Below, piece after piece: positions 1 to 64,000 of a stretch of 64,000 nucleotides of DNA. Origin of the DNA: Empedobacter falsenii. GTDB lineage: Bacteria > Bacteroidota > Bacteroidia > Flavobacteriales > Weeksellaceae. A program made the translations under genes and the position numbers. Within the stretch, counting starts at the first letter, position 1. Each line of letters starts with the position of its first letter. The notes under the pieces were generated by a model. It was given only the letters and a program-made list of their open reading frames with translations. It made no database searches and was not told where the DNA came from. The stretch covers positions 372,001 through 436,000 of the forward strand of contig NZ_CP040908.1 of the NCBI RefSeq assembly GCF_013488205.1, written 5' to 3'.

Positions 1-2
1 TA

Positions 3-938
3 ACATCTTTTGGTTCTAATACAAGTATTGGCGTTGCAAAATGTCTGAAAGATGATGGATGTTTTATAATAGGAACTGATAGTAACCCTTTTTATGAATG
101 CAACGGTTTCAAGTTTGCGAATATTATAGAGCAATTACCTTATTATAATAATCCTTTGTATGAGGAAAAATTATTAAGAATAGTAAAAGATCATAATATA
201 AATTGTATAATACCAATTCATGATAAAGAGATAGAAGTTATTTCGAAAATGAAAGACGAGGGAAGATTAGAAAATGTAAATGTTTCAGTCAACCAGTTTT
301 CTATTGTAAAATTATGTAATGATAAGGCTCAAATAAATGAGTTATTAAAAGAAATTATTCATGTGCCTAAAGTTTATACTGAACTTTCTGAAGATATAAA
401 TTTTCCTATTATCATTAAAGATAACGATGGTGTTAGTAGTAAAGACATTAAAGTAATCTTAAATAAAGATGATTTCAAAGAAAAAGATTTTACAAATAAA
501 ATTATTCAGGAATATATTAACGGAGAAGAATATACTGTAGATTGTTTTTCGAGTTATTGTGATGATAATCTTTTTTATTACGCTGTAAGAAAAAGGGTTG
601 AAACTAAATCAGGAATGAGTGTCAAGAGCGTCATTGTAGAGAATTTTACGATTGGAGAATGTTGCAAAAAAATTCACGAAATACTAGGTTATAAAGGTGT
701 TTCTAATATACAATTTATAGTAAAAAATGACATTCCATATTTTATTGAAATTAATCCTCGATTTGCAGGAGGAGGAATTTTAACCTATAAATCAGGGTAT
801 AACTTTCCATTGATGACGATTAATGAACTTTGTAATAATAAGATCGATTCTGAGGCTAAATTACAAATTGGGAATAAAATGGTAAGATATTATGAAGAAA
901 CCTTTTTTAATGAATCCAACGATTGTATTAGACTTTGA
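3..938 (+). CDS. ATP-grasp family enzyme (5' truncated by window edge)
   Basis: The frame is open from base 3, so the gene begins before the window; a TTG at 156 lies inside the domain and is not a credible start. The visible N-terminus reads TSFGSNTSIGVAKCL followed by IGTDSNP, like the nucleotide-binding-type pre-ATP-grasp fold of CarB/PylC-like proteins. Further on are the ATP-grasp elements FPIIIKDNDG, QEYINGEEYTVD and the metal-binding signature IEINPRFAGGG near the C-terminus. Such enzymes join a carboxylate to an amine through an acyl-phosphate. In glycan loci they are presumed to attach amino acids or similar groups, but the substrate cannot be read here. It overlaps the following HAD gene, so the two are probably co-translated. 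Confidence 0.85.
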   Translation, partial: TSFGSNTSIGVAKCLKDDGCFIIGTDSNPFYECNGFKFANIIEQLPYYNNPLYEEKLLRIVKDHNINCIIPIHDKEIEVISKMKDEGRLENVNVSVNQFSIVKLCNDKAQINELLKEIIHVPKVYTELSEDINFPIIIKDNDGVSSKDIKVILNKDDFKEKDFTNKIIQEYINGEEYTVDCFSSYCDDNLFYYAVRKRVETKSGMSVKSVIVENFTIGECCKKIHEILGYKGVSNIQFIVKNDIPYFIEINPRFAGGGILTYKSGYNFPLMTINELCNNKIDSEAKLQIGNKMVRYYEETFFNESNDCIRL

Positions 939-1527
939 TGATACTTTAATTGATACAAAGCAGAGACAGTATCAGGTAATTAAAACATTTTTCAATTCCT
1001 ACCAAATAGAGATAAGTGATTTTGAGAATTATCTAAAATATCGAATATTAAACAAAGCAAGTAATACAGATTTTGCTAGTCAATATTTGAATAATGAAAT
1101 ACAATTAGAAGATTACAAAAACTATTTCAAAACCAGAATAGAATCTGATGATTTCTTAAAATATGACCAACTAATTGTTGAGGTAGAATTATTAAAAAAG
1201 ATTTCTTTAAACTATAAATTAGTACTACTATCATTAAGAACACATTATAATCAAGGAGAAAAGCAGCTTAGTCAATTAGGACTAAAAGAATATTTTTCGG
1301 AAATTTATTTTTTAAAACATCATGAAATAAATCCTAAAACGGATATTTTAATTAACTTAAAACAAAAGTTTTATCCTGTTACCTTTATTGGTGATACTAT
1401 TAGTGATTATGAAGCTGCAAATAAAAGTGAAGTAGATTTTTACGGAGTTAATACAGGATTATTTTCTCTGTCTAATAATATAAATACTTTTGAAGATATT
1501 AATCAATACTTAATAACTAAACTATAA
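910..1527 (+). CDS. HAD-superfamily hydrolase
   Basis: Haloacid-dehalogenase-type phosphatase. Motif I is LDFDDTLIDT, with the nucleophile and acid/base aspartates close to the N-terminus. Motif IV is FIGDTISDYEAA. Between them is an alpha-helical cap and a LSLRTH segment at the motif II position. The ATG at 910 is chosen because it places motif I about seven residues in, as usual; an in-frame ATG at 892 would add six residues and overlap the ATP-grasp gene by 47 bases. Located between an ATP-grasp gene and methyltransferases, it may dephosphorylate a sugar or polyol intermediate, but that is inference. Confidence 0.8.
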   Translation: MNPTIVLDFDDTLIDTKQRQYQVIKTFFNSYQIEISDFENYLKYRILNKASNTDFASQYLNNEIQLEDYKNYFKTRIESDDFLKYDQLIVEVELLKKISLNYKLVLLSLRTHYNQGEKQLSQLGLKEYFSEIYFLKHHEINPKTDILINLKQKFYPVTFIGDTISDYEAANKSEVDFYGVNTGLFSLSNNINTFEDINQYLITKL

Positions 1528-1534
1528 AATACGG

Positions 1535-2245
1535 ATGACAAAATTTAGCCAAGAAAAATTAGAAAATGTTGCAGAAAACAGCCTTTATACAACGTTTACG
1601 AATAAAATGACAATAGAATATTCTTTTGAAGTTTTCAAAAGATTTTTAAAAAAAGGAAGTATTTTGGAGTTGGGGCCAGCTGAAGGTCTAATGACAAACT
1701 TTCTTAAAGATTTAGATCAAAACTTAACAGTAATAGAAGGTTCTAAAATTTTTGCAAATCAATTAAAAGATAAGTACCCAAGTATTCATGTAATTAATAG
1801 CTTATTCGAAGAAGCTGAACCTAATCAGAAGTTTGATAATATTGTATTGGGACATGTATTAGAGCATGTTGAGGATCCTCATATTTTACTTAATCATATA
1901 AAACCATGGTTAAAAGAAGATGGCGTTATATTATGTGCTGTTCCTAACGCACGATCATTACATAGACAAGCAGCTGTTGAAATTGGTTTTATTAGTAGTA
2001 TTTTCGAGATGAGTGAAAAAGATATTCATCATGGACATATGCGTATTTATACTCCTGAAACATTACAAGAAGATTTTCTTAAGGTAGGTTATAAAGTTGA
2101 ACATAGAGGTGGCTATTGGTTAAAACCATTAACAGATAGTCAACTAGAAGTTGTTTTAGATGAATCTATGTTGAGAGGATTTATGAAATTAGGGGAATCT
2201 TATCCAGATATAGCGGGGGAGATTTATATAGTAGCCAAAGTCTAA
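1535..2245 (+). CDS. Class I SAM-dependent methyltransferase
   Basis: A 236-residue Rossmann-fold methyltransferase. The SAM-binding motif I is ILELGPAEG, the acidic end of beta-2 is TVIEGS, and the post-motif region reads GHVLEHVEDPH, typical of the Methyltransf_11/23 group. There is no membrane segment or signal peptide, so it is cytosolic. It starts eight bases after the HAD gene and is six bases from the next methyltransferase, in an operon-like run. It probably O- or N-methylates a nucleotide sugar or a lipid-linked glycan; the acceptor is unknown. Confidence 0.85.
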   Translation: MTKFSQEKLENVAENSLYTTFTNKMTIEYSFEVFKRFLKKGSILELGPAEGLMTNFLKDLDQNLTVIEGSKIFANQLKDKYPSIHVINSLFEEAEPNQKFDNIVLGHVLEHVEDPHILLNHIKPWLKEDGVILCAVPNARSLHRQAAVEIGFISSIFEMSEKDIHHGHMRIYTPETLQEDFLKVGYKVEHRGGYWLKPLTDSQLEVVLDESMLRGFMKLGESYPDIAGEIYIVAKV

Positions 2246-2251
2246 TTTTAT

Positions 2252-2983
2252 ATGAAGGAAATATTTAGAATTGATGATAATATTTTTTATCATTCAAAAT
2301 GGCAAGATAGATCAGCTTCACAAAAATTCAAACATTCCCTTATTTTACCTATAAACACTTATTCTCCTTGGAATGGTGATAGCGATTTCGTGTCAGCTTA
2401 TGAAAAAGCAAAAAACAATACTTTGTTAGACATTTATAGATGTTATGAACTTTGGGATCTTGCAAAACAATACTCCAACAAAGATGGAGATATATTAGAG
2501 GTGGGCGTTTGGCGAGGAGGATCTAGCTTATTGTTAGCAAGTGCAGATAATGGAAAAGGTCATGTGTTTTTATGTGATACTTTTTCTGGAGTTGTAAAAG
2601 CATCAGATAAAGATAGTATTTATAAAGGAGGAGAACATGCTGATACTTCAGAGGAAGAAGTAAAACAACTTTTCGCAACTGCAGGTATTTCCAATTACTC
2701 AATTTGTAAAGGGATATTCCCAGACGAATCTGAACAAAATGTAACCTCAGAAAAATTCAAAATTTGCCATATAGATGTAGATGTTTATCAGTCTGCAAAG
2801 GATATTTTTGAATGGGTACATCCTAAGTTAATAAAAGGGGGAGCTGTTATTTTTGATGATTATGGATTTGCAGCGTGTGAAGGAATCACAACTTTGGTGC
2901 ATGACATAATTTCAGAATACCAAAATTACATCAAGATTTATAATATTAATGGGCATGCTATTTTAATAAAAACAGATGATTAA
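2252..2983 (+). CDS. TylF/MycF-type O-methyltransferase
   Basis: A 243-residue protein matching the macrocin O-methyltransferase family. It has the SAM site [11 protein letters not shown], the metal-binding acidic cluster [15 protein letters not shown] and the downstream IFDDYGF. Family members methylate a sugar hydroxyl in a Mg-dependent way. It overlaps the DegT aminotransferase by eight bases, which suggests translational coupling and action on the same sugar. Which hydroxyl is methylated cannot be inferred. Confidence 0.85.
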
Positions 2984-4076
2984 ATTCCTAGACTTACAAA
3001 AAATAAATCTATTATATCAACAAGAAATTGAACAAAAGCTATTAGATGTTTTTCGTTCGGGTTGGTATCTAATGGGCGAAGAAGTAAAAAACTTCGAGAA
3101 TAATTTGGCAAATTATATTGGAGCAAAACATGCAATAGGAGTGGCTAATGGTTTAGATGCTTTGCGCCTTATTTTTAGAGCGTATATAGAACTTGGTGTG
3201 ATGAAAGCTGGCGACGAAGTTATTGTTCCTGCGAATACGTATATTGCTTCAATTCTAGCACTTTCAGACAATGGATTATTTCCCGTTTTGGTAGAGCCAG
3301 ATGATACGACTTTCAATCTAGATATTACGAAGATAGAAGCTGCCATTACAACTAAGACTAAAGCAATCCTGATCGTTCATTTACAAGGAAGAATTGTTTT
3401 TAGTGAAGAATTGAAATCTATCACAGCTAAACATAATCTGAAGATTGTCGAAGATAATGCACAAGCAATTGGGGCTACTTGGCAAGATATTAAATCTGGA
3501 AATTTGGGAGATGCAGCAGGATTTAGTTTTTATCCTGGGAAGAATCTTGGTGCGTTAGGAGATGCGGGTGCAGTTACGACAAATGATGACGAACTTGCAA
3601 AAACTATTCGTGCAATTGCCAATTATGGATCTAACCAAAAATATGTGAATATCTATAAAGGATTAAATTCTCGCTTAGATGAATTGCAAGCTGCTGTTTT
3701 GGATGTGAAACTAAAATACATTGACAACGAAAATGAAGCTCGCAGAATAATTGCAAAACGTTTTCTTTCAGAAATCAACAATCCAAAAATTATTCTTCCT
3801 GAAAATCCTAAAGATGAAAACGAACATGTATGGCATGTTTTTGTCGTAAGATCTACAGATCGAGATCAACTACAAAACTATTTGAACGAAAAAGGAATAC
3901 AAACCATCATACATTACCCTATTCCACCTCATCATCAAGAGGCTTACAAAGAACTAAAAGATTTATCTTTTCCAATAACTGAGGCTATGCATAACGAAGT
4001 ATTGAGCTTGCCTATTTCTTCAATATTGACGGATGAAGAAGTGAGTGAAATTATTAATGTAGTGAATCAGTTTTAA
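2976..4076 (+). CDS. DegT/DnrJ/EryC1/StrS PLP-dependent sugar aminotransferase
   Basis: Fold-type I aminotransferase of 366 residues, acting on nucleotide-linked keto sugars. Visible family marks are the N-terminal FLDLQKIN, the cofactor-contact segment [18 protein letters not shown] with the pyridine-nitrogen aspartate, and [16 protein letters not shown] with the PLP lysine. The closest feel is the FdtB/QdtB group that makes 3-amino-3,6-dideoxyhexoses, but the matching 3,4-ketoisomerase is not in the window; it could lie upstream of the left edge. ATG at 2976 overlaps the previous stop. Confidence 0.88.
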
Positions 4077-4083
4077 TATAGAT

Positions 4084-5610
4084 ATGTCTGTTATTCAGGA
4101 AAATAATCGTTACTTAAAAAAGAATATTAAAATTGCAAAATTATTATACCATCAAGGATTATATGAAGATTGTATAAATCAAATAGAAAAAACGGCTCAA
4201 TTTGCGTGGCATTTTTATTCAGGAATATATAGGAGTAATAAGTTAGAAAACCTTTTAAATGATATAGGTAGCCAATTAGTGTATAATAATTCTAAAAAAA
4301 TTATAAGAAATAATTTAGGGAAATTTAAAATTATTCATATATGTTCAGAAGTATATGAGACAGGAGGTCATACAAAGTTAATGTATAATTGGATAAATGT
4401 TGATAGCGAACATGATCACTCTATTGCAACTACAAGATTAAGTTTAGATCAACTTAAAAATCTGACAAAGTTTTATACGTCCTCTATTAATGAAAGTAAT
4501 TTATATTCTGTTAAAACAGATTCTAAAATAGAGAGTGCAAAACAATTGACTAATATACTCTCTGAAGGTTATGATTTAATAGTCTTACATACACATCCAG
4601 ATGATTGTTTGGTGAATTTAGTATTTTCTAATCCTCAATTAGAAATACCCGTTTTTATGGTGAATCATGCCGATCATGTTTTTTGGTTAGGTGCTTCTGT
4701 AATAGATGTTTTATTACAGATTAGGGAAACGAATATATCTGCAGACAAATTAAGAAGACAATTGAAAAATCAATTTTTTCTACCAATACCTATTGTTCTT
4801 GAAGAAAATAAAACACCAAATGTTTTAAAAGATTATAAAATAATTAATTTGCTATCTACAGGCTCTTACTACAAATATCTACCTGATGGTAAATACAATT
4901 TTCTTGAAGAGATGAAACGATTAGTCAATAAGTTTCAGAATGTAGTTGTTCATATAGTAGGTATTGATAAAGATTCAGACTATGCACTACAATATAAGCA
5001 CGAAAGAATAATTTACCATGGATTAATAAACCAAGAAAAATTAGAAATAATAGAAGATAAAACAGATATATACTTAGAAGGGTTTCCTACTCCATCTTTT
5101 ATGTCTTTGTTAAAACCAGCATTAAAAAAAATACCTTTTCAGTTACATTATAATCCTTCTTTAGTTTATAAATTATTTAATGATGATTCAGAATATTATA
5201 TAGATTATCCTAATAATATAGAAGAATGGAGAAAGGCTATAGAAAAATTAATAAATAACGAGGAATATAGATCAATAGTAGCTCAAAAACAATTTGAATA
5301 TGTTAGCCAATCTTATCAGTTGTCCTCTTGGAAAGAAAAAATAGCTGAATTATATAAAAACTCTAAGATACTCGTTCATCATATAAATAAAGAGAATAAA
5401 GATATTTATATTGAGGGCGAAAATGAATCTAAAATAGCTTTATTAGAATATGATGTGAAAATTTCACATTTTCAGTATACCGAAAAACTTAATTTACTAA
5501 GTAAGTTGCAAGTATATTACTATAGTAAGCATAAACACAATAAAATACATTATCAATTAAGTTCAGGAATTTATTATTATCTTAAAAATAAAGACACTCG
5601 TTTTTTTTAA
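4084..5610 (+). CDS. Large GT-B-like glycosyltransferase, unassigned family
   Basis: A 508-residue cytosolic protein that I cannot place in a named family. An alpha-helical N-terminal stretch (about residues 1-75) precedes a Rossmann-like domain starting KIIHICSEVYETGGHTKLMY, where GG-H-T resembles the glycine loop of GT-B enzymes. The C-terminal half contains LLSTGSYYKYLP, VVVHIVGID, IIYHGLINQEKLEIIEDKTDIYLEGFPTPSF, the usual layout of a nucleotide-sugar-binding GT-B half. A last, lysine/tyrosine-rich segment follows the fold. It lies in the glycosyltransferase run, so a transferase role is likely but not proven. Confidence 0.65.
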   Translation: MSVIQENNRYLKKNIKIAKLLYHQGLYEDCINQIEKTAQFAWHFYSGIYRSNKLENLLNDIGSQLVYNNSKKIIRNNLGKFKIIHICSEVYETGGHTKLMYNWINVDSEHDHSIATTRLSLDQLKNLTKFYTSSINESNLYSVKTDSKIESAKQLTNILSEGYDLIVLHTHPDDCLVNLVFSNPQLEIPVFMVNHADHVFWLGASVIDVLLQIRETNISADKLRRQLKNQFFLPIPIVLEENKTPNVLKDYKIINLLSTGSYYKYLPDGKYNFLEEMKRLVNKFQNVVVHIVGIDKDSDYALQYKHERIIYHGLINQEKLEIIEDKTDIYLEGFPTPSFMSLLKPALKKIPFQLHYNPSLVYKLFNDDSEYYIDYPNNIEEWRKAIEKLINNEEYRSIVAQKQFEYVSQSYQLSSWKEKIAELYKNSKILVHHINKENKDIYIEGENESKIALLEYDVKISHFQYTEKLNLLSKLQVYYYSKHKHNKIHYQLSSGIYYYLKNKDTRFF

Positions 5611-5622
5611 ATTATATATATC

Positions 5623-6648
5623 ATGAGTATTGAAAGAAGCTCTAATAACTTTGATTTTCTACGACTTATCTTTGCAAGTCTTGTAATAGTTTCACATTCA
5701 TTTCCTCTAACAGGGAAACAAGAATGGTTTGAAGTGCATACAAATGGACAATTTGGATTAGGAAGCCTTTCTGTTAATATATTTTTTGTCCTAAGTGGAT
5801 ATTTAATTTTTATTAGTTTAAAATATAGCAAAACTATAAAAAATTATCTTTGGAAAAGATTATTAAGATTATATCCAGCATTAATTATCCTTGTATTAGT
5901 CACAATGATAATTTTACCAATATTTTATACAGGAAATAATATATTTTCCGAAGCTAGTTACAGAAGTTATCCACATAGAGTCTTATCCTTGTATAAAGTA
6001 CAATATGAGGTTAATCACGTATTTGAGACTAATCCATATCCTAAAGCAATAAATGGAAGTTTATGGTCGCTTAGTTATGAGTTTACAATGTATATAGTTT
6101 TAATGCTTTTATTTCCATTTAGAAAAAATAAAAGTAGTTTTATCTTGATTATACTTGGATTTATTATTTCATATGTCTTACACATTTATCGACCTGAATT
6201 TTTGTCTAAAATTTTATCAATAATTTATCTTGATTCAGTAGAATTATATCGTTTGTCAACCTATTTTTTAACAGGTAGTTTATTAAGTTTTATTGATTTA
6301 AAGAGAATAAATTCTTTTACTATAAGAGTTATGCTGTTTTTGATTCTTATAGCATCTTTGTATTTTAATTTTTTCAAATTTGTAGCACCTTTTGTTTTAC
6401 CAGTTCTTATATTACTAATTGGTATTTTAAAAACAAATTATATTAGTTCGATAGGAGAAAAATTTGGAGATATTTCATATGGTGTTTATATCTACGGTTT
6501 TTTAGTTCAGCAATGTTTAATGAGTTATTTCAAATTAAATGTATTCGAATTGACATGTTATAGTCTAATTATTACATTTTTATTAGCTTATTTATCTTGG
6601 CATTTTATAGAAAAACCAATGCAAAAATTTAAGAATCTTATATTATGA
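5623..6648 (+). CDS. Acyltransferase family 3 (OafA/YrhL-like) integral membrane protein
   Basis: A 341-residue multi-pass membrane protein. The N-terminus NNFDFLRLIFASLVIVSHSF carries the conserved arginine and histidine of the acyltransferase-3 family; about ten hydrophobic helices follow. The C-terminal SWHFIEKPM is also typical. Such enzymes O-acylate (mostly O-acetylate) sugars of O-antigen or capsule at the inner membrane. There is no SGNH domain fused to it. It overlaps the next glycosyltransferase by four bases (ATGA), so it is part of the same transcript. Confidence 0.88.
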   Translation: MSIERSSNNFDFLRLIFASLVIVSHSFPLTGKQEWFEVHTNGQFGLGSLSVNIFFVLSGYLIFISLKYSKTIKNYLWKRLLRLYPALIILVLVTMIILPIFYTGNNIFSEASYRSYPHRVLSLYKVQYEVNHVFETNPYPKAINGSLWSLSYEFTMYIVLMLLFPFRKNKSSFILIILGFIISYVLHIYRPEFLSKILSIIYLDSVELYRLSTYFLTGSLLSFIDLKRINSFTIRVMLFLILIASLYFNFFKFVAPFVLPVLILLIGILKTNYISSIGEKFGDISYGVYIYGFLVQQCLMSYFKLNVFELTCYSLIITFLLAYLSWHFIEKPMQKFKNLIL

Positions 6649-7523
6649 AAAATGAACTTGCGATTATAATTCCTTATTATAAGATTGATTTTTTTGAACA
6701 GACTTTGCAATCAATATCTAAGCAAACTGACAAACGTTTTTCATTGTATATTGGCAATGATGCAAGTCCAAATGATCCATTGCCAATAATTAATAAATAT
6801 TTAAAATCAAACGAGTTTAAATATTTCGATTACAAAGAAAACTTAGGTGGTGAAAATTTAGCTTTGCAGTGGGAACGAATTTTAGAAAATGTAACAGAAG
6901 AATGGTTTCAGATTCTAGGAGATGACGATATGATTTCTGATAATTTTGTGGAAGAGTTTTACAGGAATATTGATAAAATTAAACGAAATAAAATAAATGT
7001 TATTAAAGTTAGTCAAGTTTGGATTGATGAAAGTGATCTGTTTTTGAATGAGATAACATCTTTAGAAACCATCATTGATGCTAAAAAACATTTTTTAATA
7101 GAATACAATCATCAATTTAGATCAAGTCTATCAGAGCATTTATTTCATCGAAATGAATTTTATAAGTATGGATTCAAAAAATTTCCTTTAGCATGGCATT
7201 CCGACAATTTAGCTGTTTATGAAACAAGTAATTTTTCTAAAATATACTTTATAAACAATGCATTAGTTAGAGTTAGAATGTCTGACGTAAATATCTCAAA
7301 TCGATCAGATGATTTACAAATTAAATTACAAGCAAGTCATTTATATAGGGAATACATTTTGTTAAATTATCTAGATTTTCTTCCTAAAAAATTAATATTA
7401 GAAGAACTTAGAAAATATAGAGAATACATTTGGAAAAATAAATTGGCATCTAATATATCTTTATTTAAATCGTATTTGAAAATTGGCGAAATTAGAAAAG
7501 CATTAGGATCTTTAAAATATTAG
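6645..7523 (+). CDS. Family 2 glycosyltransferase (paralogue of the 14819 gene)
   Basis: GT-A fold inverting transferase, 292 residues, starting LAIIIPYYKIDFFEQTLQSI. Marks are LYIGNDASP for the nucleotide-binding strand and QILGDDDMIS as the DXD metal site. It shares a distinctive pattern with the gene at 14819: TDKRF-LYIGNDASP, NLGGE, QWER, QILGDDD and PLAWxSD. The two are therefore paralogues of the same length and probably transfer similar sugars. The ATG overlaps the acyltransferase stop. Confidence 0.88.
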   Translation: MKNELAIIIPYYKIDFFEQTLQSISKQTDKRFSLYIGNDASPNDPLPIINKYLKSNEFKYFDYKENLGGENLALQWERILENVTEEWFQILGDDDMISDNFVEEFYRNIDKIKRNKINVIKVSQVWIDESDLFLNEITSLETIIDAKKHFLIEYNHQFRSSLSEHLFHRNEFYKYGFKKFPLAWHSDNLAVYETSNFSKIYFINNALVRVRMSDVNISNRSDDLQIKLQASHLYREYILLNYLDFLPKKLILEELRKYREYIWKNKLASNISLFKSYLKIGEIRKALGSLKY

Positions 7524-7524
7524 T

Positions 7525-8382
7525 ATGAAAAGTGAACTTATTTCAGTTATCGTGCCTTGTTATAATCAAGCAAAATATTTAGATGAATGCCTACAATCAG
7601 TTTTAAATCAAACTTATCAAAATTGGGAATGTATCATTATTAATGATGGTTCTACAGACAATTCAGAAGAAGTTGCTAGAAGATGGTTAAATAAAGATTC
7701 TCGATTCAGATACTTTTATAAAGATAATGGAGGAGCAGGTTCAGCAAGGAATCTAGGATTAAAAAAATCGAATGGAACATGGATTCAATTTCTTGATGGA
7801 GATGATTTTATAAATAAAGATAAGTTGTCTTTAGTTGAAAAAGTAGAGCTTAAGATTAATTTTATTTATACAGATTTTAATTTGTATAGTAATGGTGAAA
7901 TTTTGCCTCCATTTTGTGATTTGTCAAGGTATCAATTAACTATTTCAAATTTAATTACCTATTGGGACAATGGATTTAATATTCCTATTCATTGTCCAAT
8001 AATAAAACGTGAATTAATTGGTGATTTACGTTTTATAGATGAATTTAAATTACATGAAGATTGGTTGTTTTGGATAATGTTATTTAATGATAAAGATGTT
8101 AATGTGAAATTCGATAATAACGCTTATGCTTTTTATAGAGATCATACATTGAATACTACAAAAGATCAAAATAAACTTGAATTAAATTCAAATAAAGTCT
8201 ATAATTATGCATACAATACTGTTCTTAATTCTGAAAATAAAGCTATTTTATTTGCTTCAATTGTTTCAAAATATACAATCTCCAGAAGTCAATTATTTAT
8301 AAATATTAAAGAACTAGATAAATTAAGAAATAATAAATATTTTAGAATGAGGAGGTTTTTATATAAAATATTAAAATTTTAA
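7525..8382 (+). CDS. Family 2 glycosyltransferase
   Basis: Classic GT2 N-terminus ISVIVPCYNQAKYLDECL with LNQTY and IINDGSTDNS, then the acceptor-side NGGAGSARNLGL and the metal site FLDGDDF. The protein is 285 residues with no membrane anchor. It lies one base after its upstream neighbour. The coding sequence and the following genes are markedly A+T-rich. Donor and acceptor cannot be inferred. Confidence 0.9.
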   Translation: MKSELISVIVPCYNQAKYLDECLQSVLNQTYQNWECIIINDGSTDNSEEVARRWLNKDSRFRYFYKDNGGAGSARNLGLKKSNGTWIQFLDGDDFINKDKLSLVEKVELKINFIYTDFNLYSNGEILPPFCDLSRYQLTISNLITYWDNGFNIPIHCPIIKRELIGDLRFIDEFKLHEDWLFWIMLFNDKDVNVKFDNNAYAFYRDHTLNTTKDQNKLELNSNKVYNYAYNTVLNSENKAILFASIVSKYTISRSQLFINIKELDKLRNNKYFRMRRFLYKILKF

Positions 8383-8391
8383 TATAGAATT

Positions 8392-9324
8392 ATGCTAAAA
8401 GTATCTGTAATTATCCCAAATTATAATCATTCTTCTTACCTTAAAGAGCGTATAGATTCAGTGTTAAATCAAACTTTTCAAGATTTTGAAGTTATTATTT
8501 TGGATGATTGTTCAACTGATAATAGTAAAGAAATTATTGAAGCATATAGAAATCATCCTAAAATTTCTCATATAGTTTATAATGAGAAAAATTCAGGTTC
8601 TACTTTCAAACAATGGAAAAAAGGAATAGAATTGTCAAAAGGAGAATGGATTTGGATAGCAGAAAGTGATGATTGGTGTAATTCATTATTTTTAGAAACT
8701 TTAATAAGTGATACCGATGATAATCTATCAGTCATATATTGTCAAAGCGTTACTTATTTGCCTAATAATTTACAATTAATTAGACACGATTTACATCCAT
8801 ATGTAATAGATATTGATTCAGATAAATTTATTAATGAATATCTATTAAAAGGAAATGTAATATATAATGCTAGTATGGCTATTTTTAAAAAATCAAAATT
8901 TTTAAAAATTACATCAGATGAATATACTAAATATAAATTTTGTGGAGATTGGATTTTTTGGTCAGAATTAGCGTTTTTGGGAAAAGTTAGGAGATATAAT
9001 CGTTTATTAAATAATTTTAGAAAAACAGATGATAACAACGTAACTTCAAGAACAGTTAAATTGGGAAATAATTATATTGAAGATGTTAATGCTTTACATT
9101 ATTTTAAAAATAAATATAATTGTAACCATGTAATTTATATAAAAGAACTTAAAAAATATTATTTTAAATCTAAAGAAATAAATTTAGAAAATCCTATTAA
9201 AAATAAAATTAAGGATAATTTTATTGAGATATTGGGTAACAAAAAAATTCTATTTTGGGATTTAAAGTATTTTAAAAATAAATTAATTACTAATATTTAT
9301 AAAAAAATTAAAGAAAATGTTTGA
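8392..9324 (+). CDS. Family 2 glycosyltransferase
   Basis: A 310-residue GT2 enzyme beginning KVSVIIPNYNHSSYLKERI, with ILDDCSTDNS and the DXD-equivalent IAESDDW. The WIWIAESDD form is common in GT2 enzymes of O-antigen clusters. The last 80 residues are lysine- and asparagine-rich. Its stop overlaps the next start by eight bases. This is among the most A+T-rich coding sequence in the window: by hand count, bases 9121-9180 contain only 8 G or C. Confidence 0.88.
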   Translation: MLKVSVIIPNYNHSSYLKERIDSVLNQTFQDFEVIILDDCSTDNSKEIIEAYRNHPKISHIVYNEKNSGSTFKQWKKGIELSKGEWIWIAESDDWCNSLFLETLISDTDDNLSVIYCQSVTYLPNNLQLIRHDLHPYVIDIDSDKFINEYLLKGNVIYNASMAIFKKSKFLKITSDEYTKYKFCGDWIFWSELAFLGKVRRYNRLLNNFRKTDDNNVTSRTVKLGNNYIEDVNALHYFKNKYNCNHVIYIKELKKYYFKSKEINLENPIKNKIKDNFIEILGNKKILFWDLKYFKNKLITNIYKKIKENV

Positions 9325-10144
9325 TTTATCAATAATTATAGCAAATTATAATAATGGACATTTCTTTAATGACTGTTATAAAAGTTTAATTAATCAAACT
9401 CATAAAGATTTTGAAGTAATTATAATTGATGATTGTTCGACAGACAATTCAATTCAAGTAATAGAAGAATTGGTTAAAGGGGATTCAAGATTTAAGCTTT
9501 ACAAGAATGAAATAAATTTAGGATATCAAAAAACACTTATAAAGGCAATAGATTTATGTACAACAAATCTTTTTGGAAGATTGGATCCTGATGATGCATT
9601 AATTAATACTGCAATTGAAAAAAGTATAGATGCACATATAAAAAATCCATCATGTGGTTTGGTGTATTCTAACACAATTCATTGCGACCATATGTTAAAA
9701 CCTTTAGAGGTAATTAAGGGTAAGCAAATTACCGATTTAATATTTTTAAATGGTGAAATTTCACATTTTGCAACGTTCAAAAAAAAATATTATTTAGAAA
9801 CAGATGGTATTGATATTCATAATAAAAGAGCGGAAGATCAAGATATTTATATGAAAATGTGTGAAGTATCTCAAGTGTTTTATCTTGATGAAGATTTATA
9901 CTTATATAGAATTCATAATAATGGTGCATCAACAAATAAAAATAGAAATAAAGCTTTGTTTTGGTATTGGGTAGCCATTATTAAAGCTGCTGAAAGGAGA
10001 AATATAAATGTAGAAGATGATTTTATAAGCAATTATGTGAGAATGTACAAATATCAAGATTTATATAATAAGTATAATAAATTATTAAATAATCGTTGGA
10101 TAAAATTGGGTTTTAAATTGGGCTTAATTAAAAAATATAAATAA
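9317..10144 (+). CDS. Family 2 glycosyltransferase
   Basis: A 275-residue GT2 enzyme: FDLSIIIANYNNGHFFNDCY, VIIIDDCSTDNS and the metal site FGRLDPDDAL. The sequence resembles the gene at 19721, which has NYNNAHYLRKGI and IIDPDDAL, so both belong to the DPDDA subgroup. It is translationally overlapped with the previous gene and one base from the next, within the A+T-rich run. Confidence 0.88.
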   Translation: MFDLSIIIANYNNGHFFNDCYKSLINQTHKDFEVIIIDDCSTDNSIQVIEELVKGDSRFKLYKNEINLGYQKTLIKAIDLCTTNLFGRLDPDDALINTAIEKSIDAHIKNPSCGLVYSNTIHCDHMLKPLEVIKGKQITDLIFLNGEISHFATFKKKYYLETDGIDIHNKRAEDQDIYMKMCEVSQVFYLDEDLYLYRIHNNGASTNKNRNKALFWYWVAIIKAAERRNINVEDDFISNYVRMYKYQDLYNKYNKLLNNRWIKLGFKLGLIKKYK

Positions 10145-10145
10145 A

Positions 10146-11126
10146 ATGAATACACCCTTTTTTTCTATAATTATACCTGTATATAATGTAGAAAAATATA
10201 TTTATAGATGCGTAGAGAGTGTACTTAACCAATCTTTTTTAGATTTTGAAGTCATAATTGTAGATGATGATTCTCCAGATTATTCTATTAAAATTATTAA
10301 TGAAAATTTTAGTGATAATCGTATTAAAATTATTTCTAAAAATAATGGAGGATTAAGTGATGCTAGAAATTTTGGCTTAGAGCATGCTTGTGGTGTGTAT
10401 GTGTGGTTTATTGATAGTGATGATTATATTACAATAAATGCTTTAGAAAAGATATATAGTACTCTGAAATTAAATATCAATATAGATATAATAACTTTCA
10501 ATATGAAAGTTTGTTTTGAAAATAAAAATAGAGAAACATATGTACTAGAAAATGCACCAGAGAATACAGAATTAATGAGTTCATATAACTATATACAAAA
10601 ATATAATATATTTCCTTATAATGCGACATTACAATGTTATAAAAGATCATTTTTAATAACTAAAAATTATAAATTTACTAAAGGTATTTATTTTGAGGAT
10701 ATTTATCTAAACTTAGATATTTATAAAGAAGGCGCCTCTATTATAGGCATAAAAGAAGTTTTATATACATATTATAGGAGAGAGGATTCAATAACTTCAA
10801 TGAGAATAAACGAAAATCATTTGATTTCTCAAATGAAGGTTTTAAAAAAAGTATATAACTTTTATATTCAAAATGATACACCTAAAAAATATTTCAAAGA
10901 ACGACTAATAATTGAATACAATAGAATAAAAGCTCTTTATAATAATAATTTTTTAGATATAGATTATGGAATTATAAAGAATATTGAAATTCCTTCAGAT
11001 AATAATAAGAGTATAGCTAATAAATTAGAAAGGTTATTTTTTTACTATTTTCCACTTTTTGTATTAAAATATCAAGTGTTATTTAGAAAAATGAATACGC
11101 TTGAAAATATATTATTTAAGAAATAA
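10146..11126 (+). CDS. Family 2 glycosyltransferase
   Basis: A 326-residue GT2 enzyme of the WaaV/EpsJ-like subgroup: FSIIIPVYNVEKYIYRCV, VIIVDDDSPDYS, NNGGLSDARNFGL and the metal site WFIDSDDY. The segment YFEDIYLNLDIY corresponds to the FED acid region of this subgroup. A second enzyme with the same GGLSDARN/FIDSDDY signature is at 48072. The gene is strongly A+T-rich. Confidence 0.9.
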   Translation: MNTPFFSIIIPVYNVEKYIYRCVESVLNQSFLDFEVIIVDDDSPDYSIKIINENFSDNRIKIISKNNGGLSDARNFGLEHACGVYVWFIDSDDYITINALEKIYSTLKLNINIDIITFNMKVCFENKNRETYVLENAPENTELMSSYNYIQKYNIFPYNATLQCYKRSFLITKNYKFTKGIYFEDIYLNLDIYKEGASIIGIKEVLYTYYRREDSITSMRINENHLISQMKVLKKVYNFYIQNDTPKKYFKERLIIEYNRIKALYNNNFLDIDYGIIKNIEIPSDNNKSIANKLERLFFYYFPLFVLKYQVLFRKMNTLENILFKK

Positions 11127-11128
11127 TA

Positions 11129-12319
11129 ATGAAAACTATTTATAGATACTTAGTTAATTTTATTTGTCTATTTTATTCTAATAATATTCGCCGTAAAAAG
11201 CGAAAAGAATTTTTACAAATTCCTTCTATTCTTAGAAAAGATTTTAAGACAAAAAAAAATATTAAAAAAATTATTAATTCCGAGGTAGCTGAAAAGTCTA
11301 TTCTTATTGTAGAGCCTAATCCTTATCATTTTGAAATACAACCAGGTTATTGTAAATATTTTCAAGATTTAGGCTATGAGGTTGATGTTATAGCGCAACC
11401 AAATTTAAGAGAAGATTTTGCATATCAATATTATCCAAAAGTACCAAAGATTTATTATTTATCTCTGAAGTATCAGAAAAAAGCATTGAAACTATCAAAA
11501 ATTAAAAATTATGATTTTGTCTTTTTTGCTACTTCTGTAATATCTTCTGATAACCTTAGGACGTCTTATGTCAATTGGCTTGGATTTGAACCGCAAGCAA
11601 AACATGGAATTTTTATGGTAGAACATAATGTAATCCCTTTTGTAAAAGACTATGGTCATGAAAAATACATAGAACAAAATAGAAGTTTTACATTGGCTGG
11701 TCAATACAATATTCCTATGCTAAATCCTCATTATTTTGGAAATATTAAACCAACTACACTATCGGGGAATAATATTTTTGTAGCAATTGTTAATGAAAAT
11801 CAAAATATAGAACTATTATTTAATGCATGTAAGAATTTGATTAATCAAAATATTACGAATTTTAGTGTAATTATCGCTGGAAGATCTGTGGTTGATGAAA
11901 TACCAGATAATTTACAAAATTATATCAGTAGGACAGGAATCATTAATTTTACAAAACTATGGGAAATTTATAATAATGCTGATTTTATTATTCCAATGTT
12001 AAATCCTGAAATAGACAATCAGTTAAGATTTAAAGATGGTTCAGTTACTGGAAGCTGGCAAATTATACTAGGTTTTTCGAAACCAGCTATAATTCATAAA
12101 GACTTTTCAAATTTTTATAGATTAAACAAAAATAATGCTTTGATATTTGAATCTAATTCTGAACTTTCAGTAATAATGAACAAAGCAATTAATATTAACT
12201 CATACAAATACAAATCGTTACAGAGTAATATAAAGGAATTATCTGATATTATTTATAATGAATCTATAAATAATCTTAAATTAAGTATCGATAATATAAG
12301 AAATAACTATCCTAAATGA
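11129..12319 (+). CDS. Putative GT-B-like glycosyltransferase, unassigned
   Basis: A 396-residue protein with no family I can name with certainty. A basic, hydrophobic N-terminus (residues 1-35) precedes a Rossmann-like unit SILIVEPNPYHFEIQPG, and a second unit includes FVAIVNENQNIELLFNAC, NFSVIIAG, TGIINFTKLWEIYNNADFIIP and FKDGSVTGSWQIILGFSKP. The order resembles a GT-B fold with a C-terminal donor site. The four-base ATGA overlap with the GT32 gene downstream ties it to the cluster. A glycan role is inference from context and fold-like pattern. Confidence 0.6.
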   Translation: MKTIYRYLVNFICLFYSNNIRRKKRKEFLQIPSILRKDFKTKKNIKKIINSEVAEKSILIVEPNPYHFEIQPGYCKYFQDLGYEVDVIAQPNLREDFAYQYYPKVPKIYYLSLKYQKKALKLSKIKNYDFVFFATSVISSDNLRTSYVNWLGFEPQAKHGIFMVEHNVIPFVKDYGHEKYIEQNRSFTLAGQYNIPMLNPHYFGNIKPTTLSGNNIFVAIVNENQNIELLFNACKNLINQNITNFSVIIAGRSVVDEIPDNLQNYISRTGIINFTKLWEIYNNADFIIPMLNPEIDNQLRFKDGSVTGSWQIILGFSKPAIIHKDFSNFYRLNKNNALIFESNSELSVIMNKAININSYKYKSLQSNIKELSDIIYNESINNLKLSIDNIRNNYPK

Positions 12320-13104
12320 TCCCAAAAATAATCCATTACTGTTGGTTTGGAGGTAATCCAAAGCCAGAATCTTTTTATATCTGTCTTGATAGTTGGAAGA
12401 AAATCTTACCCGATTATGAAATAATTGAGTGGAACGAAACCAATTTCGATATCAATTGTTGTGAATATGTAAAGTTAGCTGCTGAATCAAAGAAATGGGC
12501 ATTTGTTTCTGATTATGCCCGTGCATTAGCTTTGTATGAAATGGGAGGGATTTATATGGATATTGATGTAGAAGTCAAGTTTTCATTAGACGAATTTTTA
12601 GTTCATCGCGCATTTTCAGGGTTTGAAATCAAAGGTTCGCCTTTTACAGCATTATGGGCTACAGAAAAAGGACATCCATGGGCTAAACGTGTAATAGATT
12701 TTTACAATGAAAAAACAAGTTTTGATTTAACAACTAATACTGTGTTTGTATCAGATTTGTTAGTAAAAGAATATGGCATTGATCCAAATCGAGATGAATT
12801 ACAAGAAGGTAAAGATGGAATCGTAATTTATCCTTCTACCTATTTTTGTTTGGATTTACCTAAGAATTATGCATCTCATCATTTTGTAGGAACTTGGCAT
12901 GATAGAGATTATCCAAACCCTTTCAAAGATTATGTCCATGCGTACTATAAAACTAGAGTTTTTTCAGAAATAGAGAATGGGAAAAAGGAAGTACATAATG
13001 TAATTTTTAATCATAAAATGATTGAGGTTGATAAAGTATTAAATCAAATACCTTTTAGAATGATCGTTAGGTATGTATTAAATAATCTTTTTAGTAAACG
13101 ATAA
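12316..13104 (+). CDS. GT32-type DXD glycosyltransferase
   Basis: A 262-residue enzyme with the OCH1/capsular DXD layout: IPKIIHYCWFGG at the start, WAFVSDYARALALYEMGGIY around residues 61-80 and the intact DID metal motif at about 82-84. Family members retain the donor configuration and add hexoses or HexNAc. It is flanked by four-base and one-base overlaps. Base composition returns here to the less extreme level of the rest of the locus. Confidence 0.9.
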   Translation: MIPKIIHYCWFGGNPKPESFYICLDSWKKILPDYEIIEWNETNFDINCCEYVKLAAESKKWAFVSDYARALALYEMGGIYMDIDVEVKFSLDEFLVHRAFSGFEIKGSPFTALWATEKGHPWAKRVIDFYNEKTSFDLTTNTVFVSDLLVKEYGIDPNRDELQEGKDGIVIYPSTYFCLDLPKNYASHHFVGTWHDRDYPNPFKDYVHAYYKTRVFSEIENGKKEVHNVIFNHKMIEVDKVLNQIPFRMIVRYVLNNLFSKR

Positions 13105-14153
13105 TGATTGCAATAATTTACGGCACAAGACCAGAGTTTCTAAAAGTTTATCCATTAATATTAGAAGCCCAGAAACGAAAAATTGACTTTATTACAATTA
13201 ATACAGGTCAGCATACATCTATGCTAACAGAGATGGAAGATTTGTTTAATTTTAAGGCAAATTATAATCTAAAAGTTCAATCTAGTGAATTTTCAAATTC
13301 AAACCTTTTAGCTAAATTAATTAATGATATAGCAGAAGTAGTAAAAGAGGAATCTATTGAAAAAATTATAGCACAAGGAGATACTTTTACTGTTTTAGCA
13401 TCATCTGTAGTTGCATTTGTAGAGAAAAGGAAATTTTACCATATAGAAGCTGGACTGAGAACTGATGATATACACTTCCCGTTTCCAGAAGAATATAATC
13501 GACGAGTAGTTTCATTAACATCGGATCTTAATTTCGCTCCAACAAGTTTAGCAGCTAATAATTTATTGGCAGAGAACATTAACGAATCTAAAGTTGTAAT
13601 AACAGGAAATACAATTATTGATTTGTTACACTATGTTTTAGACAAAGAAAATGTCAATTTAGAGTATGGTAATGATGTTTTTATAACAGCCCATAGAAGA
13701 GAAAACATAGGAGAGAATATGTATTCGATTTGTAGTGCAATTAGAGAATTAGCGGAAGAAAACCCTGAAATAATTTTTCATTGGAGTCTTCACCCAAATC
13801 CAAATACTAGGAAATTTATTTTTGAAGCTTTTAAAGAGATCCCAGACAATATTAATTTTATAGAACCTCTAAATTATATTGATGCTGTAAAACTTATGGC
13901 AAAATCAAGATTATTAATCTCAGACTCAGGAGGAATACAAGAGGAAGCCCCAACTTTACAAAAAAGAATCATTATTCTTAGAGACGAAACCGAACGACCA
14001 GAAGTATTAGATTGTGGTTGTGGTATATTAGTGGGAGCTGATAAGGATAAAATAAAGAAAGAGTTTTACAAAGAATTAAATAGAAGTTCTAATACTTTTA
14101 TTAATCCTTTTGGGAATGGTTGTGCTTCTCAATTAATATTTGATAGGATATGA
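13104..14153 (+). CDS. UDP-N-acetylglucosamine 2-epimerase (non-hydrolysing), WecB family
   Basis: A 349-residue epimerase interconverting UDP-GlcNAc and UDP-ManNAc, or a related 2-epimerisation. The family landmarks are all present: IYGTRPEFLKVYPLI, TGQHTSML, AQGDTFTVLAS, EAGLRTDDIHFPFPEEYNRR, TAHRREN, HPNPNTR and SDSGGIQEEAP. It is slightly shorter than typical WecB (about 370). It overlaps the following SDR gene by four bases; such pairs can make UDP-ManNAc or N-acetylated 6-deoxyhexoses, but the product is not fixed by sequence. Confidence 0.92.
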   Translation: MIAIIYGTRPEFLKVYPLILEAQKRKIDFITINTGQHTSMLTEMEDLFNFKANYNLKVQSSEFSNSNLLAKLINDIAEVVKEESIEKIIAQGDTFTVLASSVVAFVEKRKFYHIEAGLRTDDIHFPFPEEYNRRVVSLTSDLNFAPTSLAANNLLAENINESKVVITGNTIIDLLHYVLDKENVNLEYGNDVFITAHRRENIGENMYSICSAIRELAEENPEIIFHWSLHPNPNTRKFIFEAFKEIPDNINFIEPLNYIDAVKLMAKSRLLISDSGGIQEEAPTLQKRIIILRDETERPEVLDCGCGILVGADKDKIKKEFYKELNRSSNTFINPFGNGCASQLIFDRI

Positions 14154-14818
14154 TTGTTGGAAAAGGATTGATCGCAAATTTATTTACAGAAGTAGATTTG
14201 GATGAGGTTGTTTTCTTTGCTTCAGGCGTTTCTAATTCTTCTGAAACTAGAAAGGGTGAATTTTTACGTGAACAAAATTTAGTTGAGGATACATTAGCAA
14301 ATAATCCTGAAAAGTTGTTTGTTTATTTTAGTACATGCTCTATATACGACTCTTCAAAATACAATTCTTTGTACGTTTTACATAAATTGCATATCGAGGA
14401 AATCATCAAACAAAAAGCAAAACATTTTCTTATTTTAAGAGTTAGTAACGCTGTTGGAAGAGGAGGAAATCCTAATTTGCTAATGAATTATATATCTCGT
14501 CAAATTTTGAATGACCAAGAATTAGTTGTTCATCAACAAGCAACACGGAATTTAATAGACGTAGAAGATGTAAAAAATATTACGATGAAATATATTGCTT
14601 CAAAAGATTGGAATAAGATCATCAATGTGGCATACACAGAGAATTTTAATATCCTAGAAATAATAGAGGTTTTTGAACAAATTCTATTTAAAAAAGCAAA
14701 TAAAAATATTGAGAATAAAGGAGAACATTACTCAATAGATGTACATGAGTTGGATTATGTATTTGATTTGAGTGATAAAACTGATTATTTACATCAATTA
14801 ATAGAAAAATATTATTAA
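14150..14818 (+). CDS. Short NAD(P)-dependent epimerase/dehydratase (RmlD-like SDR)
   Basis: A 222-residue extended-SDR-like protein, shorter than usual epimerases (about 300). It starts MIVGKGLIANLF, a compact glycine-rich dinucleotide site. It keeps the catalytic serine region FSTCSIYD and the YxxxK pair in YVLHKLHIEE, then LRVSNAVGRGGNP and RNLIDVEDV typical of nucleotide-sugar SDRs. The beta-2/alpha-C segment seems abbreviated, so it may be a reductase like RmlD/FnlB. Coupling with the 2-epimerase gene suggests they act on one nucleotide sugar. Confidence 0.78.
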   Translation: MIVGKGLIANLFTEVDLDEVVFFASGVSNSSETRKGEFLREQNLVEDTLANNPEKLFVYFSTCSIYDSSKYNSLYVLHKLHIEEIIKQKAKHFLILRVSNAVGRGGNPNLLMNYISRQILNDQELVVHQQATRNLIDVEDVKNITMKYIASKDWNKIINVAYTENFNILEIIEVFEQILFKKANKNIENKGEHYSIDVHELDYVFDLSDKTDYLHQLIEKYY

Positions 14819-15697
14819 ATGAATTCTTCAAACAAATTAGCCATTGTTATACCTCTTTTTAAAAGAGATTTTTTTGAAGAGACACTTGACACTCTTTTCA
14901 ACCAAACAGATAAAAGATTTAATCTTTATATTGGAAACGATGCAAGTCCTGAAAATTTTGATGATATTTTAGGAAAATACAAAAATAATTTCGATTTCAA
15001 ATATCATTTTTTTGAAGAGAATCTTGGAGGAGAAGGTAAGTTAGTTGAACAATGGGAAAGATGTATTTCTCTTACACAAAATGAAGATTATATACAGATA
15101 TTAGGTGATGATGATTATGTAAGCAACAATTTTGTTGAAACTTTTTATAAAATTCTTGATGAAAAAAAGAAGTTTGATTTGTTAAGATTCAAAATGCTAA
15201 AAGTTTCAGCAAAAAGTGAAATTTTACAAGAGTTTCCTCAGATTGAAAATCTCAATTCAACAGAGCATCTTCTGAATGATCTTAATCAAGTATATTGGAT
15301 TTCAATTTCTGAAAATATTTTTTCGCGAAGTGTTTATAACCAACTTGGTATAAAAAAATATCCATTAGCATGGCGAAGTGATGCAATGTTAGTTTTTGAA
15401 TTTGGAATGGAAAATATAGAAGTATCAAATAATGCGTTTGTAGCGATAAGAAGGAGCCAAATTCAATTAACAATGAATATAAGCCCAAAAGTATCAAAAT
15501 TTAAGAAAATAGCAATGAGCTATTTTTACAATGATTTACTTGAAAAACATGAAGCAAGGTTCAAAAAAAAAGATAGAAAAAACTTGGTGAAAAAATTAGT
15601 GTATTATACAAGTAATATCAATTCAAGTCAAAAAGAAATATTAAGAAAAAACCTTAGTTTTTTTGAGATGATTCAATTTTATTTATTTAAAAAATGA
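14819..15697 (+). CDS. Family 2 glycosyltransferase (paralogue of the 6645 gene)
   Basis: A 292-residue GT2 enzyme: LAIVIPLFKRDFFEETLD, LYIGNDASPENF and the metal site QILGDDDYVS. Length and distinctive segments (TDKRFNLYIGNDASP, ENLGGEG, PLAWRSDAM) match the gene at 6645, which points to duplication within the locus or two imports of one family. The start abuts the SDR stop (TAAATG), and the end overlaps the next gene by four bases. Confidence 0.88.
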   Translation: MNSSNKLAIVIPLFKRDFFEETLDTLFNQTDKRFNLYIGNDASPENFDDILGKYKNNFDFKYHFFEENLGGEGKLVEQWERCISLTQNEDYIQILGDDDYVSNNFVETFYKILDEKKKFDLLRFKMLKVSAKSEILQEFPQIENLNSTEHLLNDLNQVYWISISENIFSRSVYNQLGIKKYPLAWRSDAMLVFEFGMENIEVSNNAFVAIRRSQIQLTMNISPKVSKFKKIAMSYFYNDLLEKHEARFKKKDRKNLVKKLVYYTSNINSSQKEILRKNLSFFEMIQFYLFKK

Positions 15698-16548
15698 AAG
15701 AAAAAATTTTATTATTAACAAGGAAAAAGCTCAAGATTTTTTATTACTTTTTTATAAAACTTAGAACTGTATACAGAGCTAATTATCATAAAATAGTCCC
15801 TTATGTTTATAATGATAATAAGTATAAAAATCATTTTCTAAATAATCAATTAGAAATAAAAAATCAGGAAAACTTTGTAGATAAAATTGATAGAGTTGTT
15901 TACTGTTTTTGGACAGGGAACAATGAAGTAACAAAAAATAGAGTAGAGAGCTTAGAGATTTTAAGAAATAATTTAGGAGTTGAAGTAAAGTTAATAACAA
16001 TATTTAATTTAGATAATTATATTTTATCTGATTATCCTCTACATCCTGCTTATCAATATCTTTCTTTAGTTCATAAATCTGATTATTTGAGATGCTATTT
16101 TATGTATCATTACGGAGGGGGCTACAGTGATATTAAAAGAAATAATAGTAATTGGCAGCCTATATTTGAAAGCTTGGAAGCTGATCCTAGCAAAATGATT
16201 GCTGGTTATCCTGAGTTTGATCCTACGAAAATGGGAGGTAAAGATCTTAATAAAGAATTGAATAAAGATATATTTAAGTATTATAAATTATGTATTGGAA
16301 ATTGTGGTTTTATATGTAAACCTTATTCACCTTATGTTGCAGAATGGTACCAAGAGTTGCATAAAAGATTAGATTACTATCATGAAGAATTAATAAAAAA
16401 TCCAGGTATAGATAGAGGCTTTAATAAAGGGTATCCAATAGAATGGTTTGAAATTTTATCTAGAATAATGGTTCCTCTATCTTTAAAATATCATAACCAG
16501 ATTATTTATGATAAAAGATTAATGCCTAATTTTGACGATTATTTATAA
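15694..16548 (+). CDS. Capsular-polysaccharide-type DXD transferase with DIK at the metal motif
   Basis: A 284-residue protein with the layout of Caps_synth/GT32-like transferases: RVVYCFWTGNN at about 67-77, HKSDYLRCYFMYHYGGGYSDIK at about 127-148. The DXD position reads D146-I-K148 instead of D-x-D. GGGYSDIK forms exist in this family, so it may be a natural subgroup rather than an inactive enzyme; I cannot decide. The N-terminal 30 residues are basic and aromatic. Its last 23 bases overlap, tail to tail, with the opposite-strand gene. Confidence 0.8.
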   Translation: MKEKILLLTRKKLKIFYYFFIKLRTVYRANYHKIVPYVYNDNKYKNHFLNNQLEIKNQENFVDKIDRVVYCFWTGNNEVTKNRVESLEILRNNLGVEVKLITIFNLDNYILSDYPLHPAYQYLSLVHKSDYLRCYFMYHYGGGYSDIKRNNSNWQPIFESLEADPSKMIAGYPEFDPTKMGGKDLNKELNKDIFKYYKLCIGNCGFICKPYSPYVAEWYQELHKRLDYYHEELIKNPGIDRGFNKGYPIEWFEILSRIMVPLSLKYHNQIIYDKRLMPNFDDYL

Positions 16549-17485
16549 TTCCATATTTATAAAAAATAGAATATTTTGAATAGATTCTTTGTCGTATAAA
16601 ATCATTTAATTTTATACGGTCTCCACCTGTTATTTTAATTACAGGAGGTAGCTGAATGAAATTTCTAATTAATAAACTCGAGCAATAATCAACTCTATTT
16701 TTTGAAGAGTAATTAAAGAAAAGTCCATCATCTTCAGCGTTTATTAGATAATATGAATAGGCGTTATTAGAATACAATATTTTTTGGGCCGAAAGATGCA
16801 TAGTAAAAGTTCGATCAAAAGGAGTGTTAATATTTTGTCTTATTTTTTCAAAGTCAGCATCTTTTTGATAATATTGTCTAGGATTTTGGCTGTAAAGAGC
16901 ATTTAGAAATTCATTTAGCCAATTCTGTATAAATAAGGAATTTTTTGTTGAAGCCATAAACCAATTTTCTATCATGGGCATACTATTATCACTAATCATC
17001 ATATTAGGGTTATAATATCCTACATATTCAATTTTATATTTTTGTTGTATTTCAATAATCCATTCTAATGATTTTGTTAATATAGTTGTTATATCAATCC
17101 AAATTCCACCAAATTTATTTAATAACATCAAACGTATTAAATCAGCTTTATGTTGAACACTAGGGAAATTAATATCTTTCGGAAAATCAGGTATGTATTC
17201 ATAAAGATTAATCTCGTTTACGACAATATATTTAAAGTTTGAATTAATCTTACGATTTGATTCAACATAATTTATTATTTCAGAAGGAATATCGGTGTTG
17301 TTCCAATATGACCATATATACTTTTCAATATAATCATTAGTTTCTCCAATTTTTATTTTTTTCTTGTATAAAGAATTATGGCTGATTATTTTTTTATCAC
17401 CAATATACTTTAATTTGATAAGGTTTATTTTATAAAAAAGTATCCATTGGATTGTTTTAAGTTTATCAATGTAATTACCCTTCAT
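16526..17485 (-). CDS. Capsular polysaccharide synthesis DXD-type transferase (opposite strand)
   Basis: Resembles the Caps_synth family: KYIWSYWNN, SVQHKADLIRLMLLNKFGGIWIDIT, then an ENWFMAS segment. The metal motif reads D-I-T instead of D-x-D. The start at 17485 gives an 11-base overlap with the upstream transferase (ATG inside its last codons); a longer start at 17512 would overlap by 38. It is co-oriented with the 17475 gene and reads against the main locus. Confidence 0.83.
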   Translation of the reverse strand: MKGNYIDKLKTIQWILFYKINLIKLKYIGDKKIISHNSLYKKKIKIGETNDYIEKYIWSYWNNTDIPSEIINYVESNRKINSNFKYIVVNEINLYEYIPDFPKDINFPSVQHKADLIRLMLLNKFGGIWIDITTILTKSLEWIIEIQQKYKIEYVGYYNPNMMISDNSMPMIENWFMASTKNSLFIQNWLNEFLNALYSQNPRQYYQKDADFEKIRQNINTPFDRTFTMHLSAQKILYSNNAYSYYLINAEDDGLFFNYSSKNRVDYCSSLLIRNFIQLPPVIKITGGDRIKLNDFIRQRIYSKYSIFYKYGIINNRQN

Positions 17486-18476
17486 AACGCTTTTTAAAAA
17501 TTTTAAATCCAATATTAGTAGGAAGATTTAATAACAAATTTTCCTTTTTTTGTTCTTTAGAAAAGTCTGAGCTTAAATAGTCTGAAAATGTAAGAGATGG
17601 AGCTTTCTTCATTCTATTATAGTTTATTTTATAATACTCCTCATCTTTTAACACCTTCCATTGCATTTGAATAATTAGTTTTTTAAAATTAACAATCCAA
17701 CCTCGTATTAATTTTTTACGATTAGAATCAGAAGTATTTCTATACGATTTAACAATCCATTCTAATATTGTCTGATGATTTTCTGAGTTTCTCTTTGTTC
17801 GATTAAATATAACAGAATTAGCATGCAAATAATAATTGTAAGTAATATTATCTATAATCGATAATGAATTGATTTTTTCCATACAATGAAACATCCACAA
17901 TTCATCTTGAGCATATAATCCTGGAATAAAATAAATTTTGTTTTGCTTAATGAAATCTAAATCAACCAATTTATTCCACGAAGAAACAGGGAAAAAACCT
18001 TTACAATAAGCTTCAAAAATTTCTGAGTTAGTTTCATAAACTTTCTTTTTTGATAAAGTAGGAAATCCAAAATCTTTAATAGATTGATCGAATGTATTAA
18101 TCCATCTATTTTGAGAAATAACCATTTCTGTATTATTTATAAGAACATTTTCTACTAATTTCTCAATACAATCGACTATGATATCATCATCACTATCCAA
18201 AAAATAAATGTACTTACCTATAGATTCTTCAATTCCACGATTCCTAACAACAGATAGCCCTTGATTCGATTCTAAATGAATAATCTTAATAGTTAGATTT
18301 GGGTTTGATTCAGAAAATTTTTCAATTAGTTGAACACTGTTATCAGGTGTACAATCATTAACCAAAATAATTTCTAAATGTTGATATGTTTGGTTTTTTA
18401 CTGATTCTAAGCATCTAATAATGTAGTTTTCGCATTTATAAACTGGAATATTGATACTAACTAAAGGAGTGTTCAT
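17475..18476 (-). CDS. Family 2 glycosyltransferase (opposite strand)
   Basis: GT2 enzyme: PLVSINIPVYKCENYIIRCL, ILVNDCTPDNS, NQGLSVVRNRGI and the metal site YFLDSDDDI. The ATG at 18476 (333 residues) is preferred to one at 18497, because a good TAnnTTTG element sits at 18495-18502 and would put the longer start upstream of transcription. It is the first gene of a two-gene minus-strand unit embedded in a plus-strand cluster. Confidence 0.87.
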   Translation of the reverse strand: MNTPLVSINIPVYKCENYIIRCLESVKNQTYQHLEIILVNDCTPDNSVQLIEKFSESNPNLTIKIIHLESNQGLSVVRNRGIEESIGKYIYFLDSDDDIIVDCIEKLVENVLINNTEMVISQNRWINTFDQSIKDFGFPTLSKKKVYETNSEIFEAYCKGFFPVSSWNKLVDLDFIKQNKIYFIPGLYAQDELWMFHCMEKINSLSIIDNITYNYYLHANSVIFNRTKRNSENHQTILEWIVKSYRNTSDSNRKKLIRGWIVNFKKLIIQMQWKVLKDEEYYKINYNRMKKAPSLTFSDYLSSDFSKEQKKENLLLNLPTNIGFKIFKKRYEG

Positions 18477-18494
18477 CTGATAGGTTTTATGAAA

Positions 18495-18502
18495 CAAATT
18501 TA
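18495..18502 (-). promoter_or_regulatory. Bacteroidota-type -7 element for the minus-strand transferase pair
   Basis: On the minus strand this reads TAAATTTG, a full match to TAnnTTTG. It would start transcription about 13 bases before the ATG at 18476. A TTG (plus-strand CAA at 18528-18530) lies 25 bases upstream, slightly too far to be a confident -33 box. Confidence 0.5.
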
Positions 18503-18573
18503 ATAAAAAGAGATGAATGTTTTTTTACAATTTAGTATTCTTGTAATAAAGTAGTTAATAGATGTAAAATTTG

Positions 18574-18581
18574 TAGATTTG
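18574..18581 (+). promoter_or_regulatory. Bacteroidota-type -7 element for glf
   Basis: TAGATTTG matches TAnnTTTG and lies 23 bases before the glf start, the short leader usual in this phylum. It forms a divergent pair with the element at 18495-18502, so glf and the genes after it can be transcribed independently of the upstream run. Confidence 0.5.
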
Positions 18582-18604
18582 TAAATCAAATCAAACTAAA
18601 TTCT

Positions 18605-19717
18605 ATGAATAATCAATATGATTATCTTATTATCGGAGCAGGAATTTTTGGAGCTGTTTCGGCTTATGAATTAACAAAGAAGGGCTATAAATGTCTTGTA
18701 ATAGAGAAAAGAAGTCACATTGCTGGGAATTGTTTTACAGAAAATATAGAAGGAATTAATGTCCATAAATATGGCGCACATATTTTTCATACAAATGATA
18801 AATCGATTTGGGATTATGTGAATCAATTTGCAGAATTTAATCGATATACAAATTCGCCAATAGCAAATTATAAAGGAGAAATCTACAATCTACCGTTTAA
18901 TATGAATACGTTCCATCAACTATGGAATGTAAAAACTCCTGATGAAGCAAGAGCAATTATTGCTCAACAAGCGAACGAATTTGGAGTTGAAAATCCATCA
19001 AATTTAGAAGAACAAGCAATTTCTTTAGTTGGGTTTGATATTTATAATAAATTAATTAAAGAGTATACAGAGAAACAATGGGGAACAGAAGCTACTAATT
19101 TACCAGCTTTTATTATAAAACGTTTACCAGTTCGTTTTACATACGATAACAATTATTTTAACGATAAATACCAAGGAATTCCGATTGGTGGCTATACTCA
19201 AATTTTTGAAAAATTATTAGAAGGAGTAGAAGTTCGGTTAGAAACTGATTATTTTCAAAATAGAGAAGATTGGAATAATATTGCTGAAAATATAATCTAT
19301 ACAGGTCCAATTGATGCCTTTTTTGATTATAAATTTGGACAATTGAATTATAGAAGTTTACGTTTTGAAAATGAAATACTTGATCAAGAAAATTATCAAG
19401 GAGTAGCAGTTGTGAATTATACTTCTCACGACGAAAAGTATACACGTATTATTGAACATAAGCACTTTGAGTACGGTACTCAACCAAACACCTATATCAC
19501 CAAAGAATATTCTGATGATTGGAACTTGGACAAAGAGCCTTATTATCCTATCAATAATAAAGAAAATGATGCTATTTTCTCAGAGTATAAAACATTAAGT
19601 AAAGAATTATCAAATGTAATTTTTGGAGGTCGACTTGCTGAGTATAAATATTACGATATGCATCAAGTTTTTGGTTCTGCCTTGGTCAAAATGAAGAATA
19701 TTCCTAATAAAAACTAA
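18605..19717 (+). CDS. glf: UDP-galactopyranose mutase
   Basis: A 370-residue FAD enzyme converting UDP-galactopyranose to UDP-galactofuranose. Marks are YDYLIIGAGIFGAVSAYEL for the FAD dinucleotide fold, VIEKRSHIAGN, YGAHIFHTN, YTEKQWG and GGRLAEYKYYDM at the C-terminal FAD contact. The length is standard. It has its own predicted promoter and is the first gene of a three-gene unit with two transferases, so the glycan made here very likely contains galactofuranose. Confidence 0.95.
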   Translation: MNNQYDYLIIGAGIFGAVSAYELTKKGYKCLVIEKRSHIAGNCFTENIEGINVHKYGAHIFHTNDKSIWDYVNQFAEFNRYTNSPIANYKGEIYNLPFNMNTFHQLWNVKTPDEARAIIAQQANEFGVENPSNLEEQAISLVGFDIYNKLIKEYTEKQWGTEATNLPAFIIKRLPVRFTYDNNYFNDKYQGIPIGGYTQIFEKLLEGVEVRLETDYFQNREDWNNIAENIIYTGPIDAFFDYKFGQLNYRSLRFENEILDQENYQGVAVVNYTSHDEKYTRIIEHKHFEYGTQPNTYITKEYSDDWNLDKEPYYPINNKENDAIFSEYKTLSKELSNVIFGGRLAEYKYYDMHQVFGSALVKMKNIPNKN

Positions 19718-19720
19718 ATC

Positions 19721-20614
19721 ATGTCCGAAAATAAACCTGCGATTACCTTATTAATGTGTAATTACAATAATGCACATTATTTGAGAAAAGGAATAGAAAG
19801 TGTATTAGCTCAAACATTCGAAAATTTTGAGTTGTTAATTTTAGATGACTGTTCAACGGATGAATCTGTAGAAATTATTAAAGAATATGTTCCGAAAGAT
19901 GAACGTATATCATTCTATCAACAGAAACAGAATGGTGGTTATGGACAAGCTATTTATGATGCAATTAATCTTGCAAAAGCAGATTATGTAGGTATTATTG
20001 ATCCTGATGATGCGTTGGTGCCAGAAGCATTAGAAGTAATGTTATCTCGTTTACAAGAAAAACCAAATTTAGCTGGTTTATATTCTCAACATTGGATTTG
20101 TGATAAAGATCTTAATCCTGTAGAAGTTTGTAAAACAAGTACTAAAATTCCAAATGGAATTACTTATTTAGAATATGGAAAGTCTGCAATGACTCATTTT
20201 TTTGTGTTTAATAGATTGAAGTTTATCGAAAATGGTAACATTGACAGAACGATGAGAAATGCTTTAGATCAAGATTGGTATTATAAAGTAGAGGAAGTAG
20301 GTGAAGTAGATTTCGTAGAGCAACCACTTTATTTTTATCGTATCTCTCCGACTGGAATTTCTCAAGGATTTAAAAAAAGTTATATCACTTACCGCGATCA
20401 TCATATCATAAAAGAGAGAGCGTTGGATCGTCGAAAAATTTATGGACAAAAAAGAAAGGAAATCTTAGGGAAATCTAGATCAGAAGTGATGTATAAAAAG
20501 TTTAATTATTTATTAAATGAAAAAAATCCTGCTTTTTTAATTCCATTGGCTGAATGTTTTTTTAGAAGTCCAGTTTCAACATTTCAAGCGATTATTTATA
20601 AATTGAAAAATTAA
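19721..20614 (+). CDS. Family 2 glycosyltransferase
   Basis: A 297-residue GT2 enzyme: AITLLMCNYNNAHYLRKGI, ILDDCSTDES and the metal site GIIDPDDAL. The C-terminal part has RALDRRKIYG and no membrane anchor. It lies immediately after glf, so a galactofuranosyltransferase role is a reasonable guess, but nothing in the motif set proves it. Confidence 0.9.
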   Translation: MSENKPAITLLMCNYNNAHYLRKGIESVLAQTFENFELLILDDCSTDESVEIIKEYVPKDERISFYQQKQNGGYGQAIYDAINLAKADYVGIIDPDDALVPEALEVMLSRLQEKPNLAGLYSQHWICDKDLNPVEVCKTSTKIPNGITYLEYGKSAMTHFFVFNRLKFIENGNIDRTMRNALDQDWYYKVEEVGEVDFVEQPLYFYRISPTGISQGFKKSYITYRDHHIIKERALDRRKIYGQKRKEILGKSRSEVMYKKFNYLLNEKNPAFLIPLAECFFRSPVSTFQAIIYKLKN

Positions 20615-21630
20615 TGGATATAATTATAAAGTCATATAATCGTCCATACTATTTGCATCGCTGTTTACAATCAATTAAAGAGAATGTCCTAGGAAACTAT
20701 AAAGTAATCATTGTTGATGATGGTACTCCTCAGAAGTATTTAGATAAAATATCCTCTTTATACGAAGTAGAAATTTTTAAAACAGAAAATTACGAGAAAA
20801 AATCGTTTAACATCGGAAATAATTTGATAAACGACGGATTCAATATTCCTACTGAATCATGGAGAAAGGCTGTAGAAAATGCATCAGACTATTTTTTGAT
20901 TACAGAAGATGATGTTTGGTTTACCAAAGAAATTAATTGTGATGAGTTAGTTGGTTATATGAAATTACATAATATTCATCTAACAAAACTTGGAATTTTA
21001 GGTATCTACTCAGATGATAATTATTCTGAAGTTTTATCTCTTTCTAATGAATTAGAAACAACTTACCCCTTAAAAACATTTACTTCTAATCAATTTATTA
21101 TGAACTTATTTATGTTCAATAAATTCAAATTTTTTACGATTCTTTATAAATTAGGTTTAGTTGATAATCATACAAGAAGAAAATATTGGATTTTGAACTC
21201 TATTCTAATGGGAGTTTATAAAAAAGATTATTGGTTGTACATGTGGAAAGACTCTATTAATCACTTGGATGAAAAAATTCAACTGAAAAATGCTGCAGTA
21301 TGGTTTGGAAAAAATAAGAAAAATAGAAACCTGGTCACTCGAACAAAAGATGAAAAAATGAAGACCACTTTTAAGTCATCTGCATCTGGACAATACCATG
21401 ATTATAATATTAATTTATCAATAGATAAAGTAAACTCAATTCTAAACGAAGCTTGGTTAAATAAAGAGTTTGACGCCATGCAAAATTATCCAAAAGATTT
21501 TTCTGATGATTATATCAAATTTTTTTTAGATAAAGAAAATCATCCTGATGCACAATATGATGAATGGTTTAAATGGGCTGAAAATTTTCGCCAACAATAC
21601 AGAAATTTAGGAGCAGAAGTCGATAATTAA
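20614..21630 (+). CDS. GT-A fold glycosyltransferase, GT2-like
   Basis: A 338-residue protein starting MDIIIKSYNRPYYLHRCLQ, with VIIVDDGTP and a metal-type acidic site LITEDDVWF. The NRPYYLHR opening and EDDVWF are unlike the neighbouring GT2 enzymes and suggest a separate subfamily. The C-terminal half is rich in aromatic and charged residues (QYDEWFKWAENFRQQY). It overlaps the upstream gene by one base (TAATG) and is the last gene before the terminator. Confidence 0.78.
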   Translation: MDIIIKSYNRPYYLHRCLQSIKENVLGNYKVIIVDDGTPQKYLDKISSLYEVEIFKTENYEKKSFNIGNNLINDGFNIPTESWRKAVENASDYFLITEDDVWFTKEINCDELVGYMKLHNIHLTKLGILGIYSDDNYSEVLSLSNELETTYPLKTFTSNQFIMNLFMFNKFKFFTILYKLGLVDNHTRRKYWILNSILMGVYKKDYWLYMWKDSINHLDEKIQLKNAAVWFGKNKKNRNLVTRTKDEKMKTTFKSSASGQYHDYNINLSIDKVNSILNEAWLNKEFDAMQNYPKDFSDDYIKFFLDKENHPDAQYDEWFKWAENFRQQYRNLGAEVDN

Positions 21631-21644
21631 AAATATAATACCAT

Positions 21645-21675
21645 AAAAAAACCTCAACGTAGTTGAGGTTTTTTT
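21645..21675. terminator. Intrinsic terminator between polysaccharide locus 1 and the response-regulator gene
   Basis: Left arm ACCTCAAC at 21651-21658 pairs with GTTGAGGT at 21662-21669 around a three-base loop. It is flanked by an A-run on the left and a T-run on the right, so it can stop transcription from both convergent units. Confidence 0.88.
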
Positions 21676-21690
21676 CTATAAAGATTAATC

Positions 21691-22386
21691 TTATTCCTGA
21701 ATTAAAAGTCGGAATCCTTCACCGTGAATATTCACGATTTCTACTGCTGGATCTTTCTTCAAATACTTACGTAATTTCGCAATATATACGTCCATAGAAC
21801 GTGATGTAAAGTAATTATCATCGTGCCAAATACGTGTTAAGGCAATCTCACGAGGCATTAAATCATTTTTGTAAACTGCCAATAAACGTAATAATTCGTT
21901 TTCTTTTGGCGAAAGTTTTTGAGATTTACCATCGTAAATTAATTGTCTCAATTTTGCATTGAACGTAAACTTACCAATTTTGAAATCTTCTTGTTCAAAT
22001 TTTTCTTCTTCGCCAGAATTACGTTGTAAAACAGCTTTTATTTTGTACAATAAAACTTCCGAATCAAATGGTTTTAAGACATAATCGTCTGCTCCAATTT
22101 TGTAACCATTCAAAACATCCTCGCGCATGTTTTTCGCTGTTAAAAATATAATTGGTTGTTCACTTTTTAGTTCTTTGATCTCTTTTCCTAATGTAAAACC
22201 ATCTTTTTTAGGCATCATTACATCAAGGATGCATAGATCATAATCACTTTCTTTAAATTTGGCAAGACCATCCTCACCGTCGATTGCGTGCGTTACGTCA
22301 AAATCGTTTATAACCAAATAATCCTTTAATACACTTCCGAAGCTTGGATCATCTTCTACTAAAAGTAATCGTTGTTTATCACTCAT
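21691..22386 (-). CDS. OmpR-family response regulator, RprY-like
   Basis: A 231-residue response regulator. The receiver domain starts RLLLVEDDPSFG; the phospho-acceptor is D55 in LCILDVMMPKKDG, and the conserved lysine is in FLTAKN. A C-terminal winged-helix DNA-binding domain (about 130-229) contains LSPKENELLRLLA and the recognition helix region SRSMDVYIAKLRKYL. Length and pairing with the adjacent kinase match RprY/RprX of Bacteroides; that name is inference. It starts four bases after the kinase gene ends. Confidence 0.9.
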   Translation of the reverse strand: MSDKQRLLLVEDDPSFGSVLKDYLVINDFDVTHAIDGEDGLAKFKESDYDLCILDVMMPKKDGFTLGKEIKELKSEQPIIFLTAKNMREDVLNGYKIGADDYVLKPFDSEVLLYKIKAVLQRNSGEEEKFEQEDFKIGKFTFNAKLRQLIYDGKSQKLSPKENELLRLLAVYKNDLMPREIALTRIWHDDNYFTSRSMDVYIAKLRKYLKKDPAVEIVNIHGEGFRLLIQE

Positions 22387-22390
22387 TGAT

Positions 22391-23944
22391 CTATGATTTT
22401 AGAGGAATTTTAATGAAAAAAGTACTTCCTTTTCCTGCTGAACTTTCTGCCCAAACTTGTCCGCCGTGAAGCTGAACGATTTTTTTGACATAAGCCAACC
22501 CAAGTCCATGACCTTTTACATTGTGTATATTTCCCGTTTCTTCTCTATAAAATTGTTCAAATATTTTTTTTAGAACGTTTTGCGACATACCCATTCCTTT
22601 ATCAGAAATTTCAATTAAAAAATTGTTGTCTTTGTTGTATGTTTTTACTCTAATCTCCGGTGTGTTTGGAGAGTATTTTCGAGCATTATCCAATACATTA
22701 ATAACGATATTCTCTAAATGGAACGGATCTCCTTTTACAAATGATTGTTCTGCATTGTATTCTTCAAATATTGTACCATTTCTTTCTTCTACAATAAATC
22801 TTATCGGCTCAACACTTTTTTGTACAATGCCATTCAAATTTACTTCCTGAAAATTCATATCCATTTGATTGCGATCAAGCTTCGACATTCGTAAGACCAT
22901 CTCAACGTGAGCATTCATACGTTTGTTTTCTTGTTTGATCAAATCGGCATAATATTTCACCTTTTCGGGATCAGTAAATATTTTTTCGTTGCGCAATGCA
23001 TCAGACGCAATATTAATGGTTGCAATAGGCGTTTTGAATTCGTGCGTCATATTATTGATGAAATCTGTCTTGATTTCTGAACTTTTGCGTTGCAATTGCA
23101 TGTAATAAATTGACAAGGAGAAAACCGTAATAATAATCATGGTTAAGATAAATGTCAACGAAATAACTGGAACTGTTGGCGCAACAATGGCTAAATTTCG
23201 GTTAACAAAATTCGCTGCTAGATAATATTCGATATGGTCCTTTCTATCCAAAAATAGCGGAACCATAAACTCTATTTTATTGCGATCGAAATCTTTTGAT
23301 TTGACATTTGTTTCTGTCGAATCTTTTTTCAAAACTGCCAAAATTGGCATTGCTTGATGAATTCCTCTGTTACGTAATTCATTTTTCAAAATCGAATCTA
23401 ACATCGCATAATTCACACGTTTGTCGATTGGCGTAGAACCAGCATCCCAACGCGCAGCACTTTCCAACGTAAATGTTCCGTCTTGTAAAGCGTGCTCAAA
23501 ATTCAGATTAAGATTCGGAATTCCTCTTGCAGAAGAATCTTTGTCTATTTTGAAAACGCGTTCTTGCGAATAAATATTTGCTTTCGTTAAGCTGTCATTG
23601 TATTTTCCAGATGATGGCAACATCGATTTTTCGACCACATAGCGCGTTACATAAGCGTACGTTACACCAAGCGAATCTTTGATGACTTGATTGGTTACAA
23701 CTTGCGGTTTATCTTTATTTGATTTTAAATCAGATTGTATATTATTGAATTTCTTATAATAACGCTCTAATTCATTTTTATTTATTTTCTCAGTTGTATA
23801 ATTCATCGCTTGGTACACATTGTTGTTAAAACTGTCTGTACCATTCTGAATTGTCAAGTTTAGCCAATAGAATTGAATAATTATCAATCCTATAAGCGCA
23901 ACACTCATGATAACGATTAAGATTTTATAAAATCCTTTTTTCAT
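22391..23944 (-). CDS. Membrane sensor histidine kinase, RprX-like
   Basis: A 517-residue sensor kinase. It has membrane helix 1 at about residues 7-28, a periplasmic sensor of about 225 residues and helix 2 at about 258-283. The HisKA box MTHEFKTPIATIN has H301 as phospho-acceptor, and the HATPase domain shows VLDNARKYSP, ISDKGMGM and KGHGLGLAYVK. It phosphorylates the response regulator encoded directly downstream. The signal is unknown. Length and layout are like RprX of Bacteroides. Confidence 0.9.
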   Translation of the reverse strand: MKKGFYKILIVIMSVALIGLIIIQFYWLNLTIQNGTDSFNNNVYQAMNYTTEKINKNELERYYKKFNNIQSDLKSNKDKPQVVTNQVIKDSLGVTYAYVTRYVVEKSMLPSSGKYNDSLTKANIYSQERVFKIDKDSSARGIPNLNLNFEHALQDGTFTLESAARWDAGSTPIDKRVNYAMLDSILKNELRNRGIHQAMPILAVLKKDSTETNVKSKDFDRNKIEFMVPLFLDRKDHIEYYLAANFVNRNLAIVAPTVPVISLTFILTMIIITVFSLSIYYMQLQRKSSEIKTDFINNMTHEFKTPIATINIASDALRNEKIFTDPEKVKYYADLIKQENKRMNAHVEMVLRMSKLDRNQMDMNFQEVNLNGIVQKSVEPIRFIVEERNGTIFEEYNAEQSFVKGDPFHLENIVINVLDNARKYSPNTPEIRVKTYNKDNNFLIEISDKGMGMSQNVLKKIFEQFYREETGNIHNVKGHGLGLAYVKKIVQLHGGQVWAESSAGKGSTFFIKIPLKS

Positions 23945-24016
23945 TTATTTTTTATTGAATGATTAAAAATAGTTTAATCTTTTCTAATTTCTATCTTTTT
24001 GTTAAAATTTGGACGA

Positions 24017-24619
24017 TTAAATCATTTTTTTGATTTTGATAAACGTTTGTTCCACTTCATTTTTCAAGTGAGCTAAATCTCCATTATTATCAATAATAAA
24101 ATCTGATTTAGCGATTCGTTCTTCGTCCGAAATCTGATTGTTTATTCTTGCAAGAATTTCTTCTCGTGATAAACCATCTCTTTCTATAGTTCGTGCAATT
24201 CGCGTTTCTATATCGACCACTACACTTATCACAACATCGCAATCTTTGTAACTACCACTTTCTATTAAAATGGCAGCTTCTTTCATTACAATGTCCGATT
24301 TTTGAGCTTTTTTCCAATCTTCAAAATCTTGGAAAACTGCTGGATGAACAATTGAATTTAATAGCTTCAATTTTTCATTATTTTGAAAAACTTGTTTTGA
24401 AATAAATGGTTTATTCAAACCATTTTCATTGTACGCTTCTTCACCAAAAGTTGCAATAATTTTAACTTTTACTTCAGAGTTTTCATTCTGAATTGTTTTC
24501 GCTCTTGTGTCAGAATTATATACCGGAATACCTAATTCTTCGAAGAATTTTGCTGCTGTACTTTTGCCAGAGCCTATTCCGCCAGTAATTCCTGCTACAA
24601 AAGGTTGGTTGTTTTTCAT
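24017..24619 (-). CDS. coaE: Dephospho-CoA kinase
   Basis: A 200-residue P-loop kinase catalysing the last step of coenzyme A synthesis (3'-phosphorylation of dephospho-CoA). Marks are GITGGIGSGKSTAAKFF with the Walker A loop, GIPVYNSDTRAK, and HPAVFQDF; the lid and adenine region lie around ISVVVDIETRIAR. Length is normal. It lies downstream of yajC behind a stem-loop and upstream of the sensor-kinase gene. Confidence 0.95.
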   Translation of the reverse strand: MKNNQPFVAGITGGIGSGKSTAAKFFEELGIPVYNSDTRAKTIQNENSEVKVKIIATFGEEAYNENGLNKPFISKQVFQNNEKLKLLNSIVHPAVFQDFEDWKKAQKSDIVMKEAAILIESGSYKDCDVVISVVVDIETRIARTIERDGLSREEILARINNQISDEERIAKSDFIIDNNGDLAHLKNEVEQTFIKIKKMI

Positions 24620-24630
24620 GGTTTGAAGTT

Positions 24631-24662
24631 AAAAAAATGCCGAAGAATAATTCCTTCGGCAA
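24631..24662 (-). terminator. Intrinsic terminator after yajC
   Basis: The stem TGCCGAAG (24639-24646) pairs with CTTCGGCA (24655-24662). On the minus strand the hairpin is followed by a run of T (plus-strand A-run at 24632-24638). It lies between yajC and coaE, so coaE transcription by readthrough is probably reduced. Confidence 0.8.
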
Positions 24663-24689
24663 TCAGTTAAATATATGTTAACCTTAAAC

Positions 24690-25046
24690 TTAGTTTTTTT
24701 CTTCAACTGCTTTTTCTGATTTCTCAGCTTTGTCAGTCGTTTTTGAATAACGTGCAGCAGTTAATTCGCGAGAAATTGCAGCCTTTTCAAATTTAATTTT
24801 TCCAGCTCCAGTTTCGATGATAACAGCGTCGTCATAAATTTCGTTGATTTTCCCGTGAATTCCAGAAGTTGTTACAACTTGATCACCACGTTTGATATCC
24901 GTTTGAAATTGTTTTTCTTGTTTCGCTTTCTTTTGTTGAGGACGAATCATGAAAAAGTACATAATTACGAACATCCCTCCGAACATCAAAAGCATAGACA
25001 TTCCTCCGCCTTGTGCACCAGCTTGTAAAAAGATTGTTTGAATCAT
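24690..25046 (-). CDS. yajC: Preprotein translocase subunit YajC
   Basis: A 118-residue single-pass membrane protein accessory to SecDF. It has a hydrophobic helix at about residues 16-34 (MLLMFGGMFVIMYFFMI), followed directly by the family signature RPQQKKAKQ, then the domain with KRGDQVVTTSGIHGKI. The acidic/lysine-rich tail is variable in the family. It is 24 bases after the DUF1573 gene, so they share a transcript. Confidence 0.95.
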   Translation of the reverse strand: MIQTIFLQAGAQGGGMSMLLMFGGMFVIMYFFMIRPQQKKAKQEKQFQTDIKRGDQVVTTSGIHGKINEIYDDAVIIETGAGKIKFEKAAISRELTAARYSKTTDKAEKSEKAVEEKN

Positions 25047-25070
25047 TTTTATATTTTATCGATTTAATAC

Positions 25071-25562
25071 TTATTGTCCAAATGCTTGTTGCGCATTTTG
25101 ATCATTTGCAGTAGCTCCAACAACGTTTGCAGAAATATCAAATTTCTCATGACCATTTGTTGTATTAGTTACTAAAGTTACTGTTTTTTGTTGCTTTCCG
25201 TTCATGTTTCCAGCTGTGTACACAACTTTGATAGAATCTGTAGCTCCTACTGCAATTGGAGTAGAAGGGAATTCAGGAACAGTACAACCACAAGTTGCAG
25301 ACGCGTCGCGAATAACTAATGGAGATTTACCATCGTTTTTGAACTTGATATATGTTTCTACTTTATTGTTAGCTTTTACATCTCCAAAATCGTGATTCGC
25401 TTCTGCTAATGTTAAAACTGGAGCTGTAGCTGGATCTACAACATTTTCAGCTTGTTGAGCTGTTTCTTCTGCTGTAAAATTGTCGCTAGCTTTTTTCTCT
25501 CCACAAGAGCTGATTGCGAATGATAATGCAAATGCACCTAATATAAATAATTTACTTTTCAT
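25071..25562 (-). CDS. DUF1573 lipoprotein
   Basis: A 163-residue predicted lipoprotein. The signal peptide ends in FAISSC, so C20 would be lipidated. The mature part has the DUF1573 (Ig-like ASPM/SPD-2/Hydin-type) domain with HDFGDVKANNKVETYIKF, CGCTVPEFP and VVYTAGNMNGKQQKTVTL. The family is widespread in Bacteroidota, usually exported; function unknown. It is the first gene of a pair with yajC. Confidence 0.9.
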   Translation of the reverse strand: MKSKLFILGAFALSFAISSCGEKKASDNFTAEETAQQAENVVDPATAPVLTLAEANHDFGDVKANNKVETYIKFKNDGKSPLVIRDASATCGCTVPEFPSTPIAVGATDSIKVVYTAGNMNGKQQKTVTLVTNTTNGHEKFDISANVVGATANDQNAQQAFGQ

Positions 25563-25584
25563 TTTTATAATTATTTGTCTTAGT

Positions 25585-25592
25585 CAAAATTA
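25585..25592 (-). promoter_or_regulatory. -7 element for the DUF1573-yajC unit
   Basis: On the minus strand this reads TAATTTTG, a full TAnnTTTG match placed 22 bases before the DUF1573 start. No clear -33 TTG at the right spacing. Confidence 0.45.
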
Positions 25593-25606
25593 AGAAAAAA
25601 TAGTGA

Positions 25607-26554
25607 TTATAATAAACCTCTACCGTATTTTGGTAAATTATTATTGTCTTTTAACTCTTTTAATGTTTTATCTAAGATTCCGTTAACAAAAACACGCGAT
25701 TTTTCTGTCGAATAACTTTTCGCTAATTCCACATATTCGTTGATTGTAACTTTTGCAGGAATGTTTGAGAAATATAAAAATTCTGTCAAAGCCATTTCCA
25801 AAATAATCAAATCGATTGTTGCAATACGATCTAATTCCCAGTTTTGAGCTTTTTCGTCAATGATTTTTCTAGTTTCTGCTTGGTGACGAATAGTTTTACG
25901 GAATAATTCTTCAGTAAATTTTTTGTCATCTAAATCTTTGTAAACTTTGAACAAAGAAATCAACGGAGAACTGTTTTGACGGAACGATTTTATCGTTGTA
26001 TGCACCATCGCATTTGCAATATGTACATCGTCTGCCCACGTGATTTGAATTCCTTCTAAGTAATCGTGCAAATCTTCATACTCAGCAATAAACTCTACGA
26101 AAAAGTTCAAGATAAATTCTTTGTCTTCCTCAAAAGAATGTTTGTCACTGCTCATGTACGTTTTGTACAATTCGCTTTCTGTCAAATTTTTAAAGATATT
26201 GTTTGGATAAGAGTCATAAATATCCCAAAGTAAAAATTTGTTGTCAGTTGAATAACGAGTTAATTCAAGATTTTGTTCAATAATTTTGAATATTTTATTC
26301 TGAACAAATTTTAAATTTGGATTTAAATCTTCTTGGGTTGGAAAGTTTTTTGATTTTGCAAGTTCAATTTTATGCTCTGCAATGTCCTTTTGAACTTTGA
26401 TCAAATTTAGGAGATAAATGTACAAATCGTAGATTTGATCGATACTTTTCATCATATTTTTCTCGACCGCTCTTTCTTCGCCTTCAGTTCCTAAACTATT
26501 GTAAGCATAGATATTCTGCATTACTTTTTCGCGTAGTTGTCTTCTTCCCAACAT
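25607..26554 (-). CDS. nusB: Transcription antitermination factor NusB (long Bacteroidota form)
   Basis: The NusB domain occupies the C-terminal half: IRHQAETRKIIDEKAQNWELDRIATIDLIILEMALTE, NIPAKVTINEYVELAKSYSTEKSRVFVNGILD. The start at 26554 (315 residues) begins MLGRRQLREKVMQNIYA, the usual N-terminus; the frame stays open to 26629 but those extra residues look non-coding and would overlap the divergent gene. The N-terminal extension of about 170 residues is normal for the phylum. NusB binds boxA RNA with S10. Confidence 0.92.
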   Translation of the reverse strand: MLGRRQLREKVMQNIYAYNSLGTEGEERAVEKNMMKSIDQIYDLYIYLLNLIKVQKDIAEHKIELAKSKNFPTQEDLNPNLKFVQNKIFKIIEQNLELTRYSTDNKFLLWDIYDSYPNNIFKNLTESELYKTYMSSDKHSFEEDKEFILNFFVEFIAEYEDLHDYLEGIQITWADDVHIANAMVHTTIKSFRQNSSPLISLFKVYKDLDDKKFTEELFRKTIRHQAETRKIIDEKAQNWELDRIATIDLIILEMALTEFLYFSNIPAKVTINEYVELAKSYSTEKSRVFVNGILDKTLKELKDNNNLPKYGRGLL

Positions 26555-26587
26555 AATTTCAATGATATAACGTCTAATAAATTGATG

Positions 26588-26595
26588 CAAAGGTA
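26588..26595 (-). promoter_or_regulatory. -7 element for nusB
   Basis: On the minus strand this reads TACCTTTG, a full TAnnTTTG match 33 bases before the nusB ATG at 26554. It lies in the 65-base gap shared with the divergent ABC exporter and supports the shorter nusB start. Confidence 0.45.
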
Positions 26596-26619
26596 AAAAA
26601 AAGAATGTAATTTTGTTTT

Positions 26620-28377
26620 GTGAAATCATTACAAAAGTTAAATAAATTTTTATGGAAGTATAAATGGAGAATATTTTTGGGCTTCATTTTTACGATTTGT
26701 GCCAATTGGGTGCAGGTTTATTCCGTTACATATATTAGAGAAGCAATCAATACAGTTGAAGAATTGCTACGAAATTTTAAGAAAGAAGGAACAGATAACC
26801 TCGATCTTTTGAAAGATGGTTTGATGTATGCAAGTTTGGCGTTTTTCTTTTTTAAAGTTTTGGGAGGAGTTTTGACGGTTGGTACTCGACAAATGATTAT
26901 TGTGGCATCGCGTTATATTGAGTTCGATTTGAAAAATGTGATTTACGATAAATATCAAAAATTATCGTTGTCCTTTTACAAAAAACACAAAACGGGCGAT
27001 TTGATGAATCGTATTACCGAAGATGTCGGATTGGTGCGTATGTATCTTGGACCTGGAATTATGTATCCGATTGATTTGGTATCGCGAGTTGTGATTATTG
27101 CGTATTTTATGTTGCAAATTGATCAACAATTAACGCTTTATACATTGGCTCCTTTGCCGATTTTATCATTGTTAATCTATAATGTTGCACGAAATATTAA
27201 CAAGAAAAGTAAGCGAGTACAAGAACAACAATCTACGATTTCGTCATCTGTACAAGATACTTTTGCTGGAATTCGCGTGATAAAATCATTCAATTCAGAA
27301 GAATTTATAAAATCTAAATACGAAGTAGAAGCAGACGAATATCAGAAACGTGCGCTTAATTTAGCTCAAATTCAGGCAGCTTTTGGACCATTGATGGTTG
27401 TTGTAGTTGGAGTGAGTAATCTGGTGATTTTGTATTTGGGAGGAGTAAAATATATAGAAGGAACAATGGATATTGGTTCTATTGCTCAATTTTTCCTTTA
27501 CCTAAATATGTTAATTTGGCCATTTACTTCCTTAGGTTGGATTACGATGGTTGTACAACGTGCAGAAGCATCAATGTCTCGTATCAACGAGTTTTTGAAT
27601 GCAGAAACTGATGTAAAAGAAAAACAATTAGTGAATCACGAAGTAGAAGGAACAATCGAATTTAAAAATGTGACGTATATCTACGAAAACACTGGAATTA
27701 AAGCGTTGGATAATGTTTCGTTCAAAATTAATAAAGGTGAAACTTTAGCGATTCTTGGAAAAACAGGTTCAGGAAAATCGACAATTGCTTTGTTAGTTGC
27801 GCGTTCGTTGGAACCAACTTCTGGTGAAATTTTGATTGATGGTAAAAATATTCATGATATTAATGTAGAATCTATTCGAGAAGAAATTGGTTATGTACCG
27901 CAAGAAGCTTTCCTTTTCTCGGATTCGCTAACCAATAATATTTTGTTTGGTTCTGATGATACAGATGAGCAAACGGCCGAAATTTTTGCGAAAAAAGCGG
28001 TTGTTCATGACAATATTGATCGATTTAAAGAACGTTACGAAACAGTTGTTGGAGAACGTGGCGTGACGCTTTCTGGAGGTCAAAAACAACGTGTTTCTAT
28101 AGCTCGTGCATTGGTAAATGATCCACAAATATTAATCTTTGATGATAGTTTATCAGCTGTAGACACCGAAACCGAAGAACAAATCTTAAATAATTTATCT
28201 TCTGAAATTAATGGTAAAACAACCATCATTATTACGCATCGTGTGTCTTCTGCAAAGCGCGCTGATCAGATTTTGGTTTTAGAAGATGGTCATGTTTTAG
28301 AAAATGGTTCCAACGGCGAATTATTAAATAAGCATGGTTATTATTATGAATTGTACAATAAACAACTGCTAGATTAA
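26620..28377 (+). CDS. ABC exporter, fused membrane and ATPase domains (MsbA/LmrA type)
   Basis: A 585-residue half-transporter. Six membrane helices fill about residues 15-310. The nucleotide-binding domain starts near 340 with Walker A ILGKTGSGKST, signature LSGGQKQRVSIARAL, Walker B ILIFDDSLSAVDTETE and the switch ITHRVSSA. It probably works as a homodimer exporting a lipid or drug. The start codon is GTG at 26620; no ATG is available nearby. It is divergent from nusB, a gene order common in Weeksellaceae. Confidence 0.92.
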   Translation: MKSLQKLNKFLWKYKWRIFLGFIFTICANWVQVYSVTYIREAINTVEELLRNFKKEGTDNLDLLKDGLMYASLAFFFFKVLGGVLTVGTRQMIIVASRYIEFDLKNVIYDKYQKLSLSFYKKHKTGDLMNRITEDVGLVRMYLGPGIMYPIDLVSRVVIIAYFMLQIDQQLTLYTLAPLPILSLLIYNVARNINKKSKRVQEQQSTISSSVQDTFAGIRVIKSFNSEEFIKSKYEVEADEYQKRALNLAQIQAAFGPLMVVVVGVSNLVILYLGGVKYIEGTMDIGSIAQFFLYLNMLIWPFTSLGWITMVVQRAEASMSRINEFLNAETDVKEKQLVNHEVEGTIEFKNVTYIYENTGIKALDNVSFKINKGETLAILGKTGSGKSTIALLVARSLEPTSGEILIDGKNIHDINVESIREEIGYVPQEAFLFSDSLTNNILFGSDDTDEQTAEIFAKKAVVHDNIDRFKERYETVVGERGVTLSGGQKQRVSIARALVNDPQILIFDDSLSAVDTETEEQILNNLSSEINGKTTIIITHRVSSAKRADQILVLEDGHVLENGSNGELLNKHGYYYELYNKQLLD

Positions 28378-28427
28378 GTTTATTTATAGAGATTTAATAA
28401 AATAATAGAAAATAATTGTTTAAAATG

Positions 28428-28457
28428 TTGTTGTTTTCTTAATTTTTTTTAGATTTG
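28428..28457 (+). promoter_or_regulatory. Full Bacteroidota promoter (-33 TTG, -7 TAGATTTG) for the DUF3276 gene
   Basis: TTG at 28428-28430, then 19 bases, then TAGATTTG at 28450-28457. This is the best complete promoter in the window: both boxes match and the spacing is right. It gives a leader of about 30 bases before the ATG at 28495. Confidence 0.65.
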
Positions 28458-28494
28458 TTAGGAAACATTTAACAATTAAACTCTATTTAGACTT

Positions 28495-28875
28495 ATGAAT
28501 GATTTTGAAAACCAAGAAAAGGTGGATGCAGAAGGAGTCTTTTCAAAGGTATTAAGGGCTGGAAGAAGAACTTATTTCTTCGATGTTCGCGAAACAAGAG
28601 CAGGGGATTATTACTTGACGATTACAGAAAGTAAAAAAAATACGCAGGACGATGGAAATGTGTATTACAAAAAACATAAAATCTACTTGTACAAAGAAGA
28701 TTTTGAAAGTTTCAAAGATATGTTAGACGAAACGACCGATTTTGTTTTTGCACAAAAAGGACAAGAGGTAATTTCGGAAAGACATCAAAAAGATTTTGAT
28801 CCAAAAAATAAAGTTGTGAGTAAAGAAGAAACGCAAGTTGAATCTTTTACCAATATCGATTTTGACGATATATAG
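28495..28875 (+). CDS. PUR-family nucleic-acid-binding protein (DUF3276)
   Basis: A 126-residue protein with one PUR-alpha-like repeat at about residues 12-85: EGVFSKVLRAGRRTYFFDVRETRAGDYYLTITESKK, then YKKHKIYLYKEDFESFKDML. The family is nearly universal in Bacteroidota and binds single-stranded DNA or RNA; its role is not settled. The C-terminal tail is acidic and unstructured. It is a single-gene unit with its own promoter and a strong terminator. Confidence 0.92.
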   Translation: MNDFENQEKVDAEGVFSKVLRAGRRTYFFDVRETRAGDYYLTITESKKNTQDDGNVYYKKHKIYLYKEDFESFKDMLDETTDFVFAQKGQEVISERHQKDFDPKNKVVSKEETQVESFTNIDFDDI

Positions 28876-28899
28876 ACTTTACTAAATATGCGTAAAAAG

Positions 28900-28935
28900 A
28901 AACCTCCGCTCAAGTTATTGAGCGGAGGTTTTTAT
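28900..28935. terminator. Strong bidirectional intrinsic terminator
   Basis: A perfect 14-base-pair stem: AAACCTCCGCTCAA (28900-28913) and TTGAGCGGAGGTTT (28918-28931) around the loop GTTA, followed by T-rich sequence. It sits between the convergent DUF3276 and lipoprotein genes and can serve both. Confidence 0.92.
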
Positions 28936-29453
28936 TTATTTAATTTTTTATAAATCTCAAAAGAAAAATTTCTATAAAAATCTTCTGTTAAAAATTGATT
29001 AAGCCCATATTGTTCATAGATACTTTTATTCAAATCTAATGGCAAGCCTAATTGATGCCCATAATACAAATGAAAATCTTTTATTTTATTATTTTCAATC
29101 ATATAATCAATATACTTATCAGTTTCATCGTGTTTATTTGATTCTTCTTTTATTCGTATTAAATTCAAAACAGAATTTTCTTCATAAAATGTAATTTTAA
29201 CTTCTGCTTTACTTTTTTTGAAATAATTTGTAGCTTCAATTTTTAAATTATATTTTTTGATTTTAGTTTGAATAGAATCATTGATAAATAATTCAAAAGA
29301 ATCAACTAATTTGTCTTCATTTTTATCAATTAAACGTGAATTAATTTTAAGATTAGAAAATTCAGAATTTGCATTTGGTAAAACTGAACTCGATTTACAA
29401 TTGAATGATATAGTAATTATTAATAATTGTAGAGTGGCATATATGTATTTCAT
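28932..29453 (-). CDS. Predicted small lipoprotein of unknown function
   Basis: About 173 residues starting MKYIYATLQLLIITISFNC; the hydrophobic stretch followed by cysteine and KSSS looks like a Bacteroidota lipoprotein signal with a loose lipobox. An upstream in-frame ATG at 29477 would put polar residues before the signal, so 29453 is preferred. The mature part has many charged residues and a DKNEDKLVDSFELFI segment; no known domain recognised. It lies alone between two terminators' territory, next to a degenerate palindromic repeat. Confidence 0.65.
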   Translation of the reverse strand: MKYIYATLQLLIITISFNCKSSSVLPNANSEFSNLKINSRLIDKNEDKLVDSFELFINDSIQTKIKKYNLKIEATNYFKKSKAEVKITFYEENSVLNLIRIKEESNKHDETDKYIDYMIENNKIKDFHLYYGHQLGLPLDLNKSIYEQYGLNQFLTEDFYRNFSFEIYKKLNK

Positions 29454-29514
29454 TTTTGAATATGTTAATTGCTTCAAAAATAATCAATATTAGTAAAATT
29501 ATTTAATTACAAAA

Positions 29515-29564
29515 TGTCGAGCTGAATTTAATCTTGTGGGATTCTGAAATAAGTTTAGAATGAC
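29515..29564. repeat. Degenerate REP-like palindromic intergenic element
   Basis: The stretch contains ATTCTGAAATAAGTTTAGAAT (29541-29561), an imperfect hairpin of eight pairs, preceded by GAGCTGAATTTAAT. Read on the minus strand it is like the TCATTCTGAA...TTCAGAAT elements scattered in Flavobacteriia intergenic regions; that likeness is from memory. It lies between the lipoprotein gene and the sucC terminator. Confidence 0.4.
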
Positions 29565-29574
29565 AATAAATCAC

Positions 29575-29609
29575 AAAAAAAACTCTCAAAGAAATCCTTT
29601 GAGAGGTTT
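29575..29609 (-). terminator. Intrinsic terminator after sucC
   Basis: The stem CTCTCAAAG (29583-29591) pairs with CTTTGAGAG (29597-29605) around AAATC. On the minus strand a T-run (plus-strand A-run at 29575-29582) follows the hairpin. Confidence 0.82.
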
Positions 29610-29633
29610 GATATATTGTAAATAAGTTAAATC

Positions 29634-30827
29634 TTAACCTACTAATTCTTCTACTTTATCAGCAGCATCTTTTAATGTGATAGCAGAGTGAACAGCGAAA
29701 CCTGATTCATCAATCATTTTCTTAGCGATTTCTGCATTTGTTCCTTGTAAACGAACAATAATTGGCACATTAATTTCGTCACCCATATTGTTGTAAGCAT
29801 CTAAGATACCTTGAGCAACACGATCACAACGTACAATACCACCAAAAATGTTGATTAAGATAGCTTTTACGTTTTTATCTTTTAAGATAATACGGAAACC
29901 TTTTTCTACACGTTCAGCATCAGCAGTACCACCAACGTCTAAGAAGTTTGCAGGATTACCACCAGATAATTTGATGATATCCATAGTTGCCATTGCCAAA
30001 CCAGCTCCGTTAACCATACATCCTACGTTTCCGTCTAATTTTACGAAGTTTAATCCAGCTTCACCAGCTTCAACTTCTGTTGGATCTTCTTCTCTTGTAT
30101 CACGTAAAGCAGCGATATCTGCATGACGGAATAATGAGTTATCATCGATAGATACTTTAGCATCTACAGCGATAATTTGATCGTCAGATGTTTTAAGAAC
30201 TGGGTTAATCTCGAACATAGAAGCGTCAATCGCAACGTATGCATTATATAAAGCAGTGATAAATTTAACACCATCTTTGAAAGCGTTTCCTGATAAACCT
30301 AAGTTGAAAGCAACTTTACGCGCTTGGAAACCTTGGATTCCTACAGCTGGATCAATTTCTTCTGTAAAGATTTTGTCTGGCGTGTGCTCAGCAACTTCCT
30401 CGATATCCATTCCACCTTCAGTAGAATACATAATCATGTTTTTACCAGTAGCACGATCTAATAATACAGAAACATAGTATTCTTCAGTTTCAGATTCACC
30501 TGGATAATAAACATCCTCAGCAATTAAAACTTGATGAACTTTTTTACCTTCAGCCGAAGTTTGAGGTGTTACTAACTGCATTCCGATGATTTCGTTTGCT
30601 TTCTCTTTAACTTCGTCCAAGTTTTTAGCAAGCTTTACTCCACCACCTTTTCCACGACCACCTGCGTGTACTTGTGCTTTTACGACATGCCAACCTGTAC
30701 CAGTTTGTTCTGTTAATTGTTTAGCAGCTTCTACAGCTTCTTCTGGTGTAGTAGCAACGATACCACGTTGTACTTTTACACCATATTTACTAAGAATTTC
30801 TTTTCCTTGATATTCGTGAAGATTCAT
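29634..30827 (-). CDS. sucC: Succinyl-CoA synthetase (ADP-forming) beta subunit
   Basis: A 397-residue ATP-grasp subunit of the TCA-cycle enzyme that makes succinate and ATP from succinyl-CoA. It starts MNLHEYQGKEILSKYGV and has KAQVHAGGRGKGGGVKLA, FEINPVL, MVNGAGLAMATMDIIK, ANFLDVGGTA and INIFGGIVRCDRVA. Full length. The alpha subunit gene is not adjacent in this window. It is a single-gene unit with its own promoter and terminator. Confidence 0.97.
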   Translation of the reverse strand: MNLHEYQGKEILSKYGVKVQRGIVATTPEEAVEAAKQLTEQTGTGWHVVKAQVHAGGRGKGGGVKLAKNLDEVKEKANEIIGMQLVTPQTSAEGKKVHQVLIAEDVYYPGESETEEYYVSVLLDRATGKNMIMYSTEGGMDIEEVAEHTPDKIFTEEIDPAVGIQGFQARKVAFNLGLSGNAFKDGVKFITALYNAYVAIDASMFEINPVLKTSDDQIIAVDAKVSIDDNSLFRHADIAALRDTREEDPTEVEAGEAGLNFVKLDGNVGCMVNGAGLAMATMDIIKLSGGNPANFLDVGGTADAERVEKGFRIILKDKNVKAILINIFGGIVRCDRVAQGILDAYNNMGDEINVPIIVRLQGTNAEIAKKMIDESGFAVHSAITLKDAADKVEELVG

Positions 30828-30847
30828 TTTTTTTGATTTTTCAATTA

Positions 30848-30855
30848 CAAAAATA
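30848..30855 (-). promoter_or_regulatory. -7 element for sucC
   Basis: On the minus strand this reads TATTTTTG, a full TAnnTTTG match 20 bases before the sucC ATG. The rest of the 284-base gap up to 31111 is A+T-rich; a near-match TATCTTTA at 31100-31107 lies right at the start of the divergent ABC gene, and nothing else recognisable was seen. Confidence 0.45.
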
Positions 30856-31111
30856 AAAATATTGTTGATGTATTCTAAATTTTGCCATATTAATTTTATC
30901 AGCTTATGCTAAAAAAGTGGTTAATATTGTTTATTTAGAGGTTACAAGATACGAATATTAATGATTTAAAAAGTCAAAACAATTGTTATATAATTTTTAA
31001 ATCGTACCAAGTACACTAAAAACTAGTTTAATTTAGATGTCTTTATTTTGAATTAAAAAAAACTTATTACTTATGATTTAAGACTTAGTACTTAATTTAT
31101 ATCTTTACCTC

Positions 31112-31786
31112 ATGATAAAAGCAGAAAATATTGTTAAGAAATTTGGTGAATTAGAAGTGCTAAAAAATGTTTCTTTATCGATTGCAGAAAAAGAAATCGT
31201 TTCTATTGTTGGTGCTTCTGGAGCAGGAAAAACAACTTTGCTTCAAATTTTAGGAACATTAGAAAAAAGTTCTGAACCAAAGAAATATAATACTTCTATA
31301 CAGATTGCGGGACAAGATATCACGAAATTAAACGATCGCGATTTATCTAAATTTCGTAACGAAAACATTGGATTCATTTTTCAGTTTCATCAATTGTTGC
31401 CAGAATTTAATGCAATAGAAAATATTTGTATTCCAGCTTTTATCAAGAAAACAAAAAAAGCAGAAGCCGAAAAGCGTGCAAAAGAGTTAATGTCTTATTT
31501 AGGACTTTCGCAGCGTTTGACGCATAAACCGAATCAACTTTCTGGAGGAGAACAACAACGTGTAGCAGTTGCTCGTGCACTAATCAATCAACCAAAAGTT
31601 GTTTTTGCTGATGAACCTTCTGGTAATTTAGATTCTAAAAATGCTGAAGAATTACACGAATTATTTTTCAATCTTCGAAACGAATTTGGGCAAACTTTTG
31701 TTATTGTGACGCATAATGAAGAATTAGCAAACATGACCGATCGAAAATTGGTGATGGCTGATGGAGTTTTTCAAACAGAAATGTAA
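31112..31786 (+). CDS. LolD/MacB-type ABC transporter ATPase
   Basis: A 224-residue ATPase: Walker [15 protein letters not shown]-loop [18 protein letters not shown], signature [15 protein letters not shown], Walker [16 protein letters not shown] and the H-loop VTHNEE. The IENI and DEPSGNLD forms are typical of the lipoprotein-release LolD group, which shuttles lipoproteins from the inner membrane with LolCE. No LolC/E gene is next to it, so the partner must be elsewhere. It directly abuts the TIGR02757 gene. Confidence 0.88.
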
Positions 31787-32551
31787 ATGAATCAAAAAGA
31801 GTTAAAGGATTTTTTAGACGAAAAAGTTCTTCAATATAATACATTAGACTTTATCGATTCTGATCCAGTACAGATTCCGCATAGATTTTCTGCGAAAGAA
31901 GATATTGAAATTGCAGGGTTTTTAGCAGCAACAATTGCGTGGGGAAATCGTAAAATGATTATCAATAATGCGAATAAAATGATGCAGTTAATGGGAAATT
32001 CACCTTACGATTTTGTGATGAATTTCTCTGAAAATCATTTAGAGAATTTGGATGGATTTGTTCACAGAACATTCAATAGTGAAGATTTGAAATTTTTCAT
32101 GCAATCGCTTCGTAACATTTATCAAAATCATGGAGGGTTGGAACAAGTTTTTGCAAAACATCAAACTTCAAATTCGATGCAAGCATCAATTTCGAATTTC
32201 AAACAAACTTTTTTCGAGATAGAGCATCCAACTCGAACAACTAAACATATTTCAGATCCGCTGAATAATTCAGCTGCAAAGCGTATCAATATGTACTTAC
32301 GTTGGATGATTCGTGATGACAAACAAGGCGTAGATTTAGGAATTTGGAAATCCATACCAACTTCTATTCTTTCGTGTCCTTTGGATGTACATTCGGGAAA
32401 TGTTGCACGAAAATTAAATATTCTGACTCGAAAACAAAATGATGCAAAAGCATTAAAAGAACTGGATACAAAATTGCGAGAAATGGATGCAAATGATCCT
32501 GTGAAATATGATTTTGCTTTATTTGGTTTGGGTGTTTTCGAAGGGTTTTAA
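31787..32551 (+). CDS. TIGR02757 (DUF2400) family protein
   Basis: A 254-residue soluble protein typical of Bacteroidota. Recognisable family segments are DPVQIPHRFSAKEDIEIAGF, IAWGNRKMII, KRINMYLRWMIRDD, VDLGIWKSIP, CPLDVHSGNVARKL and YDFALFGLGVFEGF. The function is not established. It starts immediately after the ABC ATPase stop, so the two are co-transcribed. Confidence 0.88.
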   Translation: MNQKELKDFLDEKVLQYNTLDFIDSDPVQIPHRFSAKEDIEIAGFLAATIAWGNRKMIINNANKMMQLMGNSPYDFVMNFSENHLENLDGFVHRTFNSEDLKFFMQSLRNIYQNHGGLEQVFAKHQTSNSMQASISNFKQTFFEIEHPTRTTKHISDPLNNSAAKRINMYLRWMIRDDKQGVDLGIWKSIPTSILSCPLDVHSGNVARKLNILTRKQNDAKALKELDTKLREMDANDPVKYDFALFGLGVFEGF

Positions 32552-32612
32552 CTGAACTGAAAATAATTTTATTTAGAAAAATTAGAATTAAATTCGCTAA
32601 AAATAAGTTTGT

Positions 32613-33263
32613 ATGAAAGATTTGAATGGAATAAAATATATCGAACGTTTACCTGTTGTTTCGACTGAAAAAACGCCTCTTTTTGTGCTGATACATGGTT
32701 ATGGAAGCAACGAAGAAGATTTGTTTTCGTTTGCACAAGATTTGCCGCAGAATGCGCATATTGTAAGTGTGCGTGCGTTGCATGATATTGTGTATGGCGG
32801 ATATGCGTGGTATGATATCAATTTTGTGAACAATGAAAAATGGATGGATGAAATGCAAGCAATAGAATCTCGTAATAAATTGGTTGAATTTATTGATGCA
32901 ATTGTTCAGCAAGAGAATTTAGATGCAGCAAATGTAACATTGATGGGCTTTAGTCAAGGTGCAATTTTGAGTTATGCGATTTCGCTAAATAATCCTGAAA
33001 AGATTAAAAACGTGGCTATTTTAAGTGGTTATCCAGAAGCTAAAATTATTGGAGATTTTGATCAATCGAAAGATTTTTCGAATTTAAATTTCTTTGTTTC
33101 GCATGGAACAGAAGATGTTGTATTACCAATTGAATTAGGACGAATGGGTGACGAGTTTTTAAAATCCTTGAATATTAATTTTGAATACCACGAATACAGA
33201 AGTGGACACGGAATTGTTCCTCAAAATTACTATGATTTGATGGATTGGATCAAAATATTTTAA
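32613..33263 (+). CDS. Alpha/beta-hydrolase (phospholipase/carboxylesterase family)
   Basis: A 216-residue esterase of the carboxylesterase/acyl-protein-thioesterase-like group. The oxyanion region is LIHGYGSNEEDL, the nucleophile elbow is GFSQGA, the acid lies in SHGTEDVVLP and the histidine is in SGHGIVP. No signal peptide, so it is cytosolic. Substrate is probably a short-chain ester. It follows TIGR02757 by 61 bases. Confidence 0.88.
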   Translation: MKDLNGIKYIERLPVVSTEKTPLFVLIHGYGSNEEDLFSFAQDLPQNAHIVSVRALHDIVYGGYAWYDINFVNNEKWMDEMQAIESRNKLVEFIDAIVQQENLDAANVTLMGFSQGAILSYAISLNNPEKIKNVAILSGYPEAKIIGDFDQSKDFSNLNFFVSHGTEDVVLPIELGRMGDEFLKSLNINFEYHEYRSGHGIVPQNYYDLMDWIKIF

Positions 33264-33267
33264 CATA

Positions 33268-33288
33268 AAGCTGAATTTAATTCAGCTT
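33268..33288. terminator. Stem-loop between convergent esterase and Smr genes
   Basis: AAGCTGAA (33268-33275) pairs with TTCAGCTT (33281-33288) around TTTAA. It lies between two convergent genes, but the following sequence is not a clean T-run, so efficiency is uncertain. Confidence 0.5.
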
Positions 33289-33306
33289 CTCATCATTATA
33301 AGATAT

Positions 33307-33822
33307 TTAAATAAATTTAACTTCTATGGCGTCGCCGTGATATTCCTTGAACGAGGCGTCATAGAATTCGATATTCGTATAACGAAATAATAATTCGGTA
33401 ATTTCTTTTTTCAGAATTCCTTTTCCGTAACCGTGAATTAAAATCAATCGAATTTGACTTTCGAACATGGCACGTTCCACCTCATTTCGAGCAACATCTA
33501 ATTGCGTTTGTATAATTTGCGCATTATCCAAATCACGCCAATTATCAACCAGATTTTCGATATGCAAATCAATTTCTCGCGTTAAATACGGATGACGATG
33601 AGATTTGCGAAAAGTCTTAAACTTTGGTTTCGAAAATTCTTTGATTTCCTCATCTCGATATTCTTCATAGTCAATCTCAATATCTTTGATGATTTCGTCT
33701 TGATGATACTCATATTCAAAACCAAACTCATCATTAAAGTAAACAAAATCACCTTTCAATTTGGTAATTGTTCCCGAAATATTATCATCTATCACTTTAA
33801 CTTTTGTTCCAATTTTGAACAT
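33307..33822 (-). CDS. Smr-domain protein
   Basis: A 171-residue protein. An N-terminal small beta domain (FKIGTKVKVIDDNISGTITKL) precedes a C-terminal Smr domain with DLHIENLVDNW and LILIHGYGKGILKKEITELL, the DLH and HGxGxG motifs of MutS2-type Smr nucleases. Family members can nick nucleic acid; a MutS domain is absent here. It stands alone, divergent from the second glycan locus. Confidence 0.88.
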   Translation of the reverse strand: MFKIGTKVKVIDDNISGTITKLKGDFVYFNDEFGFEYEYHQDEIIKDIEIDYEEYRDEEIKEFSKPKFKTFRKSHRHPYLTREIDLHIENLVDNWRDLDNAQIIQTQLDVARNEVERAMFESQIRLILIHGYGKGILKKEITELLFRYTNIEFYDASFKEYHGDAIEVKFI

Positions 33823-33901
33823 TTTCTACTTTTTCTGCAAAATTAAGAATTATTTTATGAGTTTTTAGATTGTTGTATTATTCAATTCAAACTCAATGTT
33901 G

Positions 33902-33909
33902 TATTTTTG
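33902..33909 (+). promoter_or_regulatory. -7 element for polysaccharide locus 2
   Basis: TATTTTTG is a full TAnnTTTG match 18 bases before the first glycosyltransferase ATG. A TTGTTG lies at 33870-33875 but about 26 bases away, more than the usual spacing. Confidence 0.45.
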
Positions 33910-33926
33910 TTTATTAAACTAACCAA

Positions 33927-35111
33927 ATGTCAAATCAACCTAGAAAAATAAAAGTACTTTTTAGGCTTCGTTCATTAGAAATGGGTGGAGTTCCAAGAGT
34001 AGTTTTAGATTTGTTGCGAAACTTACCAAAAGATAAATTCGACTTTACTTTGATGCTTAACTTGTATCAAGGCGAATTGATTAAAGAAATTCCTACTGAT
34101 GTAAAATTAATTGTTGTAGAAAAAGGAAAAGAACAGATGAGTTCTAATGGTTTTATACAGAAATTACAATTAGTTTGGCGACGATTGAAGTTAGAAGTTT
34201 ATGATAAATTTCCGTCAATTTTATACAAAATAAAAGTTCCAGAAAAATATGATATCGAAGTTTCCCCTGGTTATGCGGAATTTGATATGGTGTTAAATTC
34301 TCCTGATAAAAAATCAAGAAAAATAGGCTGGTTTCATACTGATGTTGGCTATGATAAAGATCAACAGAGAGTTTTGAGTAGAATTGAAAAGATGAAACGT
34401 TTTGATTTTATGATTTTTGGTTCGAAACAAACACGTCAAGTAATCGAGGATTTGTATCAAGTTACCTATCCAAAATCGACTATTATTTATAATGTGATAA
34501 AAGTGGATGAGGTTTTGAAAAAAGCCGAGCTTTTTGAGTATTCTTATGAAACAGATTTACCGGTTTTTTCGTCTATAGGACGATTACATCATCGCAAAGG
34601 TTATCATACCTTGATGAAGGTGCATAAACGATTATTAGATGATGGTTTTGCTCATAAAATTGCGGTAATTGGAGGAGGAAACGAAATGGAAAATTTGATC
34701 AATCAACGTAAACAACTAAATGTTGAAGATTCTTTTTTATTGTTAGATTCTCAAACCAACCCTTATCCTTATATCAAAGCGTCAGATTATTTTATTTTGC
34801 CAACACAATCTGAGTCATATCCATTGGTTATAGGTGAAGTAATGTGCATGCGTAAACCAATTATTTCGACAAATGTTGGTGGTATTGCAGAAATGATTGA
34901 TGATGGAGTAGATGGAATTTTAATTCAATATAATGAAGATGAAATGTACGAATCGATGAAATCTTTTATGACGAATCATGATTTGGTGCAAAAAATTATT
35001 GAAGGAACTCAAAATGCGTACAATAAATTTGATGAAAAAGAGATTTATCGTCAAGTTTCTGAAGTTTTCGAACAACAATATCAAATCAAATTAGAAAATG
35101 AGCGAGGCTAA
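33927..35111 (+). CDS. Family 4 glycosyltransferase
   Basis: A 394-residue GT-B enzyme: the glycine loop RSLEMGGVPRVVLDLL, donor-side FSSIGRLHHRKGYHTLM, KIAVIGGGNEMENLI and the E-x7-E-like LPTQSESYPLVIGEVM. It is clearly paralogous to the gene at 45313, sharing LNLYxG, FPxxLYK, LNSP and NPYPY. It starts locus 2 behind its own promoter, and the next gene overlaps its end by 14 bases. Confidence 0.92.
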   Translation: MSNQPRKIKVLFRLRSLEMGGVPRVVLDLLRNLPKDKFDFTLMLNLYQGELIKEIPTDVKLIVVEKGKEQMSSNGFIQKLQLVWRRLKLEVYDKFPSILYKIKVPEKYDIEVSPGYAEFDMVLNSPDKKSRKIGWFHTDVGYDKDQQRVLSRIEKMKRFDFMIFGSKQTRQVIEDLYQVTYPKSTIIYNVIKVDEVLKKAELFEYSYETDLPVFSSIGRLHHRKGYHTLMKVHKRLLDDGFAHKIAVIGGGNEMENLINQRKQLNVEDSFLLLDSQTNPYPYIKASDYFILPTQSESYPLVIGEVMCMRKPIISTNVGGIAEMIDDGVDGILIQYNEDEMYESMKSFMTNHDLVQKIIEGTQNAYNKFDEKEIYRQVSEVFEQQYQIKLENERG

Positions 35112-36009
35112 AATTACCATTGTCACGCCTTCATATAATCGCGCGCATACGTTGACGCGTGTGTATGATTCGTTAAAAAATCAGTCGTTCGAAGATTTTA
35201 AATGGATTATTATGGATGATGGTTCTACTGATAATACTAGAGAAATTGTTGAAAAATTTCAATCAGAAGGTTTAATTGATATTGAATATTTTTGGAATGA
35301 AAATCAACATAAACTCATTACTGTTTTTGAAGGAATAAAAAAAGTGACTTCTAAATATTTTATGATTGTTGATTCGGACGATTCTTATCCTGAGAATGCT
35401 TTACAAATATTATTTGATGAGGTAGAGAAAATCAAAAACCAAGACGAATATATTTCTGTAATGGGATTGTCGCAATATACAGATGGAAAAATTGTTGGAA
35501 ATCAATATCCAAATAATGGATTTGATGGGTCAATCTTCGATATGCGTTACAAGTATAAAGTGCGTGGAGATAAGTTTGGAATTTTTATAACAAAGACTTA
35601 TCAACAATTGTTGAAAAACTTTGATTATTCACCTTATAAAAGCAAAGGTTACATTCCACAATCGGTGTTTTTTAATACCTATGATGCTGATGGAGTGAAG
35701 ACTAGATTTGTGAATAAAGTTGTTCGTAACTATCATTTGGATGAAGAAGATGCTAATTCTGTTTCCAATACACGTTGGACGGGAAAAAATACTTTTGGTT
35801 TGATGGAGGGTTATCGTTCTTTTCTAAATTCTTATGGAACAAAACTTTTTGGATATCCAAAAGCTTTAGTTCGTAATTTGGTTGGATATCAAGTTTATTC
35901 GATAATCAACCATCGAAATTTGTCAGAAATAAACAAAGGATTGAAGTACTTCAAATTGTTGTCGATATTGCTTTATCCGTTGTCGTATTTATATTTAAAA
36001 TTGAAGTAA
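35098..36009 (+). CDS. Family 2 glycosyltransferase
   Basis: A 303-residue GT2 enzyme: KITIVTPSYNRAHTLTRVY, IIMDDGSTDNTREIV and the metal site MIVDSDDSYP. The form with SYNRAHTL and FKWIIMDDGS is a common subgroup of O-antigen and capsule loci. It sits between a GT4 gene and the MBOAT acyltransferase. Confidence 0.9.
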   Translation: MSEAKITIVTPSYNRAHTLTRVYDSLKNQSFEDFKWIIMDDGSTDNTREIVEKFQSEGLIDIEYFWNENQHKLITVFEGIKKVTSKYFMIVDSDDSYPENALQILFDEVEKIKNQDEYISVMGLSQYTDGKIVGNQYPNNGFDGSIFDMRYKYKVRGDKFGIFITKTYQQLLKNFDYSPYKSKGYIPQSVFFNTYDADGVKTRFVNKVVRNYHLDEEDANSVSNTRWTGKNTFGLMEGYRSFLNSYGTKLFGYPKALVRNLVGYQVYSIINHRNLSEINKGLKYFKLLSILLYPLSYLYLKLK

Positions 36010-36012
36010 AGT

Positions 36013-37455
36013 ATGTTATTTAATTCTATTTCTTTTGCGATTTTTTTACCAATCGTATTTACTCTTTATTGGTTATTGAGAAAGAATCTGAAGTTTCAAA
36101 ATATTTTACTTCTTGTAGCAAGTTATTATTTCTACGGATGTTGGGATTGGCGTTTCATGTTTTTGTTAGGTTTTTCAACTTTCTTAGATTATTATTCTGG
36201 AATCAAGATAGAAGAAGCAACTTCTCAAAATCTTAAAAAAATCTGGTTAACAATTAGTATTGGAATTAATCTTGGTTTTTTAGGATTCTTTAAATATTAC
36301 AATTTCTTTGCAGATTCTTTTGCAGAAATGCTAAATGGCTTTGGTTTAGAAGTTCATCCTTGGACATTGCATATTATTTTACCAGTGGGAATTTCGTTTT
36401 ATACTTTTCATGGCTTATCTTATATCATTGATATTTATTACGGAAGAATAAAAGCAGAACGAAATGTTGTAGATTATTCAGTTTTCGTAAGTTTCTTTCC
36501 ATTGTTAGTTGCAGGACCTATAGAAAGAGCAACTCATCTTTTACCTCAAATCAAAAAGAAGAGAGTTTTTGATTATTCTCAAGCAGTGGACGGAATGCGT
36601 CAAATACTTTGGGGTTTATTTAAGAAAATGGTAATTGCAGATAATTGTGCAATTTATGCGAATGAAATTTTTTCGAATCCTGAATCGCAATCTGGATCTA
36701 ATTTAGTTTTAGGAGCTATTTTCTTTACATTTCAGATATATGGAGATTTTTCTGGATATTCGGATATCGCCCTCGGCGTAGCTCGTTTGTTTGGGATTAA
36801 TTTATTAAAAAACTTTAATTATCCATATTTCTCTCGTGATATAGCAGAATTCTGGCGACGTTGGCACATATCGTTATCAACGTGGTTTCGCGATTATTTG
36901 TATATTCCGTTAGGAGGAAGTAAAGGCGGAAATTGGATGCGTGTTCGCAATACATTTATCATTTTTATTGTAAGTGGTTTTTGGCACGGAGCCAATTGGA
37001 CTTTTATTTTTTGGGGGTTTTTGAATGCTTTATTTATAATGCCATCAATTCTGTTGAAAACAAATCGAAATAATTTAGAAATTATTGCGCAAGATAGGAT
37101 GTTGCCAAATTTTAGAGAATTATTTAATATGATTTTGACGTTTAGTTTAACCGTTTTCGCCTGGATATTTTTCCGTGCAAATTCAGTTACTCATGCTTTC
37201 GAATATATTGGAGGAATTTTTAGTCAATCACTTTTCTCATTTCCAACTTTACGTAAAAGTGCTTTAGCTACGTTAATTTTAGTTGCATTTTTATTGGTGA
37301 TTGAATGGATTGGAAGAAGAAATAATTATGGAATAGAGAAGTTCTTAATTTCTAAACCAAGATGGGTAAGATGGTGTTTTTATGCTTTTGTTGTGATGTT
37401 AATCGGTTTGTTTTTACAAACAGAAGAAAGTCCATTTATTTATTTTCAATTTTAA
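36013..37455 (+). CDS. MBOAT-family O-acetyltransferase (AlgI-like)
   Basis: A 480-residue multi-pass membrane protein of the AlgI/DltB type. Marks are LPVGISFYTFHGLSYIIDIY, SFFPLLVAGPIERA, FWRRWHISLSTWFRDYLYIPLGGS and GFWHGANWTF, with the conserved MBOAT histidine at about residue 323. It moves an acetyl group across the inner membrane to an exported polysaccharide. The next gene encodes an SGNH-like partner, as in AlgI-AlgJ/X pairs. Confidence 0.93.
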   Translation: MLFNSISFAIFLPIVFTLYWLLRKNLKFQNILLLVASYYFYGCWDWRFMFLLGFSTFLDYYSGIKIEEATSQNLKKIWLTISIGINLGFLGFFKYYNFFADSFAEMLNGFGLEVHPWTLHIILPVGISFYTFHGLSYIIDIYYGRIKAERNVVDYSVFVSFFPLLVAGPIERATHLLPQIKKKRVFDYSQAVDGMRQILWGLFKKMVIADNCAIYANEIFSNPESQSGSNLVLGAIFFTFQIYGDFSGYSDIALGVARLFGINLLKNFNYPYFSRDIAEFWRRWHISLSTWFRDYLYIPLGGSKGGNWMRVRNTFIIFIVSGFWHGANWTFIFWGFLNALFIMPSILLKTNRNNLEIIAQDRMLPNFRELFNMILTFSLTVFAWIFFRANSVTHAFEYIGGIFSQSLFSFPTLRKSALATLILVAFLLVIEWIGRRNNYGIEKFLISKPRWVRWCFYAFVVMLIGLFLQTEESPFIYFQF

Positions 37456-37458
37456 AAG

Positions 37459-38391
37459 ATGAAGAAATTTTTAATTAACATAGGTCTATTCTCATTATTT
37501 GCAATTGTATTTTATATTGTTATAATGCCAATTTGGAGTTCAGCTTTACCATTCTATATGTCTAAAAATGTAAGAAGTTGTATGGGATGTTATGGACATA
37601 CATTTACACGAATGCAAGATGCACAGAAGACTAAAAATGTAGATGTTTTGATTGTAGGTTCTTCTCACGCGTATAGAGGAATTGATCCTAGAATTTTAGA
37701 AAGAGATGGAATTACAGCTTTCAACTTAGGTTCAAGTGCTCAAACTCCAATCAATACAAAAGTTTTATTACATCAATATTTAGAACAAATTAATCCAAAA
37801 TTGGTCGTTTATGAAGCTTATGCAGGAACAATGAATATTGATAGAGTGGAATCTTCTTTGGATATTTTGAGTAATAATAAAATTGATATCAATTCAATTG
37901 AAATGGCAAATGAAGTGCATAATTTATTAGCGTATAATACTTTAATTTTTTCTGGATTTCGTCAAACTTTTGGTTTGAATAAAAGATTTAAAGAAGAAAT
38001 TCATCAAGGAGAAGATACTTATATTTCGCTAACAGGATTTGTCGAAACTGATTTTAGAAAAAATATATTTAATGATGAAAAAATCTCGAAATGGGATTTA
38101 AGGGAAAGTCAAAAAGATGAATTGATAAATAATATAGAGTTTATAAAAAGTAAAGGAATTGATGTTTATATTGTTCAAGCACCTATTACAAAAACGCTTT
38201 ATAAATCAATTAATAATAATAAAGATGTGGATCGTTTTTTAAGTAATTTAGGTAATTATAAAAATTATCAAAACTTAATTGAATTGAAAGATTCTACAGA
38301 TTTTTTTGACAATAACCATTTGAATCAAATTGGAGTTGAAAAATTCAATACAGTTTTGAGTAAAGATTTAAAGAATATTTTAAAGAAGTAG
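37459..38391 (+). CDS. Membrane-anchored SGNH-like acetyltransferase partner of the MBOAT protein
   Basis: A 310-residue protein with a single N-terminal membrane anchor (about residues 5-29) and a periplasmic domain. The SGNH-type serine block is DVLIVGSSHAYRGIDP (S68/S69), followed by NLGSSAQTP, and near the end FDNNHLNQIG carries the Asp and His of the triad. By position after the MBOAT gene it should take acetyl from the MBOAT protein and put it on the glycan. A cysteine pair C41/C44 lies just outside the anchor. Confidence 0.82.
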   Translation: MKKFLINIGLFSLFAIVFYIVIMPIWSSALPFYMSKNVRSCMGCYGHTFTRMQDAQKTKNVDVLIVGSSHAYRGIDPRILERDGITAFNLGSSAQTPINTKVLLHQYLEQINPKLVVYEAYAGTMNIDRVESSLDILSNNKIDINSIEMANEVHNLLAYNTLIFSGFRQTFGLNKRFKEEIHQGEDTYISLTGFVETDFRKNIFNDEKISKWDLRESQKDELINNIEFIKSKGIDVYIVQAPITKTLYKSINNNKDVDRFLSNLGNYKNYQNLIELKDSTDFFDNNHLNQIGVEKFNTVLSKDLKNILKK

Positions 38392-38395
38392 TAAT

Positions 38396-39544
38396 ATGAC
38401 CAACCAACCAAAAAAAATACTATTTGTTTATTACAAGCTTTTCAAGGCTGGGGGAGTCGCACGCGTATTAGTTTCCTTGGCGAACGAATTAGTGGAGAAA
38501 GGTTATGATGTTTCAATTGTGATTATGATCAATGAAAAAAGTAGCTTTTTTGAATTAGACCATCGAGTTAAGATTATTGTAATTGATACTTTTTCGCATT
38601 GGGGATTTCAAAAAATTAATGTTAACTTGAATAAGTATTTTCCAAAATTGCCCTATAAAAATAACATCAAAAATTATGTGTATGATTTCGGTCAATGGGA
38701 AATGTTACATAAATGGATGAACAAGAATGGTCAAAATTATGATGTAATTATCTCAAGTTGGTATAAATTATCTGCTCAATTAGCATTGAATAAAAAAGTA
38801 AGAGGAAAGACAATTGCTTGGGAACATGCAAATTTTGAAGTAGGAGGAAAATTATGGAAAGATACTTTACGAAAACATTACAAAAATTTGAAAGGTGTTG
38901 TTTGTATTAACTCCAATTCTTTAGAACATTATAAAAATATTCATAAAAATGTTCACTTGATTCCTAATTTAATAGGAGAACCTTTTGAATCTTTTGATGA
39001 AAGTTTGATTGATCAAAAAGAAAATACGTTAATTTATGTTGGTCGATTAGATGCGGATAAAAATGTTGGTGAATTGATTGATATAGTTAATGAAATCAAT
39101 TTAAAAGATTTTAAATTTAAGATTATTGGAGATGGACCATCTAAAAATGAGTTAGAAAACAAAGTGAAATCTATTGAGATTTTAAATGATAAAATTCTAT
39201 TTTTAGGAAGTCAAACTATTTCAGAAATTTTTCAAGAACTTTCGAAAAGTAAAATTTTTCTTTTTACAAGTAAAACCGAATGTTTACCAACGGTTTTGAT
39301 TGAAGCGAATTTAACAGCTAACGCATTAATTTCTTATAACTGCAAGTATGGACCTTCTGATATTGTGAATGAGAAAAATGGTTTTTTAATTCCTATGAAT
39401 GATAAACAACTTTTTAAAGAAAAATTACAATACTTAATTGATTATGAAGAGGATTTAGAGTTACTCAATAAATTAAGTGGAGAAAATTCTGAAAAGTGGA
39501 GAAAAGATCTAATTATTAATCAATGGAATTCATTAATTGAATAA
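38396..39544 (+). CDS. Family 4 glycosyltransferase
   Basis: A 382-residue GT-B enzyme: KAGGVARVLVSLANEL, LIYVGRLDADKNVGELID, KIIGDGPSKNELEN and FTSKTECLPTVLIEAN, the acidic motif region of GT4. Its HTKT-like acceptor side is unremarkable. It follows the O-acetylation pair by four bases. Confidence 0.92.
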   Translation: MTNQPKKILFVYYKLFKAGGVARVLVSLANELVEKGYDVSIVIMINEKSSFFELDHRVKIIVIDTFSHWGFQKINVNLNKYFPKLPYKNNIKNYVYDFGQWEMLHKWMNKNGQNYDVIISSWYKLSAQLALNKKVRGKTIAWEHANFEVGGKLWKDTLRKHYKNLKGVVCINSNSLEHYKNIHKNVHLIPNLIGEPFESFDESLIDQKENTLIYVGRLDADKNVGELIDIVNEINLKDFKFKIIGDGPSKNELENKVKSIEILNDKILFLGSQTISEIFQELSKSKIFLFTSKTECLPTVLIEANLTANALISYNCKYGPSDIVNEKNGFLIPMNDKQLFKEKLQYLIDYEEDLELLNKLSGENSEKWRKDLIINQWNSLIE

Positions 39545-39553
39545 TAATTTTGT

Positions 39554-40381
39554 ATGATTAGTAAACAATTAAAAAATAAATTACGACGTTATAAATATCT
39601 GCTAAAATGGTATCTACAATATCATTTTCAAAAAGTCGAATCATATAAAAATAGAAAACCATTTGATGTATCTGAATCCCAAAATTTAGTGTTGGTTCCT
39701 CATGCCGATGACGAATGGATAGGTAATAGTCAGCTGTTATTGAAAAAAAATACAATCGTTTATTATTTTCAATTCTTAGGAAATAATTATAATGAAACAA
39801 ATAAAACTGTAAGAAGAAATGAATTGATTGAATTAAAGAATAAAATTGGTTTTGAATTGGTTGTATCTAACAGTTATGAAGATTACTCAGATTTAAAAGA
39901 ATTATTAAATAATAAAAGTATTTCTAATATATTTATTCCCTTTCCGATTGATTGGCATAAAGAACACATAAAAGTAAATACAATATTTCATCATATTTTA
40001 TCAGGTTTACAAATTAAACCTAATTTGTTTTTTTATCATATTTCGGTTCCTTTGCCTATAGATTTTGAAATAAATTATATGCAAATGGATAAATCTGATT
40101 TACATTTTAAACAAACTATTTTTGCTGATATATATAAATCCCAGTATAATACACCAATAAAACGTCTAAATTATCAGCTAAGATTAAATGCTAAAGGTTC
40201 GGAATGTTATGCTACAGAAAACTTTGTGGAATTATCTTTTGAAGAGTGGACAGATTTATTAAATTTTGTGAACGATAATTACGACACTAAAATAAAGGAA
40301 CTTATTTATTATATTGATGATTTAGGAAAAATTAGAGAAAAATCAAATCAGATTTATAGAGATTGGAAAAATAATAATTAA
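39554..40381 (+). CDS. PIG-L/LmbE-family deacetylase
   Basis: A 275-residue protein. The zinc site of the family is visible as VPHADDEW (H50, D52, D53) plus the second histidine region DWHKEH. Family members remove N-acetyl groups from GlcNAc-type sugars on lipid or small-molecule carriers. There is no signal peptide, so it acts in the cytosol, presumably on a lipid-linked or nucleotide-linked amino sugar. The start abuts a GT4 gene, and its stop abuts the phosphoribosyl-prenol synthase (TAAATG). Confidence 0.85.
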   Translation: MISKQLKNKLRRYKYLLKWYLQYHFQKVESYKNRKPFDVSESQNLVLVPHADDEWIGNSQLLLKKNTIVYYFQFLGNNYNETNKTVRRNELIELKNKIGFELVVSNSYEDYSDLKELLNNKSISNIFIPFPIDWHKEHIKVNTIFHHILSGLQIKPNLFFYHISVPLPIDFEINYMQMDKSDLHFKQTIFADIYKSQYNTPIKRLNYQLRLNAKGSECYATENFVELSFEEWTDLLNFVNDNYDTKIKELIYYIDDLGKIREKSNQIYRDWKNNN

Positions 40382-41257
40382 ATGCTAAACTATTTAAAAC
40401 TTATACGTGTTAACCAATGGGTAAAAAATTTATTTGTTTTTTTACCAATATTTTTTTCGGGAAATTTATTGAATATCGATTTGTTTATTGAGTCGTTTTA
40501 TGGCTTTTTAATTTTTTCTTTTGTCGCGAGTAGTATTTATATTATCAATGATTACGTTGATATTGAAAAAGATAAAAAACATCCCGAAAAGAAAAATAGA
40601 CCACTCGCAAGTGGTAAAATATCGAAGCAAAATGCTTTAATTCTATTTGTTATTTTAGTCATTGTAACATCAATTTTGATTTATTTTTTTGGAAATAAAT
40701 ATGTCGCAATTCTTGTTGGAATTTACTTTTTTATGAATTTGGCTTATTCATTCAAGTTAAAACAAATTGCAATTCTTGATGTGATGATTATTGCGTTTGG
40801 ATTCTTACTAAGAGTTTTTGTTGGTGGTTATATGACCGGAATTTTAGTGACAGATTGGACGATTTTATTGGTTTTTGATTTGGCTCTTATTTTAGCTTTA
40901 GGAAAACGAAGAGGTGAATTAATTAACGCCGATTTACAAGGAATTACAAGAAAATCGTTGGATGGATATAATCTCAATTTTCTTAATTCTGCCTTAGCTA
41001 TAACTTGTACTGTCGCTGTAATTTGTTACATGATGTTTATTCTTTCCCCAGAAACACAATCCAAATTTCATCATTATATTATTTATACTTTTGTCTTTGT
41101 TTTTGCGGCAGTTTTACGTTATTTACAACAGACATTTGTTTTTTCGAAAACAGAATCTCCTACAAAACTAATTTTTAAAGATCATTTTTTACAAATTCTA
41201 ATTATAATGTGGGGAATTTGTTATGTATTATTGATTTATTTTAATCATGGAAAATAA
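40382..41257 (+). CDS. UbiA-family polyprenyl-phosphate phosphoribosyltransferase (DPPR-synthase-like)
   Basis: A 291-residue membrane enzyme with eight or nine helices. It matches mycobacterial 5-phosphoribosyl-1-diphosphate:decaprenyl-phosphate phosphoribosyltransferase (Rv3806c) in order: RVNQWVKNLFVF, the first aspartate motif NDYVDIEKDKKHPEKKNRPLA, NLAYSFKLK, LGKRRGELI, RKSLDGYN and VLRYLQQ. It would join PRPP to polyprenyl phosphate at the inner membrane, the committed step to lipid-linked ribose/arabinose. Its stop overlaps the dprE1-like gene by 11 bases. Confidence 0.88.
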   Translation: MLNYLKLIRVNQWVKNLFVFLPIFFSGNLLNIDLFIESFYGFLIFSFVASSIYIINDYVDIEKDKKHPEKKNRPLASGKISKQNALILFVILVIVTSILIYFFGNKYVAILVGIYFFMNLAYSFKLKQIAILDVMIIAFGFLLRVFVGGYMTGILVTDWTILLVFDLALILALGKRRGELINADLQGITRKSLDGYNLNFLNSALAITCTVAVICYMMFILSPETQSKFHHYIIYTFVFVFAAVLRYLQQTFVFSKTESPTKLIFKDHFLQILIIMWGICYVLLIYFNHGK

Positions 41258-42569
41258 AAAATTATCTCCAGTAGCAAATTGGGGACTTTATCCATCTATA
41301 AAAGCGAATGTTGTATCGCCAACTACAATTTTAGAATTTCAGGAAGCAATTCTTTCAAATGAAGAAGTTATTGCGAGAGGAAATGGTCGTTGTTATGGAG
41401 ATGCATCATTACAAAATACAATTATTTCAACATCGAAATGGAATAAATTTATCGATTTTGATCGCGAACATGGCATTATAGAAGTTGAATCTGGAGTTTT
41501 ATTATCAGATATTTTAGAAGTTTCAATTCCGGCAGGATATTTCATTTCAGTCACTCCTGGAACCAAATTTATTACAGTTGGCGGAGCAATTGCATCAGAT
41601 GTTCATGGAAAAAATCATCACATCGATGGTTGTTTTTCTGATCATTTAATTCATTTCGATTTAATGATTGAAAATGGAGATATTTTACATTGTTCAAGAA
41701 ATGAAAACACAGATTTATTTTGGGCAACAATAGGAGGAATGGGATTGACAGGAATTGTTATTTCTGCTAAATTTATGTTGAAAAAAATTGAGTCAGCATA
41801 TATTCGAAATGAAGCAATTCAGGCGAAGAATTTAGATGAGATTTTTGATTTGTTCGAATCTTCTGAATCTTGGACATATAATGTTGCGTGGTTAGATTGT
41901 TTACAAAAAGGTACTTCCTTAGGAAAATCGATTATGTTGCGTGGCGAACATGCGATTTTAGACGAGTTACCTCAAAAATTCAAAAAGAATCCTTTAAAAA
42001 TTAAGAAGAAATTAAACTTAAATATTCCATTTTTCTTTCCAAATTTTGCGTTAAATCCTTTATCAATTAAGATTTTCAATTGGTTATATTTTAATAAACA
42101 AGGTAAAAAGCATTTGAAAAATTATGTGGATTACGAAACATTTTTTTATCCGTTAGATGCTGTTCATAATTGGAATCGTATTTATGGGAAAAATGGATTT
42201 ATTCAATATCAATTTGTGATTCCAAAGGAGACGGGAAAAGAAGGAATGCGAAAGATTTTGGAAACAATTGCTGCTAGTGGAAATGGTTCTTTTTTAGTAG
42301 TATTGAAATTGTTTGGTGATAATAATCCAAAAGCTTATAATTCGTTTCCAATGAAAGGATACACACTGGCTTTAGACTTTAAAGTAAACAATAAATTAGA
42401 GAAATTAATTGCAAGTTTAGATAAAATTGTGATGGATTATGGAGGACATATTTACCGAACAAAAGACGCGATGTCCAATCCAGCCTTGACAGATTATTTA
42501 CAACATATCGATTCTCCAAAATTCGAGTCGATGCAAAACGAACGTATCAATAGATTTAAGCAAAAATGA
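41247..42569 (+). CDS. dprE1: Decaprenylphosphoryl-ribose 2'-oxidase homologue (DprE1-like)
   Basis: A 440-residue FAD-dependent oxidoreductase. Nearly every DprE1 landmark is seen: ARGNGRCYGDASLQ, VTPGTKFITVGGAIASDVHGKNHH, FWATIGGMGLTGI, AWLDCLQKG, GFIQYQFVIP, VLKLFGDNNP and YRTKDA. K406 matches the essential Lys418 of M. tuberculosis DprE1. At the position of the benzothiazinone-target Cys387 there is A375 (GYTLALDF). It oxidises C2' of polyprenylphosphoryl-ribose, the first half of epimerisation to arabinose. The four-base ATGA overlap with the SDR partner supports coupling. Confidence 0.92.
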   Translation: MENKKLSPVANWGLYPSIKANVVSPTTILEFQEAILSNEEVIARGNGRCYGDASLQNTIISTSKWNKFIDFDREHGIIEVESGVLLSDILEVSIPAGYFISVTPGTKFITVGGAIASDVHGKNHHIDGCFSDHLIHFDLMIENGDILHCSRNENTDLFWATIGGMGLTGIVISAKFMLKKIESAYIRNEAIQAKNLDEIFDLFESSESWTYNVAWLDCLQKGTSLGKSIMLRGEHAILDELPQKFKKNPLKIKKKLNLNIPFFFPNFALNPLSIKIFNWLYFNKQGKKHLKNYVDYETFFYPLDAVHNWNRIYGKNGFIQYQFVIPKETGKEGMRKILETIAASGNGSFLVVLKLFGDNNPKAYNSFPMKGYTLALDFKVNNKLEKLIASLDKIVMDYGGHIYRTKDAMSNPALTDYLQHIDSPKFESMQNERINRFKQK

Positions 42570-43291
42570 TAGTAATAGGATCAAATTCTGATGTAGCAAT
42601 AGCTTTTGTAGAAAAGGTTTTGAAAGAAGGTAAACGTTTTCCGATGGTTTATTTATTTACATCAAACATCGAAAAAACAAAGAAATTAGCACTACATTTT
42701 TATGCAAAATATGAGCAAAAATGCGAGATTGTTCATTTCGATTTAACAAAAGAAAACGATTATTCTTTAATTTCTCATATCGATTCTGAATTATTGTTTT
42801 GTGCAGCTGGATATTTAGGAAAAAATTCGGAAGAAGGTTTATATGATGATTGGAACACGAAACAAATAGTAGAAGTTAATTACTCAAAATTAATTGTCTT
42901 AATTAATCATTTTGCGCAGAAATTCGAAGCAAAAGGTTCGGGAACTATCATTGGATTGTCGTCTGTAGCTGGTGAACGTGGTCGTCAAAGCAATTTTATT
43001 TATGGATCTGCAAAAGCTGGTTTCACAGCTTATTTAGCTGGTTTGAGAAATTATTTATTCCATAAAAAAGTTCATGTAATGACAGTTATTCCAGGATTTA
43101 TGGATACGCAAATGACAGCTGATATTGAAACACCAAAACCATTAACTGCTCAACCAGATCAAGCGGCTAATATTATTTATAAAGCTTATGTCAAAAAGAA
43201 AAATATTGTTTATGTAACATTTTTGTGGTGGGGAATTATGATGATAATTCGTAATGTTCCTGAATTTATTTTCAAAAAAATGAAAATGTAA
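42566..43291 (+). CDS. dprE2: Decaprenylphosphoryl-2-keto-pentose reductase homologue (DprE2-like SDR)
   Basis: A 241-residue short-chain dehydrogenase. Its N-terminus MIVIGSNSDVAIAF is the compact NAD(P) site of DprE2; the active site is SSVAGERGRQSNFIYGSAKAG with Ser, Tyr and Lys. The stretches VIPGFMDTQM, VYVTFLWWGIMMIIRNVPEFIFKKM also match the mycobacterial enzyme, including the C-terminal membrane-associated helix. It reduces the keto intermediate made by DprE1, giving lipid-linked arabinose. Confidence 0.9.
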   Translation: MIVIGSNSDVAIAFVEKVLKEGKRFPMVYLFTSNIEKTKKLALHFYAKYEQKCEIVHFDLTKENDYSLISHIDSELLFCAAGYLGKNSEEGLYDDWNTKQIVEVNYSKLIVLINHFAQKFEAKGSGTIIGLSSVAGERGRQSNFIYGSAKAGFTAYLAGLRNYLFHKKVHVMTVIPGFMDTQMTADIETPKPLTAQPDQAANIIYKAYVKKKNIVYVTFLWWGIMMIIRNVPEFIFKKMKM

Positions 43292-43881
43292 TGAATCGCA
43301 ATTTATACCTTTTTGATTTTGATGGAACATTAACTTGTAAAGATACCTTATTCGATTTTTTAAAATTCTCTTTTCCTAAAGTTTACTTTATTAATTATCT
43401 GATATTTATTCCATTATTTATCGTTTCAAAATTGAAGATAATTGATGCTGGTTTTGTAAAAGAAATGTTTATTTCTAAATTTTTGAAAGGAAAATCTTAT
43501 GTTGAAATTAATCAATTAGCTCAAAATTATTTTGAACAAAATCATCAAGAATTAATTTATTCAAAAGCTGATGAATATATTAAATCGTTAAGTAATTATA
43601 ATGATAAATTTATCGTTTCGGCTTCAGTCGATTTTTGGATTCAACCTTTTGCTGATTATTATGAAATGGGACTAATTTGTACCAAAGCAAAATATGATGA
43701 ACAAGGCTTTTTTACAGGGAAATTTGCTTCACCAAATTGTAATTACCAAGAAAAAAAGAATAGAATCGAGAAAGAAATTGATTTGTCTTTATATGATAAA
43801 ATCATAGCTTTTGGTGACACAAAAGGTGATGAAGCAATGTTTTCGATTGCTACAAAATCTAATTTTAGATATTTTAATTAA
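43291..43881 (+). CDS. HAD-IB phosphatase, candidate polyprenylphosphoryl-5-phosphoribose phosphatase
   Basis: A 196-residue HAD hydrolase of the SerB-like IB group: motif I YLFDFDGTLTCKDTLFDFL, motif II FIVSASVDFW, motif IV IIAFGDTKGDEAMF. It has one-base overlap with the dprE2-like gene. In this pathway the phosphoribosyl-lipid needs dephosphorylation before oxidation, and fused HAD-UbiA proteins exist, so this gene is the natural candidate. The reaction is inferred from context. The two hydrophobic stretches at about 29-51 may help it reach the membrane substrate. Confidence 0.83.
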   Translation: MNRNLYLFDFDGTLTCKDTLFDFLKFSFPKVYFINYLIFIPLFIVSKLKIIDAGFVKEMFISKFLKGKSYVEINQLAQNYFEQNHQELIYSKADEYIKSLSNYNDKFIVSASVDFWIQPFADYYEMGLICTKAKYDEQGFFTGKFASPNCNYQEKKNRIEKEIDLSLYDKIIAFGDTKGDEAMFSIATKSNFRYFN

Positions 43882-43885
43882 TCAT

Positions 43886-45241
43886 TTACCAAAAATAATC
43901 TCCTATTAATTGCATTACGAATGTTTGTAAAAGAGCAATATAAGCTATGTTTTTTAAAACGTTTACTTCCTTTACATTGATTAATAGTAAAAGTATATAA
44001 GGGTAAAGATAAAGGCAAGCTCTTGCTGTTTCTCCTGTTCCATAGGCACCTGTCAAAAACATTAGCATTAAAGAGAGGAACGCTATTATTGGCAAATAAA
44101 AATTAATTTCATTCTTTTTAAGATTAAATACTTTTGGGGTAAATAGGTAGGCGAAAAAACCAAAAGACAAGAAAAGTAATATTTCACTAATGTTCTCTAA
44201 ACGTGTAAAAAGATAAACAATTGGTTGATGAAATCCTCTAAAACCATTAGGGTTTTCAAGTTTTGAAGCATTGAAAAAAGCTTCAATATGGTTATAATCA
44301 AGTATTAATTGAAGTAATAAAATATAGAAAAGAAATAAGATTCCTACAATTATAAAGTTAATGATTGTGTATTTATTTTTTTCAATGATTAATTGATATA
44401 TTGACAATATTGCTGCAACACAGGCAAAAAAAGTTCCACTAAATGATATACTATTTGCTAAAGAAAATCCTATAAATGCTAATAATATTCCTTTAATATT
44501 TATAGAATTCGATCTTGATATGATTAACATTCCATATAAAAAAATTAAACTAAAAAATAGAAACACAGCATCTATTGATACAATACTATAAATGTTTACA
44601 GCAGGAATAAGTGCAAAAATTAAGAGAAGAATATTTCTTTTAGAGTTTTCTATTTTGAAAAAATCAATAATTTTTATCAAAGGAAAAAATGAACAAAATG
44701 AAAGAATAGACATTCCGATAGCTAAACCAAGTACTGATTCGTTAAAAATTTTGTAAATAATATATTGTATCCAAACAGCAAAAGGAGGATGTGTTTTGGC
44801 ATGCATTGTTAAAGTATCTTGTATCTCATTATAACTTGAAATGAATGTATAGCCATTTTTAATTTTAACTACATCATGAAAGTATTGAAAATCAGTATCA
44901 AGAAATGATCTTAAAAAAGTTTGATGGATTGAACCTTGAGCTAGGTTTCCAAATATTATTAACAAGATGTAAGCAATAAATAATTTTAAAATACTTAGAT
45001 GATGATAATTTTTTAATGCGAATAAACCTGTTAATAAAAAAAATATTGAAAATAAGACACCTTGAAAAGTGATAGTAGAAAAATATACGACACTTATTGG
45101 AAAAGTAATTCTGGAACCAGTAAAAAAATGGTTTTCGTTTAAAAAATAATTCAATCCAACCATCACAATCCATCCTATAATTAATAATCCTATAATTTTG
45201 AATGGGCTTGTTTTTAGAACTGATTTAAAATTTTCTAACAT
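43886..45241 (-). CDS. Multi-pass GT-C-like polyprenyl-phosphate-sugar glycosyltransferase (candidate pentofuranosyltransferase)
   Basis: A 451-residue membrane protein with about eleven hydrophobic helices. The first long periplasmic loop (about 101-165) has acidic DTDF at 115-118 and HAKTHPPFAVWIQYIIYK at about 147-164; HPP plus an early acidic pair is the usual GT-C arrangement. No named GT family could be assigned. It is convergent with the arabinose-lipid genes, four bases from their last stop, and opposite to the rest of locus 2. Use of lipid-linked arabinose is inference from neighbourhood; it might use another prenyl-phosphate sugar. Confidence 0.72.
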   Translation of the reverse strand: MLENFKSVLKTSPFKIIGLLIIGWIVMVGLNYFLNENHFFTGSRITFPISVVYFSTITFQGVLFSIFFLLTGLFALKNYHHLSILKLFIAYILLIIFGNLAQGSIHQTFLRSFLDTDFQYFHDVVKIKNGYTFISSYNEIQDTLTMHAKTHPPFAVWIQYIIYKIFNESVLGLAIGMSILSFCSFFPLIKIIDFFKIENSKRNILLLIFALIPAVNIYSIVSIDAVFLFFSLIFLYGMLIISRSNSINIKGILLAFIGFSLANSISFSGTFFACVAAILSIYQLIIEKNKYTIINFIIVGILFLFYILLLQLILDYNHIEAFFNASKLENPNGFRGFHQPIVYLFTRLENISEILLFLSFGFFAYLFTPKVFNLKKNEINFYLPIIAFLSLMLMFLTGAYGTGETARACLYLYPYILLLLINVKEVNVLKNIAYIALLQTFVMQLIGDYFW

Positions 45242-45290
45242 AGTTTTAGGTTATTTTAAGTAATTTATTTTTAAGGTTTCACAAAATTAT

Positions 45291-45298
45291 TAATTTTG
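45291..45298 (+). promoter_or_regulatory. -7 element for the second transcript of locus 2
   Basis: TAATTTTG is a full TAnnTTTG match 14 bases before the GT4 start at 45313. It sits in the 71-base gap divergent from the GT-C gene, so the plus-strand genes from 45313 onward can be expressed separately. Confidence 0.5.
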
Positions 45299-45312
45299 CA
45301 CAAACCTAAACT

Positions 45313-46449
45313 ATGAAAAAGAAAATATTAATACGTATTGGCTCACTTCGTCATGGAGGTGCTGAAAAAGTATTGGTAACTTTTCTCAAAAATCTTTCAC
45401 CAGAAAAATACGAAATTGATTTGTTGTTAAATCTTTATTCGGGTAAATATCTCAAAGATGTGCCGTCTTGGATTAATATCTATTATTTGAATAAAGGTGA
45501 AATGATTACGACAAATCGTCCGCAGGATATTCCGAAAAAAGCTTTTCGAGTGATTTATCAAAAGATTTTGTCATCGTTTCCAAAGTTGCTTTACAAATTT
45601 ATTTTACCGAATAAAAAATACGATATAGAGTTTGCGGCAATTCATGGAATGGCAGATGAAATCTTGAATTCTCCGATTAAATCTTCTAAAAAAATAGTTT
45701 GGATTCACAATGATTTGTCGAATATTCCTGAATATACAACAGTGCGATTGAAAAACTTTTTCAAGTTTGATCAAATTCTAGTGATTTCAGAAAAGATTAA
45801 TCAATTATTTTTAGGTTTAGCAAATTCAGATGAACAAAAACAAAAAGTGGTTCGTATTTATAATCCTATTGATGTCAATGAAATTAAAAAGTCAGCTTTA
45901 GAAGCTTGTGAGATTCAGAAAAAAAATGATCAACCAACATTTGTTTCGATTGGAACAGTTTTTCCACAAAAAGGATTTGATCGTCTACTGAGAGCGCATC
46001 GCAAATTGTTAGACGAAGGTTTTCAACATCAAGTTTGGATTGTTGGTGACGGTTACGATTTTCCGAATATTAAAAAATTGGTTGAAGAATTAAAAGTTGA
46101 AGAAACTGCACATTTGATTGGTTTCAAAGAAAATCCTTATCCATATTTTGTTCAAGCCGATTATTATATTTTATCCTCTCGTTACGAAGGTTATCCAACA
46201 GTTTTGTTTGAAGCGATGGTTTTAGAAAAGCCAATTATAGCAACAGATGTTTCGGGAGTTAGAGAAATGTTGAATGATGGTGAATTAGGTTATATTATCG
46301 ATAATGAAGAAGAAGCAATTTATGATGGGATGAAATATTTTATTCAAAATCCTGAAATTGCTCATAAATATCAACAAATCATTGAAGGAAAAACATTACC
46401 TTTTGAGTTGGGTAATGCAGTAAATTCAATTGAAAAATATTTAAACTAA
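45313..46449 (+). CDS. Family 4 glycosyltransferase
   Basis: A 378-residue GT-B enzyme: RIGSLRHGGAEKVLVTFL, VSIGTVFPQKGFDRLLRAH, VWIVGDGYDFPNIKK and LSSRYEGYPTVLFEAM with the GT4 acidic motif. It is a paralogue of the gene at 33927 (shared LNLYSG, FPKLLYK, LNSP, NPYPY). It starts the second plus-strand transcript of locus 2. Confidence 0.93.
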   Translation: MKKKILIRIGSLRHGGAEKVLVTFLKNLSPEKYEIDLLLNLYSGKYLKDVPSWINIYYLNKGEMITTNRPQDIPKKAFRVIYQKILSSFPKLLYKFILPNKKYDIEFAAIHGMADEILNSPIKSSKKIVWIHNDLSNIPEYTTVRLKNFFKFDQILVISEKINQLFLGLANSDEQKQKVVRIYNPIDVNEIKKSALEACEIQKKNDQPTFVSIGTVFPQKGFDRLLRAHRKLLDEGFQHQVWIVGDGYDFPNIKKLVEELKVEETAHLIGFKENPYPYFVQADYYILSSRYEGYPTVLFEAMVLEKPIIATDVSGVREMLNDGELGYIIDNEEEAIYDGMKYFIQNPEIAHKYQQIIEGKTLPFELGNAVNSIEKYLN

Positions 46450-46452
46450 ATT

Positions 46453-47001
46453 ATGAAAACAATTATTCAGAAAGATTTTTATCGAAACTTTGGATATTGG
46501 ACAAATTCTCCTTTCTTGAAAGGTTTTATGAGCCCAGGTTTTCGTTTTATTTATTGTTTAAGAAAAGCTCAACAATATTCTGCAAAACATCCTTTAGGTT
46601 TAGTTTATCGTTTGTTGTTGCGTCGTTATTCGATTAAATATGGTTATCAAATTTCTGCAAAAACAGAAATTGGAGCAGGGTTAAATTTAGGGCATTGGGG
46701 AACTGTCGTTGTTAATCCTAAATGTAGAATTGGGAAAAATTGTAACATTGCGCATGGCGTAACCTTAGGTCAGACAAATAGAGGAAAATCGAAAGGGTTT
46801 CCAATTTTGAAAGACGATGTATGGGTTGGTACAAATGCTGTAATTGTTGGTGGAATTACAATCGGAAATAACGTATTGATTGCGCCAAACAGTTATGTAA
46901 CGCAAGATGTGCCAGATAATTCGATTGTGAGAGGAAATCCAATGCAAATTATTTCGAACGAAAAAGCTACGGAAGGTTATATTAATAATAGAATTGAATA
47001 A
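46453..47001 (+). CDS. Serine-acetyltransferase-like hexapeptide-repeat acetyltransferase
   Basis: A 182-residue left-handed beta-helix protein: AKTEIGAGLNLGHWGTVVVNPKCRIGKNCNIAHGVTLG, then DDVWVGTNAVIVGGITIGNNVLIAPNSYV. The HGVTLG histidine is the catalytic one of CysE-like enzymes. The N-terminal helical part of true CysE is short here, and glycosyltransferase neighbours favour sugar O-acetylation (WcaB-like) over cysteine synthesis. Confidence 0.85.
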   Translation: MKTIIQKDFYRNFGYWTNSPFLKGFMSPGFRFIYCLRKAQQYSAKHPLGLVYRLLLRRYSIKYGYQISAKTEIGAGLNLGHWGTVVVNPKCRIGKNCNIAHGVTLGQTNRGKSKGFPILKDDVWVGTNAVIVGGITIGNNVLIAPNSYVTQDVPDNSIVRGNPMQIISNEKATEGYINNRIE

Positions 47002-47007
47002 AATTTT

Positions 47008-48072
47008 TTGAAAACAATACTTTTCATATTGCCAGCTCTTAATCAAGGTGGTGCGGAGCGAGTAATTACAACGCTTTGTAATGAATTGGATCGAAAGAAA
47101 TTCTGTCCAAAATTGGTGCTGTTCAAAAAAGAAGGTTATTATTTAAATCATTTGAAAGATGATGTTGAAATTATTGAATTAAACGTTTCTCGTATTCGTT
47201 ATTCGATTTTCAAAATTATTCCGTTGATTAAAAAGTTGAAACCAGAAATTGTTTTTACAGGTTGGGGAGAAATTTCCGCTTTTTTATCACCAATCATTTC
47301 TTTGTTTCCTAAAACGAAGTTTATCACAAGAGAAACAAATGTGGTTTCTGAACATGTAAAACGAAAAGAGATTCTATTCTTTTATCGATTTTATAACAAT
47401 TTTCATCAAATTATTGCGCAAAGCGATGATATGAAAAATGATTTGATTGAGAATTTTAGAATTTCGGAAAATAAAATTATAAAAATTAATAATCCAGTTG
47501 ATTTTGATTTGATTAATCGATTAAAAATAGAAAGTATTACTATCGATTTTGACACGAGCTATAAAAAAATTGTGGCAATAGGAAATCTTTCTCCACGAAA
47601 AGGTTTTGATCTTTTATTGAATGTGATGAATGAATTGAAAGGAGAAAATATACATTTAACGATTCTTGGAGATGGAGCTTTTAAAGAAGAATTAACTCAA
47701 CAAAAAGATGAATTAGGTTTAAATAATGTAACATTTAAAGGAAAAGTTTCAAATCCATTTATTTACCTAAAAAATGCAGATTTGTTTGTACTTTCTTCTC
47801 GTTACGAAGGTTTTCCGAATGTTTTGCTGGAAGCTGGAGCTTGTGGAACTTATAGTTTGGCAAATAATTGTCCAGGAGGAATCAATGAAATTGTACAAAA
47901 AGGAATTAATGCAGAAATTTTTCCAATTTCAGATTCAAAAGGTTTTGCAGAAAAAATAAAAGAGGCTTTGCAAGAAAATCATTTAGAAGAACAAATAATT
48001 TCGAGTATTTATTCTCGATTTAGTAAAGAAAAAATAATTCAACAATACGAATCAATTTTTGATAAAATATAA
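47008..48072 (+). CDS. Family 4 glycosyltransferase (TTG start)
   Basis: A 354-residue GT-B enzyme: ILFILPALNQGGAERVITTL, IVAIGNLSPRKGFDLLLNV, LTILGDGAFKEEL and LSSRYEGFPNVLLEAGACG. The start codon is TTG at 47008, six bases after the previous stop; the encoded N-terminus is exactly the usual first beta strand, and no ATG is available. The next GT2 start overlaps its stop by one base. Confidence 0.92.
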   Translation: MKTILFILPALNQGGAERVITTLCNELDRKKFCPKLVLFKKEGYYLNHLKDDVEIIELNVSRIRYSIFKIIPLIKKLKPEIVFTGWGEISAFLSPIISLFPKTKFITRETNVVSEHVKRKEILFFYRFYNNFHQIIAQSDDMKNDLIENFRISENKIIKINNPVDFDLINRLKIESITIDFDTSYKKIVAIGNLSPRKGFDLLLNVMNELKGENIHLTILGDGAFKEELTQQKDELGLNNVTFKGKVSNPFIYLKNADLFVLSSRYEGFPNVLLEAGACGTYSLANNCPGGINEIVQKGINAEIFPISDSKGFAEKIKEALQENHLEEQIISSIYSRFSKEKIIQQYESIFDKI

Positions 48073-49061
48073 TGTCAATTCAGTCTAAAATATCAGTCAT
48101 TGTGCCAGTTTATAACACCGAAAAATATCTTTCGAAATGTTTAAATTCGATATTGAATCAAACGTTGAAAGAAATTGAAGTGATTGTTGTAAATGATGGT
48201 TCTAAGGATGATTCTCAAGAAATTATTGATGAATTTGTTTCTAAAGATTCGCGCATAATTTCTATTCAGAAAGAAAATGGAGGATTAAGTGATGCGAGAA
48301 ATGCTGGTATTGATAAAGCAAAAGGAGAATTTATTGCTTTTATTGATTCTGATGATTATATTGATTTAACGATGTTGGAGAAAATGTATGAATTGGCGAA
48401 AAGAGATGAATCTGAAATTGTTTTGTGTGATTTGGTAAAAGTTGATGAAAATGGTAAAGAATTTCGTGATTTACCGCAATCGCCTCAATTGCCAGAAAAA
48501 ATGATTTTAGCAGAAGATTTTACCATTTTTGGTGAAATGAGTTGCTTTGCTTGTAATAAAATCTTCAAAAAATCGTTGTTTGAGAATCATCAATTTAGAA
48601 AAGGAATTCATTTTGAGGATATAGAATTGATTCCGAAATTGGTTTTAGATTCTAGTATTATCTCTAAAATAAATGAACCTTTTTATAAGTATTTCGAACG
48701 ACAAGATTCTATTACAAAAACACATACGGAGAAAGGTTTGGATATGTTTGTTGCTGTAAATGAGGTGACAAATTATTTTTATCAGAGTAAATACAATACA
48801 TTTGCAACTGAGTTAAAGCGTTTTCAAATTATACAAGGTTATTATTCGTATTTAGCTTATTTGGCTTATGTGAAAGATAAAAAATTGAAGCGTAAAATGT
48901 TAAATGTTTTGAATGACTTTTTAAAGGCAAATAACTTAACAAAAAAAGAACTTAAAAACTACAAGCGTTTTGATAAAAACTATTTAAATTCATTACCATT
49001 GAAAAAAAGATTTTTTTACCATTTAGCCATGATTTATCCTCAACTATTACTTAAATTTTAA
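48072..49061 (+). CDS. Family 2 glycosyltransferase
   Basis: A 329-residue GT2 enzyme: KISVIVPVYNTEKYLSKCL, VIVVNDGSKDDS, NGGLSDARNAGI and the metal site AFIDSDDYID, with the HFEDIELIPKL acid region. It is of the same subgroup as the gene at 10146. It is followed after six bases by the EpsG-like polymerase. Confidence 0.92.
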   Translation: MSIQSKISVIVPVYNTEKYLSKCLNSILNQTLKEIEVIVVNDGSKDDSQEIIDEFVSKDSRIISIQKENGGLSDARNAGIDKAKGEFIAFIDSDDYIDLTMLEKMYELAKRDESEIVLCDLVKVDENGKEFRDLPQSPQLPEKMILAEDFTIFGEMSCFACNKIFKKSLFENHQFRKGIHFEDIELIPKLVLDSSIISKINEPFYKYFERQDSITKTHTEKGLDMFVAVNEVTNYFYQSKYNTFATELKRFQIIQGYYSYLAYLAYVKDKKLKRKMLNVLNDFLKANNLTKKELKNYKRFDKNYLNSLPLKKRFFYHLAMIYPQLLLKF

Positions 49062-49067
49062 TCGGTA

Positions 49068-50186
49068 GTGAGTTTTATTTATTTATTCATATTTGCATTT
49101 CTACTTGTTGCATCTTTTTTAGAGTTTTCTAATAAAAAGGTTAGTAAACAATCATATGTATTAATTGTTGTGATAATGTGTTTAACTGCTGGATTGGGAT
49201 ATGCATTGAGTCCTGATTGGGTAGCATATTTTGATACTTTTAATGCATTGGCTTATGTAAATTGGTCAGAGTTTGGTCGTTTTGCCTATATGGCAGGTAT
49301 GGAGAAAGGATATTTAGGCCTGAATAAAATACTTGTTGATTATGGTTTTGATTTTGGGATGCTTACTTTAATAGTTGCAACAACTTCTCTTATTCTAAAG
49401 ACAACAACTTTCTATAAATACGGAGGATTTCCTTTTTTAGTATTATTTATTTATGCGATGCCGAATTTTATGTTCGAAGAGCATGTACATATTAGGCAAG
49501 GATTAGCAAATGCAATTGCACTTTATTCTATACGTTATGTAATCGATCGTAACCTAATAAAGTTTTTGATTTGTATTACAATTGGATTTCAATTTCATGA
49601 ATCTATAATTGTTTTTTTACTTGCTTATTGGATTGCCCCAATGAAGTTTGATGAAAAATTTATAGGCTGGTTAGTTGTGTTTTCAATTATAGGGTTTTAT
49701 ACAGGTTTAAATTCAATTATAGAAATCATTATGGATTTTATGCCAATTGGTCAAGATAAATTTGAGAGTTATCAAAGTCAGTTATATGATCAAGGTAATG
49801 GTGTAGCAGTAGGTGATTTCGTGAAGATTATTTCAATTCTTTCAATTATTATTTATAATAAATATGCTGTAGAAGATAAATTATATTGTTATTTCCGTAA
49901 TCTTTTTGTTTTTGGAGTTTTATTATACTTTTTTTTAGGAAAAGGAATTTTTGGTGTTAGATTACCTGGATTTTATTTAGTTTTCTTAGGGCTTGCAGTT
50001 GGTAGATTAGTATATGTATTTGATGGGGATAAATTTAAAAGAAATTTTATTTATTTGAGTTTTGTGTCTTATACTGTATTATTGATTTTTTGGTTTCAAA
50101 TAAAGCAAGCACATAAATCAAATTTCTCAAATTATAGAACAGTTTTTAATAAAGAAGCGGTTTACGGGCTATGGAAATGGAATTAA
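49068..50186 (+). CDS. EpsG-family polysaccharide polymerase (Wzy-like)
   Basis: A 372-residue membrane protein with about ten helices. The EpsG layout is seen: an N-terminal helix, a SPDWVAYFDTFN loop, then FVLFIYAMPNFMFEEHVHIRQGLANAIALYSIRY, where the arginine near the fifth helix is typical of the family, followed by GFQFHESIIVFLLAYW. It would polymerise repeat units in the periplasm. GTG start at 49068, directly after the GT2 gene. It is the only polymerase candidate seen in the window. Confidence 0.85.
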   Translation: MSFIYLFIFAFLLVASFLEFSNKKVSKQSYVLIVVIMCLTAGLGYALSPDWVAYFDTFNALAYVNWSEFGRFAYMAGMEKGYLGLNKILVDYGFDFGMLTLIVATTSLILKTTTFYKYGGFPFLVLFIYAMPNFMFEEHVHIRQGLANAIALYSIRYVIDRNLIKFLICITIGFQFHESIIVFLLAYWIAPMKFDEKFIGWLVVFSIIGFYTGLNSIIEIIMDFMPIGQDKFESYQSQLYDQGNGVAVGDFVKIISILSIIIYNKYAVEDKLYCYFRNLFVFGVLLYFFLGKGIFGVRLPGFYLVFLGLAVGRLVYVFDGDKFKRNFIYLSFVSYTVLLIFWFQIKQAHKSNFSNYRTVFNKEAVYGLWKWN

Positions 50187-50923
50187 TATCTATAATAACG
50201 CCTTGTTATAATTCAGAAAAGTATATTTCAGAAACATATGATTCAATAAAATCTCAAAATTATAAGAACTGGGAGTGGATTATTGTAGATGATTGTTCAT
50301 CAGATAAATCTGTCGAAATAATTCAATCATTTAATGATGAACGAATAAAATTAGTTATTCAATCTAAAAACCAAGGTGCTGCCTATGCTAGAAATTTAGC
50401 ATTAAATAAAGCACAAGGTAGATTTATAACATTTCTCGATAGTGACGATTTATGGCTTCCTAATTTTTTAGAAACTACAATTAATTATTTAATAGAGAAT
50501 AATGAAGAGTTAGTTTATTCAAGTTATAAACGGGTTGATGAAAATTTAAAACCATTGTTAGCAGATTTTATTGCTGTAGACAAAGTAGATCGAAATCGAA
50601 TTTTATATAATTGTCCTATTCCGATGTTAACATCTGTATATGATTCAAAACGAATTGGAAAAATACCGGTTCCAGATGTAGAACTTCGGGAAGATCATGC
50701 AATGTGGATAGATTTGTTAGGTAAAATAAAATATGCAAGAGCAATCAATGAATCTTTAGCTATTTATAGAATTAGAAACAACTCAGTTTCTCGAAATAAA
50801 TTACGAATTGTAAAAAAACAATATAATGTTTATAGATATTATTTAAAAATGAATTTTTTTAAATCGTCTTATTACACTTTTTTTTGGGCAATTAATGGAA
50901 TAAAAAAATATGGAAAATTTTAA
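50171..50923 (+). CDS. Family 2 glycosyltransferase
   Basis: A 250-residue GT2 enzyme: ISIITPCYNSEKYISETY, WIIVDDCSSDKSVEII, NQGAAYARNLAL and the metal site FLDSDDLW. This compact WcaA-like form is common in O-antigen clusters. Its start overlaps the polymerase gene by 16 bases and its end overlaps the WecA-like gene by 14 bases. The alternative ATG at 50177 would shorten it by two residues. Confidence 0.92.
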   Translation: MEMELISIITPCYNSEKYISETYDSIKSQNYKNWEWIIVDDCSSDKSVEIIQSFNDERIKLVIQSKNQGAAYARNLALNKAQGRFITFLDSDDLWLPNFLETTINYLIENNEELVYSSYKRVDENLKPLLADFIAVDKVDRNRILYNCPIPMLTSVYDSKRIGKIPVPDVELREDHAMWIDLLGKIKYARAINESLAIYRIRNNSVSRNKLRIVKKQYNVYRYYLKMNFFKSSYYTFFWAINGIKKYGKF

Positions 50924-52013
50924 ATTATTAGAGTATTTATATACATTAAATATCTCTCCCTTATATGTCAATATATTTGGAGCATTTTTTTCTGCTTTAT
51001 TTATTACATTAATATCCATTCCGAAAATTATACGAATATCATATAAAAAACAATTGATGGATGTGCCTGGAGAGAGAAGTTCTCATGAAAATAAAGTACC
51101 AACTTTAGGAGGTGTGGCTTTGTTTTTTGGAATTGTTGTGTCTACTTCAATATTTGCAACCGAATTAGGTGTTAACTATTCTTTCTTTTTATCCGCAATT
51201 ACAATATTATTTTTTATTGGATTAATGGATGATTTGTTAGTTGTAGCTCCTGATAAAAAATTATATGGTCAGATTATAAGTACAATATTAATTATTTTTG
51301 GTTCTGGTATAATGATTAAGTCATTTTCAGGGTTATTTGAGATCTATGAAATTCCTTACTTTATTGGAGTTATTTTAACCATTTTTGTATTTATAGTACT
51401 AATAAATGCGTTTAATTTAATTGACGGAATTGATGGTTTAGCTTCAGGAATTGGTATAGTAATTAGTTTGTGTTTTGTTTATATATTCTACAGAATATTT
51501 GATTACGGGATAGGAATATTAGCTGTTAGTACATTAGCTGTTTTACTAGGTTTTGGAAGGTATAATTTGTCTAAAAAGTTTAAAATATTCATGGGAGATA
51601 CCGGTTCTATGGTTATAGGATTTATTTTAACCTTTATGGCAATTCGTTTTTTATACATTAGTGAAACGTCAAGTTTAGGATTAAAAACTGGTCCTGTTTT
51701 ACTTCTTTTTATTTTTGTAATTCCAATAGTAGATACATTATCTGTTTTTACAATTCGAATTCTTAGAAAAAGAAGTCCTTTTTCGGCTGACAAAAACCAT
51801 CTTCATCACCAGTTTTTAAAATTAGGGTTAACTCATATTCAAACTTCAATAATATTAGTACTTATTAACATTTTTTTTATATTCATTGGGTATTATTTTA
51901 GAAATATTGAAATTAATAAACTATTTTTGATCTTTATTGTTTTATCAATTAGTTTTGTTGTCTCTTTACGATATGCTGTAATATTAAAAAAGAATAAAAA
52001 AATATCATTATAA
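50910..52013 (+). CDS. WecA/TagO-like polyprenyl-phosphate HexNAc-1-phosphate transferase
   Basis: A 367-residue integral membrane enzyme of the MraY/WecA superfamily. Visible motifs are DVPGERSSHENKVPTLGG, GLMDDLLVVAPDKKLYGQ with the DD pair, NAFNLIDGIDGLASGIG, FMGDTGSMVIGF and HLHHQFLKLG. About ten helices. It starts glycan synthesis on undecaprenyl phosphate with GlcNAc- or GalNAc-1-phosphate. A second initiator of another type is at 55293, so the locus has two. Confidence 0.93.
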   Translation: MENFKLLEYLYTLNISPLYVNIFGAFFSALFITLISIPKIIRISYKKQLMDVPGERSSHENKVPTLGGVALFFGIVVSTSIFATELGVNYSFFLSAITILFFIGLMDDLLVVAPDKKLYGQIISTILIIFGSGIMIKSFSGLFEIYEIPYFIGVILTIFVFIVLINAFNLIDGIDGLASGIGIVISLCFVYIFYRIFDYGIGILAVSTLAVLLGFGRYNLSKKFKIFMGDTGSMVIGFILTFMAIRFLYISETSSLGLKTGPVLLLFIFVIPIVDTLSVFTIRILRKRSPFSADKNHLHHQFLKLGLTHIQTSIILVLINIFFIFIGYYFRNIEINKLFLIFIVLSISFVVSLRYAVILKKNKKISL

Positions 52014-52015
52014 AA

Positions 52016-52801
52016 ATGCTTAACTTAAAATCAACTTTAACCAAAACTTTTATTTTGTTGATAATCATGAATTTGTTTTCATGTATATCTTTAAAAGATG
52101 TTCAACTAATTCAGCCAGATCCTAATTTAAAATTAGATGCAAATGGTAAGATTTCTTTTGAAAAACCTGAATATCATATTCAAAAAAATGATCAAATTTT
52201 AATTAATATTTCGTCTGCTGCAGGAGCTTCTATGGGAATTCTTAGTGATTTTATTACTTCAGGTAATAATACTCAAGGAGGAAATGGAGTGTATGTAAGA
52301 CAAGACGGAGCAATTGAGTTACCTCGTATTGGGAAAATAAAATTAGAAGGTCTTACTATTGAACAAGCTCGAAAGAAAATTCAAGATGAGTTCTATAAAA
52401 TCTACGATGAAAAGGGAACTTTTATCGATGTTAATTTAGCGGGAATAGAATATACTATTGTAGGAGAAGCAAGTCAAGGAGTTTTTAGAGCGCCTAAAAA
52501 GAATATAACGTTACTAGATGCTTTTGCCCAATCAGGAACGAATAATATCTATGCTGATTTAAAAAATGTACGAATTATTAGAACAGATTTAGATGGGACA
52601 AAGCAGGTATATGTCGATTTAACAAAAGAATCTATTATGAATTCTGAGTATTATTGGATTCAGAATAATGATATTATTGTTGTTAATCCTCGTAAAGAAA
52701 AAGTATGGGGTGTAGGACTAAATCCTCTTACTGTTGTTACTACTGTAATGGGAGCAATTGCAACAATTTTAGGAGTTTATTTATTCTTTGATAAAATATA
52801 A
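52016..52801 (+). CDS. Wza-like outer-membrane polysaccharide export lipoprotein
   Basis: A 261-residue lipoprotein with a signal peptide ending at C23 (LFSC). The polysaccharide-export domain starts near 54 (YHIQKNDQILINISS), with QDGAIELPRIGKIKLEGLTIEQA, and is followed by an SLBB-type repeat (YTIVGEASQGVFRAPKK). A C-terminal hydrophobic helix (about 232-258) gives the outer-membrane pore region of the Wza type. It is followed two bases later by the Wzc-like kinase, as usual. Confidence 0.93.
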   Translation: MLNLKSTLTKTFILLIIMNLFSCISLKDVQLIQPDPNLKLDANGKISFEKPEYHIQKNDQILINISSAAGASMGILSDFITSGNNTQGGNGVYVRQDGAIELPRIGKIKLEGLTIEQARKKIQDEFYKIYDEKGTFIDVNLAGIEYTIVGEASQGVFRAPKKNITLLDAFAQSGTNNIYADLKNVRIIRTDLDGTKQVYVDLTKESIMNSEYYWIQNNDIIVVNPRKEKVWGVGLNPLTVVTTVMGAIATILGVYLFFDKI

Positions 52802-52803
52802 TA

Positions 52804-55287
52804 ATGGCAGATACAACAATTAATCAAAAAGTTAAGAAAAAACAATCTGACTTTATTGATGTAGAAAGGCTTATACCAAGATTATTGAATGCTTGGCCAT
52901 TATATATAATTTCGATGCTAATTGCGTTGGCGGTAGCATATTATCTTAATAATTGGAAGCTGAACAAAATTTATACAGCAAATACAACATTTAAAATTAA
53001 AGATAATAGTTCTGCTAATAATTCATTAGCCTCTAATTCTATTAACTTTATTTGGGGAGGAAATGCAAATAAAATTGATGGGTTAACGTATACATTAACT
53101 TCTCGTATTCATAATGAGAAAGTTGTAAAAAGAGCAGAATCTTATATATTCTATACAGAAGAAGGACGTTTAAAAAAATCTAATATATATAAATTAGATG
53201 CTCCTTTTCATGTTCATATTGATACATTACATCAACAAGTTGCATATGTTGATGTAAAAGTAAAACCTAAAGATCATAACTCTTTTTATTTTGAAGTTGA
53301 GAACAAAAATGGTTCTTTATATCAGTTTACTAAAGATAGTATTATAAAGTCTGACGAGTTGAATTTACCTAAGATTGGTTATTATAATCAATGGATGGTA
53401 GGTAAAAACTATAAAATCATGTTGACTCGTTCAAATGTACCATTTTCTGAAAGCTCAATATCATTTAAATTAGTCACAATCAAAGATGCAACAGGAAGAG
53501 CTGTACAGAATTTTAGTGTTACAAATCCATCTAAAATTTCAAGTATAATAGCTGTTTCAAAAAATGCTGAAAGTTTGAATGAAGCAGTTGATATTTTAAA
53601 TAATTCAATTCAAGTTTTAATAGAAAATGAATTAGCAGAAAGAAATTTATCAGCCTACCAAACACGTAAATATTTACAAGAACGAATTGCAGCTGTAAAG
53701 CTTAAGCTAGATAGCGCAACAAACAATTTACAAGAGTTACAGAAGAAAACTGGAGTTTATAATTTCGACACAAAGAAAGGCGAGCTTTTAAGTAAACTTA
53801 CAGAATTAGATAAAGAACGCGTAACTGTAGAAGAGAAAATCAATGCATTACATCGTTTAATGCCTAAAAAATCGAGTAGTGTTGATAATTTAATCGCTCT
53901 TAATATTGCTGGTCTTGATGTGTCTTATTACATGACGAATGTAGATCAATTAGAAGGTCTTGAAAATCAGCGCGAGCAAATGCTAAAAGTTTATAAAGCA
54001 AATACTGATGAGATTAGAGAAATTGATCGTCGATTAGCTAAAACAAGAAATAATATTTCGAATGTAGTTAATGCACATTTACAAAAGCTGAATACAGATC
54101 TATCTATGATTAACGCTAAGTTAACGGAATCTGAATTCAAAGCGAAAGATTTACCTTATGAAGAAATTGAATTTGTTGAAGCGAATCGTGGATTTGAATT
54201 GAATAGTACATTGTATTCAACTTTAATTAATCAATTAAATACAACTGATTTATCTTTAGCATCTATCGTATCTGATATCACAATTATTGATCCAGCTAAA
54301 AATCAAGGTCAAGGTTCTATTTATCCAAATCCGCAGCGTAATTATTTAATAGCTTTGGGAATTGGTTTATTGATTCCTTTGATTTATGTAGTGATTAAAG
54401 AATTATTAGATTTCAAAGTTCGTGTATTAAAAGATATTACAAGTCGTACGAATATTCCAATTATTGGTTTAGTTGGTCCATTAGGAGATAATTCGCCTTT
54501 AGTTGTAATCAATAATCCAAAATCAGGAATTTCAGAATCGTTTAGATCAATTCGTTCTAATCTAAAATATTTATATAAGAATCCAGGACTTGAAGAACAT
54601 AATAAAACGATTTTAGTAACTTCATTTATTGGAGGTGAAGGAAAGACTTTCAACGCGATGAATATTGCGAGTTCAATCGGTTCTATGGATAAGAAAACGG
54701 TTCTGATTGGATTAGATTTACGTAAACCAAAAATATTTGATGATTTTAACATCAATAATAAAACAGGTGTTACAGACTATGTTGCGGGTGATTTAGAATT
54801 AAATCAAATTACGCAACGTACAATTTTACCAAATTTAGATATTATTACAGCAGGTCCAATTCCTCCAAATCCTTCAGAATTGATTTTAAGTAAACGAATG
54901 GATCAATTATTTGCTGAATTGAAAGAGAAATATGAATTTGTAATTATAGATTCACCACCGATTGGTTTGGTAACAGATTCGTACGATTTGATGCGTTATG
55001 CAGATTGTACATTGTATGTAACTCGCTACAATTATTCGGAGAAAAACTTTATCAATGCGATTTCTAATAAATATGATGAAGGTGAAGTTTCGAATGTCGG
55101 AATTATATTCAACGATTTCCAAATTAAAACTGGCTACGGTTATGGTTATGGCTACGGCTATGGCTACGGCTATGGCTACGGTTATGGTTATGGCTACGGT
55201 TATTTTTCTGGAGATGAGAATTTTGATAATTCATCGTTTGGAAAAATAAAACGTTTAGCTTCTCGAATTAAAGGTAAATTCTTTTAA
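52804..55287 (+). CDS. Wzc-like polysaccharide co-polymerase and tyrosine kinase with a Gly-Tyr repeat tail
   Basis: An 827-residue inner-membrane protein. The N-terminal Wzz domain is anchored by helices at about 31-50 and 514-535 with a large periplasmic coiled-coil part between. The cytosolic BY-kinase has Walker A FIGGEGKT (K614), the A' motif LDLRKP and Walker B FVIIDSPP. Residues 777-800 are twelve Gly-Tyr dipeptides, the autophosphorylation cluster, coded by a six-base tandem repeat. The kinase controls chain length and export together with the Wza-like lipoprotein. Confidence 0.95.
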   Translation: MADTTINQKVKKKQSDFIDVERLIPRLLNAWPLYIISMLIALAVAYYLNNWKLNKIYTANTTFKIKDNSSANNSLASNSINFIWGGNANKIDGLTYTLTSRIHNEKVVKRAESYIFYTEEGRLKKSNIYKLDAPFHVHIDTLHQQVAYVDVKVKPKDHNSFYFEVENKNGSLYQFTKDSIIKSDELNLPKIGYYNQWMVGKNYKIMLTRSNVPFSESSISFKLVTIKDATGRAVQNFSVTNPSKISSIIAVSKNAESLNEAVDILNNSIQVLIENELAERNLSAYQTRKYLQERIAAVKLKLDSATNNLQELQKKTGVYNFDTKKGELLSKLTELDKERVTVEEKINALHRLMPKKSSSVDNLIALNIAGLDVSYYMTNVDQLEGLENQREQMLKVYKANTDEIREIDRRLAKTRNNISNVVNAHLQKLNTDLSMINAKLTESEFKAKDLPYEEIEFVEANRGFELNSTLYSTLINQLNTTDLSLASIVSDITIIDPAKNQGQGSIYPNPQRNYLIALGIGLLIPLIYVVIKELLDFKVRVLKDITSRTNIPIIGLVGPLGDNSPLVVINNPKSGISESFRSIRSNLKYLYKNPGLEEHNKTILVTSFIGGEGKTFNAMNIASSIGSMDKKTVLIGLDLRKPKIFDDFNINNKTGVTDYVAGDLELNQITQRTILPNLDIITAGPIPPNPSELILSKRMDQLFAELKEKYEFVIIDSPPIGLVTDSYDLMRYADCTLYVTRYNYSEKNFINAISNKYDEGEVSNVGIIFNDFQIKTGYGYGYGYGYGYGYGYGYGYGYGYFSGDENFDNSSFGKIKRLASRIKGKFF
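55132..55203 (+). repeat. Twelve-copy hexanucleotide tandem repeat (GGYTAY) inside the Wzc tail
   Basis: Twelve in-frame units of ggc/ggt plus tac/tat follow each other without interruption, encoding (Gly-Tyr)12. The unit is six bases, so gain or loss of copies changes tyrosine number without a frameshift. Third bases alternate in a non-random way. Confidence 0.95.
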
Positions 55288-55292
55288 TTGAA

Positions 55293-55868
55293 ATGATCTT
55301 AAAGAACATATTTGATTATATACTTGCATTAATCCTACTAATATTTTTAGTGGGATTAATTGTTTTGTTAATTATCATAAGTTCTATAGATACCAATCAA
55401 TTTGGCGTTTTTACACAGAAAAGAGTAGGGAAGAATGGAAGGTTTTTCAAGATTTATAAAATTAGAACGATTAAAGGAATTTCTAAATCGACAATAACAA
55501 CCAATCAACATCAAATTACCAAAATTGGAAAGATTCTTAGAGATTATAAATTAGATGAATTACCTCAATTATTCAATATTCTAAAAGGAGAAATGAGTTT
55601 TGTTGGTCCTCGACCTGATGTCGCTGGTTATGCGGATAAATTGATTGGAGAAGATAGATTGATGTTGAAAGTTAAACCAGGAATAACTGGTCCAGCTCAA
55701 TTAAAATATAGAAATGAGGATGAAGTTTTGTCTAATGTAGAAGATCCAATCCAATATAATGATGAAATTCTTTGGCCAGATAAAGTCAAAATTAATGTAG
55801 AATATGTAAAGAATTGGAGTTTTCGACAAGATTTGATTTACATGTTTCAAACAATATTCAAAAAATAA
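55293..55868 (+). CDS. Short polyprenyl-phosphate sugar-1-phosphate transferase (PglC-like)
   Basis: A 191-residue monotopic phosphoglycosyltransferase. An N-terminal hydrophobic re-entrant helix (about 6-28) precedes the catalytic domain: GVFTQKRVGKNGRFFKIYKIRT, LRDYKLDELPQLFNILKGEMSFVGPRP with the DE active-site pair, and KPGITGPAQLKYRN. It lacks the large Rossmann part of WcaJ. It could initiate the repeat unit with a UDP-sugar. It is the last gene of locus 2, followed at once by a terminator. Confidence 0.92.
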   Translation: MILKNIFDYILALILLIFLVGLIVLLIIISSIDTNQFGVFTQKRVGKNGRFFKIYKIRTIKGISKSTITTNQHQITKIGKILRDYKLDELPQLFNILKGEMSFVGPRPDVAGYADKLIGEDRLMLKVKPGITGPAQLKYRNEDEVLSNVEDPIQYNDEILWPDKVKINVEYVKNWSFRQDLIYMFQTIFKK

Positions 55869-55905
55869 AAAGAGAATCCTAAATTGGATTCTCTTCTATT
55901 TTTAA
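55866..55905. terminator. Intrinsic terminator at the end of polysaccharide locus 2
   Basis: AGAGAATCC (55871-55879) pairs with GGATTCTCT (55886-55894) around TAAATT. T-rich sequence follows on the plus side, A-rich on the other, so it can work for both convergent units. Confidence 0.85.
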
Positions 55906-55921
55906 AAATATTTTCGTTTTT

Positions 55922-57550
55922 CTAAACTTGAATAACACCTAAATTAAATTGTTTCTCAATAGGAGCATGATTTGCAGCTTCAATTCCCATCGAAATCCAT
56001 TTACGCGTATCTAAAGGATCAATAATTCCATCTGTCCACAAACGTGCCGCAGCATAATAAGGACTTGTTTCATCATTGTATTTTGCTGTAATATCGTTCA
56101 AAAGTTCTTGCTTTTTCACTTCATCAACTTCTACACCTTGCGCTTTCAATGTCGCTTCTTTTATTTGTAACAAAACTTTCGCCGCTTGCTCGCCTCCCAT
56201 AACTGCCAATTGAGCCGAAGGCCAAGCCGCAATTAATCTAGGGTCATATGCTTTTCCGCACATAGCATAGTTTCCTGCACCATAAGAATTACCAACTATG
56301 ATCGTGAATTTTGGAACAACAGAATTAGAAACTGCATTCACCATTTTTGCTCCATCTTTGATAATTCCACCATGTTCTGATTTAGATCCAACCATAAAAC
56401 CAGTCACATCTTGTAAGAAAACCAATGGAATCTTCTTTTGGTTACAATTCGCGATAAAACGAGTTGCTTTATCTGCAGAATCTGAATAAATCACACCACC
56501 AAACTGCATCCCATCTTTTTTAGACTTCACAATTTTACGTTGATTAGCCACAATTCCAACTGCCCAACCATCAATTCGCGCATACGTACAGATGATTGAT
56601 TTTCCATAATCAGGTTTATATTCGTCCAATTCTGAGTTATCAACAATTCTGTTAATAATCTCATACATATCGTACTGCTCAGCGCGAGATTCAGGTAAAA
56701 TACCATAGATTTCATTCTCATCTAAAGCAGGTTTTGCTGCCTCAATTCTATTAAATCCAGCTTTTTCATAATCACCAATTTTACCAACGATAGACTTTAT
56801 TCTATCCAAAGCATCTTTATCATCTTTTGCTTTATAATCAGTCACGCCAGAGATTTCGCAATGTGTTGTTGCTCCACCTAAAGTTTCGTTGTCAATATCT
56901 TCTCCAATTGCCGCTTTTACCAAATAACTTCCTGCCAAGAAAATAGAACCTGTTTTGTCTACAATCATTGCTTCGTCGCTCATAATTGGTAAATATGCTC
57001 CACCAGCAACACAACTTCCCATCACAGCAGAAATTTGAGTAATTCCCATTGATGACATGATTGCATTATTGCGGAAAATTCGACCAAACATTTCTTTATC
57101 AGGAAAAATCTCATCTTGCATTGGTAAATAAACACCTGCGCTGTCCACCAAATAAATAATTGGCAATTTATTTTCCATCGCAATTTCTTGCGCACGCAAA
57201 TTCTTTTTACCTGTAATTGGAAACCAAGCACCAGCTTTTACTGTCGCGTCATTCGCAACAACAATACATTGTTTGCCAGAAATGTAACCAATTTTCACAA
57301 CAACACCTCCCGAAGGACATCCGCCGTGTTCTTTGTACATTTCATCGCCTGTTAAAGCTCCAATCTCAATATTCGGTTTTTTTTCGTCCAAAAGATAATC
57401 AATACGTTCCCTTGCAGACATTTTTCCTTTGCTATGCAACGCATCAATTCTTTTTTGACCTCCGCCAAGGTAAACTTGTTTCAGTTTTTGACGTAGTTTA
57501 GAAAGTAATAATTTGTTATGATCCTCTCTTTTATTAAAAGTTAAATCCAT
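55922..57550 (-). CDS. Acyl-CoA carboxylase, carboxyltransferase (beta) subunit
   Basis: A 542-residue carboxyltransferase of the propionyl-/methylcrotonyl-CoA type. Marks are SARERIDYLLDE, GGCPSGGVVVKIGYISGK, YLVDSAGVYLPMQDEIFPD, ISAVMGSCVAGGAYLP and FLQDVTGFMVGSKSEHGGIIKDGAKM with oxyanion-hole glycines. The EIFPDKE and EHGGIIKDGAKM forms favour methylcrotonyl-CoA carboxylase, but the biotin-carboxylase alpha subunit is not next to it. It would serve leucine or odd-chain acyl-CoA metabolism. Confidence 0.9.
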   Translation of the reverse strand: MDLTFNKREDHNKLLLSKLRQKLKQVYLGGGQKRIDALHSKGKMSARERIDYLLDEKKPNIEIGALTGDEMYKEHGGCPSGGVVVKIGYISGKQCIVVANDATVKAGAWFPITGKKNLRAQEIAMENKLPIIYLVDSAGVYLPMQDEIFPDKEMFGRIFRNNAIMSSMGITQISAVMGSCVAGGAYLPIMSDEAMIVDKTGSIFLAGSYLVKAAIGEDIDNETLGGATTHCEISGVTDYKAKDDKDALDRIKSIVGKIGDYEKAGFNRIEAAKPALDENEIYGILPESRAEQYDMYEIINRIVDNSELDEYKPDYGKSIICTYARIDGWAVGIVANQRKIVKSKKDGMQFGGVIYSDSADKATRFIANCNQKKIPLVFLQDVTGFMVGSKSEHGGIIKDGAKMVNAVSNSVVPKFTIIVGNSYGAGNYAMCGKAYDPRLIAAWPSAQLAVMGGEQAAKVLLQIKEATLKAQGVEVDEVKKQELLNDITAKYNDETSPYYAAARLWTDGIIDPLDTRKWISMGIEAANHAPIEKQFNLGVIQV

Positions 57551-57613
57551 TGTGGTTTTCTGTTTGTTTACAGCCCTAAACTAATGAATTTTATCGAATT
57601 CTTAAAATGAAAT

Positions 57614-58207
57614 TTAGACTTGAGAATCAACGAATACAAAGTTCTTGCAATGCGTTTGGATTTGAGGAAAAAATGACAGAAAATCAATTTCTAGATTGGC
57701 ATAATTTTTTTCAAATTCTGGAATGATTTGATGCAAATTATTCTCAAATTTTGCTCGACTTCCGATTCCTTTTAATGTTTTTTGAACGCCTTCTAAGGTC
57801 GAATAATTTTCGAACCAATCATATTTCAATAAATAAAAAATGGTTTCTTGTAGTTTTTTTGGAAACGAATTGTATTCATCCTTAAATAATTGATAACAAT
57901 CTGTTTTAAATTTTTCGAAAGGGGTTTCAGAATAATTATTCCAATATTTTATCAAAAAATAATCATAAATCACATCAATAATAATTGGTGCAAATTTGTG
58001 TTGTGTTTCGTGAAAATAACTTGAGCTTTTCTTCACCGTTTCGTGAGAATCTGTATATGTATCAATCGAACGATGCAATAAAATCCCTTTCTGAATTTCT
58101 TCTGGAAAATCTAAATATTGTTTTCCTTTAACAGTTTCTCCAAGCAAATTCCCAATCTGAAGCGATTGATTTCCGAAAGATAAATATTGATGTGCGACAA
58201 AGTTCAT
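57614..58207 (-). CDS. Acyl-carrier-protein phosphodiesterase (AcpH/DUF479 family)
   Basis: A 197-residue helical protein: MNFVAHQYLSFGNQSLQIGNLLGE, GILLHRSIDTYTDSHE and APIIIDVIYDYFLIKYW. These HRxID and D..YD..L residues are the metal-binding pattern of AcpH, which removes the phosphopantetheine arm from ACP. Length is normal. It is a separate minus-strand gene with 63 bases to the carboxylase start. Confidence 0.88.
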   Translation of the reverse strand: MNFVAHQYLSFGNQSLQIGNLLGETVKGKQYLDFPEEIQKGILLHRSIDTYTDSHETVKKSSSYFHETQHKFAPIIIDVIYDYFLIKYWNNYSETPFEKFKTDCYQLFKDEYNSFPKKLQETIFYLLKYDWFENYSTLEGVQKTLKGIGSRAKFENNLHQIIPEFEKNYANLEIDFLSFFPQIQTHCKNFVFVDSQV

Positions 58208-58312
58208 AAGGCTTGTTTAGTTTCATAAAGTTAAGTTTTTTTGTACAAACCTGTGTTATTTTACTGTGAAGAAAAAAAGCCATCTAAAAAAGAAGGCTCA
58301 AGAATTATATTT

Positions 58313-59692
58313 TTATTCGTTGTTTCCAGAAATTTGATTGATTTTTTCTTCTAAAATCGGATAATATTCAATCATTGAATCTTTTAAATTTCGATCCAAA
58401 CTTAATGCATTTCCTAATGCTTCATTTCCTAATTGATCTTGATCGGTGATATAATAAACATTGCTTAATTGATAGAAAAATTCGGCACGATTAAAATTCT
58501 TCAAAGCCCCTGTTAATAAGACTGCGATCGCTTGTTCGTATTCTCCAACGGCAATCAAAGTTTCGGCGTAAGCAAACCAAGTATTGAATACTAAAGGTTT
58601 CATTTCAACAAGTTTTGAAAGGTTTTTTATAGCTTCCTCAAACTTCATTTGTTTCAGAAAATAGTAAGTTGAATCTGTATAATATTCGTAACTATCGCCA
58701 TTCAATTCTATTGCACGCTGAATGTAATATTCGGCTTCTTCAATATTTTCTAATTTGTTGTAAAGCGAAGCTGCTTTTGCCCAAACTTTATCCAATTGTG
58801 GATCTTCTTTTATCGCAATATGATAAGCTTTCAATGCTTTTTGTGGTTTTTCTAACTTTTCGTACAATTCACCAATTTTCATATGCGTAACAGCGGGCGA
58901 ATCATCAAATTCTAATGTTTCCTCTAGTGTTTCTATTGCTTTATTGTATTCTCCTAATTCTTCCAATGAAACTGCTTTGTTAGCATGACCAACAATAGAG
59001 TTAGGATTAATCGCGAGTACGTAATCCAACGCATTTATAGCTTCGTCATACATTTTTTTGTGATTGTACAACAAACCAAGTTGCAACCAAGAAACTTCCG
59101 AATATGGATTGTCGTCAATAAAATCTTTTAAAAATTCGATGCATTCATCAGGATTATGAATTTCTTCGTAGCATTGAATAATAGAGTAGAAAGTATAATC
59201 ATTTTCTGGATTGAATTTCAATGCTTTTCTGAAAGCAATCAACGCAGAATGAACTTCATCTAAATTCAAATATTCATTTCCGATACAATTACAAATAAAA
59301 TCAGTTTCTTCGTCGTCTATTTGCAAAGCTTCTTCATAAAAACTTATCGCTTTTCGGGGCATATTTTTCATTCCCCAAAATCGCGCTTGTACAAGAAGGT
59401 AATCTAATTCGTTTGCAGCTAAATCTTTTAAATATTTGATGAGTTTTGCAGCTTTTTTTAAATCCTCAATTGTAAGAAAATATTCAATTCTTTTGATTTT
59501 GATATCTATATTCTCGGGGTGCATTTTTTCTGCAAAATCTAGCGCACGTTTTGTGTATTCGCTATCATTTACTTCAATATAGAATTCAAGAATTTCGACC
59601 AAATCCTCCGAATCGTAATACTTATATTCACGATTATCAAGCATTTGCTCAAAACCTTCAATTAGCTCGTTATTAAAAAAATCTTCGTCCAT
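58313..59692 (-). CDS. Tetratricopeptide-repeat protein
   Basis: A 459-residue protein made almost wholly of TPR units from about residue 30 to 440, for example AISFYEEALQIDDEETDFI, ALIAFRKALKFNPENDYTF, AINALDYVLAINPNSIVGH and ALKAYHIAIKEDPQLDKVW. No signal peptide or membrane helix, so it is a cytosolic scaffold. The N-terminus is acidic. The precise partner is unknown. It is downstream of the glmM-like gene across a 92-base gap that holds a 12-base inverted repeat. Confidence 0.93.
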   Translation of the reverse strand: MDEDFFNNELIEGFEQMLDNREYKYYDSEDLVEILEFYIEVNDSEYTKRALDFAEKMHPENIDIKIKRIEYFLTIEDLKKAAKLIKYLKDLAANELDYLLVQARFWGMKNMPRKAISFYEEALQIDDEETDFICNCIGNEYLNLDEVHSALIAFRKALKFNPENDYTFYSIIQCYEEIHNPDECIEFLKDFIDDNPYSEVSWLQLGLLYNHKKMYDEAINALDYVLAINPNSIVGHANKAVSLEELGEYNKAIETLEETLEFDDSPAVTHMKIGELYEKLEKPQKALKAYHIAIKEDPQLDKVWAKAASLYNKLENIEEAEYYIQRAIELNGDSYEYYTDSTYYFLKQMKFEEAIKNLSKLVEMKPLVFNTWFAYAETLIAVGEYEQAIAVLLTGALKNFNRAEFFYQLSNVYYITDQDQLGNEALGNALSLDRNLKDSMIEYYPILEEKINQISGNNE

Positions 59693-59716
59693 AGTGATAG
59701 ACTAATTTACAAAATA

Positions 59717-59760
59717 AAATGTGCAAAAATCATAACGAATTGTTAGAGTTTTGCACATTT
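59717..59760. repeat. Long perfect inverted repeat upstream of the TPR gene
   Basis: AAATGTGCAAAA (59717-59728) and TTTTGCACATTT (59749-59760) form a perfect 12-base-pair palindrome with a 20-base spacer. It lies between the phosphohexomutase stop and the TPR start on the minus strand. It may be a weak terminator for the former or a protein-binding site for the latter; a clean T-run is missing. Confidence 0.6.
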
Positions 59761-59784
59761 GTTAAACAATTAAAATAGATTGTT

Positions 59785-61167
59785 TTAGATAATATTTTTG
59801 ATGCTTTCGATCATTTTATCAGCTAATTTATTTGCATTTTCTTCTGAAGTACTTTCAGTATAAATACGAATAATTGGCTCTGTGTTTGACTTTCTTAAAT
59901 GAACCCATTCTGTAGGGAAATCAATTTTAACTCCATCAACCGTATTGATTTCTTCGTTTTTGTAAACTTCTTGAATTTTCACTAACAATTCGTCAACATT
60001 GATTTCTGGTGTTAATTCAATTTTCTTTTTCGCCATAAAATATGCTGGATAAGAAGCTCTAATTTCAGAAACTGATTTATCTTGTTCGGCTAAATATGTC
60101 AAGAATAAAGCAATTCCTACTAAAGAATCGCGCCCGTAGTGCAATTCAGGATAAATAATTCCACCGTTTCCTTCTCCACCAATTTTAGCGTCAACGTTTT
60201 TCATTTCAACTACAACATTCACTTCTCCAACTGCTGATGGTGAATATTTTTGACCATATTTTTCAGAAATATCACGTAAGGCACGAGAAGATGATAAGTT
60301 AGAAACTGTTGCTGAAGGTGTTTTTGATAATACATAATCTGCGACTGCAACTAATGTGTATTCTTCTCCAAACATTTCACCTTTTTCGTCGATAATTGCT
60401 AAACGGTCAACATCTGGATCAACCACAATTCCGAAATCAGCTTGTTCGTCGATTACTTTTTTACAGATGTCACCTAAATGTTCTTTTAAAGGCTCTGGAT
60501 TATGTGGGAAATGCCCATTTGGCTCACAATACATATCGTAATGAATCACACCTAAACGTTGTAACAACTTAGGAATTGCAATTCCTCCAGTTGAATTTAC
60601 CGCATCAATCGCAACTTTGAAATTTTTCTCTTGAATCGCTTTTGCATTCACTAATGGCAAAGCCAAAATTTTCTCGATATGTAAATCAATTGCATCATCA
60701 AAAGTTTCATAAGAACCTAAATCATCAACTTCTGCAAAAGTATAATCATCTTTATCTGCGAAAGCTAAAATTTGTGCACCGTCTGCAGCAGAAACAAATT
60801 CTCCTTTTGCATTCAATAATTTCAACGCATTCCATTCTTTTGGATTGTGAGAAGCAGTTAAAATAATTCCTCCATCTGCATGTAAATGTGTCACCATAAC
60901 TTCTACAGTTGGCGTTGTAGATAAACCTAAATCGACAACATTAATTCCTAATCCTTGTAAAGTTGAACAAACTAATTGAGAAACCATTTGTCCAGAAATT
61001 CGAGCATCACGCCCTACAATTACTTTATATTCTGATTGATTTGATTGATTCTTAAGCCAAGTTCCATAAGCAGCTGCGAATTTAACAGCGTCTATAGGAG
61101 TTAAATTATCTCCCGGTTTTCCTCCGATTGTTCCACGAAAACCTGAAATAGATTTGATTAGAGACAT
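59785..61167 (-). CDS. glmM: Phosphoglucosamine mutase-type alpha-D-phosphohexomutase
   Basis: A 460-residue phosphohexomutase with four domains. The phospho-serine loop is ILTASHNPKEWN (S106), the metal loop is DPDVDRLAI, the sugar-binding loop is GEGNGGII and the phosphate-binding C-terminal loop is RKSNTEPIIRIY. It interconverts glucosamine-6-P and -1-P on the way to UDP-GlcNAc, which also feeds the glycan loci. ManB/Pgm activity cannot be excluded by sequence alone, but in this group the single gene of this form is normally GlmM. Confidence 0.85.
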   Translation of the reverse strand: MSLIKSISGFRGTIGGKPGDNLTPIDAVKFAAAYGTWLKNQSNQSEYKVIVGRDARISGQMVSQLVCSTLQGLGINVVDLGLSTTPTVEVMVTHLHADGGIILTASHNPKEWNALKLLNAKGEFVSAADGAQILAFADKDDYTFAEVDDLGSYETFDDAIDLHIEKILALPLVNAKAIQEKNFKVAIDAVNSTGGIAIPKLLQRLGVIHYDMYCEPNGHFPHNPEPLKEHLGDICKKVIDEQADFGIVVDPDVDRLAIIDEKGEMFGEEYTLVAVADYVLSKTPSATVSNLSSSRALRDISEKYGQKYSPSAVGEVNVVVEMKNVDAKIGGEGNGGIIYPELHYGRDSLVGIALFLTYLAEQDKSVSEIRASYPAYFMAKKKIELTPEINVDELLVKIQEVYKNEEINTVDGVKIDFPTEWVHLRKSNTEPIIRIYTESTSEENANKLADKMIESIKNII

Positions 61168-61188
61168 AAATTTTATTTTATAGTGTTA

Positions 61189-61196
61189 CAAATTTA
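61189..61196 (-). promoter_or_regulatory. -7 element for the glmM-like gene
   Basis: On the minus strand this reads TAAATTTG, a full TAnnTTTG match 21 bases before the ATG. It lies in the divergent region shared with the small membrane-protein gene. Confidence 0.45.
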
Positions 61197-61286
61197 CAAA
61201 TTACAAAAACTTTTCTTATCTTTTTGGAACGATTTTAGTTAAGATTTACTTAACAATTTTTAAAACCATAAAAAATAGTATTAATT

Positions 61287-61601
61287 ATGATGACAACTTC
61301 ATTTATTATGTTAGGTATTACCGGAGTTTGGAGCTTTTTGGTATACTTAGTGTTCGGTTTAATTTGTGCTGGAATTGCTAAAGCAATAATGCCAGGTAAA
61401 GATCCGGGAGGATTTTGGGTAACTGCACTTATAGGTATTGTTGGTGCGTATTTAGGAGCTTATATGCGTACAATTTTAGGAATTTCTCATGATGGAGAAG
61501 TAAGTTTTTTCAGTCCATTGGATTGGATTTTTTCAATCTTAGGATCATTAATTTTATTATTTATCTGGAAAAAATTATTAGCTCCAATGTTTAATAAATA
61601 A
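61287..61601 (+). CDS. GlsB/YeaQ/YmgE-family stress-associated membrane protein
   Basis: A 104-residue membrane protein with three hydrophobic helices. The family signature is FGLICAGIAKAIMPGKDPGGFWVTALIGIVGAYLGA, a glycine-rich transglycosylase-associated fold. A short polar loop and a last helix (SILGSLILLFIWKKLL) follow. Role not fixed; the family is often stress-induced. ATG at 61287 or the next in-frame ATG at 61290 both fit. Single-gene unit ending at a strong terminator. Confidence 0.88.
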   Translation: MMTTSFIMLGITGVWSFLVYLVFGLICAGIAKAIMPGKDPGGFWVTALIGIVGAYLGAYMRTILGISHDGEVSFFSPLDWIFSILGSLILLFIWKKLLAPMFNK

Positions 61602-61614
61602 TTCATTACAATTA

Positions 61615-61657
61615 TAAAAAAAATCCTTTATCAGTCTCTGATAAAGGATTTTTTTTA
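61615..61657. terminator. Intrinsic terminator between the GlsB-like and acetate-transporter genes
   Basis: TCCTTTATCAG (61624-61634) pairs with CTGATAAAGGA (61638-61648) around a three-base loop, with A-run before and T-run after, so it can serve both convergent genes. Confidence 0.92.
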
Positions 61658-61667
61658 TTCATACTAT

Positions 61668-62234
61668 TTATAAAGGAAGAATGTTTTTTTCGTATTTCTG
61701 ATTAATCATAATTGCAGAAGCTTCGTAAAAAGCAATAAATCCGCAGATGATTCCTGTCCAACCAGCAAAATGTAAAATGCTTTGACTACCTGTAAAGTTA
61801 CCTGCTGACAATAAAAAGAATAATAAGGTTAATGAACCAAATAATAATTTTCCTACTAAATTGCCTTTTAAGGTTTGTAAAAAGTTGATTAATGTAAATA
61901 TTCCCCACATTCCTAAATAACATCCCATCGCATTTCCGTCTGGTTTTTCTACACCAAACATCGGTGCTAACCATGTAAATACAAGTGTTAACCAAAAAGC
62001 GCCATAAGACATGAATGCAATACTACCAAAGTTGTTTCCTTTTTTCCATTCCATAACGCCAGCTACAAATTGTGCTCCACCTCCAAAGAAAACACCCATT
62101 CCCATAATCATACTATTAACAGGGAAAAAACCTGCATTGTGTATGTTTAATAAAACAGTTGTCATTGCAAAACCAAATAATCCTAAAGGTCCAGGATTTG
62201 CTGTTTGATCTTTAATTGAGTAAATATTGTTCAT
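61668..62234 (-). CDS. Acetate uptake transporter, GPR1/FUN34/YaaH (SatP) family
   Basis: A 188-residue protein with six hydrophobic helices. The family signature begins NPGPLGLFGFAMTTVLLNIHNAG (NPAPLGL-like motif) and includes GGGAQFVAGVMEWKKGNNFGSIAFMSYGAFWLTL. It probably carries acetate or succinate with protons. Start codon ATG at 62234. The upstream region holds a small palindrome at 62301-62317 that may be its operator. Confidence 0.92.
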   Translation of the reverse strand: MNNIYSIKDQTANPGPLGLFGFAMTTVLLNIHNAGFFPVNSMIMGMGVFFGGGAQFVAGVMEWKKGNNFGSIAFMSYGAFWLTLVFTWLAPMFGVEKPDGNAMGCYLGMWGIFTLINFLQTLKGNLVGKLLFGSLTLLFFLLSAGNFTGSQSILHFAGWTGIICGFIAFYEASAIMINQKYEKNILPL

Positions 62235-62300
62235 GTTATTTATTATTTTGAGACAATAATAATCTGAAAATAATAAATAAAAAAGAATTTATTCATAAAA

Positions 62301-62317
62301 AGTGTATAACGTACACT
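62301..62317. promoter_or_regulatory. Small palindrome upstream of the acetate transporter
   Basis: AGTGTA (62301-62306) and TACACT (62312-62317) form a perfect 6-base inverted repeat with a 5-base spacer, 67 bases before the start. The 214-base gap 62235-62448 otherwise contains A+T-rich sequence and the yidC terminator; a clear TAnnTTTG for the transporter was not found. Confidence 0.4.
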
Positions 62318-62395
62318 ATAAAAGTATTTTTAAGTGAATAAAATATTGGTATGTAATAAATTGAATACTTAAATTTTTTATTGTCTTAAATGAAT

Positions 62396-62428
62396 AAAAA
62401 ATCCGTTAATTATCATTAACGGATTTTT
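62396..62428 (-). terminator. Intrinsic terminator after yidC
   Basis: ATCCGTTAAT (62401-62410) pairs with ATTAACGGAT (62415-62424) around TATC; on the minus strand a T-run follows (plus-strand A-run at 62396-62400). Confidence 0.85.
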
Positions 62429-62448
62429 GAATTTGAAATATAATGTGA

Positions 62449-64000
62449 TTATTTCTTTTTGTTCTTTTTTTGTTGCTCTTGCATTTCTTGTGCTTGTTGC
62501 ATCATTTCTTGCATTTTCGAAGCAAACTTACCTGTCTTTTTAGGTTTTGTTTTATTTGTTTCGATGATTTGATGAATCTTCGCTTCGTGAATCATATATT
62601 TCTTAATATATAACACGATGAAAATATTAATCGCATTGGATACTAAATAATACCAAGATAGACCAGAAGCATAATTGTTAAGGAATACAAAGAAGAAAAC
62701 TGGCATTACATACATCATGTATTTCATGAATTGCATGTTTGGCATTCCTTCTTGTTGTGGCATTTGGAAATTATCCATAGATCCAGAAACTTTAAAATAA
62801 ATCATCATTGCAACAATGTATAATAAAGCGAATACACTTAAGTGACCATTAAGGAATGGAACCCATTCTGGTAATTTGATTAAATCATCGAATGCTGTTA
62901 AATCGTCTACGAACCAGAAAGGAACACCTCTCAAGTCGATTAAGTTCGGGAAGAAACGGAATAACGCATAGAAAATAGGAATTTGTAATAATGCTGGTAA
63001 ACATCCTGCTAATGGATTGATTCCTGCATTACGATAAATTGCCATTGTTTCTTGTTGCTTCTTCATCGCATCTTTCGGATCCTTGTATTTTTCGTTGATT
63101 TCATTCAACTCTGGACGAACAACTTTCATCAATGCAGATTGACGGTATTGTTTGTACATAATAGGAGATAAAATCAATTTTACAACGATTGTCATCAAGA
63201 AGATTACCCATCCGTAAGTGATTCCTACAGAAGCTAACCATTTGAAAACGTTCAAGAAGAAATATTTATTCAACCAACCAAATAATCCCCAACCAAAGTC
63301 AATTAAGTTTTGGAATCCTTTGTCGTTGTAATCTTTCAACATTTTATAATCCAATGGAATAAAATCCCATGTGAATTTAGAATTGATTTCACTATTTTTC
63401 AACTCTAATTTAGAGTTTAAGTGATAGTGTTTACTATAAGTTAAATCTTCTTTATCAGAGTTTTTAGAACCACCTTTTGTTGTTTTAAACCCTTCATCAT
63501 TTGATAAAACTGTTGCGAAGAATTGTTGTTTGTTGGCTACCCAAGAAATAGCTTCCTCTTCTTCCCATTCGTCAGAACCAAATAATTCGTATTCGATGTC
63601 TTTGTTTCCTTTGAACTGAAAATAAGTGTGTGACCAATATTTTTCTTGATCTTTCCCTTTCTCAGTACTGAAACCATCCATTGTCCACGCTAAATCTACA
63701 TTTTTTTCAGAAGTGATGTTAGATAAACCTTGCGTTTTAACTTCGAAATCGATACCATAAGAATCTCCTAATGTATAGATGTATTGAATTTGACTATTTT
63801 GAGCATTCGCTGTAAACGTCACAATTGTATTGTTCGCATTTTTCTGTACTTGAGGCACAAATACTAAATCCGAAACATTAAGAACAGCTCCTTGTTTTGT
63901 TTTGAATGATAAGTTGAACTTACTTGATCCATCTTTTATCAAATGTAAAGGATCTTTGTGTCCATCTTTTTTGTCATTGTAAGCTGTATATCCAACGATT
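62449..64000 (-). CDS. yidC: Membrane protein insertase YidC (5' part beyond the window)
   Basis: The frame is open through base 64000, so only the C-terminal part is present. The visible start is the large periplasmic beta-rich domain (up to about 63300). Then follows the conserved insertase core: GWVIFLMTIVVKLILSPIMYKQY with the hydrophilic-groove helix, LNEINEKYKDPKDAMKKQQETMAIYRNAGINPLAGCLPALLQIPIFYALF and a C-terminal pair of helices. The lysine/glutamine-rich tail is common in Bacteroidota. It inserts proteins into the inner membrane with or without SecYEG. Confidence 0.95.
   Translation of the reverse strand, partial: IVGYTAYNDKKDGHKDPLHLIKDGSSKFNLSFKTKQGAVLNVSDLVFVPQVQKNANNTIVTFTANAQNSQIQYIYTLGDSYGIDFEVKTQGLSNITSEKNVDLAWTMDGFSTEKGKDQEKYWSHTYFQFKGNKDIEYELFGSDEWEEEEAISWVANKQQFFATVLSNDEGFKTTKGGSKNSDKEDLTYSKHYHLNSKLELKNSEINSKFTWDFIPLDYKMLKDYNDKGFQNLIDFGWGLFGWLNKYFFLNVFKWLASVGITYGWVIFLMTIVVKLILSPIMYKQYRQSALMKVVRPELNEINEKYKDPKDAMKKQQETMAIYRNAGINPLAGCLPALLQIPIFYALFRFFPNLIDLRGVPFWFVDDLTAFDDLIKLPEWVPFLNGHLSVFALLYIVAMMIYFKVSGSMDNFQMPQQEGMPNMQFMKYMMYVMPVFFFVFLNNYASGLSWYYLVSNAINIFIVLYIKKYMIHEAKIHQIIETNKTKPKKTGKFASKMQEMMQQAQEMQEQQKKNKKK

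Follow-up and report, generated by a model that had tools for sequence, protein, structure and literature searches.

A conserved glycine-tyrosine tail with an unexpected anti-microsatellite codon pattern in a Wzc-type kinase of Empedobacter falsenii

The window, that is, the whole stretch of 64,000 nucleotides of Empedobacter falsenii DNA analyzed here (contig NZ_CP040908.1, positions 372,001 to 436,000), contains a polysaccharide locus in which the gene for a Wzc-type kinase is flanked by genes for a Wza-like outer-membrane export protein and a sugar transferase (Table 1). The EpsG-family membrane protein encoded upstream is probably a Wzy-like polymerase. Within the same locus, positions 40382-43881 hold consecutive genes for a UbiA prenyltransferase, an FAD-binding oxidase, a short-chain dehydrogenase, and an HAD phosphatase, a row that we take to resemble the decaprenyl-phosphoryl-arabinose set. 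The kinase ORF scored 146.5 bits against the NCBIfam model TIGR01007 for polysaccharide biosynthesis tyrosine autokinases, above the cut-off of 108.05, which places the protein in the PCP-2/BY-kinase (Wzc) family. The equivalog model of Escherichia coli Wzc gave a score of 162, well below the 1068 needed, and the protein is thus not of the E. coli ortholog type. The first-pass annotation is supported in this respect: the tract is the tyrosine tail at the C terminus of a Wzc-family kinase, and the gene belongs to a capsule/EPS locus.

The kinase possesses a GNVR domain at residues 458-533 (Pfam), and Wzc, Etk, and CapAB are the closest solved structures to its modelled kinase domain (295 aa; mean pLDDT of 66 with 13 sequences as input). 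As judged from the curated model and the predicted fold, the protein is a BY-kinase homologue. The Walker A lysine and the Walker B aspartate are invariant in all 19 aligned relatives, and the ExxRxxR interface motif is present as ESFRSIR, in which E14, R17, and R20 are likewise invariant across 19 sequences. A strict DxD Walker A' motif is missing; its second aspartate is retained, whereas the first, which is aspartate in E. coli Wzc, Etk, and CapAB, is glycine in 19 of the 19 flavobacterial kinases compared. Because of this replacement the kinase activity is uncertain, and the protein is not described here as a canonical active BY-kinase.

Table 1. Coordinates of the kinase gene, its motifs and tail, and neighboring genes in the window.
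Feature	Position	Strand	Basis
EpsG-family membrane protein, upstream	49068..50186	+	PF14897, E 3.6e-48
Wza-like polysaccharide export protein of the outer membrane, 2 bp before kinase gene	52016..52801	+	PF02563, E 3.7e-14
Wzc-type polysaccharide co-polymerase / BY-kinase, 827 aa	52804..55287	+	Pfam AAA_31 and GNVR; TIGR01007; closest structures
Walker A GGEGKT, catalytic Lys614, aligned to K540 of E. coli K30 Wzc	54631..54648	+	
Walker A' first-Asp position occupied by Gly, kinase residue 636	54709..54711	+	alignment
Walker B region DSPP, Asp716, aligned to D642 of E. coli K30 Wzc	54949..54960	+	
(GGYTAY)12 encoding (Gly-Tyr)12 tail, residues 777-800, in frame	55132..55203	+	sequence; conserved in relatives
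Units 1-4, first copy of exact 24-bp direct repeat within tract	55132..55155	+	
Units 8-11, exact direct repeat of units 1-4 (24 bp, offset 42 bp)	55174..55197	+	
Post-tract C-terminal extension, 27 aa, acidic FSGDE, then basic helix	55204..55284	+	sequence; helix predicted
Bacterial sugar transferase, directly downstream of kinase gene	55293..55868	+	PF02397, E 2.1e-51

The C-terminal tyrosine cluster of the kinase comprises 12 tyrosines within residues 778-800 and is followed by the extension, whose predicted helix covers residues 279-294 of the model. Twelve uninterrupted GGYTAY units encoding (Gly-Tyr)12 had been described here; this description stands for the peptide and for the GGYTAY pattern, a run of which has a chance of ~3e-38 per site under the base composition of the window, but not for the DNA unit, since perfect hexamer runs extend over two units at most. 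The third bases of the 12 units read cc tt tt cc ct cc ct cc tt tt cc tt in order, and Tandem Repeats Finder gives a period of 6 with 80% matches. Simple-sequence contingency loci are phase-variable bacterial microsatellites, and the tract resembles them in its short in-frame tandem unit and its position in a surface-polysaccharide gene. It differs from them in that its perfect runs do not exceed two units, so that a long perfect short tandem repeat is absent, and in that neighboring units are dissimilar across the family. Only two loci in the genome contain at least four GGNTAY units. One is this tract; the other belongs to a further, divergent kinase (C1:3539953-3542280, L304), whose own (GY)6 tail is written with GGA/GGG codons.

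The tail is not peculiar to the strain studied, as 14 of 14 genomes searched in the genus carry it at the same place, with 8-12 units. At the family level, 265 of 296 genomes gave a kinase match at E up to 1e-55, and 158 loci (156 unique) were taken from these matches, with G411, whose contig ends by the tail, left out. At least three xY units were present in 155 of the 156 unique loci, L185 having (GY)2 only; this 155-locus set takes in three loci (L008, L225, and L294) from outside the first motif filter. Run lengths in the set lie mostly between 7 and 10, with 3 units in 3 loci, 5 in 1, 7 in 22, 8 in 52, 9 in 47, 10 in 16, 11 in 6, and 12 in 8. The (xY)n pattern continues unbroken up to a Phe-acidic anchor in 152 loci, the three exceptions being L023, with a TAG within the tract, and L169 and L171, with broken patterns. 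Tyrosine is kept at all 1320 regular every-second-residue positions, and the spacer residue x at these 1320 positions is Gly in 1308 cases, Ser in 8, Asp in 2, Asn in 1, and Glu in 1. The segment after the tract is 25-27 aa long in 144 of 152 family proteins. In L023 (G018:C114), few tyrosines precede the stop codon, and the genome is 79% complete, so that an assembly error is possible.

A query with the tail-less kinase retrieved 80 named loci, mostly from Chryseobacterium and Flavobacteriaceae. None of the 80 has fewer than three YxY steps, and their pure GY runs span 2-14 units; GY runs reach up to 15 within the order. In a sample of the phylum, (GGNTAY)6 was found in 44 of 296 genomes as 49 distinct tracts, of which 47 have a Walker A motif upstream and 45 a PNP motif too, while one of the two tracts lacking Walker A is a contig-edge fragment. 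The peptide is therefore a conserved tail of roughly fixed length that drifts by one or two units between species. No report of a (GY)n kinase tail was found among the papers listed in searches of the open-access literature.

The DNA that encodes this peptide is codon-scrambled and is not a plain microsatellite. It forms a mosaic of synonymous codons that is distinct in every species of the genus except for the pair L011/L012. In a set of 105 tracts, one per cluster, neighboring hexamers were identical at 73 of 821 places against 140.1 after shuffling of units (z -6.9), about half of the expectation, and 54 of the tracts had no identical neighbors at all. The depletion was replicated in 48 named tracts outside this set (55 of 333 places against 77.2, z -3.5), four of which contain perfect runs of 5-7 units. 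At lags of two and three units, identity within the tract exceeds the expectation, and three-unit words are repeated 26 times against 9.1 expected, which points to past duplications of 12 and 18 bp. Slippage alone should homogenize neighboring units, and the depletion of identical neighbors thus implies either that the loss of perfect duplicates outpaces their formation or that selection acts against them. The pattern may reflect the removal of slippage-prone perfect repeats, through selection or through their own instability, by which the unit number n would be held roughly constant; the synonymous sites would then record the protection of a repeat peptide from slippage. A precedent exists in the choice of codons against mononucleotide repeats (Ackermann and Chao 2006, PMC1378130, in its accessible text), which is alike in that synonymous choice acts against replication-unstable repeats and different in that the repeat considered here is a hexanucleotide within a conserved repetitive peptide.

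Alternatively, the alternation could be an effect of translation, in which tRNA demand or codon-pair preference is spread over the 24 Gly/Tyr codons and slippage is irrelevant. Codon use in the tract indeed differs from that in the rest of the same genes (GGC 35% versus 9%, TAC 41% versus 22%), and a weak depletion is also seen outside the tract, where same-amino-acid codons two apart were identical 2013 times against 2120 expected, only 5% fewer. On the other hand, Tyr and Gly codons alternate equally strongly (z -8.3 each), which makes a translational cause less likely, since a single tRNA should decode TAT as well as TAC. A first-order codon-context (Markov) simulation predicted 129.0 identical neighbors where 73 were seen (z -5.3), by which Gly/Tyr codon pairing was ruled out as the cause of the alternation, and several tails of a contrasting group of relatives (f31, below) keep one codon pair throughout. 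We consider a translational origin unlikely.

Changes in unit number were examined in 26 independent pairs of close relatives, whose flanks showed a third-position identity of 0.72-0.99; n was equal in 17 pairs, one apart in 7, and two apart in 2. The first-pass annotation had proposed that the tail changes by whole GY units without a frameshift, and this agrees with the nine differing pairs and with the closest pair, L011/L012, in which gene DNA 99.7% identical differs by exactly one GGCTAC. It had further proposed that slippage changes n as a means of tuning capsule length; on this view, the tract would be a contingency locus at which polymerase slippage changes n often within a strain and so tunes chain length. 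The extra GGCTAC of L011/L012 lies inside a 'cc cc' pair and adjoins an identical unit, exactly where slippage would act. The 450 codons of the tract showed 9 indel events and the 12480 codon columns of the flanks 4, a ~62-fold difference per codon (Fisher p 4e-11), which was counted with at most one event per pair and is not a pure mutation rate, as tail and folded domain differ in indel tolerance. Perfect runs of 5-9 units are moreover present in seven of nine f31 tracts, themselves selected by pattern. Against these observations stand the two-unit limit on perfect runs in the window, the family-wide depletion of identical neighbors, and the phylogenetic signal of n, which required 60 changes on the gene tree versus 85.1 when shuffled (never below 78 in 100 rounds). 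Three pairs exceed 0.95 in flank third-position identity; n differs in one of them, and in the other two both n and every third base of the tract agree. Between-species comparisons gave no sign of fast toggling of n. A slippage-prone tuning locus is consequently not supported for this species and is rather improbable as the general reading; none of the observations calls for slippage tuning within a strain, and n shifts in whole-unit steps on the time scale of species.

Fast turnover of the tract as a general rule was considered and rejected. The window tract looked reshuffled relative to its closest relative, L008, with third positions identical at 10 of 20 places versus 37 of 43 in flanking Gly/Tyr codons (Fisher p 0.004), or 35% versus 60 of 68 under a simpler one-gap alignment, but with the 26 pairs pooled, the divergence of third positions in the tract did not significantly exceed that of the flanking Gly/Tyr codons (0.755 versus 0.80, p 0.13).

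A possible role for the tail is provided by E. coli K30 Wzc. According to the accessible text of PMC11986026 and PMC8285477, the tail of that protein enters the active site of a neighboring subunit, where Tyr i is phosphorylated with Tyr i-2 in a pocket; phosphorylation proceeds from C to N, about four phosphates break the octamer, and the extent of phosphorylation counts rather than any particular tyrosine. A review, as far as its text is accessible, associates less tail phosphorylation with longer or more uniform chains (PMC12220298), and published work links the level of tail phosphorylation to chain length (PMC12220298, PMC11986026), in line with the earlier statement that the phosphorylation level sets polymer length. 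The (GY)n tail is an unbroken series of YxY steps; by analogy with the mechanism put forward for E. coli Wzc, a neighboring subunit would phosphorylate each tyrosine while the tyrosine two residues before it is kept in position. The number n would then set how many phosphates the tail can take, and the tail would regulate the capsule/EPS pathway through the Wzc-family co-polymerase. As such, (GY)n is the simplest tail for a YxY ratchet, with which the conservation of tyrosine together with a relaxed n is consistent.

The kinase shares with E. coli K30 Wzc (PCP-2a, 7nhr) the kinase fold, Walker A and B, a YxY C-terminal tyrosine tail, and an adjoining Wza-like gene. In contrast, E. coli K30 Wzc has about five phosphorylated tyrosines with a break at N711, where 12 unbroken GY steps are found here, and its tail nearly ends the protein, where 27 aa (25-27 in most family members) follow the tract here. 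The pocket residues of the E. coli enzyme are not kept in the 19 relatives (P536 is G/S, L647 is G/V, E675 is M/F/L, and S679 is I/V), so that identical chemistry in the pocket is not to be presumed, and together with the glycine at the first Walker A' position, which is Asp in E. coli, this makes the ratchet an analogy drawn from the YxY spacing only. Porphyromonas gingivalis Ptk1 (PGN_1524), an active BY-kinase, is comparable by description as a Bacteroidota protein with a wza-wzc type locus and a C-terminal tyrosine cluster, and the accessible text of PMC4082711 and PMC8787120 does not mention a GY repeat. A wzb-like gene adjoins that locus (PMC3684754, accessible text), whereas the single LMW-PTP of the genome studied here is unlinked to the kinase locus. 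No CpsB-type phosphatase scored above threshold in this genome, and a phosphatase partner for the kinase is possible.

It is very unlikely that the tail is an unphosphorylated structural or adhesive low-complexity segment, a reading with which its probable disorder (pLDDT ~30 in the model) and the replaced Walker A' aspartate would agree, because its position matches the Y-tail of solved BY-kinases, the Walker A lysine, Walker B aspartate, and ExxRxxR are invariant, Tyr and not merely an aromatic residue occupies the 1320 regular positions, and other BY-kinase lineages carry the same motif. The tract is quite likely to be the autophosphorylation tail of a Wzc-family co-polymerase in a capsule/EPS pathway, with (GY)n as a YxY ratchet encoded by codon-scrambled DNA. 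This conserved version of the tyrosine tail of Wzc bears on the number of tail phosphates that a Wzc-type kinase requires and on whether that number determines polymer length. With natural lengths of 2 to 15 identical YxY units, it offers a ready series of variants in which the ratchet model can be examined.

The group f31, presumably Bacteroidales, contrasts with the codon-scrambled tracts. In its nine tracts, which were chosen by a pattern needing six units, adjacent units were identical at 51 of 74 places versus 49 of 237 in 38 other tracts, the longest perfect runs were 9, 8, 9, 9, 5, 6, 6, 2, and 1 units, and perfect (GGCTAT)8-9 occurs in some of these Bacteroidales-like relatives. A tail-less search of the f31 genus (65 genomes) found this paralog in only 8. 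If the slippage mechanism of the first-pass annotation operates anywhere in the phylum, f31 is the place to look, and slippage tuning in these Bacteroidales-like relatives with perfect repeats is plausible. We tentatively suggest, as a possibility short of the expected outcome, that the codon-scrambled repeat, in which synonymous codons break up the hexanucleotide, holds the number of ratchet steps within narrow limits, whereas slippage on the perfect (GGCTAT)n or (GGGTAT)n of some Bacteroidales-like relatives could change capsule length. One device would in that case exist in the phylum in a 'locked' and a 'tunable' version. In L332 (G199:C74), one of the relatives from the tail-less search of the f31 genus, GY and GN steps alternate and are written almost wholly as GGCTAT/GGCAAT, with Tyr replaced in place by Asn.
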